Origin: Flavobacterium covae
GTDB lineage: Bacteria; Bacteroidota; Bacteroidia; Flavobacteriales; Flavobacteriaceae
Direction: 5' to 3'
Assembly: GCA_019565575.1 (NCBI GenBank)
Contig: CP067379.1
Coordinates: 310,001 to 374,000 of the forward strand
DNA length: 64,000 nt
The translations under genes were made by a program, and so were the position numbers. Positions 1 through 64,000 of the stretch are shown in pieces. The notes beneath the pieces are model-generated. The model worked only from the letters and a program-made list of their open reading frames with translations, was not told the origin of the DNA and made no database searches. Positions within the stretch are counted from its first letter, which is position 1. The number at the start of each line of letters is the position of its first letter.

Positions 1-183
1 AAGAGTTGTATTTTCCCCTATCTCTCCATTTAATATTCTACTAGGTGCTGCATAATCTTGTGTCTTAGGCTTAAAATTTGTCCAATTATTAAACCAATTG
101 AAATCACCATAAACTCCTTGTACATTTTGTGCTTGACTGGAAGCAAATACTAATAATAGTACACTTAATAACTTTTTTTTCAT
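1..183 (-). CDS. Secreted protein, N-terminal part (cut by window edge)
   Basis: Only the first 61 codons are present; the gene runs off the left edge. It starts at ATG 183 with a classic signal peptide (MKKKLLSVLLLVFASSQAQN), a Lys-rich start, a Leu/Val core and a cleavage site near AQA/AQN. The mature part opens with an aromatic, Asn-rich stretch (GDFNWFNNWTNFKP), as seen at the start of many exported flavobacterial proteins. No family can be assigned from so short a piece. The reading frame is clean and the signal peptide convincing, so the gene itself is likely real; the function is unknown. Confidence 0.7.
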   Translation of the reverse strand, partial: MKKKLLSVLLLVFASSQAQNVQGVYGDFNWFNNWTNFKPKTQDYAAPSRILNGEIGENTTL

Positions 184-335
184 TTTTTGGGGTTTTATCT
201 ATAAAAAATAGTGACAAAGCTACTTTTTAGTTTATTAATAAACAACCCTTCTATTAACAAAAAATTGTTAAATAATAATTTAAAAATGTTTTATCTATGA
301 AAAATTATCAATAATTATACCAAATAAGCTAAATT

Positions 336-760
336 TAATTTAAATCAAATCTTAATACTAAGGAAATATTATTCTGATTAATCATGTTATTCTTAAATGA
401 AGGCGTTATATCATGTTTTAGATATAAACTAATTTCTTTGTAACTTATATAAGTTCCTAAACTATAAACAAATTTATTTACATTAAAACTGCCTTTCTCT
501 TCTAAAAATACAGTTATGGTTATTTTCTTTATATCCTATGTTTTGTTTTTAAATTAAATCTTAAAAATCCTCCTATTTCAAAACGAAAACTTTTTTATGT
601 GTGAAAAATATTTTTTCCATTTATTATGGGTGATTTTGAAAAATCTAACTCTAAATATAGAGAAAAAACTAAATTTACGACTTTAAATCTTGAGTCATCT
701 ATTGGTTTAGAAAAGTTATCCAGAAACGTTTGATGCTCTCCTTCTATAAAAAACGATTAT
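336..760 (-). pseudogene. Decayed outer-membrane beta-barrel protein remnant
   Basis: Read on the minus strand, two stretches still translate into plausible protein. The upstream stretch (about 600-750) contains DDSRFKVVNLVFSLYLELDF. The downstream stretch (about 336-500) contains KFVYSLGTYISYKEISLYLK and ends FDLN-stop. Alternating hydrophobic residues, Tyr and a C-terminal Phe/Leu strand are typical of outer-membrane beta-barrels. The two stretches are in different frames and no start codon joins them, so this is a relic. It lies 3' of a sigma-factor relic on the same strand, a common flavobacterial pairing. Exact limits are uncertain. Confidence 0.5.
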
Positions 761-816
761 TTGTTGGTCTTAAATTATTGTACTGAACTGAAAAACCATA
801 TTTAAAATGTAATAAA

Positions 817-1080
817 TTATACCATTTAAACTTAAAATATACTGGATTAAAGAGTAAAGTTCTCGATCTGTTTTTTTCATTTTAAAACAACTCTAAAAAA
901 CGGTTGAGTATTAATTGGATTCATCGTTAGCTCGAACGCGAAGCGCATCAAGAACCAACACTTATTTTTATTGCTTTTGTAGGATAGTCTCTAAATCAAC
1001 ATGCAGTTTGTCACTACGTAAGGAGGAGCCTCATAATCAAGATTATGTGATTTCTCCCTTTGATCAAAATAAACTGTGTT
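817..1080. repeat. Dispersed MITE-like repeat, family A (left end only)
   Basis: It starts with TTATACCATTTAAACTT and continues through the shared blocks CTCGATCTGTTTTTTTC, GCGAAGCGCATC and a hairpin half ending in GTGATTTCTCCCTTTG. The same block order recurs at 47396-47690, 48960-49160 and 63130-63538. The opposite terminal repeat is not visible in this copy; the element seems to break into the sigma-factor relic. It sits between two pseudogenes. Confidence 0.7.
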
Positions 1081-1087
1081 TATTTTG

Positions 1088-1330
1088 AGGCATCTCATGT
1101 AATCTCTAGCATTTGGGCTATTTCCTGATGTTCATATCCGTCTATCACATAAAGATTAAAACCATCTGTATCCTAATGATAATTTGTCTATCAAAAACTT
1201 GAATAGCTCCTACAGATAATTTGCTTTCAATATCATTGTATGTATCTTCTATTATAGCTTCATCTTCTAGAAATACGACCTCTTTTTTTACTCTGAGAAA
1301 AGAAACACATTCATTAACCATTATTTTTCT
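1088..1330 (-). pseudogene. Decayed ECF RNA polymerase sigma-70 factor
   Basis: Minus-strand translation of about 1095-1160 gives NLYVIDGYEHQEIAQMLEIT-stop, a good match to the region 4.2 helix-turn-helix of flavobacterial ECF sigma factors (NLYxIEGYxHxEIAxxLGI). Just upstream, in another frame, EDTYNDIESKLSVGAIQVF resembles the linker before region 4. A frameshift separates them and the C-terminal end after EIT is lost. This is a dead regulator gene, probably once paired with the beta-barrel relic downstream. A plus-strand 90-residue open frame across the same DNA looks like chance. Confidence 0.55.
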
Positions 1331-1457
1331 TATTCAACCTTCAAAACTCCCTTTATGTTCATTTTTTTTAAGATTCATAAAAGCGGTAATGATTCAATTA
1401 TCGTCTATTTATAATGAGGACAAAGAATTGAAAAAGTTTGTATTGTATTTTAAAAAA

Positions 1458-2438
1458 TTATTTTTTTCTTTCAATTACATAATTAACCATTAAGATCAAG
1501 GCTTTTTTGTAATCTGATTCAGGGAAGTCAGCAAGCAACATTAATGCTTCCTCTTGAAATTCAATCATTTTTTTTTCAGCGTATGCAAGTCCATTATTTT
1601 CTTTCACGAATGTTATAACTTCTTTTACACGCTTTTTATTTTTGTTATGGTTTTTTATAGAATTAATTAACCATTTTTTTTCTTTGGAACTACATGTATT
1701 AAGAACATAAATGAGCGGAAGTGTCATTTTTTGTTCTTTTATATCAATTCCTGTTGGTTTGCCTATAGCTTCTTCTGAATAATCAAAAAGATCATCTTTT
1801 ATTTGAAATGCCATCCCTATAAGCTCTCCAAATTTCCTCATTTTTTCTATTAATACAGAGTCATCAGGTCTAACGGAACACGCCGCTAAAGAACAACAGG
1901 CCGCAATTAGAGTTGCTGTTTTTTGCCTAATAATTTCATAATATATTTCCTCTGTTATATCTAAGCGACGAGCTTTTTCTATTTGAAGTAATTCTCCTTC
2001 GCTCATTTCACGAACCGCAACTGAAATGATTTTTAACAAATCAAAATCTCCGTTATCTATTGAAAGTAACAACCCTTTTGACAATAAGTAATCTCCTACT
2101 AAAACTGCTATTTTATTTTTCCAAAGTGCGTTTATAGAGAAAAAACCACGACGGCGATTACTATCATCTACCACATCATCATGAACTAAAGTAGCGGTAT
2201 GTATCAATTCTATTACTAATGCTCCTCGATAAGTTCGATCTAAAACCCCTTCTTCTGAAATCATCTTAGCAGTAAGAAAAACAAACATAGGACGCATCTG
2301 TTTTCCTTTCCTATTTACAATATAGTAAGTAATTCTGTTTAATAATGCTACTTTAGAAGACATAGAGGAATGAAACTTTTTTTCAAAAAGCTCCATTTCC
2401 TTAAGTATCGGTTGTTTTATTTGAGAAGTAATATCCAT
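1458..2438 (-). CDS. Polyprenyl diphosphate synthase (IspB/IspA-like)
   Basis: A 326-residue trans-isoprenyl diphosphate synthase. The first Asp-rich motif, DDVVDD, is at about residues 87-92, followed by the RRRG substrate-binding arginines. The second, DDLFDY, is near residue 218 and is followed by GKPTGIDIKEQK. These bind Mg2+-diphosphate and define the family. It condenses isopentenyl diphosphate with an allylic primer in the cytoplasm, most likely to make the side chain of menaquinone. Length is normal for long-chain synthases; chain length cannot be read with certainty. It is divergent from the lipoprotein gene at 2553, with a ~115 bp shared upstream region, and is the last intact gene before the pseudogene stretch. 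Confidence 0.92.
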   Translation of the reverse strand: MDITSQIKQPILKEMELFEKKFHSSMSSKVALLNRITYYIVNRKGKQMRPMFVFLTAKMISEEGVLDRTYRGALVIELIHTATLVHDDVVDDSNRRRGFFSINALWKNKIAVLVGDYLLSKGLLLSIDNGDFDLLKIISVAVREMSEGELLQIEKARRLDITEEIYYEIIRQKTATLIAACCSLAACSVRPDDSVLIEKMRKFGELIGMAFQIKDDLFDYSEEAIGKPTGIDIKEQKMTLPLIYVLNTCSSKEKKWLINSIKNHNKNKKRVKEVITFVKENNGLAYAEKKMIEFQEEALMLLADFPESDYKKALILMVNYVIERKK

Positions 2439-2552
2439 TTAAGGTTTCAAAATTAAAATAATTTCGGTATATAAAAAAGATTTTTTATTAGACTATAATT
2501 AAACCTTTTTTTAGTAATTTGGTCTAACCTATAAAACCTAAAACTTTTGATT

Positions 2553-3414
2553 ATGAGAACTAAAAATTTTATCATTGCCTTATTTAGTGCTTTTACTGTA
2601 CTAATGAGTTGCAACAAAGAAGAAAATGAAAATTTATACACCCCAGAGGTTACTGAGGATGATATGTCTGCTTCCAGCAAAAACAGATGCAGCTGTTGAA
2701 GATCTTTCAAGTGTTGTACTTGAACAATTGGGAGAACTCAATCTAGCAGCAAGAACAATATCAACAGAAAGACAAACCCCTGCTTGTGCTATAATAAGCG
2801 TATCTCCTCAAGCTCCCTACACTCCTGGGCAAGTAATTACCAAAACCGTTGATTTTGGAACAGTAGGTTGCACTATGCCAAATAACAACGTATTAAAAGG
2901 GAAAATCATCATTAAATTTACCTATCAGCCTAAATCAACTTCTCATACACTTACCTATTCCTTTGAGAATTTTTATCATAATGGTATAAAAGTAGAAGGT
3001 ACCAGAACGATTACAATAACAAGAGGTACCTCAACAGCCAATCCTAACGAGCACTTAATTTTTAAAATTGACTTAAACCTAACAGTTACTTTAGAAAATG
3101 GTAAAACTTTAAAAATAACAGGAACTAAAACAAGAGAAATTATTGAAGGACAAGGTACACCCGAATTATCCGATAATGTTTACCAAATTACGGGTAACTG
3201 GGAAACTGTGTTTCCTAGCGGGACAGTAAGAATAGCCAATATAACTTCTCCTTTAATTGTAAAATTAAATTGTCAATATATTGTAAAAGGAATTATTTCT
3301 TATTCAAAATTAGACAAAATAGCTGCTACTCTAGATTTTGGAAACGGAGAGTGTGATAATAAAGCTTCCTTAACAATCAATGGTGTAAATTATCAAATCA
3401 CTCTTAGAAAATAA
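2553..3414 (+). CDS. Putative lipoprotein, unknown function (one frameshift)
   Basis: It starts at ATG 2553 with a lipoprotein signal: a hydrophobic stretch ending in VLMSC, so lipidation at the Cys followed by NKEEN. The frame breaks at 2671-2677, where the DNA reads CTTCCAG. Removing one C restores a continuous protein of about 286 residues (MSAS then AKTDAAVEDLSS). The mature protein is Thr/Ser-rich with alternating hydrophobic residues, suggesting a beta-rich surface lipoprotein, and has scattered cysteines. I do not recognise a named domain. The break is identical in form to five others in this window, so the gene is probably intact in the cell. It is followed by a strong terminator. Confidence 0.75.
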
Positions 3415-3423
3415 TCATGTACC

Positions 3424-3467
3424 ATAAAAGGATAGATTATTAATTACAATCTATCCTTTTTCTTTTT
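3424..3467. terminator. Bidirectional intrinsic terminator
   Basis: AAAGGATAGATT and AATCTATCCTTTTT form a 12-bp stem around a short AT-rich loop, with T runs on both sides. It lies between the convergent lipoprotein gene (+) and metF (-), so it can end both transcripts. Confidence 0.85.
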
Positions 3468-3477
3468 ATCCTAAAAA

Positions 3478-4434
3478 TTAAAAAACCTCCTTAGCAATCG
3501 CCTTAATATTCTCTGCCTTTCCCATAGAATAATAATGCAAAACAGGAATACCTGCTTTGACTAATTCTTTACTTTGCTGAATACACCACTCGATACCAAT
3601 TTGTTTTACTGCTTCGTTGTCTTTGGCTTTTACCACTGCCATAATCAAATCATCTGGCAAATCAACTTTAAAGCGATGCGGAATTAAATTCAGTTGCTTT
3701 TTTGTCGCGATGGGTTTTAATCCTGGAATAATAGGCACGGTAATCCCTGCATTACGGCATTTTTCAACGTATTCAAAAAACTTTTGATTGTCAAAAAACA
3801 TTTGGGTAATGATATAATCGGCACCGTTTTTTATTTTCTGTTTCATGAAATAAATATCGCTATCCATACTTGGTGCTTCCATATGTTTTTCAGGATAACC
3901 CGCTACCCCAATGCAAAAATCGGTCGCATTGGTATTTTGCAAGTCGGCATCCAAATAAATCCCTTTATTCAAATTATTAATTTGGGTTACTAACTCTGTA
4001 GCATAAGCATTCCCTTCTTTTTCGGGTTTGAAATAAATTTCACTTTTCACGGCATCCCCTCGCAATGCCACAACGTTATCAATCCCTAGGAAATCTAAAT
4101 CAATCAATAGATTTTCGGTATCTTCTTTAGTAAATCCGCCACACAAAATATGCGGAATAGCATCTACATTGTACTTGTTTTGAATCCCAGCACAAATACC
4201 CACCGTTCCAGGACGTTTTTTTACAATTTTCTTCTGCAACAAGCCGTTTGCCAATTCTTTGAATTCGTATTCTTCTCGGTGATAGGTCACATCAATAAAC
4301 GGTGGATTAAACTCCATTAAAGGGTCTATGCCGTCAAAAATACATTGGATGTTTTGTCCTTTTAAAGGTGGCAATATTTCGAAGGAAAATTGTGTTTTCC
4401 CGTTTGCTTTTTCTATGTGTTCGGTTACTTTCAT
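3478..4434 (-). CDS. metF: Methylenetetrahydrofolate reductase
   Basis: A 318-residue MetF of normal length. It reduces 5,10-methylene-THF to 5-methyl-THF with FAD and NAD(P)H, supplying the methyl group used by MetH. Visible family features are the start FSFEILPPLKG (catalytic Glu region), DVTYHRE, VALRGD, FCIGVAGYPEKH and DYIITQMFFDN, then the PGLKPI segment. It is the last gene of the minus-strand metH1-metH2-metF run, separated from metH2 by about 170 bp holding three GC-rich palindromes. Co-regulation by the SAM riboswitch far upstream is plausible but not shown. Confidence 0.96.
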   Translation of the reverse strand: MKVTEHIEKANGKTQFSFEILPPLKGQNIQCIFDGIDPLMEFNPPFIDVTYHREEYEFKELANGLLQKKIVKKRPGTVGICAGIQNKYNVDAIPHILCGGFTKEDTENLLIDLDFLGIDNVVALRGDAVKSEIYFKPEKEGNAYATELVTQINNLNKGIYLDADLQNTNATDFCIGVAGYPEKHMEAPSMDSDIYFMKQKIKNGADYIITQMFFDNQKFFEYVEKCRNAGITVPIIPGLKPIATKKQLNLIPHRFKVDLPDDLIMAVVKAKDNEAVKQIGIEWCIQQSKELVKAGIPVLHYYSMGKAENIKAIAKEVF

Positions 4435-4440
4435 AAGTCA

Positions 4441-4612
4441 GCCCCCTAACCCCAAAAGGGGGAACTCCTATCAGGGGTCAATAGGATTTCATATCTACTA
4501 ATTTTTATTCTTAATCCCTCCTAAAGAGGGGTGACTGGAAGTGGGTAATCAGTTTTGCGTTTATAAATTTTTTAAGGTCTTGGGTTCCTCCCCTTTGGGG
4601 AGGTTAGGAGAG
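4441..4612. repeat. Cluster of three GC-rich palindromic repeats (metF-metH2 gap)
   Basis: Three related palindromes lie at 4441-4470 (CCCCCTAACCCC then AAAAGGGGGAAC), 4516-4537 (CCCTCCTAAAGAGGGG) and 4585-4612 (CCTCCCCTTTGGGGAGG then TTAGGAGAGGC). They stand out as GC islands in AT-rich DNA and are the same family found as ends of the DUF559 elements in metH. The last one supplies the final codons (SLS-stop) of the metH2 reading frame. Confidence 0.8.
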
Positions 4613-6454
4613 GCTTATATTAGGCGCTAGCCACTTCGTTGCTTCTTCTATAGAAATCCCTCTACGTTTGGCGTAATCTTCGACTTGGTCTTGTTTTATT
4701 TTTCCTAGTCCAAAGTATTTACTTTGCGGATTGGCAAAATAATACCCCGATACGGAAGAAGCTGGCCACATCGCCATACTTTCGGTTAATTTGACTCCTA
4801 TTTGATTTTCCACCTCCAACAACTTCCAAATGGTTGGTTTTTCCAAATGGTCTGGACAAGCTGGATAGCCTGGAGCAGGTCGGATTCCTTTATAGGACTC
4901 TTTAATTAATTCTTCGTTAGTCAAATTTTCATCGGAAGCATAACCCCAAATTTCTTTTCGCACTTTTTCGTGCAAATATTCAGCAAATGCTTCGGCAAAA
5001 CGGTCGCCTAATGCTTTGACTAAAATTGAATTATAATCATCCAATTGCTGTTCGTATTCCTTTGCTTTTTCATCGACACCAAAACCTGTGGTCACACAAA
5101 AACAGCCCATATAATCTTGTTTACCCGATTCTTTTGGCACAATAAAATCGGCCAAAGCGATATTTGGAGCACCAGCAGTCTTAACACTTTGTTGTCTCAA
5201 AGTCAAAAAGAGCCCCCTAGCCCCCAAAGGGGGAACTATCACCTTTGAGGACAATCGTTGTCTAATTTTTTCAACTGTTTCAAACAAATGCGTTAAAACT
5301 TCTGTATTGGTAAATCGTATCACTTCAAAACCTTTCGATTCCAACCATTCAGTTCGCATTTTATCGTGTTCAATTTGTTCTTGTGTATTATGAATTGAAC
5401 CATCTACTTCAATAATCAGATTCTTTTCCAAGCAAACAAAATCAACTATATATTGCCCAATAATATGTTGTCTTCGAAATTTAAACCCATCAATCCCCTT
5501 ATTAGACAACACATTCCAAAGCATTTTTTCTGCTTCTGTTGGTTGATTACGCATCTCATTAGACTTACTTTTTAATTCTTCATAAAGCATAGGATTTGCC
5601 GTTTCCCAGAACTGCTTTGACACAACGTTTAGCGTTCCCCCTTTGGGGGCTAGGGAGCTTACCTCAATATCATCATCATTAACTGTATTTGCGGGAAAAA
5701 TTCCCAAAATCCCTTTTGCTGTAAACCATTTTTCAGAAATGATTTTTTCCAACATATTCTGGGCATCCAAGAACAAATTAGTGGCTTGTTCACCTACTAC
5801 TTCATCGGTCAAAATCGCTGGATATTTACCATACAATTCCCAAGATTGAAAAAATGGCGTCCAATCAATATAACTCACCAACTCTGACAATTCAACATCT
5901 ATTATTTTTGTCCCAATAAAATTAGGTTTTGCAGGCTGATAAGAATCCCAATCGATTTGAAATTTATTTTTGCGTGCTTCTTCAATAGAAAGAAAGTTCT
6001 TTTCACGGCTTCTATTCAAATAACCATCACGTAAGGTATCATACTCTTCCCGTAGTGATTTTGCAAAATTCGCTTTTGTTTCCTCTTGTAATAAATTTGA
6101 CGCAACGGTTACTGCTCTAGACGCATCATTAACGTGAACCACTGTCGACTGGTATTCAGGTGCAATTTTCACAGCGGTGTGTGCACGTGATGTAGTTGCT
6201 CCTCCAATCATCACTGGAATTTTGATATTTAATTTATCTAATTCTTTTGCTAAATACACCATTTCGTCAAGCGAAGGTGTAATCAATCCGCTTAACCCAA
6301 TAATATCTACCTTTTCTTTGATAGCGGTATCAATAATTTTTTCAGGTGGCACCATAACCCCTAAATCGATTATTTCGAAATTATTACAAGCCAAAACCAC
6401 CGAAACAATATTTTTACCTATATCGTGTACATCGCCTTTTACAGTTGCCATCAA
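4604..6454 (-). CDS. metH: Methionine synthase MetH, C-terminal half (B12-binding and activation) with in-frame DUF559 insert
   Basis: This frame carries the cobalamin-binding domain, with the lower-ligand motif DVHDIG ([12 protein letters not shown]) in its first 20 residues, then the reactivation domain ([35 protein letters not shown]). In the cell it should be continuous with the pterin-binding part at 6833-8122. Between NDDDIEV and FLTLRQQS there are about 150 extra in-frame residues, a complete DUF559 nuclease flanked by palindrome-derived peptides (SSLAPKGGT and PPLGARGL). MetH homologues have only a short variable loop here. The insert is 450 bp with no stop, so a MetH with an extra folded domain could be made. 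Its join to the N-terminal part is broken by a second element. Whether methionine synthase still works is open. Confidence 0.85.
5210..5659 (-). mobile_element. DUF559 nuclease element 2, inserted in frame in metH2
   Basis: A 450-bp (150-codon) insert. The ends are inverted copies of one GC-rich palindrome: 5210-5236 begins GAGCCCCCTAGCCCCC and 5634-5659 ends with its near-perfect reverse complement. Between them lies a DUF559 (Vsr-like PD-(D/E)XK) domain: [37 protein letters not shown] and FEVIRFTN, with candidate catalytic Asp in IVDF and Glu/Asp in IEVDG. The element's frame equals the MetH frame across both junctions. No intein splice residues are seen. A sister copy lies at 6471-6909. 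Confidence 0.85.
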
Positions 6455-6836
6455 AATCTTGCCGGACTTGCCTGCCCCCCGCCCCCGAAGGGGGAGCTCC
6501 TAACTGTGTGTTCAATTCTTTACCTATAATTTCAATAGTTTGAAAAAGATTATTTAAAACCTCATCATTTTTAAATCTTATAACCTTGAACCCTTTTGAT
6601 TCTAGCCATTCGGTTCTAAATCTATCGTGTTCAATTTGTTCTTTATTATTATGCACAGCTCCATCTACCTCAATAACTAATTGCTTTTCAAGACATACAA
6701 AATCAACAATATATTCACCAATAATATGTTGTCTTCTAAACTTAAAACCGTCAATACCTTTATCAGAAAGCACATTCCACAGCATTTTCTCCGCTTCCGT
6801 TGGGTTATTTCGCATTGTCTTCGCACTTTCCTTCAA
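6414..6836 (-). CDS. DUF559 endonuclease-domain protein (element 1 within metH2)
   Basis: About 140 residues, opening TTG at 6836; the open frame reaches further upstream ([19 protein letters not shown]) towards the left palindrome. It is a complete DUF559 domain: [53 protein letters not shown]. The family resembles Vsr/PD-(D/E)XK endonucleases; DNA cleavage is inferred, not shown. It is about 75% identical by eye to the copy at 5210-5659 but is not in the MetH frame. The MetH frame stops at 6833, overlapping its start, and it runs 41 bp into the next MetH frame. Overall the MetH frame is the same on both sides of the element, so compensating one-base errors in the G runs at its ends could make it in-frame too. 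Confidence 0.8.
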
Positions 6837-6909
6837 CTTAGCATATAAAATTGGACTGGCAGTTTTCCACGTCTGCTTGTCAGCTCCCCCTTCGGGGGTT
6901 GGGGGCTTA
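6471..6909 (-). mobile_element. DUF559 nuclease element 1 with GC-rich inverted ends, in metH2
   Basis: The ends are GC palindromes at about 6471-6500 (CCCCCCGCCCCCGAAGGGGG) and 6882-6909 (AGCTCCCCCTTCGGGGG then TTGGGGGC), in opposite orientation. It splits MetH between the end of the pterin-binding/cap region (AVAYLMPYI) and the start of the B12 domain ([16 protein letters not shown]). This is an interdomain linker and a likely tolerated site. It contains the DUF559 gene given separately. Confidence 0.8.
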
Positions 6910-8122
6910 TATACGGCATTAAGTATGCCACTGCCTTTTTCATTACTCGGGCGGACTTCACTACTTGAGGCAAAAACATTTTACCCGAACCAAATAAATC
7001 CCCAACCACATTCATCCCATTCATTAAATGATTCTCAATCACTTCAATAGGACGAGCAACTTGTTGGCGTGCTTCTTCAACATCTATTTCTATAAATTCA
7101 TCTAATCCTTTTACTAAAGAATGTGTTAAACGTTCTTGAACAGAACCACTTCTCCATTGAGCCTCTCCCCCAGCCCCTCTCCGAAGGAGAGGGGAGCCGT
7201 CGCCTTTAATACGTTCCGCATATTCTAATAATCGTTCAGTAGCGTCATCACGTCTATCTAATAAAACATCCTCAACATGTTCTAACAATTCTTTATCAAT
7301 TTCGTCGTAAATCTCCAACATTTCAGGATTTACAATTCCCATCGTCATTCCGTGATTGATGGCGTGATATAAGAATGCTGAATGCATGGCTTCACGTACT
7401 TTGTCATTTCCTCTAAATGAAAAGGAAACATTACTTACCCCACCCGAAATATTTGCATACGGAAGATTTTCCCGAATCCATTTAGTAGCTAAAAAGAAAT
7501 CAATAGCATTACGACGATGCTCTTCCATTCCAGTTGCTACAGGAAAAATATTTGGGTCAAAAATGATATCTTCAGCAGGAAAACCTACCTTTTGAACTAA
7601 AACATCATAAGACCGCTTACAAATTTCGATACGACGCTCATAAGTATCAGCTTGACCAACCTCATCAAAGGCCATTACAATAACAGCTGCCCCATAGCGT
7701 TTAATCATCTTAGCGTGATGTATAAATGTTTCCTCTCCTTCTTTCAAAGAAATTGAATTCACCACACCTTTCCCTTGAATCACCTTAAGACCCGCTTCAA
7801 TAATTTCCCATTTAGAACTATCAATCATTACTGGAACACGGGCAATGTCAGGTTCGGCAGCAATAAGATTTAGGAATTTAGTCATAGCAAACACGCCATC
7901 TAACATCCCTTCATCCATATTCACATCAATAATTTGCGCTCCACCTTCTACTTGTGCACGTGCAATATCAAGTGCTTCATCGTACTTTTCTTCTTTAATT
8001 AATCGAAGAAATTTACGTGAACCAGTTACATTAGTTCTTTCGCCAACATTGACAAAAACAGAATTTTCATCAACGAAAAGCGGTTCAAGACCTGATAATT
8101 GTAAATTTATTTTATTTTTCAT
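6833..8122 (-). CDS. metH: Methionine synthase MetH, folate-binding part (metH2 N-terminal portion)
   Basis: It starts at ATG 8122 ([19 protein letters not shown]), the usual start of the second MetH polypeptide in flavobacteria. The pterin-binding barrel is clear: [49 protein letters not shown] and [11 protein letters not shown]. The four-helix cap before the B12 domain follows ([33 protein letters not shown]). The frame then enters element 1 and stops at 6833 after a short unrelated tail. A small GC palindrome is inserted in frame at 7159-7198, adding [13 protein letters not shown] after RIKGDG. It transfers the methyl group from 5-methyl-THF to cobalamin. Confidence 0.9.
7159..7198. repeat. 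In-frame GC-rich palindrome in metH2
   Basis: GCCTCTCCCCCAGCCCCTCTCC and GGAGAGGGGAGCC form a strong hairpin. Read in the MetH frame it encodes [12 protein letters not shown], in a loop that varies between MetH homologues. It is a coding copy of the repeat family that also bounds the DUF559 elements. Confidence 0.75.
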
Positions 8123-8189
8123 TCTTAATTCTAACTAATCTGTGTGCATCTCTTAATATTTTTGGGTGACTTTGCGTAATAGTGATATT

Positions 8190-8238
8190 TTTATTTCACA
8201 GAGTTTCACAAAGTTTTTCCACAGAGTTTCACAAAGTA
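8190..8238. repeat. Short direct repeats ACAGAGTTTCACAAAG
   Basis: Two near-identical copies of CACAGAGTTTCACAAAGT lie in the metH1-metH2 gap. A related set (CACAGAGTTTCACTAAGTAAAGC, then AAGTTTCACAAAG) lies at 23580-23620 in the cysD-cysH gap. The role is unknown. Confidence 0.6.
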
Positions 8239-8242
8239 AATT

Positions 8243-9271
8243 TTAAATTTCGACTGCTGCTCTTGGCTGAAATTCCTTAGCAACTTCTGCAATTAATTTA
8301 ATATGCTCAGGAGTTGTTCCACAACAACCTCCAATAATATTCACTAAATTCTCATCTAAATACTCCCTTATGAGTTGTTGCATTTCTTCTGCTGTTTGGT
8401 CATATTGTCCAAATGCATTCGGCAACCCCGCATTTGGGTGTGCTGAAATATTAAGTTGGGTATTATGCGCTAATCTTTTCAAATAAGGCTTCAATTGGTC
8501 AGCTCCTAAAGCACAATTGAAACCAATACTTAATAAAGGAATGTGCTGAATGGAGATTAAAAAAGCCTCTACGGTTTGCCCAGACAAGGTTCTTCCAGAA
8601 GCATCTGTAATTGTACCAGAAACCATCACTGGAATATCCAACCCTCTATCTTCCTTAACCTCTTCAATAGCAAACAAAGCCGCTTTTGCATTTAACGTAT
8701 CGAAAATAGTTTCCACCAAAAGTATATCAGCTCCACCATCAATTAATGCTTCTACTTGTTGACGATAGGCAATTTTTAAATCATCAAAAGTTACAGCTCT
8801 ATACCCTGGGTCATTGACATCAGGTGACATAGATGCCGTTCTGTTTGTTGGCCCAATTGAACCCGCTACAAAACGAGGTTTATCTGTAAACTCATCGGCT
8901 ACTTCGCGAGCAATTTTAGCCGATTGAAAATTTAATTCATAGACCAAATCCTCCATGTGGTAATCAGCCATTCCAATGGTAGTTCCTGAAAACGTATTGG
9001 TTTCAACAATATCGGCACCAGCTTGAAAATACAAACGATGCACCTCTTTCACGGCCTCTGGTTGTGTGAGGGACAATAAATCATTGTTCCCTTTTAAAGG
9101 ATGCGGAAAATCTTTGAAGCGTTCACCTCTAAAATCTTCCTCCTCAAACTTGTAACGCTGCAACATGGTTCCCATTGCGCCATCGAGCACAAGGATGCGT
9201 TGCTTTAAAATATCTTGAAGGAGCCCCCTAGCCCCCAACGGGGGAACAGCGTCTTGTTGAAAATTACTCAT
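8243..9271 (-). CDS. metH: Methionine synthase MetH, homocysteine-binding subunit (metH1)
   Basis: This is the homocysteine S-methyltransferase domain as a separate protein. I chose ATG 9271 (MSNFQQD) because upstream codons form no recognisable sequence and lie in the riboswitch expression region. The core is typical: ILVLDGAMGTMLQ, NDLLSLTQPEAV, ADIVETNTFSGT, SIGPTNRTASMSPDV, then the zinc-site cysteines in IGFNCALGAD and IGGCCGTTPEHI. Thirteen extra residues ([13 protein letters not shown]) lie between QQD and ILKQRI; they come from a GC palindrome at 9218-9251 flanked by a TCTTG direct repeat, a 39-bp in-frame insertion. About 342 residues in all. It works with MetH2 to remethylate homocysteine. 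Confidence 0.93.
   Translation of the reverse strand: MSNFQQDAVPPLGARGLLQDILKQRILVLDGAMGTMLQRYKFEEEDFRGERFKDFPHPLKGNNDLLSLTQPEAVKEVHRLYFQAGADIVETNTFSGTTIGMADYHMEDLVYELNFQSAKIAREVADEFTDKPRFVAGSIGPTNRTASMSPDVNDPGYRAVTFDDLKIAYRQQVEALIDGGADILLVETIFDTLNAKAALFAIEEVKEDRGLDIPVMVSGTITDASGRTLSGQTVEAFLISIQHIPLLSIGFNCALGADQLKPYLKRLAHNTQLNISAHPNAGLPNAFGQYDQTAEEMQQLIREYLDENLVNIIGGCCGTTPEHIKLIAEVAKEFQPRAAVEI
9213..9256. repeat. GC palindrome inserted in the metH1 N-terminus with 5-bp direct repeats
   Basis: The palindrome (CCCCCTAGCCCCC then AACGGGGGAAC) is flanked by TCTTG at 9213-9217 and 9252-9256. The 39-bp unit (insert plus one repeat) adds exactly 13 codons. The direct repeats suggest target-site duplication, so this small element moved into an existing gene. 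Confidence 0.75.
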
Positions 9272-9375
9272 ATTCTTTCTTATCATTCTAGTTGAATGGT
9301 ATACCATTGAAATTTTTACTACAAAAAAATGCTCATGAAAGATGTTATCCTGAAGTGGGAGGAAAAAAAACAAAA

Positions 9376-9487
9376 GTTATCTTTTCTATATATCAAATCA
9401 ACTATATAGATAGAATGTAGCACCTTTCCAAATTGGGAGGTTGCTAAGCGTTCGTTGGGTCTATTCCCTCCCGCTTTCTTGATAACA
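9376..9487 (-). promoter_or_regulatory. SAM-I (S-box) riboswitch upstream of metH1
   Basis: Minus-strand reading from 9487 matches the S-box core in order: GTTATCAAGAAAG, CGGGAGGGA, a GACCCAACGAACGC stretch, TTAGCAACCTCCC, and AAGGTGCTACATTC. P1 closes with GTTATC (9482-9487) against GATAAC (9376-9381). Just downstream (minus strand, 9362 to 9344) CCTCCCACTTCAGGATAAC could pair with the aptamer 5' strand GTTATC...GGGAGG, a plausible alternative fold. SAM binding would turn down the metH1-metH2-metF run. A promoter -7 box TATCTTTG lies just upstream, near 9511-9518. Confidence 0.9.
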
Positions 9488-9518
9488 ACAATAAACTTAT
9501 GAACAGGGCAAAGATAAC

Positions 9519-9777
9519 TAGCACAATTTTAAAAAGAAAATTATTCAGAATTTTACTAATTATACTTAAATTTAATTATATATTTTCTAATAAATTACAT
9601 TATACCAAAATAAATTTTAGCATTAAAAAACAAACATGGATTATTTACAGCAAAAACACCGTAAGCGTTTCATGTTTAAAAGTTAATTAAAACACAAACT
9701 GACATTCTTTTTTCGAATCAGTATTCCTAAATCATTAAATCAACATTTGCTTTCACATTGAAATTGAAACCATAAAA
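9519..9777. other. AT-rich intergenic DNA, no gene recognised
   Basis: The gap lies between the metH1 riboswitch promoter and the end of hom. A 63-residue open frame on the plus strand (9499-9690) has no recognisable protein character. I see no repeat or RNA here. Confidence 0.5.
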
Positions 9778-10875
9778 CTAAACCTCAACGCCCTCTCTTA
9801 CTTTGAGTTGTTCGGCTACTTTAAGTACATCAGCTAAAACACCACGAGCAGTTACTTGCTTACCAGCACCTGCACCTTGTATGACCATAGGAATAGCTCC
9901 ATACGAATCCGAGTAGATTTCTATTAAATTATCAGCACCTCGCAATTGCCCCAAAGCAGAACTGGCTGGAACCGAAACTAATTTGACCGACAATTCTTTT
10001 TTCAAAACATCAAAATCACCCACATACCGCAGCACATTCCCTTCTTTTTGTACAATTTTTTTATTTTCAAATACTGCATCCAAAAGCACTTTTGATTTAT
10101 TATAATGCTTTACAGGTAAAGCTGCCATCTCCTCCGGTACAAGCGATTGAATTTTAATATCTGAAAATTCAAAATCATAACCCAACTCACGAGCAAGAAT
10201 GAGAAGTTTACGAGCGACATCATTTCCACTCAAATCCTCACGAGAATCAGGCTCTGTCAAGCCTGCTTGTTCAGCGTCTATTAAAATTTCCGAGAAAGAA
10301 CGGTCTTCCTCCCCAAAACGATTAAAAACATAGCTAATTGTCCCCGAAAAAACGCCTCTGATTTTAGTAATTTTTTCTCCAGCTAAATGCAAATCTTGAA
10401 TCGTTTGAACGACTGGTAAACCAGCTCCTACATTGGTTTCATAAAGAAAAAGTCTATCAAATTTCTTTAATTGACGACGTAATTCTTTATAAAAATCAAA
10501 ATGAATTGTATTTGCCTTTTTATTAGCAGAAACTATGTGAAATCCATTTTGAACCAAAGGAATATAACGTTTTATAATATCTGAACTTGCGGTTGCGTCT
10601 ACTACAATTAAGTTTTCCAATTCATTATTTATCACATAATCAAAAATAGCATCCAAATGAAAAGGGACTGCATTCGTAGAAAAGTCGGCTTCCCATTGAT
10701 TTCTAACTCCTTCTTTTTCATAAAAAGCAACTGTAGAATTCGTAATTATAGGAATCCGTAAATCGATATTACGTTGTTGTAGAAAAAACTGCTGACTTTC
10801 TAATACTTGCTGGATGAATGTACTTCCTACATTTCCTATTCCAAACAAAATAACATTAACTCTGATAACTGACAT
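9778..10875 (-). CDS. hom: Homoserine dehydrogenase
   Basis: A 365-residue stand-alone homoserine dehydrogenase without the aspartokinase domain found in ThrA-type fusions. It has the N-terminal Rossmann motif (NVILFGIGNVGSTF), VSANKKAN, GVFSGTISYVFNRF and the family signature AEQAGLTEPDSREDLSGNDV with the catalytic Asp/Lys region (ARKLLILA). It reduces aspartate semialdehyde to homoserine. It overlaps the end of metX by 20 bp, so both are one transcription unit, dedicating homoserine to methionine. Control is probably through the leader-peptide attenuators at 11886-12167. Confidence 0.93.
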   Translation of the reverse strand: MSVIRVNVILFGIGNVGSTFIQQVLESQQFFLQQRNIDLRIPIITNSTVAFYEKEGVRNQWEADFSTNAVPFHLDAIFDYVINNELENLIVVDATASSDIIKRYIPLVQNGFHIVSANKKANTIHFDFYKELRRQLKKFDRLFLYETNVGAGLPVVQTIQDLHLAGEKITKIRGVFSGTISYVFNRFGEEDRSFSEILIDAEQAGLTEPDSREDLSGNDVARKLLILARELGYDFEFSDIKIQSLVPEEMAALPVKHYNKSKVLLDAVFENKKIVQKEGNVLRYVGDFDVLKKELSVKLVSVPASSALGQLRGADNLIEIYSDSYGAIPMVIQGAGAGKQVTARGVLADVLKVAEQLKVREGVEV

Positions 10876-11842
10876 TTTTAGTTGTTTTTAAATTAAAAAT
10901 TGGCAATAAAAGCTGCCCTAATTGTTCATATTCTATCAAAAAAGCATCATGCCCATGGACGGAATTAAGGGTATGAAGAAAAAGCTTTTCATATTTTGCA
11001 CTAAAGCGCTGATGCAAATTCCTATTTTCATAAGCCATAAAAAGCCCATCAGAATCAATAGTTATTTGATGAATCACCGCAGTGGTTTCTTTAAAAAAAG
11101 ATTCAAGAGCAACATCATCTACAAATTGCCCAATTGTTTTCAACAAATGATTCATTAATTTATAAGCCGAGAGGGAAAAACGCATACCTAATGTTTGTCC
11201 ATGATAATCCAACCACTTTTCGACAGCATACGTCCCTTTAATTTGTTCCTTTTGAAATTTCAAATCGATAGCTAGCGGGCTACGATAAAGCATCATAGCC
11301 AGTTTACGAGCATCCTCAACAGGAAAAGCAGAATGGTTCAAAATATCATCTTGAATTTTCACCTGAGCGATTAACCAATCATTAGCTTTATAATTAGATG
11401 CGATAGGAATTACATATTTTATAGCTTTAGGTCGCAGAAAAGCCATTTCCCATACAATACCACCTCCTAAACTCCCACCTATAAGCGCATAAACTTCATG
11501 AACACCTATTGACTCTAAACCCTCCCAAAATAATTTTGCAATATCTTGAGTAGTAAAATCTTTATAATTTTGAATCAAACTCCCTTCCTGATACCCATTA
11601 CCAATTATATTAAAAGCAACAACAGAAAAAAATTGAGTATCGATTGCTTTATCTAGTCCAACTAATGACTTCCACCATCCTTGCTCACCAGCAACATTTG
11701 AATTCCCTGTTAATGCGTGATTGACCACCACAACGGGCGCTGTACCAAGTGGCTGACCAAAAACCTGATAGGATAATTTTAGAAACGGAATGGTTTTGCC
11801 TATTCCTAATTTATAATTAAAAACATCAATTTCATTTAACAT
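10856..11842 (-). CDS. metX: Homoserine O-acetyltransferase (alpha/beta hydrolase family)
   Basis: A 328-residue MetX-type acyltransferase. It has NHALTGNSNVAGEQGWW near the oxyanion hole, the nucleophile elbow GGSLGGG, and a C-terminal HGHDAFLIEYEQL with the catalytic His. It activates homoserine by acetylation, or possibly succinylation, which sequence alone does not settle. It is the first structural gene of the metX-hom unit; ATG 11842 lies about 45 bp after the second attenuator terminator. The PLP enzyme that uses its product is probably one of the pair at 33.1-35.8 kb. Confidence 0.9.
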   Translation of the reverse strand: MLNEIDVFNYKLGIGKTIPFLKLSYQVFGQPLGTAPVVVVNHALTGNSNVAGEQGWWKSLVGLDKAIDTQFFSVVAFNIIGNGYQEGSLIQNYKDFTTQDIAKLFWEGLESIGVHEVYALIGGSLGGGIVWEMAFLRPKAIKYVIPIASNYKANDWLIAQVKIQDDILNHSAFPVEDARKLAMMLYRSPLAIDLKFQKEQIKGTYAVEKWLDYHGQTLGMRFSLSAYKLMNHLLKTIGQFVDDVALESFFKETTAVIHQITIDSDGLFMAYENRNLHQRFSAKYEKLFLHTLNSVHGHDAFLIEYEQLGQLLLPIFNLKTTKNVSYQS

Positions 11843-11885
11843 CTGACTAATCGTTTTACGTTTAAATAATACACTACTTACGGAT

Positions 11886-11921
11886 AAAAAAAAGCCCTTT
11901 TGGAAATATTACCAAAAAGAC
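11886..11921 (-). terminator. Attenuator terminator 2 upstream of metX
   Basis: On the minus strand AGTCTTTTTGG and CCAAAAGGGCT form a stem followed by eight T. It begins just after the stop of the Cys/Met-rich leader peptide and ends about 44 bp before the metX start, the classic position for a translation-controlled attenuator. Confidence 0.75.
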
Positions 11922-11944
11922 TTATAAACACAAACAACCAAGAT

Positions 11945-12031
11945 TTAAGTCTTTATATAATGGTAATAACTAGGTGGTGCACAACAGCACATCATATAGT
12001 AGCAACACATCGCTTTTTTTATTGTTAACAT
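11945..12031 (-). CDS. Leader peptide 2 of metX-hom (Cys/Met-rich, 28 aa)
   Basis: A 28-codon frame from ATG 12031. The first 17 residues are MLTIKKAMCCYYMMCCC, followed by a Pro/Tyr-rich end. Five Cys codons and three internal Met codons are bunched together, far above chance. The stop lies just upstream of a terminator hairpin. The composition matches the products of the pathway it precedes, so ribosome stalling when charged Cys- or Met-tRNA is scarce should prevent termination. No homologue is known to me; the role is inferred from layout. Confidence 0.75.
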   Translation of the reverse strand: MLTIKKAMCCYYMMCCCAPPSYYHYIKT

Positions 12032-12055
12032 CTCTTATACTTTTAAATTAGGCAC

Positions 12056-12082
12056 AAAAAAAACCTCTGCGAGGCAGAGGTT
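12056..12082 (-). terminator. Attenuator terminator 1 upstream of metX
   Basis: AACCTCTGC and GCAGAGGTT form a near-perfect stem with a short loop, followed by a T run on the minus strand. It lies between leader peptide 1 and leader peptide 2. The same CCTCTGC stem recurs at 35811-35838 in front of the PLP-enzyme pair. Confidence 0.85.
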
Positions 12083-12110
12083 ATAGAAATCACAAATACT
12101 TATGCAATAC

Positions 12111-12167
12111 TCACCCCTGCGGAAACTTCCACATCATAAAATCCATATTGCAAATTGTTGTACTCAT
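12111..12167 (-). CDS. Leader peptide 1 of metX-hom (Met codons, 18 aa)
   Basis: The 18-residue frame MSTTICNMDFMMWKFPQG has three internal Met codons, one Thr pair, one Ile and one Cys. It starts about 30 bp after a TAAGTTTG promoter box and is followed by terminator 1. It is probably a methionine-sensing leader. Short peptides are easy to find by chance; the support comes from the promoter, terminator and three parallel cases in the window. Confidence 0.65.
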   Translation of the reverse strand: MSTTICNMDFMMWKFPQG

Positions 12168-12193
12168 TTTATTTTTTATTTTTTTACACAGGA

Positions 12194-12201
12194 CAAACTT
12201 A
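12194..12201 (-). promoter_or_regulatory. Promoter -7 box (TAAGTTTG) of the metX-hom leader
   Basis: It matches the Bacteroidota -7 consensus TAnnTTTG, about 27 bp upstream of the leader peptide 1 start. No clear -33 TTG is seen at the ideal distance. Confidence 0.55.
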
Positions 12202-12374
12202 GACAGTTTTTCTGTATAAATAAAATTTTAAGATTATTTTTCTAAATTTTGTTAAAAAATACCACCAAAATAGATTTGCTTACCCAAAAAAGAGATAAAG
12301 AGCATTTAAAAAACTAGAAAATAGAATTGTTATAGAATTTGGTTTCCACCCAAGACAAGCAAACAATCTAGAAA

Positions 12375-13862
12375 TTAACAAATTATCCCTAAAATCTCCA
12401 AAACATGTACTTTAGAAATCATAATTTTCAAACTCCACACGATAACCAATAAAGCCACTAATAGCAAAGCTGTTCGTTGCGGAATTTTCCCTACAAGCTT
12501 GGCCGCCAATGGTGCAGCTAGAGAACCACCAAGAATTAAACCTGCTATAATATACCAGTGACTGACTCCTATCGCTAAAAAGAATGTTACAGAAACGGCT
12601 AGCGTCACAAAAAACTCCGCTAAACTTACGCTTCCAATTACATATTTAGATTTTTTCCCTAATGACAACAAGGTAGAAGTAACAATAGGTCCCCAACCAC
12701 CTCCTGAAAAAGCATCTAAAAATCCTCCAGAAAACCCTAATACTCCCGTGGCGACGCTTTTTTTACGTTCTAAAGGTTTACGGCGTAACGCTAGTCGTAA
12801 CAAATTTAAGCCCATTATCATTGTATAGGCAGACAAGAGTATATAGGTCTCTTTTTCGTAAGTCTTTCCTAGATATACCAATAGCAAAGCTCCTGCTACA
12901 GCTCCTATAACCCCTGGCACTGCCAACCAAAACAACAGTCGTTTATTCACATTGCCGAAACGATAGTGCGAATATCCGCTGATGCCACTAGAAAACATTT
13001 CGGCGGTATGTATACTTCCACTTATAGCTGTCAAGTTCACCCCAAACAGCATCATACTGGTTGAACAAGTTAATCCATAGCCTAATCCTACAGCTCCATC
13101 AACTAATTGTGCAAAGAAACCTACAGTCAACATGATATAAAAAGCAGATGGTATTTGACTTGTAAAATCAAGCAATTGGTGAATAGAAACAATCCCCGAA
13201 AATCCGTAGCCTACAAAAACGGCAAAAAACACAATGGATAGTTGGAACGCTAATCGTTGGTATTTTTTATTGGCTTTTTTCTCTTTTTTAGGATTTAATG
13301 CTTGAGTAGCTTGATTTAGCACCTCTAATTTTTCTTGAAAATCGCCTTTTAAAGAATCTCGTAAAGCATTTAAACTGTCTAAATTTTCTTCTATAGAATC
13401 TGGAATTACATCGGTAAAAAATTCTCGCATTCTACGAGCTAACACAGGCGATTTCCCATTGGTAGAAATAGCAATTTTCATATTCCCTTTATTGACTATC
13501 GACCCTAAATAAAAGTCGCATAAATCAGGTTGGTCAGCAGCATTGACTAAAATTTGTCTTTGATTGGCCAACTTTTTAATGCTTGCATTCACCTCTTTAT
13601 CATTAGTAGCCGCAATCACAAAATCGATATTTTCTAAATCAGTCTCTTGAAAACTTCTTTCTTCAAATTGAACAGAAGGTTCATTTCTAAGTTTTAGTAA
13701 CGTAGTATCAAAAATTTCTTTCCCCACTAATTTGATAGAAACATTTGGATTTTGTTTTAATAATGTTTCCATTTTTTCTAACGCTATATTACCACCGCCT
13801 ACGATGAGAAATCGCTTACTTTCGGTTTTTAAAAAAATGGGGAAAAGTGTGTTATTGTTCAT
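12375..13862 (-). CDS. Siroheme synthase domain fused to TSUP (TauE/SafE) sulfite/sulfur permease
   Basis: A 495-residue fusion. Residues 1 to about 200 match the CysG/Met8 precorrin-2 dehydrogenase-ferrochelatase: Rossmann motif VGGGNIALEKMETLL, FVIAATNDKEVN, and STNGKSPVLARRMREFF. Residues 210-495 are a TauE/SafE-type permease with about eight hydrophobic helices and the pattern GxxAQLVDGAVGLGYG plus GFSGGFLDAFSGGGWGPI. The soluble half would convert precorrin-2 to siroheme, the cofactor of CysI; the membrane half probably exports or imports sulfite or a related anion. It ends the cys gene run and complements CobA (18502-19323), which makes precorrin-2. Confidence 0.9.
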   Translation of the reverse strand: MNNNTLFPIFLKTESKRFLIVGGGNIALEKMETLLKQNPNVSIKLVGKEIFDTTLLKLRNEPSVQFEERSFQETDLENIDFVIAATNDKEVNASIKKLANQRQILVNAADQPDLCDFYLGSIVNKGNMKIAISTNGKSPVLARRMREFFTDVIPDSIEENLDSLNALRDSLKGDFQEKLEVLNQATQALNPKKEKKANKKYQRLAFQLSIVFFAVFVGYGFSGIVSIHQLLDFTSQIPSAFYIMLTVGFFAQLVDGAVGLGYGLTCSTSMMLFGVNLTAISGSIHTAEMFSSGISGYSHYRFGNVNKRLLFWLAVPGVIGAVAGALLLVYLGKTYEKETYILLSAYTMIMGLNLLRLALRRKPLERKKSVATGVLGFSGGFLDAFSGGGWGPIVTSTLLSLGKKSKYVIGSVSLAEFFVTLAVSVTFFLAIGVSHWYIIAGLILGGSLAAPLAAKLVGKIPQRTALLLVALLVIVWSLKIMISKVHVLEILGIIC

Positions 13863-13872
13863 AATTGTTTTT

Positions 13873-14601
13873 TTATTTGTTTAATTCTATACTATGAAAA
13901 ATAGAAAAACGAATAATGTTCCTATCATAAAATTCATCGCCAGAAGTTTTTTGTTGAAACCAATTCATATACCCTATCTCCACAGCAAAACTTTTATTAA
14001 GTTTATAATTCAATGCGGTATAAATTCTATTTTGGTCAAAAACATTTTTTACAATTTTATTTCCCAAATTAAACATTACCTCATCTTTGATTTTGAATAT
14101 TAATTTTTCTTCATTTTCTTTTTTAACCAATGGAAAATCAAATCCTAATTGGTATCTAAATCTAAAATTAGAAAATACAAATCCACCTCTTAGTTCTTCA
14201 TTTTCCGTTTGATGAAAAAATCTAGCTTCTAGTTTATACCGATGGTTAATCGAAAAGAAGTTATATTTTTTCTTAGCATTAAATCCGATATCTGGTCGTA
14301 ATTCAGGTACAATCAATTTACTAGTTGATTCGGGGTCATTCGGACTTTGTAAAAATAAAGTCATTCCCACCGAAGCATTTACATTATCAAACAATTTCCT
14401 ATCCAAATTTGTCCTGAACACTAATTGATGTTGCGCCGCTGGATTGTAAAATTGTCTTTCTTGTATTTCTGAATTGAGTACCCAATTAGCATTAAATTTT
14501 AATTGGTTATAATACCCATACCACAATAACTGTTGGCTTTCTACTTTCTTTTGCGCAAAAGTGAAGGTGGATATAAGTAGTAGTATTATAATCTTTTTCA
14601 T
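13873..14601 (-). CDS. DUF2490 family secreted/outer-membrane protein
   Basis: 242 residues with a signal peptide (MKKIIILLLISTFTFA). The mature protein has a DUF2490-like pattern: QQLLWYGYYNQLKF, WVLNSEIQERQF, HRYKLEARFF and YMNWFQQKTSGDEFYDRN. It is rich in aromatic, alternating strands, so probably an outer-membrane beta-barrel. Function is unknown. The gap to the fusion gene downstream is only 10 bp, so it is part of the cys run. It may help anion passage or simply be co-transcribed. Confidence 0.8.
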   Translation of the reverse strand: MKKIIILLLISTFTFAQKKVESQQLLWYGYYNQLKFNANWVLNSEIQERQFYNPAAQHQLVFRTNLDRKLFDNVNASVGMTLFLQSPNDPESTSKLIVPELRPDIGFNAKKKYNFFSINHRYKLEARFFHQTENEELRGGFVFSNFRFRYQLGFDFPLVKKENEEKLIFKIKDEVMFNLGNKIVKNVFDQNRIYTALNYKLNKSFAVEIGYMNWFQQKTSGDEFYDRNIIRFSIFHSIELNK

Positions 14602-14611
14602 TTTTTTCTTT

Positions 14612-14739
14612 TGAGGCTGTCTGAAAAGTAATAAATAAGCATCTAGTTTGTCACTTCGACGACAGGAGAAGTCGCATTATCAGTATTATGTGATTTCTCC
14701 CGCTGGTCGAAATGACAAGATTGCGGCTTTTCGGACACC
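14612..14739. repeat. MITE-like palindromic element, family B, copy 1
   Basis: A 128-bp element. Its ends TGAGGCTGTCTGAAAAG and CTTTTCGGACACC are inverted repeats. Inside is a large hairpin, TGTCACTTCGAC ... GGAGAAGTCGCAT and ATGTGATTTCTCC ... GTCGAAATGACA. The end resembles the IS1182-family end at 59126 (TGAGGCTGTCC), suggesting a non-autonomous relative. A near-identical copy lies at 14963-15090. Confidence 0.8.
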
Positions 14740-14748
14740 CCTTCATTC

Positions 14749-14925
14749 TTAATTCAATATCACTCGGTTAGCGTAATCCCCAAAGGTTTCACTTTCTTGT
14801 TTTTCTTGAATATAACGTCCTAGTAACACATCTATCTCTGCTAAGATTTGCGCTTCGGTTTGTTTTTCTTTATATAGTTTATTTAAACATAATCCGTAAC
14901 GATCACCTCCTAACATAAAGTTGTA
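14749..14925 (-). pseudogene. Diverged 3'-end duplicate of cysI
   Basis: It encodes the last ~58 residues of a sulfite reductase hemoprotein: YNFMLGGDRYGLCLNKLYKE, then TEAQILAEIDVLLGRYIQEK and FGDYANRVILN-stop. It matches the cysI end at 15101-15280 with many base differences, so the duplication is not recent, or it came from a related allele. It is bracketed by two family B elements and has no start. It also shows the correct uninterrupted reading of the cysI tail. Confidence 0.85.
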
Positions 14926-14962
14926 GAGAGTGAGGATAAGAGAAGGAGTATTTTTTTTCTTT

Positions 14963-15090
14963 TGAGGCTGTCTGAAAAGTAATAAATAAGCATCTAGTTT
15001 GTCACTTCGACGACAGGAGAAGTCGCATTATCAGTATTATGTGATTTCTCCCGCTGGTCGAAATGACAAGATTGCGGCTTTTCGGACACC
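14963..15090. repeat. MITE-like palindromic element, family B, copy 2
   Basis: It is essentially identical over 128 bp to copy 1 at 14612-14739, with the same ends and hairpin. It lies 11 bp after the cysI stop. The two copies are 351 bp apart start to start, so the element plus a cysI tail forms a repeated unit. Confidence 0.8.
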
Positions 15091-15100
15091 CGCTTCATTC

Positions 15101-16744
15101 TTAATTTAATATCACTCGGTTAGCGTAATCACCAAAAGTCTCCCCTTCTTGTTTTTCTTGGGTATAACGTCCTAACAAAACATCTATTTCTGCTAAGATT
15201 TGCGCTTCCAGTTTGTTTTTCTTTATATAGTTTATTTAATCGTAAACCGTATCTATCACCACCCAGCATAAAGTTATATTGTTCAGGACCTGTGCCTATG
15301 AAACCTAGTTCGGCTACATACGGACGTCCACAACCATTAGGACAGCCTGTCATACGTATAGTCAATGCATCTTCCGATAAGCCATGTTTTGCCAAAAGCG
15401 GTTCAATTTTAGTAACTAATACCGGTAAATAACGTTGTGCTTCGGCTAAGGCTAACGGACAAGTAGGCATTGCCACACACGCCATGGAACTTTTACGAAT
15501 GTTACTTACGTTTTTCTCTATATCGTATTTGGTCAATAAAGCTTCAACTTTTGCTTTGTTTTTCGTTGAAATTTCGCCTAATAACAAGTTTTGGTTACCT
15601 GTAAAAATGAAATTATTTATATTCAACTGTGCCAATTCATACAAAAAGGCTTTTTGCTCAGGTTTTACTACGCCGTGTTCTACAAAAAGGGTATAATACC
15701 ATTGCTCGTCGGCGCTTTGTTCCCAACCGTAACGGTCATTACGCTCGGTAAACGTGTAAGGACGTGCAGGTTCTAATTGAAATCCGATGCGTTTTTCTAG
15801 TTCCGCTTTGAAACCTTCTACGGTCATTTTATCGACGGTATATTTTAAACGAGATAATTTACGCTCTACACGGTTTCCAAAATCACGTTGCACCGTTAAT
15901 ACTTCATACACCGCTTTTAAAGTTTTTTCCTCAGTATCTGTAAACCCTAACACATCCCCTAAACGTGGATACGTCGAAGCATTTCCGTGGGTTGTTCCTA
16001 AACCTCCACCTACAACAATATTGAAACCTTTTAATTCATTGTTTTCGATAATAGCAATGAGCCCCAAATCGTTTGTAAACAAATCGACATCATTACTTGG
16101 CGGAATCGCAATCGCAATTTTGAATTTACGAGGCAGGTATCTGTTTTCATATAACGGATCAGCTTCTGCCGAACGCTCGTAAATTTTTTCTCCGTCGATA
16201 AATACTTCGTAATACGCTTGTGTTTTTGGCAATAAAAGCGTTGAAATTTTATCGGCATACGCGTGAATTTGTGCGTGTAACGGAGACAACTGCGAATGCG
16301 AACTAGCAATTACATTTCGGTTTACGTCGCCACACGCAGCAATAGAATCTAATTGTGCCAAATTAAATCCTTGAATCGTTGGGCGCAATTCGTGTTTTAA
16401 TAATCCGTGTAACTGTACCGTTTGGCGAGTGGTAATTTTCAAAGTTCCTGTTCCGTACTGTTCTGATATGTTATGTAAGGCGATCCATTTTTCGGCATTG
16501 ATAATTCCGCCTGGAATACGCAAACGAATCATAAACGAATATAATTTATCTAATTTTTTCGCAGCTCTTTCGGCTCTACGGTCACGATCATCTTGTACAT
16601 ACATTCCGTGAAACTTTACTAGTGTTTCATCGTCTGGTCGCACATTTCGGTGTGGTTATCGATATCAATACTTTCTTTTAGCGTCCCTCTTAATCCGTCG
16701 CTATTGATTTTTATATATTCTACTGGTGATAATTTGTCGCTCAT
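15101..16744 (-). CDS. cysI: Assimilatory sulfite reductase, hemoprotein (beta) subunit, two frameshifts
   Basis: It reduces sulfite to sulfide with six electrons from CysJ, using siroheme and a 4Fe-4S cluster. The start is ATG 16744 (MSDKLSPVEYIK). The frame breaks near 16648 (one G short in CCGAAATG) and at 15205-15211 (CTTCCAG for CTTCAG), and after both corrections ends FGDYANRVILN at 15101, as in the duplicate at 14749. Family motifs are RQTVQLHGL, ACGDVNRNVIAS, VVGGGLGTTHGN, MACVAMPTCPLALAEAQR and TGCPNGCGRP, the last two holding the four Cys of the cluster/siroheme site. About 547 residues. If the breaks were real, the enzyme would be lost; I think they are consensus errors. Confidence 0.88.
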
Positions 16745-16757
16745 TGTTATTTTTATT

Positions 16758-16850
16758 AGCCCCCTAACCCCCAAAGGGGGAATAAGGATTATGAATAATT
16801 TACACTACGTTTCGAGGCTCCCCTCCTTTGGAGGGGTCGGGGGAGGCTCT
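16758..16850. repeat. Two GC-rich palindromes between cysJ and cysI
   Basis: 16758-16785 (CCCCCTAACCCCCAAAGGGGG) and 16815-16850 (GGCTCCCCTCC ... GGAGGGG ... GGGGGAGGC) belong to the family bounding the DUF559 elements. The second overlaps the cysJ stop codon. They could fold in the mRNA and affect cysI expression. Confidence 0.75.
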
Positions 16851-18512
16851 AATACACGTCTTTTTGATATTTTCCTTGTTCTTCTAATTGGTCTAACACT
16901 TCTTTTGCTTTTTCAACCGATATGTTTCGTTGAGAAGCGATTACTTCTATAATCGTGTTTTCGACATCTTTACTCATTGGGTCTTTTTGTCCGCAGATGT
17001 AAATAGAAGCGCCATTTTCTAACCATTCGTTAAACTGGTTTGCATTTTCTTTGATGCGGTCTTGTACGTAAATTTTACGTTCTTGATCTCTAGAGAAAGC
17101 TGTACTTAACTTAGTTAGCACTCCTGTAGATAACCATTCTTGAATTTCTGTTTGATAATAAAAATCGAAAGCAAAATGTTGTTCGCCAAAGAATAGCCAA
17201 TTTTTTCCCTCTGCTCCTGTTACATCGCGTTGTGCTAAGAAACTTCGAAAAGGTGCAATACCGGTTCCTGGTCCGATTAAGATAATATCAGCATCTTCAG
17301 CAGGTAAACGAAAATTGTTGTTTTTGTGGATATAGAAATCATAATCGGTATCCAAAGGATAATCAGCTAAAAACTGAGAAGTCAATCCTGTTTTTATAGT
17401 ATCACCCACTTTAAAACTATTTAGGTTTACCGTTAAATGCACTTGTCCGTCGTGTGCTTCGGCAGCAGATGCAATAGAATACAAACGAGGCGCAATAGGA
17501 TGTAATAGAGCTACCACTTCTTCCAAAGTGCCTTTTTAGGTTGGTATTTTTGGATAATATCTACTAAATCGGCTTTTTCTTCTGTAATTTCGATATCTAA
17601 AACTTTAGCTACATTTTCTAAGGATTTTTTAGATAAACCACGAATATTTTTATCCTGGAAGTGTAGCCACATCGGTTACATTAAAATAAGCAGCAATACT
17701 TTGTAATTCCGTTTCGTTATTTTTTGGAATTAAACCTAAAGCATCTCCAGGTTCATAAGCTACTTCTTCATTAGGTGTAATTTCGATATGATAGGTTTCT
17801 TTATTCGAACCTCTATCATTCAGGATAACTTTATGTGAAATTTGCCCGGTAAAATTCTGCTTGTGCGATGTTGTTGCTACCGCCGATTTTACTACCGCTT
17901 GGTTTGCCGTTGAAGCATTTCCGAATGCATTTTGTAAATCGGTTTCCCAAGTTGGAATTAAACTGGCATAATCCACATCGGCCTTCACTAATGGCAGTAA
18001 ACGTGTTGCTCCTTTTTCGGCTAAAACTTCATCTAATAATACACCTGCATTACAGAATAAAGGATACGAAGAATCACCTAAACCGAAAACCGCAAACGAC
18101 AATTTATCTAATTTTCCATTGAATGCTTTGATGGTTTCGTAAAAACCAACGGCATTTTGCGGGAATTCGCCTTCGCCTTGTGTACTTACCACAAATAACA
18201 CCAAGGTTTCTTTTTGGAGTTTAACCAAATCAAATTGGGCAACATCCACACTTTTAGCTTGAATTTTGTTCTTTTTGAAAGTGGCTTGAATCTGAGAAGC
18301 TACTTTTTTAGAATTACCTGTTTCGGTACCATATACGATTAATGGTTTTACGGCTATAGCTGCAATTTGAGCAGGAGGAATTACCCCTGTTGCTTGAATT
18401 CGAAATTCTTGGCTAAATATCCTGCCAAATAACCATTGGCATAAATCAGCTCTTCATTAGTGGCGTTCTGCACCAATTGTTGTAATAAGATATTTTTAGT
18501 TTCAGATAGCAT
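16849..18512 (-). CDS. cysJ: Assimilatory sulfite reductase, flavoprotein (alpha) subunit, three frameshifts
   Basis: An NADPH-FMN/FAD diflavin reductase passing electrons to CysI. It starts at ATG 18512 (MLSETKNILLQQ), overlapping cobA by 11 bp. The order is a short N-terminal helix, flavodoxin domain (VYGTETGNSKKVA, VVSTQGEGEFP, FGLGDSSYPLFC), connecting/FAD domain (PRLYSIAS) and NADPH domain (IGPGTGIAPFRSFLAQR, YICGQKDPM, ending KYQKDVY). The frame breaks near 18404 (a T short), at 17655-17661 (CTGGAAG for CTGAAG) and at 17533-17537 (an A short on the coding strand); each correction restores a normal sequence. Corrected length is about 555 residues. Three independent one-base changes in one gene argue for artefact. 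Confidence 0.87.
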
Positions 18513-19323
18513 TTTGATAAATAGTTTTATGATTATCGAAATAAGATTCAGTATTAGATTTTTCGGCAAACCAAGCATATTGCTGGTGAAGTGCTACCAC
18601 TTTACCCACCACAATTAATGTTGGCACATATTCAAATTCAGGTAACGGTTTTGTGGCAATATCCTCAAAACTAAACACCTTCGTTTTTTGATTAGGTGTA
18701 GTAGCTTGTTGAATGACAGCGACTCCCTTTTCAGGATCGATATTTTGTTCGATTAATTTTTGTGCTAGTACCTCTAGTTTTTGACCACTCATATAAAACA
18801 CCAGCGTATCACTCGTCGTTGCCCAGTCGGTCCATTGTTGACTTTCCACATTTTCCAACTCATACAAGGTCAAGAAACGAAGTCCGCGGGAATATCCTCT
18901 TGCTGTTAAAGGCATTCCGGTATAAGCAGCAGCACCAAAAGCGGCAGAAACCCCAGGAATAATTTCATACGGAATTTCATTGGCAACTAATACTTGCAAT
19001 TCATCAAGAATATTTGAGAACAAAGTCGAATCACCACCCTTTAAGCGAAGTACTAGTTTTCCTTGTTGGGCAAAAAGCACGATCAATTCGTTGATATCCT
19101 GTTGCGGTGTCCAAACGCCTTTAGAACACTGTTTACCTACATAGACAATTTCTGCATCTTTACGAGCATATTCCTCAATAAGTTCAGGCGAAACTAGTCG
19201 GTCAGTTAAGACTACATCAGCCTTTTGCAAGTATTTCAAAGCTTTTAAACTAATGAGCTCTGGATCTCCTGGTCCTGCTCCCGCTAAGATTACTTTTCCT
19301 ATATTTTTTATACTTCTTTCCAT
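18502..19323 (-). CDS. cobA: Uroporphyrinogen-III C-methyltransferase (SUMT)
   Basis: A 273-residue SUMT, the stand-alone equivalent of the CysG C-terminal domain. Motifs are LAGAGPGDPELISLKALK, DVVLTDRLVSPELI, RLKGGDSTLFSN, IPGVSAAFGAAAYTGMPLTARG and FYMSGQ. Using SAM, it methylates uroporphyrinogen III twice to precorrin-2, which the CysG-like domain at 12375-13862 finishes into siroheme for CysI. It overlaps the start of cysJ by 11 bp, indicating tight coupling. Confidence 0.94.
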   Translation of the reverse strand: MERSIKNIGKVILAGAGPGDPELISLKALKYLQKADVVLTDRLVSPELIEEYARKDAEIVYVGKQCSKGVWTPQQDINELIVLFAQQGKLVLRLKGGDSTLFSNILDELQVLVANEIPYEIIPGVSAAFGAAAYTGMPLTARGYSRGLRFLTLYELENVESQQWTDWATTSDTLVFYMSGQKLEVLAQKLIEQNIDPEKGVAVIQQATTPNQKTKVFSFEDIATKPLPEFEYVPTLIVVGKVVALHQQYAWFAEKSNTESYFDNHKTIYQNAI

Positions 19324-19339
19324 TGTTTTAGGTATGAGT

Positions 19340-19464
19340 TATCCCTATCGAGGCAAATTTGCCTCGATGAGAGTTACTTTCTGTTGTTTGTCACTCCGAC
19401 AAAGGAGGAGTCACATAATTGATTTACGTTATGTGATTTCTCCCGCTGGTCGAAATGACAACTT
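19340..19464. repeat. Intergenic hairpins: perfect palindrome plus family B-like core
   Basis: 19347-19364 holds CGAGGCAAATTTGCCTCG, an 18-bp perfect palindrome. 19389-19462 holds TGTCACTCCGAC ... GGAGGAGTCACATAAT and ATTATGTGATTTCTCC-type arms ending GTCGAAATGACA, the family B hairpin core without its outer ends. Both lie between cysK and cobA, where they could act as an mRNA processing or stability site. Confidence 0.7.
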
Positions 19465-19480
19465 TGTAAAATTTTATTGA

Positions 19481-20390
19481 TTAAAACAATCCTTCAATTG
19501 AAAGGTATCGTTCTCCGGTATCGTAATTAAAAGTTAATATGGTTGCATCGTCTGGTAATGTGGCTACTTTTTTAGCTACTGCGGCTAAAGAGGCGCCTGT
19601 AGAAATTCCAACCAAAATCCCTTCGTTTTTAGCGATGTTTCTAGCGTATTCAAAAGCCTCGTCTTTGCTTACTTGAATTACCTCATCAATTAAACCTGCT
19701 TGGTAAATTTCTGGAACAAAACCAGCCCCAATACCTTGTAGCGGGTGCGGAGAAGGACTACCACCACTTAAAACAGGTGATAATTCAGGTTCAACTGCAA
19801 TTACTTTTAGGTTAGGGAATTTTTCTTTTAGTACAGAAGCCACTCCTGTAATATGGCCTCCTGTTCCTACCCCTGTGATGATATAATCTAATCCCTCAGA
19901 GAAATCGGCTAAAATTTCTTGCGCAGTTGTACGCTTGTGTACCTCAACATTCGCTTGATTATTAAATTGTGAAGGCGACCACGCGTTTGGAGTAGTAGCA
20001 ACTAGTTCGGCAGCACGCTCAATAGCACCTTTCATTCCTTTTTCGCGTGGAGTTAAATCGAATGTAGCTCCGTAAATTTCCATTAATTTTCTACGCTCTA
20101 CACTCATTGATTCAGGCATTACAAGAATTACTTTGTATCCTTTTACTGCTGCTACTAATGCTAAAGCAATCCCTGTATTTCCTGGAAGTAGGTTCTATTA
20201 TTACGCTATCTGGTTTTAATAATCCTTTTGCTTCCGCATCTTCAATCATTGCCAAGGCAATACGATCTTTGATACTATTCCCTGGATTTGCTCTTTCTAA
20301 TTTGATATATACGTTTTTGTTTCCATATAATTTATTGATTTTTACAACTGGGGTGTTTCCTATTGTTTCTAAAATATTATTTGTTTTCAT
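19481..20390 (-). CDS. cysK: Cysteine synthase (O-acetylserine sulfhydrylase), one frameshift
   Basis: A PLP enzyme making cysteine from O-acetylserine and sulfide. It starts at ATG 20390 ([18 protein letters not shown]). The PLP lysine lies in NPGNSIKDR; the substrate loop reads PTSGNTG once the extra base at 20182-20188 (CTGGAAG for CTGAAG) is removed. The rest is typical: [43 protein letters not shown]-like ([13 protein letters not shown]) and GISTGAS. Corrected length is about 303 residues. It follows cysE and precedes cobA in the cys run; CysE and CysK commonly form the cysteine synthase complex. Confidence 0.93.
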
Positions 20391-20538
20391 TTCGCTATGT
20401 ATTTATTTATTATTTGTGCTCAATGCTGTCGCTTTTCAAGCTCGAGTCATTTTTTTCTGTATAATGTATTGTTGTATATTGTACTGTTGTGAGTTTGTGT
20501 GCTAGTTGTTCTTTTTACTAATTACTTTTTACTTTTTA

Positions 20539-21354
20539 CTAAATCACGTAATTCAAAGGCTCTGGAAATTCACTTTTTGATTTAATTTCGATTTCGCTTT
20601 TATGATAGACCAAAGAATTTTCTGGTACTGAATGGGTTAACCAAACATTTCCTCCTATCACCGAATTTGTGCCAATTACTGTATTTCCTCCAAGTATGGT
20701 CGCATTGGCATAAATAGTAACATTATCTTGGATCGTGGGATGTCTTTGAGCTGTAGCTGTTTCTTTTGAAACCGATAAAGCCCCTAGCGTAACACCTTGA
20801 TAGATTTTAACATTTTTACCTATTCTTGTTGTTTCACCTATTACGATTCCTGTTCCGTGATCAATGAAGAAATTCTCTCCAATTTCAGCACCTGGATGAA
20901 TATCAATACCAGTTCGGCTATGTACATATTCCGAAATCACTCTAGGAATTACAGGCACATTTAATTTCCAAAACACATTGGCAATTCTATAAGCGGTGAT
21001 GGCAAAAAATCCTGGATAGGCCACCAAAACCTCTTCTTTAGACTTGGCCGCTGGGTCAAAATTGACAATCGTTTCTAAATCATTTAAAAGAACGTAGTGC
21101 AAATCTTCTATTTGCTCAAAGAAAAAGTTGGCATAAACCACAATTTGGTTAGTATCTTCTACCGTTTTCGCTAGAATATCTTGCAGTTTAATTTGGAGTA
21201 ACTTTTCTTTATTTTGAAAGAACCGGTAGCTATTATATTCTTGATTGATATCGAACAACCAATTAATTAGCTCGTCAACCCATTTTTCAACTTGATTTTT
21301 GTTGATAGGATTTTTAGCTCTTTCTTGATTTTTTATGTAAATTGAGTAGGACAT
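20539..21354 (-). CDS. cysE: Serine O-acetyltransferase
   Basis: 271 residues. It acetylates serine for CysK. An N-terminal helical region is followed by the left-handed beta-helix of hexapeptide repeats: TGIDIHPGAEIGENFFIDHG, GIVIGETTRIGKNVKIYQG, DNVTIYANATILGGNTVIG. The active-site His/Asp are in the IDHGTG stretch. The C-terminus ends in Ile (NYVI), as needed for insertion into the CysK active site. It starts 2 bp after the corrected cysN stop, so the two are co-translated. Confidence 0.93.
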   Translation of the reverse strand: MSYSIYIKNQERAKNPINKNQVEKWVDELINWLFDINQEYNSYRFFQNKEKLLQIKLQDILAKTVEDTNQIVVYANFFFEQIEDLHYVLLNDLETIVNFDPAAKSKEEVLVAYPGFFAITAYRIANVFWKLNVPVIPRVISEYVHSRTGIDIHPGAEIGENFFIDHGTGIVIGETTRIGKNVKIYQGVTLGALSVSKETATAQRHPTIQDNVTIYANATILGGNTVIGTNSVIGGNVWLTHSVPENSLVYHKSEIEIKSKSEFPEPLNYVI

Positions 21355-21355
21355 A

Positions 21356-22589
21356 TTATAAAAACATTAGGGCGCCCACGGTGTTATAACTGGTTTCATC
21401 AATAAGGATTGCATTTCCCGTTTTTGAATTTTGGGTAAATGAATCGATAAATAAATACTGATTTGTACGTAAACTAATTTGGGCAATATCGTTTAGTTTA
21501 ACTGTATCTCCTTCCAGTAAATTGCCATTCGTTTATATTCCATTTTCTATTTATCTGTTGGATTTTTACACGAACTGTTTTGAAGCGATGTTGCAAAAGA
21601 TAGGTTTTCCCAACTTGCAAATCGGAGGTATCAAGCCAAGATACCCAAGTATCAATTTGGTTAGCCTCCTTTGGCAGCTGATTGTTTAAAACAATAGTAT
21701 CTCCACGGCTGATGTCTATGTTAGCTTCAAAATGTAATACTACATTATCACCTGCAACTACTTGTTCTACCTCTTCTTGATTTCTTTCAATTTTTACAAT
21801 CGAAGTTTCAATATTAGCCGGTAATACTTTTACCTTATCTCCTACTTTATAACTACCGCTTAATACAGGTCCTGCATAACCTCTATAATCGTGGTTCGCT
21901 TCATCTTTAGGGCGAATCACCCATTGTACTTGAAAACGAGCTGGTAAATCATCAGTCGAATCAATTTCTACATTTTCTAAAGTTTCTAAAATTGATTTAC
22001 CCGAATACCAAGGCGTATTTTCAGAAGTATTTACCACATTATCTCCCACTAATGCACTAACAGGAATGTAAATAATTTGGTCATAATTCAATTCCGATTT
22101 GATTTCTTCAAAATCTGCTTGAATTTGGTTAAACGTTTCTTCAGAATAATTCACCAAATCGATTTTATTAATCGCGATAATAGCTTTTTTAATTCCCATT
22201 AACGAACCAATACTTGCGTGACGTCTGGTTTGTTCCGTAATTCCTTTACGAGCATCTACTAAAATGATAATTAAATCAGAGTTAGATGCACCTGTAATCA
22301 TATTACGTGTATATTGCTCGTGTCCAGGTGCGTCCGCAATAATGAATTTTCTTTTTGAAGTTGAGAAATATTTATATGCTACATCAATGGTAATTCCTTG
22401 CTCTCTTTCGGCACGAAGTCCGTCAGTGATTAATGATAAATCGATGTCAACACCTTCTTGTTTGGTTTGTTTTTGCAAAACCCCTAATTGGTCTGTATGT
22501 ATGCTATCCGAATCATATAAAAGCCTTCCTATTAAAGTACTTTTACCGTCATCTACATTTCCTGCTGTTATAAATCGTAATGTGTTCAT
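21356..22589 (-). CDS. cysN: Sulfate adenylyltransferase, GTPase subunit 1, one frameshift
   Basis: An EF-Tu-like GTPase that drives ATP sulfurylase with CysD. G motifs are GNVDDGKST (P-loop), DAPGHEQYTRNM and NKIDLV. The frame seems to end at 21498 after 363 residues, too short for CysN. At 21511-21517 the plus strand reads CTTCCAG; dropping one C extends the frame through EGDTVKLNDIAQISLRT to a stop at 21356, about 411 residues and normal. The corrected stop nearly abuts cysE. No APS kinase (CysC) domain is attached, consistent with an APS-type reductase downstream of activation. Confidence 0.92.
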
Positions 22590-22635
22590 TGTTTCTCTTT
22601 TAAGGCATTAGCCAAAAGGCACAAGCCATTAGTTT

Positions 22636-23541
22636 TTAAAAATATCCTTGTTTTTTTCTGTCTTCCATAGCGGCTTCTGAGAGTTGGTCGTCTAGACGTG
22701 TTTGTCCTCTTTCGCTGATTCTTGTTTGAATAATATCTTCAATAATATCATCGATGGTGGAAGCTTTTGACGGAACGGCTGCGGTACAAGTCATATCCCC
22801 TACGGTTCTATATCTTACACGCTCAACCACTACTTGATCTCCATCTTGCGGCTGAATGAATGCTGAAGTTGCCACCAATTTGTCCTGGTGGACAATACAT
22901 TCTCTATCGTGTGCAAAATATAAATTAGGTAATTCGATATTATACTTTTTAATGTAGTTCCACACATCTAATTCGGTCCAATTACTGATTGGAAATACTC
23001 TTACATTATGACCTTTTTGAATTTTTCCGTTTAAGATATTCCACAATTCAGGTCTTTGCAATTTAGGATCCCAGGCTCCGAAATCGTCACGAACAGAAAA
23101 TATCCTTTCCTTTGCTCTAGCTTTTTCTTCATCACGTCGAGCTCCTCCTATACAAGCATCGAATTCATTTTCTTGAATAGTATCTAATAAAGTATAGGTT
23201 TGTAAAGCATTACGAGATGGGAATCTACCTGCAGTTTCTTTTAAATTGTATTTCTTGATGCTTTCTTCTACATTACCTACGATTAGTTTTTCTCCAATTT
23301 GGTTTACTAATTTATCTCTGAATTCAATAGCCTCAGGAAAATTATGCCCAGTATCTATATGTACCAAAGGGAATGGAAATTTACCAGGACGAAAGGCTTT
23401 TAATGCTAAATGGACTAAAACAATTGAATCTTTACCTCCTGAAAATAATAATGCAGGTTTTTCAAACTGAGCAGCTGTTTCACGAAGAATATAAATTGCC
23501 TCGTTTTCTAATTGTTCTAAATAATCTATATCTTTTTTCAT
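22636..23541 (-). CDS. cysD: Sulfate adenylyltransferase subunit 2
   Basis: 301 residues of the PP-loop ATP pyrophosphatase family. It has LLFSGGKDSIVLVHLALKAF (PP-loop SGGKDS), HIDTGHNFPEAIEFRD, ACIGGARRDEEKARAKER and RYRTVGDMTCT near the C-terminus. With CysN it makes APS from sulfate and ATP. It is 46 bp upstream of cysN and intact. Confidence 0.96.
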   Translation of the reverse strand: MKKDIDYLEQLENEAIYILRETAAQFEKPALLFSGGKDSIVLVHLALKAFRPGKFPFPLVHIDTGHNFPEAIEFRDKLVNQIGEKLIVGNVEESIKKYNLKETAGRFPSRNALQTYTLLDTIQENEFDACIGGARRDEEKARAKERIFSVRDDFGAWDPKLQRPELWNILNGKIQKGHNVRVFPISNWTELDVWNYIKKYNIELPNLYFAHDRECIVHQDKLVATSAFIQPQDGDQVVVERVRYRTVGDMTCTAAVPSKASTIDDIIEDIIQTRISERGQTRLDDQLSEAAMEDRKKQGYF

Positions 23542-23569
23542 TTATTCTATATTATTTTGTTTCAATTTT

Positions 23570-23702
23570 CAGGTTTGTTACACAGAGTTTCACTAAGTAA
23601 AGCACTAAGTTTCACAAAGATTTTAACTTCTATAATCGCAAAGGTTTTACCCAAGGTTCGCAAAGCTGAACATTTCTAAATTCTGATTTCTAACTTCTAA
23701 TT
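23570..23702. repeat. cysH-cysD gap with ACAGAGTTTCAC repeats
   Basis: The gap contains CACAGAGTTTCACTAAGTAAAGC and AAGTTTCACAAAG, then AAGGTTTTACCCAAGGTTCGCAAAG. It is related to the repeat at 8190-8238. No RNA structure is recognised. Confidence 0.5.
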
Positions 23703-24398
23703 TTATCTATGTAATCCACATTCTTTTTTTGATTGGTCTTCCCACCACCAACGTCCTGCTCTAAAATCTTCTCCTTCTTTTATGGCTCGGGTACACGGTG
23801 CACAACCTATACTTACATAGCCTTTGTCGTGTAGCGTATTGTAAGGAACTCCATTTAGTTTTAAATAACTTACTACTTCTTCTAATGTCCAATTAAGTAG
23901 CGGATTGTATTTATAAAGTTTGAAGTTTTGATCCCATTCTAACAGTTGTACATTTTGACGGTTTTGTGATTGCTCAGCTCTTAGTCCAGTTATCCAAAGA
24001 TTAGCTCCTTCCAAAGCCCTATTTAAAGGTTCAACCTTTCGGATATGACAACATTCTTTTCTATTTTCAACACTAGCATAAAAACCATTGATTCCGTTTT
24101 GATTCACATATTTTTCAAGTTTAGAAGCTTGCGGATAATATGCTTTTATTTGATTTCCATATTGCAGAGTGGTTTTATCCCAAACCGAATATGTTTCAGC
24201 AAATAATCTACCTGTATCTAGTGTAAATACTTCAATATTATTTAATTTATTAGTAAAAATTTCATTAGTAATTACTTGGTCTTCTATACCGAAACTAGTC
24301 GAAAAAACTATCTTCCCTGTAAAATTTTCACTCAAAAAACGAAGACTTTCAGTTAAGTTATTCGAATAATTTAAAAAGTTTTTTATTTGTTCTGTCAT
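23703..24398 (-). CDS. cysH: APS/PAPS reductase (phosphoadenylyl-sulfate reductase family)
   Basis: 231 residues. It reduces activated sulfate to sulfite with thioredoxin. It has STSFGIEDQVI, the Cys pair in KECCHIRKVEPL, the CAPC pair in GCAPCTR, and the C-terminal catalytic motif KECGLHR. The extra CC...CxxC set marks the 4Fe-4S, APS-reducing subtype, consistent with no visible APS kinase. It is the first structural gene after the attenuator region; the second terminator ends about 18 bp before its start. Confidence 0.94.
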   Translation of the reverse strand: MTEQIKNFLNYSNNLTESLRFLSENFTGKIVFSTSFGIEDQVITNEIFTNKLNNIEVFTLDTGRLFAETYSVWDKTTLQYGNQIKAYYPQASKLEKYVNQNGINGFYASVENRKECCHIRKVEPLNRALEGANLWITGLRAEQSQNRQNVQLLEWDQNFKLYKYNPLLNWTLEEVVSYLKLNGVPYNTLHDKGYVSIGCAPCTRAIKEGEDFRAGRWWWEDQSKKECGLHR

Positions 24399-24415
24399 AA
24401 CATTTTTTTTAATAA

Positions 24416-24441
24416 AAAGGCCTCTTGAAATTCAAGAGGCC
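24416..24441 (-). terminator. Attenuator terminator 2 upstream of cysH
   Basis: GGCCTCTTGAA and TTCAAGAGGCC form an 11-bp perfect stem, followed by TTTTTATT on the minus strand, directly before cysH. Confidence 0.9.
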
Positions 24442-24467
24442 CGCACAATTATATATATAACCAAAGA

Positions 24468-24565
24468 TTAATAAATAGTACACACGACCTCCCACCGAAG
24501 TTGGCAACAACAACAGCAAGAAGCGTTTGCATTAAATTTTACTACTATTTTATTATTTTTTTCAT
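24468..24565 (-). CDS. Leader peptide 2 of the cys run (five consecutive Cys codons)
   Basis: The minus-strand frame ends NASCCCCCQLRWEVVCTIY-stop at 24468, with TGC TGT TGT TGT TGC in a row. An ATG at 24565 followed by seven A is one base out of frame; eight A would give a 32-residue peptide starting MKKNNKIVVKF. Loss of one base in an A run is the error seen repeatedly in this window. The stop is followed by terminator 2 and cysH. Stalling at the Cys block when Cys-tRNA is scarce should relieve termination. Strong composition and layout support. Confidence 0.75.
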
Positions 24566-24592
24566 TTTAAATTTTCTAAATTTTGGATATAA

Positions 24593-24622
24593 AAAAACTC
24601 CCCACGAAGTGAGGAGTTTTAG
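24593..24622 (-). terminator. Attenuator terminator 1 in the cys leader
   Basis: AAACTCCTCACTTCG and the matching TGGGGAGTTT arm form a stable hairpin followed by seven T. It lies between leader peptide 1 and leader peptide 2. Confidence 0.88.
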
Positions 24623-24663
24623 TTATTGCTTTTATCTTTTTAAATATACAACAATTCTACTCC

Positions 24664-24717
24664 TCAAGATTTTGAGCAGCAGATACAACAGTTGATATTT
24701 TTAATATTTGTTTTCAT
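24664..24717 (-). CDS. Leader peptide 1 of the cys run (CCxCC, 17 aa)
   Basis: MKTNIKNINCCICCSKS, 17 residues with four Cys in five positions, starts about 11 bp after a TATATTTG promoter box and stops about 42 bp before terminator 1. It is a cysteine-sensing leader by composition and position. Two leader-terminator pairs in series would give two checkpoints on the same transcript. Confidence 0.75.
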   Translation of the reverse strand: MKTNIKNINCCICCSKS

Positions 24718-24727
24718 AATTGTAGGG

Positions 24728-24735
24728 CAAATATA
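24728..24735 (-). promoter_or_regulatory. Promoter -7 box (TATATTTG) of the cys run
   Basis: It matches TAnnTTTG; upstream lies an AT-rich stretch. Transcription would start around 24722, just before leader peptide 1, and could read through cysHDNEK-cobA-cysJI. Confidence 0.65.
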
Positions 24736-24849
24736 AGACCTTATTTTTTAAGTTAAAACATTAAATCTTATTTCCATAATCTTTAAAGGTATTAAACTAT
24801 TTTCATTATTTATTATCTATAAATAAATTAGTTTACCGAAAAAATTACA

Positions 24850-25401
24850 TTATTCTTCGGGTTTATCGCCTGTATAATAATTCTTTTGTTTCTCTAACCC
24901 ATAGTTTGTCTTTTCTATATCTAATTCAGAATCTTGAATTTCTTTATAAATTTCCTCGTAGTCTTTTGAATGTAAACTATTTGGTACTACATGGGTATCA
25001 AAATTTAGTTCTATTTTATACTTTGGGAGAAAATTACCATATACATAAATCTGATGTTGTACATATCCTGTATTTTTATTGGTATCATATTCAAAATGCA
25101 AATAGCCTGTAGATTGTGGCACTATGTTTTTTATATTGGAATCATCTGCTATAATACATCCACATGAGGTTTGGATTTCTTTTATTTCTAACAAATTCTT
25201 TCCTATATTTTTGATAGGGTATATAATATGGAGTTTTTCTCCTTGTGCGACTGGGAAATAATGTCGTTGAGGGTCTTTTACTTCAATAGTTGTAATTTGC
25301 CCTTCTTCTTCACAGCTAATAAAGACTAATAGGAATAAAAAAATTAGTAGTTTTTTTTGAAATAAACACGTTTTTAAGAGATTAAAATAATTGTATTTCA
25401 T
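24850..25401 (-). CDS. DUF1573 lipoprotein
   Basis: I take ATG 25401 (MKYNYFNLLKTCLFQKKLL), which gives a signal with a lipobox LVFISC and lipidation at Cys, then EEEGQ. The DUF1573 fold follows: IIYPIKNIGKNLLEIKEIQ, TSCGCI and the Ig-like strands after it. DUF1573 proteins are periplasmic or surface proteins of unknown function, common in Bacteroidota. It overlaps the end of the DUF4838 gene by 20 bp, so belongs to the polysaccharide-like cluster. C-terminus is charged. Confidence 0.85.
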   Translation of the reverse strand: MKYNYFNLLKTCLFQKKLLIFLFLLVFISCEEEGQITTIEVKDPQRHYFPVAQGEKLHIIYPIKNIGKNLLEIKEIQTSCGCIIADDSNIKNIVPQSTGYLHFEYDTNKNTGYVQHQIYVYGNFLPKYKIELNFDTHVVPNSLHSKDYEEIYKEIQDSELDIEKTNYGLEKQKNYYTGDKPEE

Positions 25402-27528
25402 CGCAAGCTGTCTTTTTGTTTTTAGCATTAGTTATTACTTTTATCATTACATCATCTTTTTTCTGAATCGATATTTTTGTTTTAAAAACCCCAATTCTTT
25501 TTTCGTTTTTAGATTCTGAATCGTCTGTTAATTCGGTATATAAGTTTCCATTTTTATAAATTTGAATTTTTGTTGGGAGGAATATCTTAAGACTTGGATT
25601 ATTTAAAAAATTTATTTTTAAAGTGGCGTTAGAAACTTCTATACTTGGAAGTCTTACTACTAAATCTTCTTGACTTGTCAAAAACCATCCATGATGATAA
25701 TCAGAGATGAAGCCAATTGTATTATCTGTTAGCATATTAATGTTGGTATAATCTTCATCTAAGGTTGATAGTACTTCAATTTTTTTACCTAATAATTTAT
25801 TTAATGGTTGTTTGTTTTTTATAATTTTTTCTTCAAATTCTTTTAAGAAATCTTGAATAGCTCCATCTTGTTCTTTAAAGTTTTTTAAGCCTTCATAGTT
25901 TGTGTATTTTTTCAAACGATTGTATGCTTGTATTACTTCTGGTTTTATAGTAATTGTATTCTCTTCTATTATGTAGTAACCGTTTTGTTCGTTTTCTAAT
26001 AAAAGTTCTAGATAGGTAAAACTTAAGGTGGTTATTAATTCTTTTATTTTTGATTTTTCTTTAGGTTGACTAGAGTTTATTGCTTGGTTTAATTGATTGT
26101 AAAAATTAAAAAATTTTGATGCGTTTATATTTTTACTTCCTTTTTCATAAGGAGAGCAAGGGAGGTTTTCTTTTTCTGCTGATTTTTCAAAATCTATATA
26201 ATATTCTGATAGTAACTGGTGATTTTGAGGAAATTCTTGTTTAAAGTATTTTTTTATTAAATCTTCTACTTTTAGATCATAGTTCATGAGTAATGAAGAG
26301 ATAACAAATGTTTTTAATCCTTGAAAACTGGTATAATCATAACCGCTTCCATTTATAAAAACACCTTTTATACCCATTTTTTTGAAATACTCTAGTTGTT
26401 TTTGTAATCTGTAAAGAAGTGGATATGGTGTTAGGTAATCATCAAAATTAGAAGCATAGTCCCATAAATAGACTTTATTTACTTTATTTTTCCATTTTAA
26501 TATTTTTTCTTCAAACGGGTTTACTTGCGTTTTGTTTTCAAAATATACATTTTTTGGAAAATTAATGGTACTGATCATTACTCCTGTGTTTTTGGGAAGT
26601 TCTTTTTCTGGGGGTGTTTCTGTTGTAAGATAAGCAGTAGTAAAAAAATTATACTGTGGAAATTCTTTTGCTAATTTTTCCATTAGATATACAACAGAAG
26701 GTGTTGCATTTGAAAGGGTATTCCCTAATCGTTTGCATTTGGGATCCAAACAAACTAGCTTGTTATCATTGGGAACCAGCATAAATGAATATTTTTTATG
26801 TGTATTAATACCAAAATTATCTATTATATAATTTTTTATATAATTATAGGTTGCTTCTGAAGAGAAACAGAGTTGTGTGGTATTTCTTTTATTTTCTACT
26901 AAGGCAAATGCTTGAATATTTCCTTCATTGGCTAGTAATTTCCCTAAATTATGTCCCCAAATTCCCCAATCATTTTCAATGTTATTAGAATTATAGAGTA
27001 CATCTGCATTGGGTTGTAAAACAGGACTAAAATGAGGTTCTCTGTATTCAAAAGGAAAACTAACGGTGCTTTCTTTTATGGTTATAATAGCGGGTAATAA
27101 ATCTTGTGTTTTGATTCTATCATCTTGGATGCTTAGTTTTTTTAAAAACTGATTAAATAGCCATTTTAGATTTTTTTCTGAGTTTGCAATTAATTGAATT
27201 TCTTTTTTTCTTCTATTTTTATCTGATAATCAAATATTTGTTGTGAAGATAGTATTACTCTTATTAGTAATCCTTCTTTGTTTTCATCTTTAGATATTAT
27301 TTCTGGGGTTGAAGATCTTGTCTTTAATTCATTGTAGAAATAATCTTTTTCTAGATTTTCTAATTTAGTTTTATAATCAAAGATTATTTTGTATTTATCA
27401 GAATATAATTTTACATCTTCTAAATCCGTATAAGGTTTTAAAGAACAACTACATAATACAAAAAAGAAAATTATTGCTAAACAGAGTTTAGATAGGGCAA
27501 TATAAAAGGAAAATATTTCTCTCATCAT
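25382..27528 (-). CDS. DUF4838-domain lipoprotein (glycoside-hydrolase-like), one frameshift
   Basis: It starts at ATG 27528 with a signal ending FVLCSCS. The frame breaks at 27203-27209 (seven T on the plus strand; eight would join KIEEKKEIQLIANSEKNLKW). The corrected protein is about 715 residues. The middle resembles DUF4838, a domain with a TIM-barrel-like, glycosidase-related pattern: MLVPNDNKLVCLDPKC, KVYLWDYASNFDDYL and KGVFINGSGYDYTSF. The C-terminal part looks like a beta-sandwich. By analogy to PgaB-type partners of exported polysaccharides, a periplasmic modifying or cleaving role is possible; this is inference. Confidence 0.75.
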
Positions 27529-27556
27529 ATTAATAGAGGATTATATAAATAGTGAT

Positions 27557-30321
27557 TTAAAACGAAATTTGGGTTTGAAAATATAAGTTATACATATTGG
27601 TATATTTATTTTCCGTTATTTTTATTGTACTCCAGCTTCCGAGAAACCCAACTGTAAAATGTGAATTTATCATATATTTAGGTCCTGCTCCTACCATTGT
27701 ATTAAAAGCATTCCAAGTATTGTATAAATTAAAATTTAGTGTTTGTAAGTCTGAAACTGTCCCTACGGCTCCTACTACTTGTATACAACTTTTTTTTTCG
27801 TTAAAGACATAAAACCTAGTGTCTGTACTGACGTTATAGAACATTGTATTATCTATAGAAAAGATTCCTGCTTTTATATTCCACCCAATAGTTTGCTCAT
27901 TTTTTGATAAGCCTAAAATTCCTTGAATCATATTAACCTGGCTTGGTAATTGTCTAAAACCTATACCTAATTCTACCTCGTAGTCGTTACCAAAGGCTTT
28001 GTATAGTGATATTTGTGTTTGAATTTTAGAAAAATATTTTGTTCCGTATCCTGCATTTAATCTAACATAAAATTTATCACTAAAGGGATGGTACCACTCA
28101 ACTATGGGTTGGATCCCTGTTCCTTCTTCTCGACCGGAATAATTCAATTGAAAAGTATAGGTGTTTTTATTTTCTTTATGAGCGTATTCTATTGTAGAAA
28201 TAGATGAATATTCTTGGTTTCCTTGAATTCTGCTTCTCAAATGATATATTCCTATTTCATTTTTAAAGGTTTTATTTTTTAATGCTTCTAAATGTTTTTT
28301 GAAATCTGAGAATTCCATAAGAGAAGGCTCGTATTGTTTTTGATAATAATAAGCTGAATCAAAAACTTTTTTTGTTTCTAGCAATACTCCTTTATCAAAT
28401 TTTAAATCTTTATTATTTTTATCAAAATACAGAGCGGAATTTATTAATTGTAACGCGTCATTGTGTTGTTTTTTCTTAACTAGTTCTTTGGTTTTAATGC
28501 GTGCATTTTCTGTATATACATTTACCAGTGATTTATTACGTGGAAATTTTTCTAAAAGGGGTAAAGTAAGGGCAATAGCTTTATCATATTCTTTTTGCGC
28601 TGTATAGGATTCTGCTAATTTTACTTTAAATGGCAAGTTATCTGGATATATTGTTGTAGCTTGTTTTGCGGCATCTAACATAGCTAAATGGTCTTCCATT
28701 TGATAAGCAAGACTGATTGCGTATTGTAATCCTAATTTACTAGTAGGCTTTACTAGCAGTATTTTTTTGACTACTTCGTATGCTTCTTCTATATTTTGCT
28801 CTTCTATTGCTTTTTTTATGAATGTTAATGCTTCCTCTTCGAAACCATTTGCATATATCGTTTTTTTAGGTTCGGAAGATTTTTCTATTAGTTGTAGGTA
28901 CATATCAAACGCATTTGTATAATCTTCAGAGGCTACTAAAGCATTTATTTTTTTTAAATTTCTAGCATCATCATTTGGTTTTTCTTTTAAAAATTCATTG
29001 ATAATAAGAAGGGCTTGATCATGTAAACCTGTTTTCAGGTAACATTGAAATAGACCTAATTTTGCGGGTTCATAATAATCATTTTGTTTTCTTTGATTTG
29101 AAACAGTGCGTAATAAGTCAATAGCCTCTAAATAGCTTCCCTCTAGCATGAGTTGTTTGGCTGTTTTATACTGAAATGCTTTAAAATCATCTCTAATATC
29201 GGAATCATTAGGGAATTTTGAATGCAATTTTTGTAGTATTTGATTTGATTTTGATTCGTTTCCTAATTGTTTGTAAACAAAATATTCTTTTGATAAAATT
29301 TCTTTTATATCTCCTTTTATTTTTTTTGCTTTAGATATAAAATCAAGTGCATCATTATAATATCCTTTACTTATTGCGTTATTTAAGAGATATATTAGTG
29401 CTTCTTCGTCCTTTGGGTTTTTTTCTAAAATTTTACCATATAATGTGTACGGATCATTATTACTTTGGATTCTTGCTGATTCTACTATTAATTCGTCATA
29501 ACTTTTCTGAAGTTGAGAATCATTTTTTTTTGACATCTTTCTTTTTAAAAACTCTAATGCTTCTGCATTTCTATTCATTTCAGATAAGATAGCAACTTTT
29601 TTGGTTATATAGATTTTATTTTCTGGAAATTTTTGAGTTCCTTTTTCAGCATACAAAAGGGCCTTTTCTTTGTCTCCAGCTGTTAATAAGCTATTTATTA
29701 TATCTACATAAATATCAACTTGTTGGTTATCTATTTTTGCTAATTCTTCTGCTAGAGTAACGGCTTCATTCAGTTTTCCTTCTTTTTTAAGGCGTGCTAT
29801 TTCTTGTTGTGTATTGTATATATAATCTTTTTGAACAGTCGCATCTTCTGGATATATCTGATTTAATCTTTTCAGCATTCGAGTTGTTTCAGTAAGATTG
29901 CCTTGTAATCTGTATATTTCTATTTTTTTTATCCATAATTGTTTCCAATAGGGATTTACTTCTAATAATTCATTTATGTAACAAATGGCACTAGAATAGT
30001 GTTTAGAGTTCATTTCTACATTTACAAGCAATTGTTTTGCATCGAAATTTGTTTTATCGTATTGCAAGGATTTAACTAAATGATATCTTGCATTTTGAAA
30101 GTCTTTTTAATATAGTAATACCTTCCTAAAAGCATTCTGAGATTAGAATCTGTTTCGTCTTGTTTTAAGCCTTCATCTATAATGTCTTTGGCTTTTTGCC
30201 ATTCTTGTTTTTTAAAATATTTTTTAGCCATAATGGCATAATCTTCCATTGTATCTTGGGCATTTAAGGAGCATATTGATAGGAAAAGAACTAGTAATAA
30301 GTGGTAATTTTTTGAAATCAT
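27557..30321 (-). CDS. TPR-repeat protein with C-terminal YaiO-like outer-membrane beta-barrel, one frameshift
   Basis: It starts at ATG 30321 with a signal peptide (LVLFLSICSLNAQ). The frame breaks at 30104-30108 (five T; six would join YYYIKKDFQNARYHLVKS). The corrected length is about 921 residues. Residues 25 to about 670 form many tetratricopeptide repeats, alternating helices with A/Y/L at TPR positions. The last ~230 residues are a beta-barrel of the YaiO type ending in FQTQISF with a terminal Phe. TPR plus barrel is the architecture of PgaA/BcsC polysaccharide exporters, and the GT2 synthase gene lies 15 bp upstream, so export of the polymer made by that synthase is the best guess. 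Confidence 0.8.
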
Positions 30322-30336
30322 TTTTTATTAATACAA

Positions 30337-31779
30337 TTATTCAACTTCTTGATTTTCTAGAGCAGTAGGTGTTGTTTTATTTTGTGCAAAACCTTGACGG
30401 GTCATTTGCCCCCACTCGAATTTTTTACGTGATAAAAAATCTACGTATCCTTTTAAGCTATAAAAAACGATAAGTGGATGATATATAAAAGGTTCTACTA
30501 AAGTAAAAAAACATAGTTTTAAATATTCATTAAAGGTTCTGTATTGTTCTTGTACTAATTTATCTAAATAAATGGTTATTAATGAAAGACAAATTCCAAA
30601 CAAGTAAACAAAGGTTAACATTATACTTGCTGTATAAAAATTTATTCCTCTTGTTATTAATAAATATATGGTGTATAAATATCCTATTAGTTCTATAAGT
30701 GGTGCTGAAAATTCGAAAAATAGAGTATATGGTAAGGTAATCATTCCTAATTGTTTATATTTAGGATTGAAAAGGTATTTTCTGTGAACTGTAAAAATTT
30801 GCAATAACCCACGAGCCCATCTTGTCCTTTGTCTATTTAATATTTTAATATTAGGAGGTCCTTCTGTCCAACAGCAAGTATCGGGTATTTGAACAATTTT
30901 ATAATCTTTATTAAAATTACACATATATCCTATGATACGGGTAGTTAAGTCCATATCTTCTGCATGTGATGAAGGGTCATATCCTCCAGCGGCAATAACT
31001 ACGGATTTATCAAACATACCTAATCCTCCTGATATATTGCCTATGGCATTTATTCTTGACCATCCCATTTTTCCGATTAGATAACTTCTTAAATATTCTA
31101 CTTCTTGAAAAAGGGGAATAATTCTATTAGGGACTTTAACTTGTGTAACTACCCCATTTTGAATTACACAACTGTTAGCCATACGCAAAGTGGCTCCTAC
31201 TCCTATTACTTGTGTTTTATTAATTAAGATGGGTTTAATCATTTTTATAAGTGCATCACGAGATAATATACAATCTACATCAGTACATAGGAAATAAGGA
31301 TAACTAGACGCATTTATTCCCGCATTAGAGGCATCTGCTTTGGTACCTCCATTTACTTTATCTACAACCGTCAACTTAGAATAAGCTGGATTCGTGGATT
31401 TTAAAATCCTTTTTAAGGGTTTTGTTTTTATTTTTTCTACGTAAGCAAATGGTGTTTCAACTAGCTCGAAATTTTCTATTAATAATTCTAATGTACTATC
31501 CTTACTCCCATCATTAACAATAACTACTTCAAATTTTGGATAATTTAAAGTAAGCATGGAGTGTACATTGTCAATTATAGTCATTTCTTCATTATATGCT
31601 GGGGCTACAATCGAAATTCCTGGAGCAAAGGGCGTTTTTAAAAAGTTTTCATCCATTTCTTTACTCTGATTCTCTTTGTACTTTTTTATTTCTTTATAAC
31701 CATAAATAATGAGCATAAAATAAATAATGGTGAGCATTGAGGCGTAAAGAAAAATTACATTTTGAAAGATATCTGCCAT
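30337..31779 (-). CDS. Membrane glycosyltransferase family 2 (PgaC/BcsA-like processive synthase)
   Basis: 480 residues. An N-terminal membrane segment (ASMLTIIYFMLIIYG) is followed by the GT2 catalytic core: SIVAPAYNEEMTI, VVIVNDGSKDST, CTDVDC (metal-binding DxD), GGYDPSSHAEDMDLT (catalytic ED) and the processive-synthase motif QRTRWARG (QxxRW). Several C-terminal membrane helices form the channel. It probably polymerises a UDP-sugar, for example GlcNAc, into an exopolysaccharide and moves it across the inner membrane. Neighbours are a HEAT protein upstream and a TPR/barrel exporter downstream. Confidence 0.9.
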   Translation of the reverse strand: MADIFQNVIFLYASMLTIIYFMLIIYGYKEIKKYKENQSKEMDENFLKTPFAPGISIVAPAYNEEMTIIDNVHSMLTLNYPKFEVVIVNDGSKDSTLELLIENFELVETPFAYVEKIKTKPLKRILKSTNPAYSKLTVVDKVNGGTKADASNAGINASSYPYFLCTDVDCILSRDALIKMIKPILINKTQVIGVGATLRMANSCVIQNGVVTQVKVPNRIIPLFQEVEYLRSYLIGKMGWSRINAIGNISGGLGMFDKSVVIAAGGYDPSSHAEDMDLTTRIIGYMCNFNKDYKIVQIPDTCCWTEGPPNIKILNRQRTRWARGLLQIFTVHRKYLFNPKYKQLGMITLPYTLFFEFSAPLIELIGYLYTIYLLITRGINFYTASIMLTFVYLFGICLSLITIYLDKLVQEQYRTFNEYLKLCFFTLVEPFIYHPLIVFYSLKGYVDFLSRKKFEWGQMTRQGFAQNKTTPTALENQEVE

Positions 31780-31844
31780 GTTAGTAGTTGTAGTTTCCGT
31801 AGTTTTTTGACATACAGTTAGTTGTTATAAGATATTTTATTTTT

Positions 31845-32981
31845 TTAAACTTTTATTAGTGGGTTTTTGATGTGCTTAAATATTAAATTTTCAAAACCAT
31901 CTTCAATTTTAGACTCCATTTCATTAATTAAATTCACTCCTTCGTTATCATAATTGTAAATAGCACGTCCTATTCTAATTTTCAAACTAGTATCAAATGT
32001 TTTATAAAAAGCTGATTTTAAAAACTCTAATCCTTTCTCAGGTTTTGTTTCTGTTACTGTTTTTATAATACTATGTTGAACTGATATAGGTTCAAAGTCA
32101 TAGTTTGCAATTAATGCGTCTTCTATATTGTTATTTTGAAGAATTCCTATTGCCTCTATAAGGGCTTTTCTAACTTTAGAATGGGTAGTTTGCGTTAGAA
32201 GCGTTAATAAAAAGGGAAGATTTTCATGTTGTTTATAGAAAGATGTTTCGTATATAAAGAAACATTTTAAGTCTATATTTTCTGTTCTCGTAATCCATTG
32301 AGCAAAATTAGGAATAAACTCTTTTGATCTTTTTAAAAGAATTTCATGAATTTGAATTTTATCCCATTCTGTAAATTCACTATCAAAATCTTCATTAAAA
32401 AAACGAAAGGGATCATGTTTACTTAAATAAATATATGCTTTTCTTGCTTTTTTACGCAATGCTTCATTTTTATCATAAACTAATGATATTATAACGGATT
32501 CCGATATTGTTAATCGTAATTTTATAATTTGTGATAATCCTTCTAATTTTGTCTTGAGATTTCCTTTTAATAATCTTTCTTCCCAAAAAGATTTTAAATC
32601 AAAAAAGTACAAAATTTCATTAAAATTATGTAAATCATATACCTCATCTTCGTCTATTAACTCAATAATAGTTTCTGTAATTAGTAGTTTGTGTGTCTTT
32701 TTAAAATCTTTTTTATTTTCAAAAACAAGCTTAATATCTTCCAATGTGTAATCTTTAGGCGAATAAACTATTTCCTTTATTTTTTGTAAATAAATTAGAT
32801 TAAGCGTCTTTTTTTGAATTGCAACTGATTTTTTCTCCCAATTCAAATAAATTAAATTGAGAAACGTCACAAAGTATACACATATAAATATGAAACTCAA
32901 AATTATTGCCAATTGTAACACAGGAGGCAATTCTGAAATTGAAAAATAAAAATCTTTTAAAACAAAAATAATTTTACCCAT
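31845..32981 (-). CDS. HEAT-repeat protein with N-terminal membrane anchor
   Basis: 378 residues. A hydrophobic segment at about residues 22-48 (LQLAIILSFIFICVYFVTFL) anchors a cytoplasmic all-helical domain with HEAT-like repeats (SVIISLVYDKNEALRKKARK, SKVRKALIEAIGILQ, PISVQHSIIKTV). HEAT scaffolds mediate protein contacts. Being the first gene of the polysaccharide-like cluster, 65 bp before the GT2 gene, it may regulate or assemble the synthase. The family appears next to GT2 genes in Bacteroidota; exact role unknown. Confidence 0.75.
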   Translation of the reverse strand: MGKIIFVLKDFYFSISELPPVLQLAIILSFIFICVYFVTFLNLIYLNWEKKSVAIQKKTLNLIYLQKIKEIVYSPKDYTLEDIKLVFENKKDFKKTHKLLITETIIELIDEDEVYDLHNFNEILYFFDLKSFWEERLLKGNLKTKLEGLSQIIKLRLTISESVIISLVYDKNEALRKKARKAYIYLSKHDPFRFFNEDFDSEFTEWDKIQIHEILLKRSKEFIPNFAQWITRTENIDLKCFFIYETSFYKQHENLPFLLTLLTQTTHSKVRKALIEAIGILQNNNIEDALIANYDFEPISVQHSIIKTVTETKPEKGLEFLKSAFYKTFDTSLKIRIGRAIYNYDNEGVNLINEMESKIEDGFENLIFKHIKNPLIKV

Positions 32982-33114
32982 TTACCAAAGTATTTTACTT
33001 TATTTGCAATACAGCTCATAAAAAACCACAACACCACAAAGTGTTATAATTTGACTGCCAAGAAAACGCTTATTAAAGGGATATATTTTTTAATAACATT
33101 ATTTTAACGTTATT

Positions 33115-34608
33115 TTAACAATTATGTGTGAATATTTTTTTAAATTTAACAAGTATATCCTGAACTGATTCTAATCCGACTGAAATACGTAACATTTCAC
33201 TCTCTAAACCATTCACTTCCAAATATTTTTGCCCTTCTTTTGTTTTTAATAAATCGTAATGCGCTAAATAAACATAAGGCATTACTAAAGTAAATTCCGT
33301 TCCTAAACTAGGTCCTTTAGCCAATTCTAGACAATCATAATAATTTGATAATCTTCTGTTAAACACTACAGATACCAATGCTGGAATGTTATTGGAACAA
33401 GTTATCTTTTTATAATTCTCGTATGCTTTTCCACTATTAACACTTAAAACTTGTTTGATTTGAGGCTCATTAGAAAAAAAATCTATTACAGCCTGTGTGG
33501 ATGAAGACATTTTTTCGATTCTTTCCTGATATTGTAATATTTGAAATCCTAATCGCTCTATCTCTCCTACAAAAGGTTTTATTATGTATTTTTTTACTTC
33601 TTTCAACAATTTTAAATCTCTAGAAACAATTCCTCCCATCAATAGATCTCCATTTCCACAAGCAAACTTTGATAAACTTTCGACTGCTATATCACAGTAT
33701 TCTAAAACATTTAGATTAAAAGGTGTAATAAGTGTAACATCTAGTAATAATTTAACCTTATATCTTTTACATATAGAATAAAGTTTTTTAACATCTACAC
33801 AATCTAACTTAGGGTTAGACACTACCTCTGTTACTAACAATGAAATATTTTGATGATTTTCTTTTAACCAAAGTTCTAAGTTTTCTAAATCATACACATC
33901 TACTTGCCAATAATTATTTGGACTTCTTTTTTGAATTACTTCCATTGTATCTAGATACAACCAACCTAATTGTACAACTCCGTTTTTCCCTTCTAAAATG
34001 CCTTTTTGAATAATAGCTTCACAAACTGCAAAAAGGGCATTAGCTCCAGAGTTCGTTAAAACAATACAATCTGAATTCACTCTATACGCTTTACTTAAGA
34101 TTTCATAAATATTTTCATTTGCTTGAAATAATTCCTTTTTTTCTTCTTTATATATATGTGTAATCAAACCTAAATCAAATAATATTTTTTCAGCTTTTCT
34201 AGAACTCATAATAAGTCCTGTATTTCGGATATAAGCATGAATTGTTTTTAACAAATAATGATCTGATTTTATTTTCAAAAAAACACAATCTAATAATGGT
34301 ATAAAATCCAATCTTATATGGATCATCTTGCAAAGAATTTCGTATGCTTTTTGAGAAGAGAGAGGCAAAATCAAATATTCTTCCGTTAGTTCATTTTTTT
34401 TTTGAACATAATCAACTAGTCGTTGTACTAATCTATTTCGAAAAAAACGAGGGTACCCAGATTCCATCTTTTCAATAATATTTTCATCTCCTTCTTCATA
34501 CCCTACAACATCATCAATAGTAGGTAAACTAACTGAAACAGCATGTGGATTATCGTACGGTATTGATTTCCCACAAGAAATAGGTTTTAAATAATTATAC
34601 ATGACCAA
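33115..34608 (-). CDS. PLP-dependent Cys/Met-metabolism enzyme, divergent paralogue
   Basis: 497 residues, longer than usual (~390) owing to about 110 extra N-terminal residues. The fold-type I PLP core is seen in LTNSGANALFAVCEAI, LLVTEVVSNPKLDC, LLLDVTLITPFN and the likely PLP lysine in ESLSKFACGNGDLLMGG. The C-terminal LRISVGLESVQDIL matches cystathionine gamma-synthase relatives. It overlaps the preceding gene by 14 bp, so the two are co-translated. Candidates are O-acetylhomoserine-dependent cystathionine synthase or sulfhydrylase, but substrate residues are diverged. Its role in the Met pathway is supported by the shared leader. Confidence 0.75.
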   Translation of the reverse strand: MVMYNYLKPISCGKSIPYDNPHAVSVSLPTIDDVVGYEEGDENIIEKMESGYPRFFRNRLVQRLVDYVQKKNELTEEYLILPLSSQKAYEILCKMIHIRLDFIPLLDCVFLKIKSDHYLLKTIHAYIRNTGLIMSSRKAEKILFDLGLITHIYKEEKKELFQANENIYEILSKAYRVNSDCIVLTNSGANALFAVCEAIIQKGILEGKNGVVQLGWLYLDTMEVIQKRSPNNYWQVDVYDLENLELWLKENHQNISLLVTEVVSNPKLDCVDVKKLYSICKRYKVKLLLDVTLITPFNLNVLEYCDIAVESLSKFACGNGDLLMGGIVSRDLKLLKEVKKYIIKPFVGEIERLGFQILQYQERIEKMSSSTQAVIDFFSNEPQIKQVLSVNSGKAYENYKKITCSNNIPALVSVVFNRRLSNYYDCLELAKGPSLGTEFTLVMPYVYLAHYDLLKTKEGQKYLEVNGLESEMLRISVGLESVQDILVKFKKIFTHNC

Positions 34609-35773
34609 TATTTTTTAAAGTTGGGCAAGCAATTGCTTGTTTTATATCTTGAATTAAATCTTTTGTATTTTCTAAACCAATCGAAAATCGTACCGTATTT
34701 TTGGTTAAACCTATGGCTTGCAAAGCTGATTCTGAAAAAGTTGCATGACTCATTTTAGAAGGAATTTCTACTCTTGAATCTGTTGTTCCAAATGAAACTT
34801 TTTCGCCAAATAATTTTGTATTTTCAATTACTGATTGAGTTATAAATTCATTTTCAAAATCAACTGTTAAAATAGCTGGTATTATTTTCATTTGCTTTTT
34901 AACTAAATTATGTTGCGGATGTGTTTTTAACCCAGGAAATCTAACCGATTTTACCTCTGGGCACTTTAATAACTCTTCAACTATCTGAAAAGCACTTTGT
35001 TCTTGTGCTTTCATTCTATAAGTTAGTGTAGGTAACCCTAAAGAAACTAAAAAAACATCAAAAGGGCTTTGCGCACGACCTTGTGCATTAGAATAATAAT
35101 GAACTTTTTTATACCAAAATTCTTCTTTTACAACAATTGCACCAGCCACACAAGCTCCGTGACCTGATACATACTTAGTGGCCGAAAAAACTGAAAAATC
35201 AGCACCTAAATCTAATGGTCTTTGACAAGCAAATGTTGCCATACTGTTATCTACTGCAAAAACGCATTTATATTTTTTAGATAAATTAGCAATAGAATTT
35301 ATATCTACAATTTTTAATCCAGGGTTCGTGGGAGATTCACATAATATTAACTTTATATCATTGTGTTTTAGAATAAATTCTACTTCATTTTGATTCGTAA
35401 AATCCGCATAAAAAACGCTGATATTATTTTTTTCAAATAAAATATTTAACACCCTATAAGTACCTCCATAACAATCTTTTTCTACCAACACCCTATCTCC
35501 TGTCTTTAAAACAGTTTCAAACAATAAAGCTATAGCTGCAATACCTGTATTTGTACAAATACACCCAAAACCATTTTCCGCTTTAGCAAAAATAGCTTCC
35601 AACGCATTGCGCGTAGGATTATCTGTTCGTGAATAATCGTATAAAAAATCAGAATCTTGCTGACGCTTATAATCAAAGGTAGCCGTGTTATATATGGGCA
35701 AATGGGTAGCACCATAAGCATCTTTGATACCACTGTGCTGGGTTAAATTAGCTAAAAGAGTTTCTATTTTCAT
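34595..35773 (-). CDS. Transsulfuration enzyme (cystathionine gamma-synthase / O-acetylhomoserine family)
   Basis: 392 residues, standard length. Motifs are TLLANLTQHSGIKDAYGATH, YDYSRTDNPTRNALE, GFGCICTNTGIAAIALL, ESPTNPGLKI, VDNSMATFACQRPLDLGAD and the PLP lysine in SATKYVSGHG, ending VRFSIGLENTKDLI. It probably joins cysteine to acyl-homoserine (MetB-type), or uses sulfide directly (MetY-type); sequence does not separate these firmly. It is the first gene behind a Met-codon leader and terminator, and is divergent from metK across 510 bp. Confidence 0.88.
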   Translation of the reverse strand: MKIETLLANLTQHSGIKDAYGATHLPIYNTATFDYKRQQDSDFLYDYSRTDNPTRNALEAIFAKAENGFGCICTNTGIAAIALLFETVLKTGDRVLVEKDCYGGTYRVLNILFEKNNISVFYADFTNQNEVEFILKHNDIKLILCESPTNPGLKIVDINSIANLSKKYKCVFAVDNSMATFACQRPLDLGADFSVFSATKYVSGHGACVAGAIVVKEEFWYKKVHYYSNAQGRAQSPFDVFLVSLGLPTLTYRMKAQEQSAFQIVEELLKCPEVKSVRFPGLKTHPQHNLVKKQMKIIPAILTVDFENEFITQSVIENTKLFGEKVSFGTTDSRVEIPSKMSHATFSESALQAIGLTKNTVRFSIGLENTKDLIQDIKQAIACPTLKNIGHV

Positions 35774-35810
35774 GTCGTATATATAATAATCATATTGTAA
35801 AAAATTAATT

Positions 35811-35838
35811 CAAAAAAAAACCTCTGCAAATGCAGAGG
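35811..35838 (-). terminator. Attenuator terminator upstream of the PLP-enzyme pair
   Basis: On the minus strand GCCTCTGCA and TGCAGAGG form a stem followed by at least nine T. It lies between the Met-rich leader peptide and the gene start at 35773. The stem core equals that of terminator 1 at metX. Confidence 0.9.
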
Positions 35839-35861
35839 CACTCTCATAAATGTGGATAACA

Positions 35862-35909
35862 CTATATAATAGTAACTCTGGAGAAAGTTATTCTCATCAT
35901 ATTCATCAT
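35862..35909 (-). CDS. Leader peptide of the PLP-enzyme pair (Met-rich, 15 aa)
   Basis: MMNMMRITFSRVTII: four Met among the first five codons, followed by Ile, Thr and Val codons. It begins about 40 bp after a TAATTTTG promoter box and stops 24 bp before the terminator. Composition fits methionine-controlled attenuation of a methionine-pathway unit. Confidence 0.7.
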   Translation of the reverse strand: MMNMMRITFSRVTII

Positions 35910-35948
35910 CTTCTTAAAATATCTTTTCATCTCAAATCAAAAACAAAG

Positions 35949-35956
35949 CAAAATTA
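35949..35956 (-). promoter_or_regulatory. Promoter -7 box (TAATTTTG), PLP-enzyme leader
   Basis: It matches TAnnTTTG. Very AT-rich DNA fills the rest of the divergent region to the metK promoter. Confidence 0.5.
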
Positions 35957-36146
35957 GATTAATATTCTATAAAATTAAAATAAATAATTTATTTTTCTGT
36001 TTTTTATTAATAAAACATATTTATATAAAAACAAAATCTAATTAAAATTAAATAAGCCAATTAAAAATCTGAAAAACAACAAAATCTCAAAACCATAGTT
36101 TATCCAAAAAAAAGTTAATAATCATTTAGAATTCAATTTCCTTTTA

Positions 36147-36154
36147 TACATTTG
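36147..36154 (+). promoter_or_regulatory. Promoter -7 box (TACATTTG) of metK
   Basis: An exact TAnnTTTG match about 10 bp before the structured leader, giving a transcript start near 36161. Confidence 0.6.
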
Positions 36155-36160
36155 TACCAA

Positions 36161-36258
36161 GTTTACAAGAGGAAAAATTTGAACTGATTGCAACCTCATA
36201 AAAAATGCTAAAGCAGTAACTACTACTCTTTAGGCAATCGCTACAAAATTTTCCTCAC
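36161..36258 (+). promoter_or_regulatory. Structured metK leader, probable SAM-I-like riboswitch variant
   Basis: Several nested or competing helices can be drawn: GAGGAAAAATTT (36169-36180) with AAATTTTCCTC (36246-36256); GATTGC (36186-36191) with GCAATC (36234-36239); GCTAAAG (36207-36213) with CTTTAG (36228-36233); and AAGAG with CTCTT (36226-36230). Unpaired GCAACC and ATGCTAA recall the S-box core (GCAACC ... GGTGCTAA), and TTTACAAGAG recalls its 5' strand. It lacks the full P2 element of the metH1 copy, so it is a variant or another SAM-sensing class. SAM control of SAM synthetase is expected. Confidence 0.6.
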
Positions 36259-36284
36259 GAATTATTACAAAAAAAAACTAGTAT

Positions 36285-37559
36285 ATGGCCTATTTATTTA
36301 CCTCAGAATCAGTGAGTGAAGGACACCCTGATAAGGTAGCTGATCAAATCAGTGACGCATTAATTGATAACTTTTTAGCATTTGACCCTACCTCTAAAGT
36401 AGCTTGTGAAACCTTAGTAACTACTGGTCAAGTAATTTTAGCAGGAGAAGTAAAATCAAAAACATATTTAGATGTTCAAAATATTGCTCGAGAAGTAATT
36501 AAAAAAATTGGTTACACGAAGAGCGAGTATATGTTTGAGGCTAATTCTTGTGGTGTTTTATCAGCCATTCATGAACAATCTGACGACATCAATCGTGGGG
36601 TAGATAGAATTACTGCTGAAGCTGATTTTGAAACTAAAGCGAACGCACAAGGGGCTGGCGACCAAGGTATCATGTTTGGTTATGCCACGAATGAAACAGA
36701 AGATTTCATGCCATTAGCACTTGACTTATCACACAAATTATTACAAGAATTAGCCGAATTACGTAGAGAAAATTCAGCGATTACTTACTTACGTCCAGAC
36801 GCTAAGTCGCAAGTAACTTTAGAATATGACGACAACAACAAACCGGTTCGAATTGATGCTATCGTAATTTCTACACAACATGATGATTTTGCTGAAGAAA
36901 CAGAAATGTTAGCTAAAATCAAGAAAGATATTATTGAGATTTTAATTCCTAGAATTATTACTAAATATCCGCAATATGCTCATTTATTCAATGATAAAAT
37001 TGAGTATCATATTAATCCTACTGGAAAATTCGTGATTGGAGGTCCTCACGGAGATACTGGTTTAACTGGAAGAAAAATCATCGTAGATACTTATGGTGGT
37101 AAAGGTGCTCATGGTGGTGGTGCTTTTTCTGGCAAAGACCCTTCAAAGGTTGACCGTTCTGCTGCTTATGCCACTCGTCATATTGCTAAAAACTTAGTAG
37201 CTGCTGGTGTAGCTGACGAAGTTTTAGTGCAAGTTTCTTACGCTATTGGAGTAGCTAAACCATGTAATGTGTACATTAATACTTACGGAACAGCTAAAAA
37301 TGGTTTAACTGATGTTCAGATTTCTGAAAAAGTTAATGAGTTGTTTGATTTAAGACCGTATGCGATTGAGCAACGTTTAAAATTAAGAACTCCTATTTAT
37401 AGCGAAACAGCTGCTTACGGACACATGGGACGTAAAAACGAAATAATTACTAAACGTTTCACATCGCCAACTGGCGAAATTAAAGAAGTAGAAGTTGAGC
37501 TATTTACTTGGGAAAAATTAGATTTCGTTGATAAAATTAAAACTGCTTTTAATTTATAA
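36285..37559 (+). CDS. metK: S-adenosylmethionine synthetase
   Basis: 424 residues, the usual length in Bacteroidota. Motifs are [43 protein letters not shown] (ATP-binding), [39 protein letters not shown] (P-loop-like) and TAAYGHMGR. It makes SAM from methionine and ATP in the cytoplasm and so is the end of the pathway assembled in this window. Transcribed alone, preceded by a structured leader and followed by a terminator. Confidence 0.98.
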
Positions 37560-37577
37560 TAACCTAAATACAAAATT

Positions 37578-37618
37578 AGACAGCCTTGCAAATTACAGTT
37601 GTAAGGCTGTTTATTTTT
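37578..37618 (+). terminator. Intrinsic terminator after metK
   Basis: ACAGCCTTGCAA and TTGTAAGGCTGT pair, followed by TTATTTTTATA. Confidence 0.88.
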
Positions 37619-37633
37619 ATATACCTTTCTAGT

Positions 37634-38425
37634 ATGAAAAAACTGCTATGTATAACACTATTATTATCAAATATTTTCACTTTTACACAATCTTCAAAAA
37701 TCACTGTATCATTAATAAATTCTAAATTAATTGAAGCAGAAGAATATATCGGCGAAGACAATACAGGCTTTTTATACTTTATTAAAGACAACACCTTATT
37801 TAAGATAAAAGATTCAGAAAAATACCAATACAAAAACATAACATTAGGAAAAATATCTAAAGTTGACTTACAAAATCCTTTAAAAATTCTTATTTTTTTT
37901 GAAAACTTTAATACCATTATTGCTTTAGACAATCAATTTAATGAAGTACTAAAATCAGACTTTAACAATATTAATAACACAATTACCTTACAAGCCATTG
38001 GAATCTCCAGTCTAAATAATTATTGGCTTTTTAACCAAAACAATCAACAGTTATTACGCTACAACTATACTACAAACACAACGCAAACGATTGGTGTAAT
38101 TTTTGAAAAACCAATCAAAAATTATTTTTCTACTTATAATCTCTTTTTCTGGATAGACACAGAAAATAATTTTTATCAATGCAACATTTTTGGAAAGAAA
38201 ACATTTTTAAGCAAATTACCTGAATATGATAAAATTTCAATCAGTGATGAAAAAATAATTCTATATCAAATAAATAAAAAACTTTTTCTTTTTGACATTA
38301 AACAACAAAAAACAATTCCGATTGAAAATATCCAAAATTCATTCATAAGTTTTTATTACAAAAACCAAAAATTAGCTATTTTTACAGCTCAAGGAATTAC
38401 CAATTATAAAATCATTTTACCCTAA
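37634..38425 (+). CDS. Secreted protein, possible beta-propeller, unknown function
   Basis: I choose ATG 37634 (MKKLLCITLLLSNIFTFTQ), which gives a signal peptide; the longer upstream start adds residues encoded by the metK terminator. About 263 residues. Repeated blocks with W/F and GI/LFxxD patterns (LNNYWLFNQNNQQLLRYNY, NLFFWIDTENNFYQC, FDIKQQKTI) suggest blades of a beta-propeller. It shares one base with the kinase start (TAATG), so the two are translationally coupled. No function can be given. Confidence 0.75.
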   Translation: MKKLLCITLLLSNIFTFTQSSKITVSLINSKLIEAEEYIGEDNTGFLYFIKDNTLFKIKDSEKYQYKNITLGKISKVDLQNPLKILIFFENFNTIIALDNQFNEVLKSDFNNINNTITLQAIGISSLNNYWLFNQNNQQLLRYNYTTNTTQTIGVIFEKPIKNYFSTYNLFFWIDTENNFYQCNIFGKKTFLSKLPEYDKISISDEKIILYQINKKLFLFDIKQQKTIPIENIQNSFISFYYKNQKLAIFTAQGITNYKIILP

Positions 38426-39039
38426 TGCATATAGCAGTTGCTGGAAATATAGGAGCTGGAAAAACCACATTAACCAGACTTCTATCTAAACATTTTAAGT
38501 GGGAACCCCATTTTGAAGATGTAGATGAAAACCCTTACCTAGACGACTTTTATCACTCTATGGACAGATGGAGTTTTAATCTTCAAATTTATTTTTTAAA
38601 TAGCCGTTTTCGACAAATTTTAAAGATCAGGGAAAGTGGTAAAAAAATCATTCAAGATAGAACTATTTATGAGGATGCCCATATATTTGCTCCCAATTTA
38701 CATGCCATGGGACTCATGAGTAATCGTGATTTCGAAAATTACACTTCTTTGTTTGAATTAATGGAAAATTTAGTAGGTCCTCCAGATTTGTTAATCTATT
38801 TAAGAAGCTCTATTCCTAATTTAGTTGGACAAATTCACAAGCGCGGACGTGATTACGAAAATTCAATTTCTATTGATTATTTAAGTAGATTGAATGAACG
38901 TTATGAAGCTTGGATTCAAACTTACAATAAAGGAAATTTATTAATCATTGACGTTGACAATATTAATTTCGTTGATAATCCTGAAGACTTAGGAATGATT
39001 ATCAATAAAATTGATGCTAAAATTAACGGCTTATTTTAG
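38425..39039 (+). CDS. Deoxynucleoside kinase
   Basis: 204 residues. The P-loop GNIGAGKTTLT lies at residues 7-17; DVDENPYLDDFY holds the catalytic Glu region; IIQDRTIYEDAHIFA is the ERS/DRT-like motif, and RGRDYENSISIDYL is the lid. It phosphorylates deoxynucleosides (dA/dG/dC-type; specificity not readable) in the salvage pathway. It is coupled to the preceding gene and convergent with folA, separated by a bidirectional terminator. Confidence 0.92.
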   Translation: MHIAVAGNIGAGKTTLTRLLSKHFKWEPHFEDVDENPYLDDFYHSMDRWSFNLQIYFLNSRFRQILKIRESGKKIIQDRTIYEDAHIFAPNLHAMGLMSNRDFENYTSLFELMENLVGPPDLLIYLRSSIPNLVGQIHKRGRDYENSISIDYLSRLNERYEAWIQTYNKGNLLIIDVDNINFVDNPEDLGMIINKIDAKINGLF

Positions 39040-39083
39040 TTCTAAAACGCATCATATCAAAAACTAACATCTTTTACAAGCAA

Positions 39084-39128
39084 TTAAAAATCAGAATAGA
39101 ATTATGTTTTTTATTCTGATTTTTTATA
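39084..39128. terminator. Bidirectional terminator, kinase/folA
   Basis: AAAAATCAGAATA and TATTCTGATTTTTT pair around a short loop, with A/T runs at both sides, between convergent genes. Confidence 0.85.
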
Positions 39129-39211
39129 AAAACGGTTTAATTCAACCCTTTTATAGATAATTGCACAACAACAAAATATAAAACGTTTTCAAAGAAAGAA
39201 TCAAAGTAAAT

Positions 39212-39709
39212 TCAAATCCTAATATACTTTTCAAAAGAAAAAGAATACAAATGTTTTTCATCTTTAGGATGAAGAACAGACTCTTTAAGTTCCCATTTAT
39301 CTTGATCTATTTCTGGAAAAAACGTATCTGCCTCTAAAAAATGACTATGCACCCTTGTTAACTCTATTTCATCTGCCAATTCTATAAATTGTTTATAAAT
39401 CTCACCTCCTCCTATTACATATACGTCTTGATCTATAGGACAAGTTTTTAATGCTTCTTCAACATGATTTACAACAATACATTCTTCTGAAACAATATAT
39501 TCTTTATTTCGAGTGATAATAATATGGGTTCTATTAGGAAGTGGCTTAGGAAAACTTTCAAAAGTTTTACGTCCCATAATAATATAATGACCACTTGTTA
39601 ACCCTTTAAAATGCTTAAAATCATCTGGCAAATGCCAAAGTAAACTATTATTTTTTCCTAATTCGTTTTTTTCTCCTGCTGCTGCAATTAATATAATTTT
39701 TTTAGGCAT
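39212..39709 (-). CDS. folA: Dihydrofolate reductase
   Basis: 165 residues, normal. It has LIAAAGEKNELGKNNSLLWHLPDD (substrate/NADPH loop), YIIMGRKTFESFPKPLPNR, YVIGGGEIYKQF and EADTFFPEID. It regenerates tetrahydrofolate after ThyA. The start overlaps the end of the 2TM gene by 8 bp in a thyA-2TM-folA unit. Confidence 0.96.
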   Translation of the reverse strand: MPKKIILIAAAGEKNELGKNNSLLWHLPDDFKHFKGLTSGHYIIMGRKTFESFPKPLPNRTHIIITRNKEYIVSEECIVVNHVEEALKTCPIDQDVYVIGGGEIYKQFIELADEIELTRVHSHFLEADTFFPEIDQDKWELKESVLHPKDEKHLYSFSFEKYIRI

Positions 39710-40028
39710 TCTTTTGAATCTCTTTTTGAAGTTGTTCTAACTTTCGCTGTTGTTTAAAAACTAATTTTTCAATTTGCTCTCGTTCCCATTTTTTATTCAT
39801 AAAACGCTCTGTTATAAAGACACGAATAAAATGTAAGACTAAGAAAAAAGTCCAAATAACTATAATCCAAAAGACTTTATTAGGATTGGAAAATGTATTT
39901 AATATGTAACTAATAAACAATAAAAACAAACTAACCGTGAACCATATTACAAAATGAATATATAAGCGTTTTTTTTGTTTGATTCTCAAACGAGCATATT
40001 CATATAGTTCATACTGATTAACATCCAT
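39702..40028 (-). CDS. 2TM-domain membrane protein
   Basis: 108 residues with two hydrophobic helices (IHFVIWFTVSLFLLFISYIL and VFWIIVIWTFFLVLHFIRVF) and a charged, coiled C-terminus (KWEREQIEKL ... QQRKLEQLQKEIQ). This matches the 2TM family, common in Bacteroidota next to thyA/folA. Function unknown. 11 bp after the thyA stop. Confidence 0.85.
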   Translation of the reverse strand: MDVNQYELYEYARLRIKQKKRLYIHFVIWFTVSLFLLFISYILNTFSNPNKVFWIIVIWTFFLVLHFIRVFITERFMNKKWEREQIEKLVFKQQRKLEQLQKEIQKNA

Positions 40029-40039
40029 CTGTTATTATC

Positions 40040-40864
40040 TTAAATTGCTACCTGTCCTTTAATATGTGGGTGTGGATTATAATCTACCAAAGTAAAATCT
40101 TCTAATTTAAAATCAAAAATGCTATTAATTTCTGGATTCAAAATCATTTTAGGCAATGAACGTGGTTCTCTGGAAAGTTGTAGCTCTAACTGTTCTAAAT
40201 GATTATTATATATATGAGCATCTCCAAAGGTATGAATAAAATCACCAACCTGTAAGTTACATACTTGCGCAATCATCATAGTTAGCAAAGCATAGGATGC
40301 AATATTAAAAGGTACTCCTAAAAAGATATCTGCACTTCTTTGATATAACTGGCAAGACAACTTACCATCAGCTACATAAAACTGAAAAAAAGCATGACAA
40401 GGAGGCAAGGCCGCTTTTCCGCATGAAACATTTTCAGCAAAGTTTTTTTATCATCAGGCAAAACTGGAAGGATTCCAAGCTGATACTAACATTCTCCTAC
40501 TATTAGGATTTTTCTTTAAAGTTTCTATCAACTCTGTTATCTGATCTATTTCTTCATTATTCCAATTGCGCCATTGATGACCGTATATGGGACCCAAATT
40601 ACCTTTTTCATCTGCCCATTCATCCCAAATACGCACCCCATTTTCTTTTAGGTATTGAATATTTGTATCCCCTTTTAAAAACCAAAGGAGTTCATAAATT
40701 ATAGATTTTAGATGTAGTTTTTTTGTTGTTACCATAGGAAATCCTTCATTTAAATCGAAACGCATCTGATAACCAAAAACACTTTTTGTACCTGTTCCTG
40801 TTCTATCTCCTTTTTGATTCCCGTTTTCTAAAACATGTTTAACTAAATCTAAATATTGTTTCAT
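40040..40864 (-). CDS. thyA: Thymidylate synthase, two frameshifts
   Basis: Corrected length is about 274 residues. It starts [40 protein letters not shown]; the catalytic Cys lies in [14 protein letters not shown]; ends [12 protein letters not shown]. The frame breaks at 40464-40470 (CTGGAAG for CTGAAG, in WNPSVLPDDK) and near 40443 (three T in place of four on the coding strand, in KKTFAENV). Both corrections give a textbook ThyA. It methylates dUMP to dTMP using methylene-THF. As an essential enzyme with two nearby indels, it is a strong argument for sequencing error. Confidence 0.92.
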
Positions 40865-40920
40865 TTTTGATTTATTTATACTTTTATTAGTCTAATTCAC
40901 ATAAATGAATCTCTTTTTAT

Positions 40921-41538
40921 TTAAGATTCTCTTTTATTTATTTCATCACGAATTTTAGCTGCTTTTTCATAATCTTCATCTTGAACAGCTTCTTCCATCA
41001 GATCATTTAGCTCCGCTAAACTCAACTTTGAATAAGCAGATGTTCTATCCTCTTCTTGTGAAGCTCCAAAAGTTTCAGGTGTTGAAAGCACATCTTCATC
41101 TGTTGCCATATTTTCCTCCGAAGAAGTACTCAAATAAATCCCTGCTTTGTCTAAAATATTTTTATAAGTAAAAATTGGGGCATCAAATCGCAATGCTAAT
41201 GCTATAGCATCAGAAGTTCTGGCATCTATAATTTCTTCAATTTTATCACGTTCACAAATCATACTTGAGTAAAAAACCCCATCTACTAATTTATGTATAA
41301 TTACTTGTTTGACGATTATATCAAACCGATCTGCGAAATTTTTAAACAAATCATGGGTAAGAGGTCTTGGAGGCCGAATCTCTTTTTCTAAAGCTATAGC
41401 AATTGACTGTGCTTCAAAAGCTCCTATAACGATAGGCAATTTTCGATCTCCTTCTACTTCATTTAAAATCAAGGCATAAGCTCCATTTTGTGTTTGGCTA
41501 TATGAAATTCCTTTAATAGATAGTCTAACTAAACTCAT
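40921..41538 (-). CDS. Bifunctional nuclease-family protein (DUF151) with UVR motif
   Basis: From ATG 41538 (MSLVRLSIKGISYSQTQNG), 205 residues; an alternative start at 41565 adds nine residues. The DUF151 domain covers residues 5-140 (LPIVIGAFEAQSIAIAL, ARTSDAIALALRFDAPIF). A C-terminal UVR-type helix follows (AELNDLMEEAVQDEDYEKAAK, RDEINK). DUF151 proteins have reported DNase/RNase activity in some organisms; the role here is unknown. It lies downstream of etfA on the same strand. Confidence 0.88.
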   Translation of the reverse strand: MSLVRLSIKGISYSQTQNGAYALILNEVEGDRKLPIVIGAFEAQSIAIALEKEIRPPRPLTHDLFKNFADRFDIIVKQVIIHKLVDGVFYSSMICERDKIEEIIDARTSDAIALALRFDAPIFTYKNILDKAGIYLSTSSEENMATDEDVLSTPETFGASQEEDRTSAYSKLSLAELNDLMEEAVQDEDYEKAAKIRDEINKRES

Positions 41539-41594
41539 TTTTTTGGCTGTGAATATATCTTGCAAAGTAACAAAAAACTTTGTACTGTTAATAA

Positions 41595-41622
41595 AAAAAG
41601 AGCCATAATATGGCTCTTTTAA
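41595..41622. terminator. Hairpin terminator between etfA and DUF151 gene
   Basis: AAAAGAGCCATA and TATGGCTCTTTT form a perfect 12-bp palindrome between etfA and the DUF151 gene. Termination may be partial if DUF151 lacks its own promoter. Confidence 0.75.
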
Positions 41623-41643
41623 AGATTATTTTAAATGACCTAA

Positions 41644-42612
41644 CTATGAATTTTGAGCTTTAAATGCTTTTAATTTTTCAATTAAAGCGGGAACTACTTG
41701 AAAAGCATCTCCAACAACTCCATAATCTGCAACTTTAAAGAAAGGAGCTTCTGGATCTGAGTTAATTGCTACTTTTACTTTAGAAGAGTTAACTCCTGCA
41801 ATGTGTTGAATTGCTCCTGAAATACCAACGGCAATATATAGGTTAGTAGCTACAGGTTTACCTGTTTGTCCAACGTGTTCACTATGAGGTCTCCAACCCA
41901 AATCAGAAACAGGTTTAGAACATGCAGTTGCAGCTCCTAAAATGGTTGCTAATTCTTCAATCATTCCCCAATTTTCTGGTCCTTTTAATCCACGACCTCC
42001 TGAAACTACTACGTCCGCATCTGCAATAGTAACTTTTCCCGATCCTTTTTCTACTGATTGAGTTTGTACTCCAAAATCTGCATCAGAAATAACTGGAGCA
42101 AAATCTTCATCTGTAGCAGAACCCGCTAACTCTACTAATCCAAAGCTATTTTTTGCAATAGCTAATACTTTTACATCGGTATCAATTTGTGTTACATTAA
42201 AGGCTTTGTTAGAAAAAGCATTTCTTTTTACCTGAAATGGAGATGTGCTTACAGGTAGAGCCACTACATTAGAAGCGTAACCAGCACTTAGGTTTACTGC
42301 CACAAGAGGTGCTAAATACAAAGAATCTGTAGTAGAAGACAATACTACTACACTAGAAGTCTCTTTTACCGCTGCTTGTTTAATTACATCTGCATAAACT
42401 TTAGCATTAAAATTATTTAATTTATCATTAGATACTTTCAACACTTTATCTACACCATATTTACCTAATTCTGAAACATCTCCTGCGTTAATTGTTAAGG
42501 CCGTCACTGTTGTCCCAGTAGATTCTGCTATTTTCTTTGCGTATGAAGCTAATTCAAATGCTACTTTTTTGAATTTCCCTTCAGCTGATTCTGCATATAT
42601 TAAAATTGACAT
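41644..42612 (-). CDS. etfA: Electron transfer flavoprotein, alpha subunit
   Basis: 322 residues, typical. The C-terminal FAD-binding domain has VVSGGRGLKGPENWGMIEEL, ACSKPVSDLGWRPHSEHVGQ, KPVATNLYIAVGISGAIQH and INSDPEAPFFKVADYGVVGD. With EtfB it passes electrons from acyl-CoA dehydrogenases to the quinone pool. It is 85 bp after etfB. Confidence 0.96.
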   Translation of the reverse strand: MSILIYAESAEGKFKKVAFELASYAKKIAESTGTTVTALTINAGDVSELGKYGVDKVLKVSNDKLNNFNAKVYADVIKQAAVKETSSVVVLSSTTDSLYLAPLVAVNLSAGYASNVVALPVSTSPFQVKRNAFSNKAFNVTQIDTDVKVLAIAKNSFGLVELAGSATDEDFAPVISDADFGVQTQSVEKGSGKVTIADADVVVSGGRGLKGPENWGMIEELATILGAATACSKPVSDLGWRPHSEHVGQTGKPVATNLYIAVGISGAIQHIAGVNSSKVKVAINSDPEAPFFKVADYGVVGDAFQVVPALIEKLKAFKAQNS

Positions 42613-42697
42613 AATATTTTACTATTTTATTTGAACGTTGAATTATAAATTTTAAATACACCATTATAAAGTACTATTTAAAATTCAAAATTTAAAA

Positions 42698-43444
42698 TTA
42701 GATAACTTTAGCTTCGTTGTGTAATAGATTAATAAGTTCATCTAAATTATCTGGACTTACTAGTTTTACTTCTTGTTTTGGTGCTGGTTTTTCAAACTTC
42801 ACTGCTTTTGTTGCAACATCTGCTCCTACAGGTTCTACAACGCTAAGAGGTTTTGTTCTGGCAGTCATAATTCCACGCATATTAGGAATACGTAAATCTT
42901 TTTCTTCTACTAATCCTTTTTGTCCTCCCACAATAAGGGGTAATGATGTAGTAACTACTTCTTTTCCTCCATCAATTTCGCGAGCGGCTGTTACTGCATT
43001 ACCTTCAATTTTTAGGTCAATACATGAATTAATAAAATTATATCCTAATAGGCCAGCTGTCATACCAGGAACCATTCCTCCGTTGTAGTCTAATGATTCT
43101 TTCCCTGCAATTATTAAGTCAAAACCACCATTTTTAATTACTTCTGCCAATTGTTTTGCAACAAACAAACCATCTGTAGGATTTGCGTTCACACGAATTG
43201 CATCATTTGCTCCAATGGCTAATGCTTTTCTTAAAGTTGGCTCTGTATCAGCTTCACCTACATTTACCACCGTAACTGTAGCACCTTGTTGTTCTTGAAA
43301 CATTACCGCTCTAGTTAATCCAAATTCATCATTTGGATTAATTACATATTGTACCCCATTAGTATCAAATTCTGAATCACCATTGGTAAAATTAATTTTT
43401 GAAGTAGTATCAGGTACGTGACTGATGCAAACTAATATTTTCAT
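42698..43444 (-). CDS. etfB: Electron transfer flavoprotein, beta subunit
   Basis: 248 residues. It starts MKILVCISHVPDTTSKINF; INPNDEFGLTRAV; DLIIAGKESLDYNGGMVPGM; the AMP-binding EtfB signature region VVTTSLPLIVGGQKGLVEEK. It partners EtfA. A TATATTTG box lies at 43479-43486 upstream. Confidence 0.96.
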   Translation of the reverse strand: MKILVCISHVPDTTSKINFTNGDSEFDTNGVQYVINPNDEFGLTRAVMFQEQQGATVTVVNVGEADTEPTLRKALAIGANDAIRVNANPTDGLFVAKQLAEVIKNGGFDLIIAGKESLDYNGGMVPGMTAGLLGYNFINSCIDLKIEGNAVTAAREIDGGKEVVTTSLPLIVGGQKGLVEEKDLRIPNMRGIMTARTKPLSVVEPVGADVATKAVKFEKPAPKQEVKLVSPDNLDELINLLHNEAKVI

Positions 43445-43478
43445 TGTTAATCAAATTGGTTTAAAATTTATAGAATTA

Positions 43479-43486
43479 CAAATATA
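43479..43486 (-). promoter_or_regulatory. Promoter -7 box (TATATTTG) of etfBA
   Basis: An exact TAnnTTTG match 35 bp before the etfB start. Confidence 0.6.
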
Positions 43487-43585
43487 ACTAAAATATAGAT
43501 ACAAATATTATGCGTGCATAATATTTTTTTATGATTTTTTCGATAGTTTCTCTTTTAATTTCATTGATGATGGTCTAAAATTTCA

Positions 43586-43593
43586 TACTTTTG
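43586..43593 (+). promoter_or_regulatory. Promoter -7 box (TACTTTTG) of pdhB
   Basis: An exact TAnnTTTG match 32 bp before the gene start. Confidence 0.6.
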
Positions 43594-43624
43594 CGATTCA
43601 TTTTGTAGAATCTAATAAAATTTT

Positions 43625-44605
43625 ATGAGAACGATACAGTTTAGAGAAGCCATTTGTGAAGCTATGAGCGAGGAAATGCGTCGTGATGAGTCGGTGTATT
43701 TAATGGGTGAAGAAGTGGCTGAATATAATGGTGCATATAAGGCATCAAAAGGAATGTTAGACGAGTTTGGTTCTAGACGCGTTATAGACACACCAATTGC
43801 TGAAATGGGATTTTCAGGCATAGCGGTTGGTAGTGCTATGAACGGTTGCCGACCAATTGTAGAATATATGACATTTAACTTTTGTCTTGTTGGAGGTATA
43901 GATCAGGTTATTAACAATGCCGCAAAAATGAGACAAATGAGTGCAGGGCAATTTCCTATGCCAATGGTTTTTAGAGGACCATCTGCTTCGGCAGGTCAGT
44001 TAGCTGCCACACACTCACAAGCTTTTGAAAACTGGTTTGCCAACTGCCCAGGTTTAAAGGTTATTGTTCCCTCTACCCCTTATGACGCTAAAGGTCTTTT
44101 AAAATCGGCTATTCGTGATAATGATCCTGTTATTTTCATGGAATCAGAACAAATGTACGGAGATAAAGGCGAAGTACCCGAAGGAGAATATACAATTCCT
44201 ATTGGAGTAGCTGACATCAAACGCGAGGGCACGGATGTTACGATAGTATCATTCGGAAAAATCATCAAAGAAGCTTATACAGCTGCTGACGAACTAGCAA
44301 AAGAAGGTATTTCTGTTGAAATTATTGATTTACGCACAGTTCGCCCTATGGATTATGATACAATTTTAAGCTCTATCAAAAAAACAAACAGATTAGTGGT
44401 ACTAGAAGAAGCTTGGCCTTTTGCATCAGTAGCTTCTGAAATTACTTATATAGTTCAAGAAAGAGCTTTTGATTATCTAGACGCGCCTATTCAAAGAATT
44501 ACTACAGCAGACACACCTGCTCCTTACTCACCAACTTTGTTAAAAGAATGGTTACCAAACGCTCAGGACGTGATCAAAGCAGTTAAGAAAGTATTATATA
44601 AATAA
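43625..44605 (+). CDS. pdhB: Pyruvate dehydrogenase E1 component, beta subunit
   Basis: 326 residues, matching the E1-beta family: REAICEAMSEEMRRDESVYL, GEEVAEYNGAYKASKGML, DTPIAEMGFSGIAVGSAMNG, FRGPSASAGQLAATHSQAFE and LEEAWPFASVASEI. With E1-alpha it decarboxylates pyruvate using thiamine diphosphate. The alpha, E2 and E3 genes are not in the window. A branched-chain E1-beta is less likely given the match to flavobacterial PdhB. Confidence 0.93.
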   Translation: MRTIQFREAICEAMSEEMRRDESVYLMGEEVAEYNGAYKASKGMLDEFGSRRVIDTPIAEMGFSGIAVGSAMNGCRPIVEYMTFNFCLVGGIDQVINNAAKMRQMSAGQFPMPMVFRGPSASAGQLAATHSQAFENWFANCPGLKVIVPSTPYDAKGLLKSAIRDNDPVIFMESEQMYGDKGEVPEGEYTIPIGVADIKREGTDVTIVSFGKIIKEAYTAADELAKEGISVEIIDLRTVRPMDYDTILSSIKKTNRLVVLEEAWPFASVASEITYIVQERAFDYLDAPIQRITTADTPAPYSPTLLKEWLPNAQDVIKAVKKVLYK

Positions 44606-44624
44606 TAACTATATATACATGTTA

Positions 44625-44670
44625 CACATTATAAAGCTCCATCTTTGAAAAAATGATGGAGCTTTATTTT
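44625..44670 (+). terminator. Intrinsic terminator after pdhB
   Basis: AAAGCTCCATC and GATGGAGCTTTA pair, followed by TTTTT. Confidence 0.9.
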
Positions 44671-44695
44671 TACATATATATTAATTTTAAAAAAT

Positions 44696-47199
44696 ATGCA
44701 AAAAAAAGTTAGTTTTTTTATAATATTGTTTTTTACATTATTTACAAACGCTCAAACCAAAGTTAGCGGCATAGTATATGATGACCAAAACTTACAATTA
44801 CCGTTTGCCAACATTTATTTTAAAGGCAATAAAACGGGTATTTCTTCTGACGTAAATGGGAGTTTCAATATTGAATCCCCAAACGATTATAAAACAATTA
44901 TTATTAAATATGCAGGCTTTGAAGATAAAGAGGTAGAACTAAACACAGCCATTATAACCAACTTAAAGGTGGTCATGTCTACAACTAAACAATTAAAGGA
45001 AGTTGTTGTAGTTGCTAAACCTAAAAAACATTTAAAAAAAGAAGAAAATCCTGCCTATAAAATCTTACAACAAATCTGGAAAAACAAAAAGAAAAACGGT
45101 TTAGTATCTTCTAAATCTTATCAATACACTAAATATACTTCAATAGCAAATGGTTTAAGCAATTTAGACAGTGTCTTTTTAAAAAGAGTCTTGGGAAATC
45201 ATTATGACAGTGTCATAAAAATTGCTGAACAAAAAAGAAATCAAACAAACTACATAATCCCCACTTATTTAAAGGAAACAAATGAGAAGGTTTATGGCGA
45301 CAATATTAACAGTAGGTATAAAGAAGTTATCGAAGGAGAACGAACTACTGGATTAGCAGACAAAGGTTTTATGATGGAAAAAATAGGCAATTTTATAAAA
45401 CCCTTTGACGTATATGATGATGATGTAGTAATACTAAACAAGGTATTTATGAGTCCTTTATCAGTACGCGGATACAGCCAATATGAATATGTTTTAAAAG
45501 ATAGCATCCAAGATGGAAACAAAAAAATATATGAAATTTTTTATTTCCCTAAAAACAATCAAGATTTGCTTTTTCAAGGATCTTTTAAAGTAAGCGATAA
45601 GAATTTTGCAATCACAGAAATCTACCTACGTAATAATCCTAAAGTAAATTTAAATTTCGAGGAGAAACCTTTCTATCGAAAAAAATTTATTCCATACAAG
45701 ATAATGACGTGTACCTTCCTGAACGCGAAACTTATGAAGGTGATTTTACTTTTTTCTCTAAAGAAGATGGAGAAAAAGGTATGTATTTGAAAAAAAATAT
45801 ACTCTACTCTGACTATATATTTAATCAAGAATTAACAACTAGTTTCTACGATCAAGTTGAAGTTCAAACAGTAGCCAATCAATTTGAAAAAGAAGATGAC
45901 TATTGGAAAAAACTTACTACTCGTGAAGCTGGAATAAACAATACAAGAAAAATCATTACAGATTTAGGAAATAACAAAAGAATAAGAAGAGTTACCAATC
46001 TAATTACAATACTTACCTCTGGTTACTTTACTGTTTTCAGAAATATACAATACGGCTCTCTATACCAAACTTTTTCAAACAACAACATAGAAGGTTTTAG
46101 ATTGAAAGCTGGCTTTAGAACATTTACAAGCCCTAATGATCTCTTTAGAGTAAACGGCTATATGGCGTATGGAACACTAGATCACGCTTTAAAATTCGGT
46201 CTTAGCACACGTTATCTACTTAACAGTAGTCCTCGTATTACATTAGGATTAGGCTTCCTAAAAGACAACCTACAACTAAGCAGTGTTGGCTTAGAAGAGT
46301 CCGAACTTATTGCAACAGGTCCTAGCACAAATGTAATTATTGCAAGAGGTGAAAATTACAGTCTAACAAATATTGAAAAAAGCGTAATAAGTACTGATTA
46401 TCAACCTCATAATAACTTAAAATTCAACTTAAGTTTGGTGCATCGTTTCATGAAATCTGCCAATATTAATAGATTTTCATTAGCATACGATTACAATGGC
46501 GAAATCAAAAACACATTAACTGATTTTGCTATCACCTGTGGTCTTTTTTATACACCTAAACGAGATGTTTATGGTTTTGGGGTAGACCAAACTTATACAG
46601 GAAAACTATATAGCACATTTGCTCTTAAATATACTCATGGTCTAAAAGGAGCATTTAACGGACAATATAATTATGACAAAATTCAGTTATTATACGAAAA
46701 ACCCTTACAATTAAGTAATTTTGGAGTACTGAGAACCACATTAGAAGGAGCTAAAGTTTTTCAAAAACTACCTCTTAATCTACTAACGCCCATTGTTGTT
46801 AATCAAGCATATTCCATTTCTCCTAACTCATTTTCTTTATTAGATTATTATGATTTAGTTACAGACCAGTATTTTTCTTTACGTTTTGAACATCATTTTA
46901 ACGGTTATCTATTCAATCGAATTCCATTGCTTAAAAAACTAAAATTAAGAGAAGTTTTATTTTACAAAACGATTTGGGGAAGTATTTCACAAAGCAACAA
47001 ATCGATCAATCAATCATCTATAAACTACAATGCTCCAACCAACGGGTATTCAGAATATGGTTTTGGAATTGAAAATATTGGCTTAGGAAATTTTAAACCT
47101 ATCCGAATTGATTTTATTTGGCGTTCAGCATTTACAGATATTAATGGTAACACTCCTCCTACTTTTGGGGTACGTTTTGGATTCTTTCCTGAATTTTAA
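44696..47199 (+). CDS. Carboxypeptidase-like regulatory domain plus DUF5686 outer-membrane protein, one frameshift
   Basis: The start MQKKVSFFIILFFTLFTNAQ is a signal peptide. Residues 20-100 form a CarboxypepD_reg-like beta-sandwich (KVSGIVYDDQNLQLPFANIY, FKGNKTGISSDVNGSFNIE). The rest is DUF5686, ending in a barrel-like strand set (PTFGVRFGFFPEF, terminal Phe). The frame breaks near 45655; one extra T joins NLNF to RGETFLSKKIYSIQDNDVYL. Corrected length is about 835 residues. DUF5686 proteins are large outer-membrane proteins of Bacteroidota with no proven role. It is downstream of pdhB but has its own upstream gap after a terminator. Confidence 0.85.
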
Positions 47200-47223
47200 T
47201 AGCTTTCGCTTTTAAATATTTAC

Positions 47224-47290
47224 AAAAAAAAAGACGTTATTTTTAGGCAAATCACAAACCAATATGGTTTGCCTAAATTAACGCCTTCCC
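47224..47290 (+). terminator. Probable terminator after the DUF5686 gene
   Basis: TTAGGCAAA ... CCAATATGG ... TTTGCCTAA makes a stem flanked by GACGTTA/TTAACGCC arms. The following T run is weak. Confidence 0.5.
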
Positions 47291-47395
47291 GACCTCCCCA
47301 ATTTAAAACATTTGTTATCTTAGTATTAGAACAACAAATATCTATTGATGCTGCAAAAGCCATTTTTTTTGCGATTAAAAAAACTTTCAGAAAAA

Positions 47396-47690
47396 TCATA
47401 CCATTTAAACTTAAAATATACTGGATTAAAAAGTAAAATTCTCGATCTGTTTTTTTCCATTTTTAAAACAACTCGAACAAACGGTTGGTATATAATCGAA
47501 ATCATCGTTAGTTCCAGCACGAAGCGCATCGAGAACCAACACCAATTTTTATTGCTTTTGTAAGATCGTGTCTAAATCAACATTATATAATTTTTCCTTT
47601 TAGTCGAAATGAAAAGATTGCGAACTTTTTGAACAGTCTCAAGGTTAAAAAAATAGTATTATGAGGAAATTTCAAAGTTTAATTGGTATT
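47396..47690. repeat. Dispersed MITE-like repeat, family A, most complete copy
   Basis: The left end TCATACCATTTAAACTT and right end AAGTTTAATTGGTATTA are imperfect inverted repeats. Inside are the CTCGATCTGTTTTTTTCC block, GCGCATCGAGAACCAACACC, and GTCGAAATGAAAAGATTGCG leading to CTTTTTGAACAGTCTCAAGG. About 295 bp. It has no credible gene. The inner part near the right end resembles an IS1182-type end (GAGACTGTTCAAAAAG on the other strand). Confidence 0.75.
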
Positions 47691-48160
47691 ACTCCAGAAA
47701 ATTTATCAAAAATTTCAGAAATTGCCATATCAGCAAACAAAAATCAAAATACATCAAACATTTAGCAGGAGTCTTTATAAATAAAAAATAATACAACAAC
47801 ATTAGCATCCAAATCAACAAAAGATATTAGAAAAGAACTGATTCAGTTAAAGGAAATTAATTATTGGACTATTGTATTTACCTGATATTTTACCTCAACA
47901 ATCTAAATCTTTTACCTTTGGAAAACATCGTCATTCTAAAAACCCTTAAAGTATTGAACTTAGAAACAAAAGAAAAAATAATCGTATATACTCAAAATGA
48001 TTTCCTTATAAAAATTATATCTCTTTTTTATATGGTCTTATTATCTTCAAAAACGTGAAATAAAAACCACATATCAACACTAATTAACTCGTTTTCAAGA
48101 CAAACAAGATACTATTTATTGAAAAACTAGTATTTCCAATTTCTATATTCCAAATTTTAA
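47691..48160. other. AT-rich region without a recognised gene
   Basis: A 34-codon frame beginning in the repeat (MRKFQSLIGITPENLSKISE) and a 64-residue frame at 47864-48058 have no recognisable family. The region looks like degraded sequence. Confidence 0.45.
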
Positions 48161-48162
48161 CG

Positions 48163-48170
48163 TACCTTTG
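48163..48170 (+). promoter_or_regulatory. Promoter -7 box (TACCTTTG) of ppa
   Basis: An exact TAnnTTTG match 28 bp before the start codon. Confidence 0.65.
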
Positions 48171-48197
48171 CACCCTCAAAATTAAATATATAAAATA

Positions 48198-48728
48198 ATG
48201 ACTACTGATAAAATCACTACATTTGACGTGTTAGTCGAAATTCCTAGAGGAAGCCGTAATAAATATGAGTATGATTTCGATTTAAAAAGAATGCGTTTTG
48301 ATCGTATGCTGTACTCTTCTATGATGTATCCAGCAGATTATGGTTTTATTCCTGAAACTCTAGCTTTAGATGGTGATCCTCTAGATGTTTTAGTTTTAGT
48401 TACTAAACCTACTTTTCCAGGTTGTGTTGTAGAAGTAAAGCCTATTGGTGTTTTCAACATGGCGGACGATAAAGGATCGGACGAAAAAATTATTTGTGTA
48501 CCTATTTCTGACCCTATTTGGAACAAATTAAATGATTTGTCTGACATAAATCCACATTTATTAAAAGAAATCGAACATTTCTTTGAGGTTTACAAAGATC
48601 TAGAAAACAAAGAAGTAGATGTGCAAGGATGGGGTGATATCAATGATGCTCAAAAACTTATAAAAGAATGTATTGATCGTTTTAATGCTTTAGAAAATAA
48701 ACCTGATGGATTATTTAGCATAAAATAG
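48198..48728 (+). CDS. ppa: Inorganic pyrophosphatase (family I)
   Basis: 176 residues. It has EIPRGSRNKYEYD, PADYGFIPETLALDGDPLDV (Asp-rich metal site), FNMADDKGSDEKIICVPISD and the C-terminal VDVQGWGD region. It hydrolyses pyrophosphate from biosynthesis, including that from ATP sulfurylase. Transcribed alone. Confidence 0.97.
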   Translation: MTTDKITTFDVLVEIPRGSRNKYEYDFDLKRMRFDRMLYSSMMYPADYGFIPETLALDGDPLDVLVLVTKPTFPGCVVEVKPIGVFNMADDKGSDEKIICVPISDPIWNKLNDLSDINPHLLKEIEHFFEVYKDLENKEVDVQGWGDINDAQKLIKECIDRFNALENKPDGLFSIK

Positions 48729-48959
48729 TTTTTATCTCTTAATTAAACTATAAACTTTTCATTACAAATAGTTAAATATTTTAAAAACTATCCAAAAAAG
48801 GAATACTTTAACATTCAGTTTTACTTCTATAAGACGATAAATTACGCTATCAGCGTTCTATCACTTTTTTAATTGAATCTGTTCAACGAAGTCAAATAAA
48901 ATGTTTACCTCCTTTTTTTGGGTAGTTTTTTTCAAATTCAATTCTCTTTAAATCCTAAA

Positions 48960-49160
48960 TTATACCATTTAAACTTAAAACATACTGGATTAAAAAATAA
49001 AATTCTCGATCTGTTTTTTTCATTTTAAAACAACTCGAACAAAGGGTTGAGTATATAATTGAAATCATCGTTAGTTCGAGCGTGGAGCGCATCGAGAACC
49101 AACACCCATTTTTATTGATTTTGTAGGATAGTGTCTAAATCAACATGCAGTTTGTCTCTC
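48960..49160. repeat. Dispersed MITE-like repeat, family A, left part
   Basis: It begins TTATACCATTTAAACTT, then the CTCGATCTGTTTTTTTC and GCGCATCGAGAACC blocks, then the start of the hairpin (CAGTTTGTCTCTCTGG). The right end is missing; the 81-bp tandem repeat begins within 40 bp. Confidence 0.7.
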
Positions 49161-49189
49161 TGGTAAGAAGGAGTCTCATCAGAATTAAA

Positions 49190-49665
49190 AAACGTTATGT
49201 TACGCTCTTTATGCGATCCCTCCTTACGTCGGGATGACAAGAACCCGAAGTAAAATGCCTTTTGATTATTCCTCCGAATGTCACACACTTTATGAGATCC
49301 TTCCTTAGATCGGGATGACAAGAACCCGAAGTAAAATGCCTCTTGATTATTCCTCCGAATGTCACACACTTTATGAAATCCTTCCTAAGATCGAGATAAC
49401 AAGAACCCGAAGTAAAATACCTCTTGATTATTCCTCCGAATGTCAAACACTTTATGAGATCCTTCCTTAGATCGGGATGACTAGAACCCGAAGTAAAATG
49501 CCTTTTGATTATTCCTCCGAATGTCACACATTTTATGAGATCCTTCCTTAGATCGGGATGACAAGAACCCGAAGTAAAATGCCTCTTGATTATTCCTCCG
49601 AATGTCACACATTTTATGAGATCCTTCCTAAGATCGGGATGACAAGAACCCGAAGTAAAAAAATG
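49190..49665. repeat. Six-copy tandem repeat, 81-bp unit
   Basis: The marker CGGGATGACAAGAACCCGAAG recurs with exact 81-bp steps (start of the GGG-equivalent at 49231, 49312, 49393, 49474, 49555, 49636). The first unit is the most diverged. Each unit contains opposing TGTCAC/GATGACA and ATCCTTCC/GGATGA-type arms, so single units can fold. Because 81 is a multiple of three, one minus-strand frame stays open for 137 codons; this looks like a by-product. It lies upstream of vgrG. Confidence 0.9.
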
Positions 49666-49805
49666 CTATAAAAAAAGGAATCTACGTCTATTAAAAATAA
49701 AAAAATCAAATATTATATGTTTTTTATATATTTGAATAATAAAAAAATAACATAAATATTACAAAAAAAACAAATTAAATAAATTGTAACAAATAACTAA
49801 ACTAT
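49666..49805 (+). promoter_or_regulatory. vgrG upstream region
   Basis: Very AT-rich. TATATTTG at about 49727-49734 fits the TAnnTTTG -7 consensus, 72 bp before the vgrG ATG. No other structure is seen. Confidence 0.45.
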
Positions 49806-51725
49806 ATGGATACTTATAACAGTGACTACGGAAGACTCAATCATCCTGACGACATAGCACAATACGCCTCATTACGTTCCTTTAAAGACTTTTTAGCCGA
49901 CAAATCAAGTCCATTAGTCTACTGCACCCTTACCATAGAAGGCAAATCCTTCCTAGAAAAATCCCATTTTAACCTACAGTTCCATCAAAAAACCAACGAA
50001 CACGACACCTTTACCCTAGATACCCGTGCCGATTCCCTAGACAATGAAGATGCCTACATCATGGAAAATTCTAAAAATTATCTAGGAAAAACCATACACA
50101 TCCACCTGCACCGATTTGGAGAAATAAAACAAACCTTTACAGGCATTATAACCCATTTAAACCTTTTAAAAAAAGACGGTTACGGTAGGCTATATATTAC
50201 AGGACACGCTCCTACCATTATGTTAGAGCAAGGACTTGAATCCCAAAGTTTTGAAAACAAAACCCTAGAAGAAATCTTTCAAGACATAACCGCCCAATAC
50301 CCCAAAGACACCCTTCATACCATTGTCCGAAACAACAACACCCAAAATGTGTTGCCTTACACCGTACAATACAACCAAACAGATTATCAATTTTTACAAC
50401 AACTTGCCATACGCTATGGCGAATACCTGTATTACAACGGACAGAGCCTAGTATTAGGCAACAAAGTAGGCCCTAAAATCATAAACCTAGACGAAAGTGT
50501 AGACCTAGTACACGTATCCTTTGAAATATCAGTAAAACCACAACAATTTACCTACACCACCTACGATGTAGAATCAGGCACCAGCCTACAACGAGATAGC
50601 GCCTCGGCTCAATTACAAAACAAAGTCAACCCCTATCAACAAGTAGCCCTAAAAGCCTCAAAAAACGTATTCCATAAAAAACCCAATAAACTCCACAACC
50701 CCACGGGTATCAACAACCGAACCGATAGAGAGTTACAAGATGCCGTACGAAAACAAAAAGAACTCAGAGAAAACCTGATGATCGTAAAAGGCAAAAGCAA
50801 AGACCCCCAACTCAAACAAGGCGATCTAACCAAACTAGTTGATATAAACGACCGCCCTATGGAAACCTATCGCATCATAGAAATTCAACATTTTCATGAT
50901 GGCAATAGCTATTACAACGAGTTCGTAGCCATTCCCGATTTATGGACCCCTCCTTATTTTGACGACAACACCTATCCTAATTGCGAAGAACAAACCGCAC
51001 GGGTAGTAGACAACAACGATCCTATGAGCATGGGGCGTGTACGCGTACAATTTCCATGGCAAGAAAGAAAAAACCAAAAAACCCCATGGATTCGCCTAAT
51101 ACAACCCCACTCAGGAGCAGGCAAAGGATTTCATTTTATCCCCGAAATAGGCGAAGAAGTCCTTGTAGGTTTTGAAAGCGGCAATGCAGAAAAACCTTTT
51201 GTACTAGGCACTCATTATAACGGAAGCGAAACCAGTGGGTACCATACTAGCGGCAATGATGTAAAAGCCATAAAAACCCGTAGCGGTATAGAAACCCTTG
51301 CAAACGATGCCGAAGGAAGCTGGAAACAAAGCACCCCAGATGGTAACTACTTACAATTTGATGGACAAGGCAATGCTACACTTAATATCCCTAAAAACTT
51401 TAATATAATGGTAGGTAATGATGTTACGATAACTATAGGAGGGAATTTGTATAAACTGGTAGCATTGAACGAAAATGATACCATAAGTGGTACATCTACA
51501 GAAAGTATAGGAGGTCTAAAAAACACGTATATAGGAATGGATATGATGACTCATGTAACGGGTAAATTAGTAGAGGTCATTCAAGGAGATGTGCATACCG
51601 AATCTAAAAAGGAAAGAAATGAAGTAGCGGCAGGAAAAGCAATAAGTAAAAGCGAACAAAACACGGAACTACACAGCGACGCTGGGTTAAGAAAGAATGC
51701 TGCTGAAAAAACCAATACCCATTAA
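49806..51725 (+). CDS. vgrG: Type VI secretion system spike protein VgrG
   Basis: 639 residues. The N-terminal half is the gp27-like hub (LVYCTLTIEGKSF, FHQKTNEHDTFTLDTR, YTVQYNQTDYQFLQQLAIRY, GEYLYYNGQSLVLG). About residues 395-480 form the gp5 OB-fold (ARVVDNNDPMSMGRVRVQFP, WIRLIQPHSGAGKGFHFIPE, GEEVLVGFESGNAEKPFVLG). A short beta-helix/needle follows (NGSETS ... VGNDVTITIGGN). This is the pattern of Bacteroidota T6SS spikes. Two bases separate it from the effector gene, so the effector is its likely cargo. Other T6SS structural genes are not in the window. Codon and base use are richer in C than neighbours. Confidence 0.95.
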   Translation: MDTYNSDYGRLNHPDDIAQYASLRSFKDFLADKSSPLVYCTLTIEGKSFLEKSHFNLQFHQKTNEHDTFTLDTRADSLDNEDAYIMENSKNYLGKTIHIHLHRFGEIKQTFTGIITHLNLLKKDGYGRLYITGHAPTIMLEQGLESQSFENKTLEEIFQDITAQYPKDTLHTIVRNNNTQNVLPYTVQYNQTDYQFLQQLAIRYGEYLYYNGQSLVLGNKVGPKIINLDESVDLVHVSFEISVKPQQFTYTTYDVESGTSLQRDSASAQLQNKVNPYQQVALKASKNVFHKKPNKLHNPTGINNRTDRELQDAVRKQKELRENLMIVKGKSKDPQLKQGDLTKLVDINDRPMETYRIIEIQHFHDGNSYYNEFVAIPDLWTPPYFDDNTYPNCEEQTARVVDNNDPMSMGRVRVQFPWQERKNQKTPWIRLIQPHSGAGKGFHFIPEIGEEVLVGFESGNAEKPFVLGTHYNGSETSGYHTSGNDVKAIKTRSGIETLANDAEGSWKQSTPDGNYLQFDGQGNATLNIPKNFNIMVGNDVTITIGGNLYKLVALNENDTISGTSTESIGGLKNTYIGMDMMTHVTGKLVEVIQGDVHTESKKERNEVAAGKAISKSEQNTELHSDAGLRKNAAEKTNTH

Positions 51726-51727
51726 TT

Positions 51728-53775
51728 ATGTCAAGAACAAGAATTGTAGGCGGTAATCTAATTAAGATTACGGGCGGCACCTATAGGATATTTGCAAAAG
51801 AAGGTATAGAGTTTCACTCTAACGGTAAAATTATAGAAAACGCAAAAGAAGGTACAGTATATGGAGACCCCCAACAACCTCCTAAATTAGAAATAGAATC
51901 CAGTATATTTCCTGCTTGTATACATTTTTATCGTTCAAAACTGCATTCAGAGGGAAAATATGGCAACAAAGACTTGTTTTATAAAGGAGAATTTGGCTTT
52001 GACAAATTTGAGAGCCAAGTATGTGCAGAGGGTACTTATTCAGACTATCAGCCTTTACTACATACTGTTCCTAAAGAGGAACTTGTAAAAGACGAAAAAA
52101 TACACCTGAGTGCCTACGCCAGTATGTATCCGCCAGGTGTAGAAGGCAATCAAGACAACAAAAAAGTACGATAACTGTATATGTACTAGCAAAAGAATCC
52201 AAAACAAAACTAAAAAATGCTAGCAAAGTACGCTTTAGCAGTTCAAACCCTACTGCCATAAAAATAGTAGGAAATGACACCCTGACCCTTACAATAAATG
52301 ATGTTAGCCCACAAGCCTTAACGCTTGAGTGTTTACAACCTTTTGATAAAGATGTGGTTATCACCGCTATTGCAGAAGGCGATGTTTTTGTATTAGGACA
52401 GTTAATTATAAAGGCAAATGCTAAACGGTATAGTACCATTATACAACCTGTAGAAATTGTTTTTTCAAGCCAAGAAAATCTAAATGTTGTTAGCATACCC
52501 AATGCCCCACTTTTTAAAGAACTGGAAAAAAAGTTTAACAACAACTCTTTTAACCAAGCTTATATTTATGGCGAGTTAGCCCCCCAAACCCAAAAAATTA
52601 TAGTTAACAAAAAGGATTTTATGGATAAAGGGCATTTGTTTGAATTGAATGATTTGATGTATGTAAAAAGAAAAAAAGGATGATGATTCAACCAAAGATT
52701 TTAACAAATTAATCGAATCAAAATATACCTATGCTTTAAAAAAAATGGGAGCAGGTAATCCAGCTGAATTAGAAATACAAATAAAACGGCAGGAACAAAA
52801 ATTATTAGCAACTTTTGATAAAGAATTTGATTATAAATTAGGCAAAGATTTAGTGTATGCACAAAAAAAACACCAAGAAAAAATTGTTACTAAAGCTTGG
52901 AACCACCCTAAGGTACAAGCTGAGTATAGTAAGTATCTAGAACTAAAACAACAATACAATCAAAATGGCGGAACGTTACCTCTTAACAAACACAATACCC
53001 TTCATTTGTTTTATAGTAAAGATATACACGGCGGGGGCGATAACAGCACAGCAGAGGCTGATAGTTCAGGGCAAATGATTATCGATACCGTTCATGCGTA
53101 TTCAGCACTTGGTTCAGGAGTGTGTTATATTTTTGATTCAGGACTTAAAGCCACTGATAATATTACGACGATACTGCACGAGCTAGGACATAGTTTAGGA
53201 TTGGAACATTCGTTTGAAAAATCGCTTGGAAACTATGAAAAAGAATCAACAACAAACGATATAAAGAAGATATTGAAACTGAAATTAAAGAGTTAGAAAA
53301 TAAATTAAAAAACATAGATGAGCCCAGACCGTTACTAATTGGCATTAATTGTAATCACATATATAACACTATAAAGAAATCAATTGAAGCGAAATTAACT
53401 GAATCATATTTTGAAAATAACTTTCTAAAAGCTATATTAGGGAATCCACAGGGAGCATTAGTATCAGAACAAAACCATCAGTTTTATTTAGGTTCAAATC
53501 AAAAATCGAGTGCAACACAAGCGCAAACCAAAGAGGAGTTAAAAAATAAACTTAAAGTCTTAAAAGCCGAAAAAGAAACAGCTGATAGTTTAGTTGTTTA
53601 TCCCAACTGGAAAAGCCAATCAGAAACCTTAGATAACTATATGGATTATTACCAAAAAGAAAATTCATCGGATATTAACCCTGATTTTGAACGCAAATCT
53701 TATACCCAAAAACAATGGAGTATCATGCAAGAAAAAGGTGAAAGTATTTCGGTTTTAAAACCTACAAACCAATGA
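51728..53775 (+). CDS. T6SS effector, metzincin-like zinc metalloprotease, three frameshifts
   Basis: It starts at ATG 51728 (MSRTRIVGGNLIKITGGTYR), the N-terminal sequence style of VgrG-linked Bacteroidota T6SS cargo. Breaks at 52160-52165 (A short), 52671-52677 (A extra) and 53263-53265 (A short) hide one protein of about 682 residues. A zinc motif HELGHSLGLEH (HExxHxxGxxH) is encoded from 53177. About 130 residues later DNYMDYYQ fits the metzincin Met-turn. The central part (TITVYVLAKES ... PVEIVFSSQEN) looks like beta-sandwich repeats. It probably cleaves a periplasmic or surface substrate of a rival cell. The stop overlaps the next gene's start (ATGA), the usual effector-immunity coupling. 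Confidence 0.82.
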
Positions 53776-54397
53776 GAAAAATTATTACGTTATTAACTTT
53801 TAGTATATTATTTTCCTGTAGTAAAAGTACTTATTATGTTTTTGAAGAAACCAAAAGTAATCCGAATGAAAATAAAAAAAGTATAACTAGCTATTGTGTT
53901 CTAGAAATCACAACTAAAAAGAGGTGATTTTTAGAGGAGCCTCTGATCATTATATAGAAAATGAAAAAGAACACTATATATATACATATATAGTGACAAA
54001 GAAAGTTCATTTATTGATAATGAATATGTGATTTTTTGTAGAACCCCTACAGTTTTTTACTTTGTTCCAGATAAGTTATATATTGATAAAAGAAAAAAGT
54101 TTGATAATGGTATGATAAATGATTTGGCACACTGGGAAAAACATAAAAACATCTTTTTTTCATCAAAACAAAAAAAAAGATACTTTAACATACTTAGACA
54201 TTCAAGATGTGAAGAATTTTATAAAAAATGATAAAGGTTTTCAAGATGCTAATATATCTTGGTTTCCACCATATCTTAAAAAAGTAAAAAAAATAGATTA
54301 CAAAAAGTTTATTGAGTATTCAAAAAAATTAGAAGGTTTAAATTTAAAAAAACCAACATCCAAAGATTTAAGTAGAAACTTTCAGGAAAAGTATTAA
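53772..54397 (+). CDS. Immunity lipoprotein I0 (cognate candidate), frameshifted
   Basis: It starts at ATG 53772, overlapping the effector stop. Signal MRKIITLLTFSILFSC with lipobox Cys, then SKSTYYVFEE. The frame breaks after EITTKK near 53918-53922 (five A), again within the TA-rich stretch near 53980, and in the A9 run near 54175; corrected segments read EVIFRGAS, IYSDKESSFIDNEYVIFCR, and DIQDVKNFIKNDKGFQDANI, then SWFPPYLKKVKKIDYKKF. It may extend past 54397 if the ACTTTCAGG stretch is a T short. A periplasm-facing lipoprotein next to a T6SS protease is the expected immunity protein. It is the most diverged member of the array. Confidence 0.65.
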
Positions 54398-54417
54398 AAC
54401 AATTACCATATAAACGA

Positions 54418-54854
54418 GATTATTGGACAATACTTATATACTGCCATAAAAAACTAGTGAAGAAAAACATAATAATATTTTTTTTGAAAACAACTTTATA
54501 GGTGCCATTTTAGGTAACTCACAAACACAAGGCGCATTAATATCCGAAGAAAACCATCAGTTTTATTTAGATTCAAGTCAAGAATTGAGTGCAACACAAG
54601 CGCAAACCAAAGAGGAATTAAAAAATAAACTTAAAGTTTTAAAAACAGAAAAAGAAACGGCTGATGATTTAGTCGTTTATCCTAACTGGAAAACCCAATC
54701 AGAAACCTTAGACAACTATATGGATTATTACCAAAAAGCAAATTCATCGGATATTAACCCCGATTTTGAACGCAAATCCTATACCCAAAAACAATGGCGC
54801 ATCATGCAAGAAAAAGGCGTTGAAATTACCGTTTTAAAAACTATAACACAATGA
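54418..54854 (+). pseudogene. Orphan effector C-terminal tail 1
   Basis: Starting in FFENNFIGAILGNSQTQGAL and ending VLKTITQ-stop, this matches the last ~140 residues of the effector (after the zinc-helix), including the Met-turn segment DNYMDYYQKANSSD. There is no N-terminal domain and no zinc motif. The stop overlaps the next lipoprotein start (ATGA). It looks like a displaced 3' end left by duplication. Confidence 0.8.
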
Positions 54855-55518
54855 GAAAAATTGTTGTATTACTTACTTTTATGACATTAATAGCTTGTGG
54901 CAAAAGCACGTATTATGTATATGAAAAATACAAATATGATCCAGATTTTAGAGTAAACTATTTACATAGTTATTGCGCCCTAGAAATCACACCTAAAAAG
55001 AGGTGATTTTTAGAGGCGCATCTAATGAGTATTATATTTATGATAAACAAACCACTTATTTTGATGATAATAGTAGTGAATATATATATATATATAGCGA
55101 TAAAGAAGCATCTTATATAAGTGAATATGGTATAGATTTTTGTAGAAGACCTTCTTATTGTGATTATTTTTCACCTAGTGTTTATGAAGTAGAAACGAAT
55201 AAATACGTATTTAAACCAGGACCTATTAACGAATTTTATAATTCAAAAAATTGGGATAAAGAATATATATCCTATATGTATAGAGATGCTAAAACGGATA
55301 CCCTTTTTGCATTAAATAATAATATGATGAAAAATTTTATTAAAGAAGATATAGGTTTTAAATACGCTAACATCCCTTGGTTTCCACCTTATTTAGTGAA
55401 AGTAAAAAAGATAGACTATAATAAATTTAAAAGGAAATGTCGTAGGTTAAAATACGCACATTTTAAAGATCCTAGAAAATTTACGGGCAAAGTATTACAC
55501 GTTGATAAACCGTATTAA
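54851..55518 (+). CDS. Immunity lipoprotein I1, frame change at A5G
   Basis: Signal MRKIVVLLTFMTLIAC then GKSTYYVYEKYKYDPDF. The frame ends at TGA after EITPKKR; shifting back by one base at CCTAAAAAGAGGTGA continues EVIFRGASNEYYIYD through to KVLHVDKPY at 55518. The second part could also start at the GTG that overlaps the TGA (GTGA), giving a 171-residue protein without signal. Full product is about 222 residues. C-terminal part conserved among copies: YANIPWFPPYLVKVKKIDYN. Confidence 0.7.
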
Positions 55519-55865
55519 CCTTAAAAAATCCTAAAAATGAAGGCGCATTAATATCCGAAGAAAAGCATCAGTTTTATTTAGGTTCAAGTCAAGAATTGAG
55601 TGCAACACAAGCGCAAACCAAAGAGGAATTAAAAAATAAACTTAAAGTTTTAAAAACAGAAAAAGAAACGGCTGATGGTTTAGTCGTTTATCCTAACTGG
55701 AAAACCCAATCAGAAACCTTAGACAACTATATGGATTATTACCAAAAAGCAAATTCATCGGATATTAACCCCGATTTTGAACGCAAATCCTATACCCAAA
55801 AACAATGGCGCATCATGCAAGAAAAAGGCGTTGAAATTACCGTTTTAAAAACTATAACACAATGA
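55519..55865 (+). pseudogene. Orphan effector C-terminal tail 2
   Basis: It reads LKNPKNEGALISEEKHQFYL, then the conserved tail (KEELKNKLKVLKTEKETADG, DNYMDYYQKANSSDINPDFE) to VLKTITQ-stop. It starts directly after the I1 stop, so even the ~20 residues before the conserved core are shared. It lacks the zinc motif. Confidence 0.8.
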
Positions 55866-56529
55866 GAAAAATTATTGCATTACTAACGTTTAGTATCTTA
55901 TTGTCTTGTGGCAAAAGCACGTATTATGTATATGAAAAATACAAATATGATCCAGATTTTAGAATAAACTACTTAGATAGTTATTGCGCCCTGGAAATCA
56001 CACCTAAAAAGAGGTGATTTTTAGAGGATCATCGAGTAGGTATATAATTAAAGACAAAAAAAACACTTATTTTGATGATAATAGCAGTGAATATATATAT
56101 ATATATAGCGATAAAGAAGCTACTAATATAGGTGAATATGGTATATTATTTTGTAGAAAATCTTCTGAATGTTTTTATTTTTCACCTACCGATATTCAAA
56201 TAAATACAAATGAATTTAGATTTAAATCAGTAGATATTAATGATTTCTACAATATAAAAAATTGGAATAAGCAATATGTAATGTATAGCTATGACGAAAA
56301 AAATAAAGACTCTATTATACTCTCTAAAGCAAATAGTGTAAGTAATTTTATTAAAAATGATACAGGTCTTAAATACGCTAACATCCCTTGGTTTCCACCT
56401 TATTTAGTGAAAGTAAAAAAGATAGACTATAATAAATTTAAAGAACAATGTTCAAGATTAAAATACGCACATTTTAAAGATCCTAGAAAATTTGGGGGCA
56501 AAGTATTACACGTTGATAAACCGTATTAA
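55862..56529 (+). CDS. Immunity lipoprotein I2, frame change at A5G
   Basis: Signal MRKIIALLTFSILLSC then GKSTYYVYEK. The frame change is at 56003-56008. The second part EVIFRGSSSRYIIKDKKNTY carries a distinct middle (CRKSSECFYFSPTDIQINTN, NDFYNIKNWNKQYVMYSYDE), the most variable region of the family. Conserved end KVLHVDKPY. It starts 1011 bp after I1. Confidence 0.7.
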
Positions 56530-56873
56530 CCTTAAAAAACCCTAAAAATGAAGGCGCATTAATATCCGAACAAAACCATCAGTTTTATTTGGACTCAAAT
56601 CAAGAATTGAGTGCAACACAAGCGCAAACCAAAGAGGAGTTAAAAAATAAACTTAAAGTTTTAAAAACAGAAAAAGAAACGGCTGATGGTTTAGTCGTTT
56701 ATCCCAACTGGAAAACCCAATCAGAAACCTTAGACAACTATATGGATTATTACCAAAAAGCAAATTCATCGGATATTAACCCCGATTTTGAACGCAAATC
56801 CTATACCCAAAAACAATGGCGCATCATGCAAGAAAAAGGCGTTGAAATTACCGTTTTAAAAACTATACAATAA
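56530..56873 (+). pseudogene. Orphan effector C-terminal tail 3
   Basis: Same conserved tail, ending VLKTIQ-stop (TITQ shortened to TIQ). The TAA stop and next ATG overlap by one base (TAATG) rather than ATGA, defining a second junction type shared with tail 5 and the tail at 61753. Confidence 0.8.
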
Positions 56874-57539
56874 TGAAAAGAATTATTATTTTACTCATTT
56901 TTACAGTGTTAATATCCTGTGGCAAAAGCACGTATTATGCCTTTGAAGAGTATGATTACGACCCTGATTCAGGAAAAGATTATTTATACAGTTATTGCGC
57001 CCTAGAAATCACACCTAAAAAGAGGTGATTTTTAGAGGATCATCTAGACGATATGTAATTAAAGATAAAAAAACCACTTATTTTGATGATAACAGTAGTT
57101 CATATATATATATATATAGCGATAAAGAAGCATCTTATATAAGTGAATATGATGTAGATTTTTGTCGAAGACAGTCTGATTGTTATTATTTCTCACTTGA
57201 TGATTATCAAATAAATACTAGAAAATTTAAATTTAGATTCTCTATAATTAACAATATATACAATGGTAAAAATTGGGATAAAGAATATATATCCTATATG
57301 TATAGAGATGCTAAAACGGATACCCTTTTTGCATTAAATAATAATATGATGAAGAATTTTATTAAAGAAGATATAGGTTTTAAAAAAGCGAATATCCCTT
57401 GGTTTCCCCTTATTTAGTGAAAGTAAAAAAGATAGACTATAATAAATTTAAAAGGAAATGTCGTAGGTTAAAATACGCACATTTTAAAGATCCTAGAAAA
57501 TTTGGGGGCAAAGTATTACACGTTGATAAACCGTATTAA
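56873..57539 (+). CDS. Immunity lipoprotein I3, two frame changes
   Basis: Signal MKRIIILLIFTVLISC then GKSTYYAFEEYDYDPDSG. The first frame change is at A5G near 57014-57019. The second is at about 57405, where TTTCCCCTTATT replaces TTTCCACCTTATT of the sister copies (one base shorter), stopping the frame at 57417 before the conserved end; this one is not a simple homopolymer case and may be real. Middle: CRRQSDCYYFSLDDYQINTR. Confidence 0.65.
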
Positions 57540-57887
57540 CCTTAAAAAAATCCTAAAAATGAAGGCGCATTAATATCCGAAGAAAACCATCAGTTTTATT
57601 TAGACTCAAGTCAAGAATTGAGTGCAACACAAGCGCAAACCAAAGAAGAGTTAAAAAATAAACTTAAAGTTTTAAAAACAGAAAAAGAAACGGCTGATGG
57701 TTTAGTCGTTTATCCTAACTGGAAAACCCAATCAGAAACCTTAGACAACTATATGGATTATTACCAAAAAGCAAATTCATCGGATATTAACCCCGATTTT
57801 GAACGCAAATCCTATACCCAAAAACAATGGCGCATCATGCAAGAAAAAGGCGTTGAAATTACCGTTTTAAAAACTATAACACAATGA
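57540..57887 (+). pseudogene. Orphan effector C-terminal tail 4
   Basis: Conserved tail ending VLKTITQ-stop with ATGA junction, like tails 1 and 2. Confidence 0.8.
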
Positions 57888-58551
57888 GAAAAATTATTGC
57901 ATTACTAACGTTTAGTATCTTATTGTCTTGTGGCAAAAGCACGTATTATGTATATGAAAAATACAAATATGATCCAGATTTTAGAATAAACTACTTAGAT
58001 AGTTATTGCGCCCTGGAAATCACACCTAAAAAGAGGTGATTTTTAGAGGATCATCGAGTAGGTATATAATTAAAGACAAAAAAAACACTTATTTTGATGA
58101 TAATAGCAGTGAATATATATATATATATAGCGATAAAGAAGCAACCATTATAGGCGAATATGGGATTCATTTTTGCCGAAGACAGTCTGATTGTTATTAT
58201 TTCTCACTTGATGATTATCAAATAAATACTGGAAAATTTAAATTTAGATTCTCTATAATTAACAATATATACAATGGTAAAAATTGGGATAAAGAATATA
58301 TATCCTATATGTATAGAGATGCTAAAACGGATACCCTTTTTGCATTAAATAATAATATGATGAAAAATTTTATTAAAGAAGATATAGGTTTTAAATACGC
58401 TAACATCCCTTGGTTTCCACCTTATTTAGTGAAAGTAAAAAAGATAGACTATAATAAATTTAAAGAACAATGTTCAAGATTAAAATACGCACATTTTAAA
58501 GATCCTAGAAAATTTGGGGGCAAAGTATTACACGTTGATAAACCGTATTAA
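57884..58551 (+). CDS. Immunity lipoprotein I4, mosaic, frame change at A5G
   Basis: The first ~85 residues match I2 (MRKIIALLTFSILLSC, RYIIKDKKNTYFDDNSSEY), the middle matches I3 (CRRQSDCYYFSLDDYQINTG, NNIYNGKNWDKEY) and the end matches I2 again (KFKEQCSRLKYAHFKDPRKF). This is a recombinant of its neighbours. The frame change is at 58025-58030. Confidence 0.7.
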
Positions 58552-58895
58552 CCTTAAAAAATCCTAAAAATGAAGGCGCATTAATATCCGAAGAAAAGCA
58601 TCAGTTTTATTTAGGTTCAAGTCAAGAATTGAGTGCAACACAAGCGCAAACCAAAGAAGAGTTAAAAAATAAACTTAAAGTTTTAAAAACAGAAAAAGAA
58701 ACGGCTGATGGTTTAGTCGTTTATCCTAACTGGAAAACCCAATCAGAAACCTTAGACAACTATATGGATTATTACCAAAAAGCAAATTCATCGGATATTA
58801 ACCCCGATTTTGAACGCAAATCCTATACCCAAAAACAATGGCGCATCATACAAGAAAAAGGCGTTGAAATTACCGTTTTAAAAACTATACAATAA
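58552..58895 (+). pseudogene. Orphan effector C-terminal tail 5
   Basis: Conserved tail ending VLKTIQ-stop with TAATG junction, as tail 3; one change (WRIIQEKG in place of WRIMQEKG). Confidence 0.8.
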
Positions 58896-59125
58896 TGAAA
58901 AGAATTATTATTTTACTCATTTTTACAGTGTTAATATCCTGTGGCAAAAGCACGTATTATGCCTTTGAAGAGTATGATTACGATCCAGATTATAAATATA
59001 ACTATTTATATAGTTATTGTGCTTTAGAAATCACACCTAAAAAAGAGGTGATTTTTAGAGGATCATCTAGACGATATGTAATTGAAGATAAAAAAACCAC
59101 TTATTTTGATGATAACAGTAGTTCA
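58895..59125 (+). pseudogene. Immunity lipoprotein I5, 5' part, cut by IS1182-family element
   Basis: It reads MKRIIILLIFTVLISC, GKSTYYAFEEYDYDPDYKYN and continues without a break through EITPKKEVIFRGSSRRYVIE, because this copy has six A where all others have five. It stops at DDNSSS where the IS element begins. It is the proof that the two frames of the other copies form one protein. Confidence 0.85.
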
Positions 59126-60899
59126 TGAGGCTGTCCTAAAAGGGCAGCTTTTTTTATGCCGCAAATTCACGATATTGGTGATTGCTAGTAAAATTTAATT
59201 TTTCAAAAACAATTAGAAGGCAAAATCGAGTCATATAGTTGTATGTTGAGCAAGAACGAGTTGTTTTAAAAGCTTTTTTCATTGAATCTGTAGTTGTAGC
59301 CACCATTTTTCTGAAATTATGACCAAGCGCCATTAGTAGAAACTCCATTTCTACCATTTCTAACCCAAAAAATGTAAACCGATTAAATTTATTGTTGTTT
59401 TTTAGTTGTCCGAATACTGCCTCTACTTCAACAGGTCTTTTACTTCTGTGTTTGTGTCCTTTTTTTGAGTTTAGTAATTCTTTAGCTTCGTTTTTAGGCA
59501 ATTTAGAGGGTGATTGACTTCTATTTTTCGATTCCCTTTTGCTTTGTGGCATAAACTTCTCAATGGGCATCCTTCGCATCGTTTAGCTTGATAATAAGTC
59601 ACTTCTGATTCATATCCATTGCTAGAGATTCGCTTACCTATTCCTATGTTTTCCATTTTTTGCCCCATAGGACAGATATAGAAATCGTATTGTTGATTGT
59701 AAAATAAATTTTGCACTAAAAAGGATTCTCTTTAAGTTTCTTTTTCTGCTCTGCATGAAAATAATTGTACTTTACAAAGGGCTCAATTTGCTTGTTTTTA
59801 AGCATTTGGTAATTTTCTTCACTGCCATATCCAGCATCGGCGACAACTTCTTTACTTTGTCTATTATAGTTTTCTTCAAAACTGTTTAAGTGTGACTCTA
59901 ATGTGTTGGTATCGTTGGTCGTTTGATGTATAGAAACGTGTGTAATAAATTGATTTTCAGTTGATATTTGAGGGTTGTAAGCTGGTTTGAGTTGCCCATT
60001 TCTCATATGATCTTCCTTCATTCTCATAAAAGTAGCGTCAGGGTCTGTCTTACTATAAGAGTTTCTATTTCCAAGTATTTCTAAATCCTTTTCGTATTTC
60101 TCTAATCTTGGAAGGTGTTCTTCCTGTAATTTCTGTAGTTCTTTTACCTGTTTCTTAGTCGGTTCTTTTAACTTTTTATTCAATTCTGATAGCTTTTCTT
60201 TTAATTCATCTGAATTGATTTTTTTTGGCAATGCTTCTTGGTTAAGTTCTTGGTTTTCTGATTGTATACTGTTTTCTATATCAGATAAAATAGTGTTGAT
60301 TTTTACTTCTAATTTCTCTTTGTATTTTTCAACCGAACCACGCCAAACAAAGGTGTATTTGTTGGATTTTGCTTCAATTTTAGTACCATCAATATATTGA
60401 ACATCAAGGCTTATATAACCTAGGTCGACCAATATTTTTACTACTTCTGCGAATAAAACTTTGATTTTATCTTTCAAAATTTTGCCTCTAAACTCGTTAA
60501 TGGTTCTAAACCCAGGAGTGGAATTGCCTGAGATAAACATAAAATGAATGTTCTCATTAAGTGCTTTGGCTATTTTTCGGCAAGAATAGATATTTGACAA
60601 ATAGCTATAAAACAATACTTTGATTAGCATTCTAGGATGGTAAGCAGAGCATCCACCACCGCGATAAAGCTTAACTATGTCGCTAATATCAAGTCTGTCA
60701 ACTATAGAATCGACCAGTCGAACAGGGTGGTTATCATCAATTTTATCAAAAATATTGATTGGAAAAAGTTCTGGAGAATTGCCTGTCTGGTTTTTAAATG
60801 TTACTTTAGCCATTGCTTGTTTTTTGTCACCTCTAAAATACATGTTTTAGAGTAAAACAGCAATAAAAAAGGCTGTCCTAAACTTTTTGGACAGCCTCA
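59126..60899 (-). mobile_element. IS1182-family insertion sequence
   Basis: 1774 bp with perfect 11-bp terminal inverted repeats TGAGGCTGTCC (59126-59136 and 60889-60899). It carries one DDE transposase on the minus strand. The flanks are AGTTCA on the left and CAAAG on the right, with no duplicated target. The left flank continues an I5-type gene and the right flank an I0-type gene, so an IS-mediated deletion or recombination is likely. Confidence 0.9.
59154..60813 (-). CDS. IS1182-family transposase, two frameshifts
   Basis: It starts at ATG 60813 ([20 protein letters not shown]). An N-terminal DUF772-type domain ([43 protein letters not shown]) is followed by the DDE core: [25 protein letters not shown], a Cys-rich ICPMG and [12 protein letters not shown] segment, and the Glu in [11 protein letters not shown]. 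The frame breaks at 59718-59722 and 59491-59495 (each one base short in a run of five) split it in three; corrected length about 553 residues, normal for the family. Confidence 0.88.
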
Positions 60900-61299
60900 C
60901 AAAGAAAGTTCATTTATTGATAATGAATATGTGATTTTTGTAGAACCCCTACAGTTTTTTACTTTGTTCCAGATAAGTTATATATTGATAAAAGAAAAAA
61001 GTTTGATAATGGTATGATAAATGATTTGGCACACTGGGAAAAACATAAAAACATCTTTTTTTCATCAAAACAAAAAAAAAGATACTTTAACATACTTAGA
61101 CATTCAAGATGTGAAGAATTTTATAAAAAATGATAAAGGTTTTCAAGATGCTAATATATCTTGGTTTCCACCATATCTTAAAAAAGTAAAAAAAATAGAT
61201 TACAAAAAGTTTATTGAGTATTCAAAAAAATTAGAAGGTTTAAATTTAAAAAAACCAACATCCAAAGATTTAAGTAGAAACTTTCAGGAAAAGTATTAA
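60900..61299 (+). pseudogene. Immunity lipoprotein 3' fragment (I0-type)
   Basis: It starts abruptly at the IS right end (AAGAAAGTTCATTTATTG) and is nearly identical to 53998-54397 of I0, including SWFPPYLKKVKKIDYKKF and the A9 run. It has no 5' part, so it is dead. Confidence 0.85.
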
Positions 61300-61316
61300 A
61301 ACAATTACCATATAAA

Positions 61317-61753
61317 CGAGATTATTGGACAATACTTATATACTGCCATAAAAAACTAGTGAAGAAAAACATAATAATATTTTTTTTGAAAACAACTTTA
61401 TAGGTGCCATTTTAGGTAACTCACAAACACAAGGCGCATTAATATCCGAAGAAAACCATCAGTTTTATTTAGATTCAAGTCAAGAATTGAGTGCAACACA
61501 AGCGCAAACCAAAGAGGAATTAAAAAATAAACTTAAAGTTTTAAAAACAGAAAAAGAAACGGCTGATGATTTAGTCGTTTATCCTAACTGGAAAACCCAA
61601 TCAGAAACCTTAGACAACTATATGGATTATTACCAAAAAGCAAATTCATCGGATATTAACCCCGATTTTGAACGCAAATCCTATACCCAAAAACAATGGA
61701 GCATCATACAAGAAAAAGGAGAACGTATTACGGTTTTAAAAACTATACAATAA
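61317..61753 (+). pseudogene. Orphan effector C-terminal tail 6
   Basis: Near-identical to tail 1 (54418-54854), including FFENNFIGAILGNSQTQGAL. The end differs (WSIIQEKGERITVLKTIQ) and uses the TAATG junction. With the fragment before it, this repeats the I0-tail 1 block. Confidence 0.8.
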
Positions 61754-61995
61754 TGAAAAGAATTATTATTTTACTCATTTTTACAGTCTTAATATCCTGT
61801 GGCAAAAGCACGTATTATGTATATGAAAAATACAAATATGATCCAGATTTTAGAGTAAACTATTTACATAGTTATTGCGCCCTAGAAATCACACCTAAAA
61901 AGAGGTGATTTTTAGAGGATCATCGAGTAGGTATATAATTAAAGACAAAAAAAACACTTATTTTGATGATAATAGCAGTGAATATATTTTAGTTT
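61753..61995 (+). pseudogene. Immunity lipoprotein I7, truncated
   Basis: It has MKRIIILLIFTVLISC, then the I1-type GKSTYYVYEKYKYDPDFRVN, the A5G frame change at 61894-61899, and an I2-type GSSSRYIIKDKKNTYFDDNSS. It breaks off at about 61986, where sequence shared with the Rpn elements begins (AAATCCCCATAGTGGG). End of the array. Confidence 0.8.
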
Positions 61996-62147
61996 GAAAT
62001 CCCCATAGTGGGCGGAAGTGTAAACGGTTCTTTTCAACACGGGTTTACTTCACTTTGTTTTTATTTGTTTTTTTGTGTTCAGTGATTACAATTCATTATT
62101 GGTTCTTCGAGCCCAACGAAACCTTAGCTGTTGGCGGTAGTGCCTTA
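61996..62147. repeat. Rpn-element 3' flank, copy 1
   Basis: It contains CCCCATAGTGGGCGGAA, CACGGGTTT and CTTCGAGCCCAACGAAACC, GTTGGCGGTAGTGCCTTATT. The same segments, in order, lie at 63610-63712 before the second Rpn gene. A conserved non-coding end of a mobile unit is likely. Confidence 0.7.
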
Positions 62148-63056
62148 TTATAATTTGTTTATTTCTTCTTTGGTTAAGCCTGTTGCCTGCGTAATGATTT
62201 CTACTGAAACACCTAATCTTTTTAAGGATTTAGCCGTTTCAATTTTTCCTTCAATTTTTCCTTCAATTTTTCCTTCAATTTTTCCTTCAATTTTTCCTTT
62301 TATTTCTCCTTCAATTAATCCTTCCATCTTTCCATCGTCGAAAGCAGTGTCGATAACGCCTTTTAAATCTCGGTAAACTTTAAGACTGCTCTCGTATTTG
62401 TCTAAATCTAATTGCCCGAAATTTGCCAACTCTGCTTTTTCAAAGGCTTGGGTAAATACTTCGTCTTTGAAAATTGTGGGAATATTTTGAAAATCTTCCA
62501 AGTTTTTGATGAAATATAACCATTTGTCTAAACGGGAGTTTAAGTCGGTTTCCTGTTTGTTAAAATTGGGCATTTCTAAGTAGATATAGGTCAGTTTATC
62601 GTAAAATACTTTTCCGTTTTGGTTTTTTAGTTTGATGGTATGTACTACTTCGCTTCTTTCGGGTTCTGTTTCATAATCGTCGAAGGTAAAATCTAAAACA
62701 CCTACGCAATAAACCGCTTTCAAGTTATAGTTCCATTCGCCTTTTTCGGCTTGTTCTCTAATGGGAAATGTGGAGTAATAGATGGTTCTTTCTTTGAAGT
62801 AGTTTTGCTTAGCTTTTTGGAGTTCTACGATGAATTTTTCGCCTTTTTCGTTTTCGCAATAGATGTCGTAGATGGCTTTTCTGTCGAGGTCGGTCTGCCC
62901 GAGTTGTTCGGTGTTTTTAAAAGAAAGTTCTTTGATCTGGTCATATTCTGGCAACAAGGCATTGAGGAAGTCGATAAGTAGGTTTTTACTGGCTTCTTCC
63001 CCAAATATCTTTTTAAACCCAAAATCCGTAAAGGGATTGATGTATTTTGCCTTCAT
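62148..63056 (-). CDS. Rpn family recombination-promoting nuclease / putative transposase
   Basis: 302 residues. MKAKYINPFTDFGFKKIFGE is the typical start (PDDEXK_2/Rpn group). The nuclease core has DLDRKAIYDIYCENEKGEKF and IVELQKAKQ (D...ExQK active site). The middle (KLTYIYLEMPNF, DKWLYFIKNLEDF) is family-typical. Near the C-terminus is a GKIE repeat (five GKIEGKIE-type units from a 12-bp DNA repeat at about 62239-62300), then TAKSLKRLGVSVEIITQATG. Such genes occur in many copies in Bacteroidota genomes. Rpn proteins in E. coli promote recombination; here the role is inferred. Confidence 0.9.
   Translation of the reverse strand: MKAKYINPFTDFGFKKIFGEEASKNLLIDFLNALLPEYDQIKELSFKNTEQLGQTDLDRKAIYDIYCENEKGEKFIVELQKAKQNYFKERTIYYSTFPIREQAEKGEWNYNLKAVYCVGVLDFTFDDYETEPERSEVVHTIKLKNQNGKVFYDKLTYIYLEMPNFNKQETDLNSRLDKWLYFIKNLEDFQNIPTIFKDEVFTQAFEKAELANFGQLDLDKYESSLKVYRDLKGVIDTAFDDGKMEGLIEGEIKGKIEGKIEGKIEGKIEGKIETAKSLKRLGVSVEIITQATGLTKEEINKL
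62236..62325. repeat. 12-bp coding microsatellite in the Rpn gene
   Basis: CCTTCAATTTTT is repeated five times in tandem (with CCTTTTATTTCT and CCTTCAATTAAT variants after it), coding for repeated GKIE and GLIE. The unit is a multiple of three, so copy number can change without a frameshift. The second Rpn copy (63815-63880) has CCTTCAATTAAT units instead. Confidence 0.85.
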
Positions 63057-63129
63057 GTTCTCAACTTGTTTTCTTTGTCAAATTTACAAAAAATAATCTT
63101 TGATGTTGATCTTAAATTTCGGAGGATTC

Positions 63130-63378
63130 TGGTTGAGTATATAATTAAAATAATCGTTCGTTCGAGCGTGAAGCGCATCGAGAATCAAGACTAATTTTTA
63201 TTGCTTTTGTAAGATAGTGTCTCAACATGCGGTTTGTCACTCCTACACAAGGAGGAGTTTCATAATCAATAGTATGTGATTTCTCCCTTTGGTCGAAATG
63301 ACAAGATTGCGAGCTTTTTGGGCAGTCTCAGGGTTAAAAAAATAGTATGATGAGGAAATTTCAAAGTTAGATGGTATA
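63130..63378. repeat. Dispersed MITE-like repeat, family A, right part
   Basis: It holds GAGCGTGAAGCGCATCGAGAA, the hairpin TGTCACTCCTACACAAGGAG ... GTGATTTCTCCCTTTGGTC, then GAGCTTTTTGGGCAGTCTCAGG and the right end AAGTTAGATGGTATAA. The left end is missing. Confidence 0.75.
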
Positions 63379-63538
63379 AATCAACATACGGTTTGCACTC
63401 CTACGAAGGAGGAGTCTTATAATCAATAGTATGTGATTTCTCCCTTTGGTCGAAATGACAAGATTGTGAACTTTTTGAACAGTCTCAGGGTTAAAAAAAT
63501 AGTATGATGAGGAAATTTCAAAGTTTAAATGGTATAAA
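63379..63538. repeat. Dispersed MITE-like repeat, family A, second right part in tandem
   Basis: It repeats the hairpin, the CTTTTTGAACAGTCTCAGGG block and ends AAGTTTAAATGGTATAA, the exact inverse of the left end seen at 817 and 48960. It directly follows the previous copy. Confidence 0.75.
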
Positions 63539-63609
63539 AAACCAAAATAAAATAACTTCAAAAAAAAGAGGCGTTTATGCCTCTTGTATATTCTTAAATT
63601 TTTACTTCG

Positions 63610-63712
63610 ATATTCCCATAGTGGATGGAATCTCAACGGTTCCGTCCAACATGGGTTTGATTGTTAGCTCTTCGAGCCCAACGAAACCTTAACTGTTGGC
63701 GGTAGTGCCTTA
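63610..63712. repeat. Rpn-element 3' flank, copy 2
   Basis: It matches 61996-62147 in the CCCATAGTGGATGGAA, CTTCGAGCCCAACGAAACC and GTTGGCGGTAGTGCC blocks, directly before the end of the second Rpn gene. Confidence 0.7.
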
Positions 63713-64000
63713 TTATAATTTGCTGATTTCTTCTTTGGTTAAACCTGTTGCCTGCGTAATTATTTCTACTGAAACATCTAATCTTTTTAAGGATTTAGCC
63801 GTTTCAATCTTTCCTTTTATTTCTCCTTCAATTAATCCTTCAATTAATCCTTCAATTAATCCTTCCATCTTTCCTTCGTCGAAAGCAGTGTCAATAACGC
63901 CTTTTAAATCTCGGTAAACTTTAAGGCTGCTCTCGTATTTGTCTAAATCTAATTGCCCGAAATTTGCCAATTCTGCCTTTTCAAAGGCTTGGGTAAATAC
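63713..64000 (-). CDS. Rpn family nuclease, C-terminal part (runs off the right edge)
   Basis: The last ~95 residues match the Rpn protein at 62148 almost exactly (FGQLDLDKYESSLKVYRDLK, then GVIDTAFDEGKMEG). The repeat is GLIEGLIEG-type rather than GKIE. Ends TGLTKEEISKL. The 5' part lies outside the window. Two neighbouring copies suggest local duplication or repeated insertion. Confidence 0.85.
   Translation of the reverse strand, partial: VFTQAFEKAELANFGQLDLDKYESSLKVYRDLKGVIDTAFDEGKMEGLIEGLIEGLIEGEIKGKIETAKSLKRLDVSVEIITQATGLTKEEISKL

Follow-up and report, generated by a model that had tools for sequence, protein, structure and literature searches.

The usual view of inteins and introns is that splicing out is the price of residence in essential genes. 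Rickettsia palindromic elements are palindromic repeats that lie in frame within unrelated protein genes, and to our knowledge they carry no nuclease gene. The nearest published case that we found is the ShiLan domain of phage methylases, which the available text of PMC11855218 describes as a frame-preserving endonuclease insertion with a disjunct distribution and no known splicing. The same text mentions a lone LAGLIDADG insertion that was apparently inherited vertically. In yeasts, the homing of WHO elements into a metabolic gene involves no protein splicing (PMC7282813, available text). Caulobacter VsrA is a Vsr-like DUF559 protein encoded by a separate gene, with a predicted role in mismatch repair (PMC12907096, available text). 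No description of in-frame DUF559 insertion elements was found among the titles and abstract beginnings of the open-access literature, a scope that most subscription journals lie outside.

The window analyzed here is a stretch of 64,000 nucleotides of Flavobacterium covae, and all positions refer to it. Its metH gene consists of a homocysteine-methyltransferase half and a second half, and carries two DUF559 elements. These contain the only DUF559 matches (E up to 0.001) in the 3.40-Mb single-contig genome. The DNA of the metH region was approximately 84–88% identical to that of Flavobacterium davisii 90-106 in the main alignments, and a plasmid search gave no match. The two features are probably selfish, homing-like elements that are translated, without splicing, as a domain of the host protein. 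The features are as follows:

4604..6454, minus strand: C-terminal part of MetH (B12 and activation domains) with the DUF559 domain of element 2 embedded (ORF; Pfam; E. coli MetH alignment)
5211..5659, minus strand: element 2, palindrome-bounded, at MetH site B in the activation domain (inverted arms; open ORF; empty site B in relatives)
5211..5247, no strand: terminal GC palindrome of element 2 on the MetH 3′ side (inverted repeat I1, 37 nt, 84% complementary)
5252..5578, minus strand: DUF559 domain of element 2 (PF04480, E 1.0e-36; Pfam 1.8e-35, above cut-off)
5623..5659, no strand: terminal GC palindrome of element 2 on the MetH 5′ side (inverted repeat I1)
About 6474..6906, minus strand: element 1, palindrome-bounded, at MetH site A in the cap/B12 linker (inverted arms; ORFs; empty site A in relatives)
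6474..6498, no strand: terminal GC palindrome of element 1 on the MetH 3′ side (inverted repeat I4, 25 nt, 92% complementary)
6513..6839, minus strand: DUF559 domain of element 1 (PF04480, E 6.8e-38)
6833..8122, minus strand: pterin- and cap-domain part of MetH, which enters element 1 and stops there (ORF)
6882..6906, no strand: terminal GC palindrome of element 1 on the MetH 5′ side (inverted repeat I4)
7162..7198, no strand: solitary in-frame GC palindrome in MetH without DUF559, read as a peptide of 13 residues
9218..9247, no strand: solitary in-frame GC palindrome near the N terminus of the homocysteine-methyltransferase half of metH (repeat D2; ORF 8243..9373)

The preliminary description had presented element 2 as exactly 450 bp long, bounded by inverted copies of one GC palindrome, encoding a full DUF559 domain and keeping the MetH frame through both junctions. 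The length is 449 bp by the arms and 450 bp when base 5210 is counted. The other points hold: the arms pair over 37 nt, the domain match is complete, and ORF 4604..6454 runs uninterrupted through both junctions. In the protein of this ORF, Pfam found the B12-binding domain and a Met_synt_B12 domain split into two stretches around DUF559. The alignment with E. coli MetH was interrupted at the site B loop, and site B of the window lies between chain residues 366 and 381 of 3bul. Element 1 does lie before the B12 domain with equal MetH frames on its two sides, as had been claimed (8122 − 6454 = 3 × 556), but a stop inside the element closes the frame. Its DUF559 domain is in a different frame from the MetH ORF 6833..8122. 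The genome is recorded at 88.4% completeness and 5.7% contamination, and the G/C runs of element 1 may therefore contain an indel error. The solitary palindrome at 7162..7198 is common to the window and F. davisii and absent from the seven other relatives shown, and it replaces a loop present in MetH relatives. A structure model of MetH with its insert was set aside (alignment too shallow, pLDDT 51, pTM 0.35).

A sequence profile of the DUF559 domain, run against the PDB, returned 3hrl (8e-33) and I-Bth0305I (3r3p, 1.3e-6). The predicted domain (pLDDT 85.6) matched the folds of 3hrl (Z 15.7), I-Bth0305I (Z 11.4, VIA-align; Foldseek 4.7e-5) and Vsr (Z 9.9), in agreement with the Vsr-like nuclease named in the preliminary description. 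A genus set of 80 regions plus the window gave 85 domain rows after five low-scoring secondary rows of 90 were dropped, and these rows were used for the DUF559 tree, the residue counts and the frame counts. E33 was found in all 85 rows, D62, E73 and D75 in 84 each, and H79 in 82; from the family, we take these to be catalytic-type residues. Judged by the Pfam cut-off and these residues, the elements can be assigned to the DUF559/Vsr-like PD-(D/E)XK nucleases. The three rows without H79 (L133, L134 and L136, all in LeuRS) also miss recognizable palindromes and look like decayed copies. The median dN/dS was 0.084 for DUF559 and 0.063 for the host flanks (19 pairs each, of 20 chosen). The nuclease is under strong purifying selection. 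The dN/dS pairs were chosen as DUF559 sisters, which biases them to low element divergence, and they were not used for the question of transfer.

DUF559 matches, with weak and free-standing ones counted, occurred in 105 of 199 genomes at the genus level, 119 of 249 at the family level and 170 of 296 at the phylum level. Among the 85 genus rows, MetH held 19 copies at site A, one more there with a stop (element 1 of the window), and eight at site B. LeuRS held 20 at one loop and one at a second place. The remainder were in a RecB-like helicase (10 rows; the helicase was below the NCBIfam cut-offs), in RecG (nine) and in other genes (two), or were free-standing (15). Elements thus recurred at identical host loops of homologous genes. 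The preliminary description had pictured free spread through coding genes; instead, the DUF559 elements occupy a few fixed loops of conserved genes. Aligning MetH with its relatives, as proposed there, revealed empty alleles, which are shown for MetH sites A and B only. Scoring the reading frame, also proposed there, found the host frame intact left and right of the insert in 63 of the 65 copies that could be assessed at the five main sites; two more copies were cut by contig ends. Under a random frame, with a chance of one in three, the probability of this count would be approximately 1e-27, a figure that treats related copies as independent, which they are not. The two out-of-frame copies are element 1 of the window and one site-B copy (L064).

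Broken inserts might be mistaken for free-standing DUF559 genes. A further 40 genus regions were read together with the 15 free-standing loci of the first set; the 40 are the remaining full-length matches listed (E up to 1.3e-21), with partial matches weaker than approximately 1e-10 excluded, and their 41 rows were used only in this search and its hairpin count. The tblastn queries were host parts only, as whole host proteins gave matches centered on DUF559. No part of MetH, LeuRS, RecG or the helicase was found at 1e-5 beside 55 free-standing DUF559 loci, while four filled control loci matched. Broken inserts in these four hosts were therefore not overlooked at those loci, and the idea of out-of-frame copies concealed there was rejected.

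Named genomes were scanned through the best 80 of 576 confirmed loci, a choice that leans towards window-like sequences. These 80 loci gave 84 rows: 58 at MetH site A, nine at site B, two in LeuRS, six free-standing and nine in other frames. The left anchor was in frame for 55 of the 58 site-A rows, and the other three start at a contig end. Within the same best 80 loci, the DUF559 family of MetH site A appeared in records titled Flavobacteriia, Cytophagia, Chitinophagaceae, Ignavibacterium and others. NCBIfam identified adenine deaminase, HsdR and HisD with a C-terminal extension as further hosts, and also urocanate hydratase with a DUF559 insert in a record titled Candidatus Saccharibacteria. 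A methionyl-tRNA synthetase is a further host, above the NCBIfam cut-off only for the model of its C-terminal domain. In one further host, an element links 3-oxoacid CoA-transferase subunit A to positions 1–119 of the 207 positions of subunit B.

The elements are approximately 410–520 bp long where both ends are clear, and the insert has approximately 150 residues, most of which belong to the nuclease. Many MetH copies start with AGCCCCC and finish with GGGGGCT, with a hairpin just inside. One site-B copy (L069) has ends that are perfect inverted copies across 30 nt. GC hairpins flanked both sides (within 120 bp) in 47 of 85 elements vs. 1 of 381 control positions; a clear hairpin was missing on one or both sides in the other 38. 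Ten of the 41 later free-standing rows also had hairpins on both sides. The terminal inverted repeat was above the 99% level of the controls in 43 of 84 elements, including the MetH copies and many LeuRS copies, none of nine RecG copies and two of 10 helicase copies. The terminal repeats of RecG and helicase copies are mostly weak, yet these copies sit at fixed sites and in frame, and the claim of terminal inverted repeats is not extended to every site. In MetH, the element ends translate as the Pro/Gly-rich PPxPxGG ... PPSGAGG, which should act as flexible linkers. Compared by eye with empty alleles, the MetH insert substitutes for a variable loop and is not a clean addition. The loop replaced at site A is the linker between ...AYLLPFIE and ...GKVLMATVKG.

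The palindrome core had nine matches in the window (up to two mismatches, two overlapping) vs. 0.40 expected, and 26 matches in the whole genome (up to three mismatches) vs. 0 for the reversed control. The palindrome is therefore not a product of chance. It also occurs without the nuclease. Palindrome-only minis were found in frame at MetH site B in five rows, two of which (L087 and L203) resemble DUF559 elements reduced by internal deletion. In the window genome, palindromes lie within open frames of isoleucyl-tRNA synthetase, primase-like and glycosyltransferase-like proteins, and at the N-terminal end of TrpG-like and DnaQ-like frames; an IcmF-like gene shifts frame at one of its two palindromes. 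Many close inverted pairs without DUF559 were found, in the window genome and elsewhere, and palindromes without DUF559 are more scattered than the DUF559 elements. Window-type palindromes were carried by 48 of 52 genomes with host-embedded DUF559 vs. 41 of 147 others, a comparison that ignores kinship and counts the elements' own ends. One genome (G056) has 29 palindrome copies and no DUF559 match. Since palindromes are abundant in some genomes without a DUF559 match, they do not depend on the nuclease to persist.

On the DUF559 tree of 85 rows, the nine host-site labels need nine changes (minimum 8, shuffled mean 54). The RecG rows form one clade and the helicase rows another, and the LeuRS rows split into more than one group (four changes). 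Rows from a single genome, such as G138, are spread over several site groups. The site-A rows form two groups, as forced by supported branches: element 1 of the window clusters with two other site-A rows (L058 and L059) and all eight site-B rows (98/88), and the remaining 17 site-A rows lie elsewhere. The most plausible reading of this grouping is that an element moved from one MetH site to the other; a direction from B to A is less secure (fork support 91/61).

On the MetH host tree, built by a quick method, occupancy of site A (20 of 85) needs 15 changes, 12 of which supported branches force, vs. 18 for shuffled labels. The site-A labels are slightly more clustered than shuffled ones, which were as low in 14–16 of 500. 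The rows of this tree were the filled loci, the 30 nearest to the window and 40 from the listing, some taken for their odd length, and 20 of 85 is therefore not a frequency; four of 89 MetH loci were not parsed. Synonymous sites were compared in 17 disjoint host-nearest pairs, which were selected by host divergence only. The element was less diverged than its host in five pairs and more diverged in two (p<0.01), and 10 pairs were indistinguishable. In the strongest pair, 2 of 62 synonymous sites differed in the element vs. 100 of 264 in the host (p 4e-9). The genus thus shows a patchy occupancy of the homing type, with seven of the 17 pairs discordant and 10 not. G138 and G028 carry a near-identical element at MetH site B and different elements in LeuRS. 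Identities of DUF559 and host were correlated over 67 MetH site-A copies (Mantel r 0.40, p 0.001), a set that included 55 named rows with enough host sequence and excluded seven genus loci duplicated among the named loci. From this correlation, much of the element history is vertical; taken with the discordant pairs, it indicates long vertical residence together with occasional transfer. No clear co-conversion gradient was seen by eye in the synonymous divergence of the flanks (30-codon bins, 29 pairs).

Because empty sites, patchy occupancy, site-tied lineages, conserved residues and the in-frame count all point the same way, we favor the selfish, homing-like, in-frame reading of the preliminary description. 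From the family, the fold, the fidelity to sites, the scatter and the selection, we infer both cutting and homing. Host and nuclease share one open frame; the promoter and the ribosome site would come from the host gene, and the nuclease would fold as a looped-out module. The nuclease would then cut homologous alleles without the element at conserved DNA beside the loop, and repair from the filled copy would install the element. Occasionally a lineage would jump to a new site, for example between MetH sites A and B. Copies would decay through internal deletion, which would leave palindrome-only minis, or through loss of active-site residues. The palindromes may have a role in movement; alternatively, they may be only tolerable linkers and boundaries.

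Three other explanations were weighed. An ancestor might have gained DUF559 a single time at each site, with vertical descent and many losses since then, perhaps because the domain serves the host. The single DUF559 family at MetH site A across many Bacteroidota records (58 of 84 rows from the best 80 of 576 loci), the Mantel correlation and the strong purifying selection all fit such a history, and residence at site A does appear old in many Bacteroidota. The preliminary description had named one old domain gain as the case against its own reading. An old gain, however, leaves unexplained the scatter within the genus (85 rows, 15 changes), the division of site A into two groups of which one is joined to site B, and the five pairs with the element less diverged than the host beside two with it more diverged. 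It also has to account for the same nuclease family at different loops of unrelated metabolic, tRNA-charging and repair enzymes. We regard this explanation as unlikely. It is a good deal less probable still that mobility belongs to the palindromes, which another enzyme would move as in REP/RAYT systems or MITEs, and that DUF559 is a passenger caught between two of them. This idea would suit the abundance of DUF559-free palindromes and close inverted pairs, as well as the genomes with palindromes but no DUF559 match. The ties of DUF559 lineages to host sites speak against it, as do the RecG and helicase copies, which recur in frame at fixed sites with mostly weak terminal repeats, and the strong association (kinship ignored) between palindrome carriage and host-embedded DUF559.

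The least probable explanation, to which we give very little credence, is that an unrecognized intron, bypass or protein splicing removes the insert, so that the mature host enzyme lacks it. The inserts are located within conserved enzymes, hairpins often mark both ends, and the broken frames of element 1 of the window and of L064 at site B would be tolerable if removal occurred at the RNA level. Removal from the RNA, however, does not require both frames to be open, as they are in 63 of 65 copies. The preliminary description had seen no intein or intron signals, and the searches concur. No intein/Hint splicing domain was found by Pfam (E up to 0.01) in five host proteins, on which the intein reading was rejected; no group I or group II intron family reached the Rfam gathering threshold in nine loci, on which the intron reading was rejected.

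A selfish, homing-like element that stays in the protein thus remains the preferred reading for the two features of the window. A wider reading, to which we give even weight for and against, is that these are phylum-wide mobile protein domains which colonize exposed loops of housekeeping enzymes, are translated without ever being removed, and use the host gene to home from one species to another. Their palindromic ends would serve both as DNA termini and as flexible linkers, and the solitary in-frame palindromes would be non-autonomous or decayed forms. DUF559 elements appear to live in conserved genes without splicing, by means of tolerant loops and ends that read as linkers. This offers a testable path by which selfish DNA could become new protein domains. 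It would explain the DUF559 domains within MetH, LeuRS, RecG and other enzymes, and mark loops that accept a folded insert of approximately 150 residues. This view also points to a role for the host-embedded DUF559, which is rarely named in the open-access literature.

Among the known systems, DNA transposons and MITEs differ in target-site duplication, none of which was seen by eye between filled and empty MetH sites. Several of the solitary palindromes resemble Rickettsia palindromic elements and lie in frame as these do (isoleucyl-tRNA synthetase, primase-like, glycosyltransferase-like, MetH), but the elements described here carry a coding gene, DUF559, inside. Inteins share with the DUF559 elements the insertion at the same site, the patchy spread and a nuclease in the host frame; they differ in the splicing domain, which was not found in the DUF559 elements, where the insert is mostly nuclease. 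The element DUF559 is like Vsr in fold and like I-Bth0305I in both sequence profile and fold. The solved entry of I-Bth0305I is called a mobile intron protein, whereas the nuclease here is a domain of the host protein, with neither intron nor intein found. VsrA is free-standing, whereas the element DUF559 is embedded in unrelated enzymes (PMC12907096, available text). Each integration of a WHO element replaces the 3′ end of FBA1, whereas DUF559 elements are internal in-frame domains (PMC7282813, available text). In the ShiLan domain, the HNH nuclease is in a different frame from its host, and the hosts are phage methylases; the DUF559 elements share the host frame, their hosts are cellular genes, and many of their ends are palindromic (PMC11855218, available text).

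Palindromes apart from the DUF559 elements were found in and beside the window metH:

7162-7198, in-frame solitary GC palindrome in MetH, lacking DUF559 and reading as a 13-residue peptide
9218-9247, in-frame solitary GC palindrome near the N-terminus of the homocysteine-methyltransferase half of metH
4436-4604, a group of palindromes in the stretch that separates metH from the metF-like gene, in neither the MetH nor the MetF frame

The palindrome at 7162-7198 is common to the window MetH and that of F. davisii, and it replaces a loop of the seven other relatives shown. With the one at 9218-9247, the window metH carries at least four palindrome-type inserts. The isoleucyl-tRNA synthetase frame of the same genome (L020, 521-3022) contains the in-frame palindrome peptide VPPSGARGL and lacks DUF559.

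The metH of F. davisii (L264) holds both DUF559 elements; the copy at site A, the linker between the cap and B12 domains, is in frame, and the copy at site B, in the activation domain, is broken. Elsewhere in this gene, single-base differences were present in runs, which suggests possible assembly indels. SAM riboswitches were annotated at three metH loci of relatives:

L058, 881-987
L069, 7700-7803
L264, 1090-1208 (F. davisii)

Flavo-1 RNAs were found in L069 and L076.

DUF559 was also joined to other proteins. One open frame in an Emticicia MAG (L295, 4098-5729) spans 3-oxoacid CoA-transferase subunit A, a DUF559 element and an initial portion of subunit B. Five further loci (L212, L220, L222, L227, and L235) encode in-frame fusions in which DUF559 precedes a sequence starting with LSTK, with palindrome peptides between the two in several of them. 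This partner is a putative uroporphyrinogen-III synthase.
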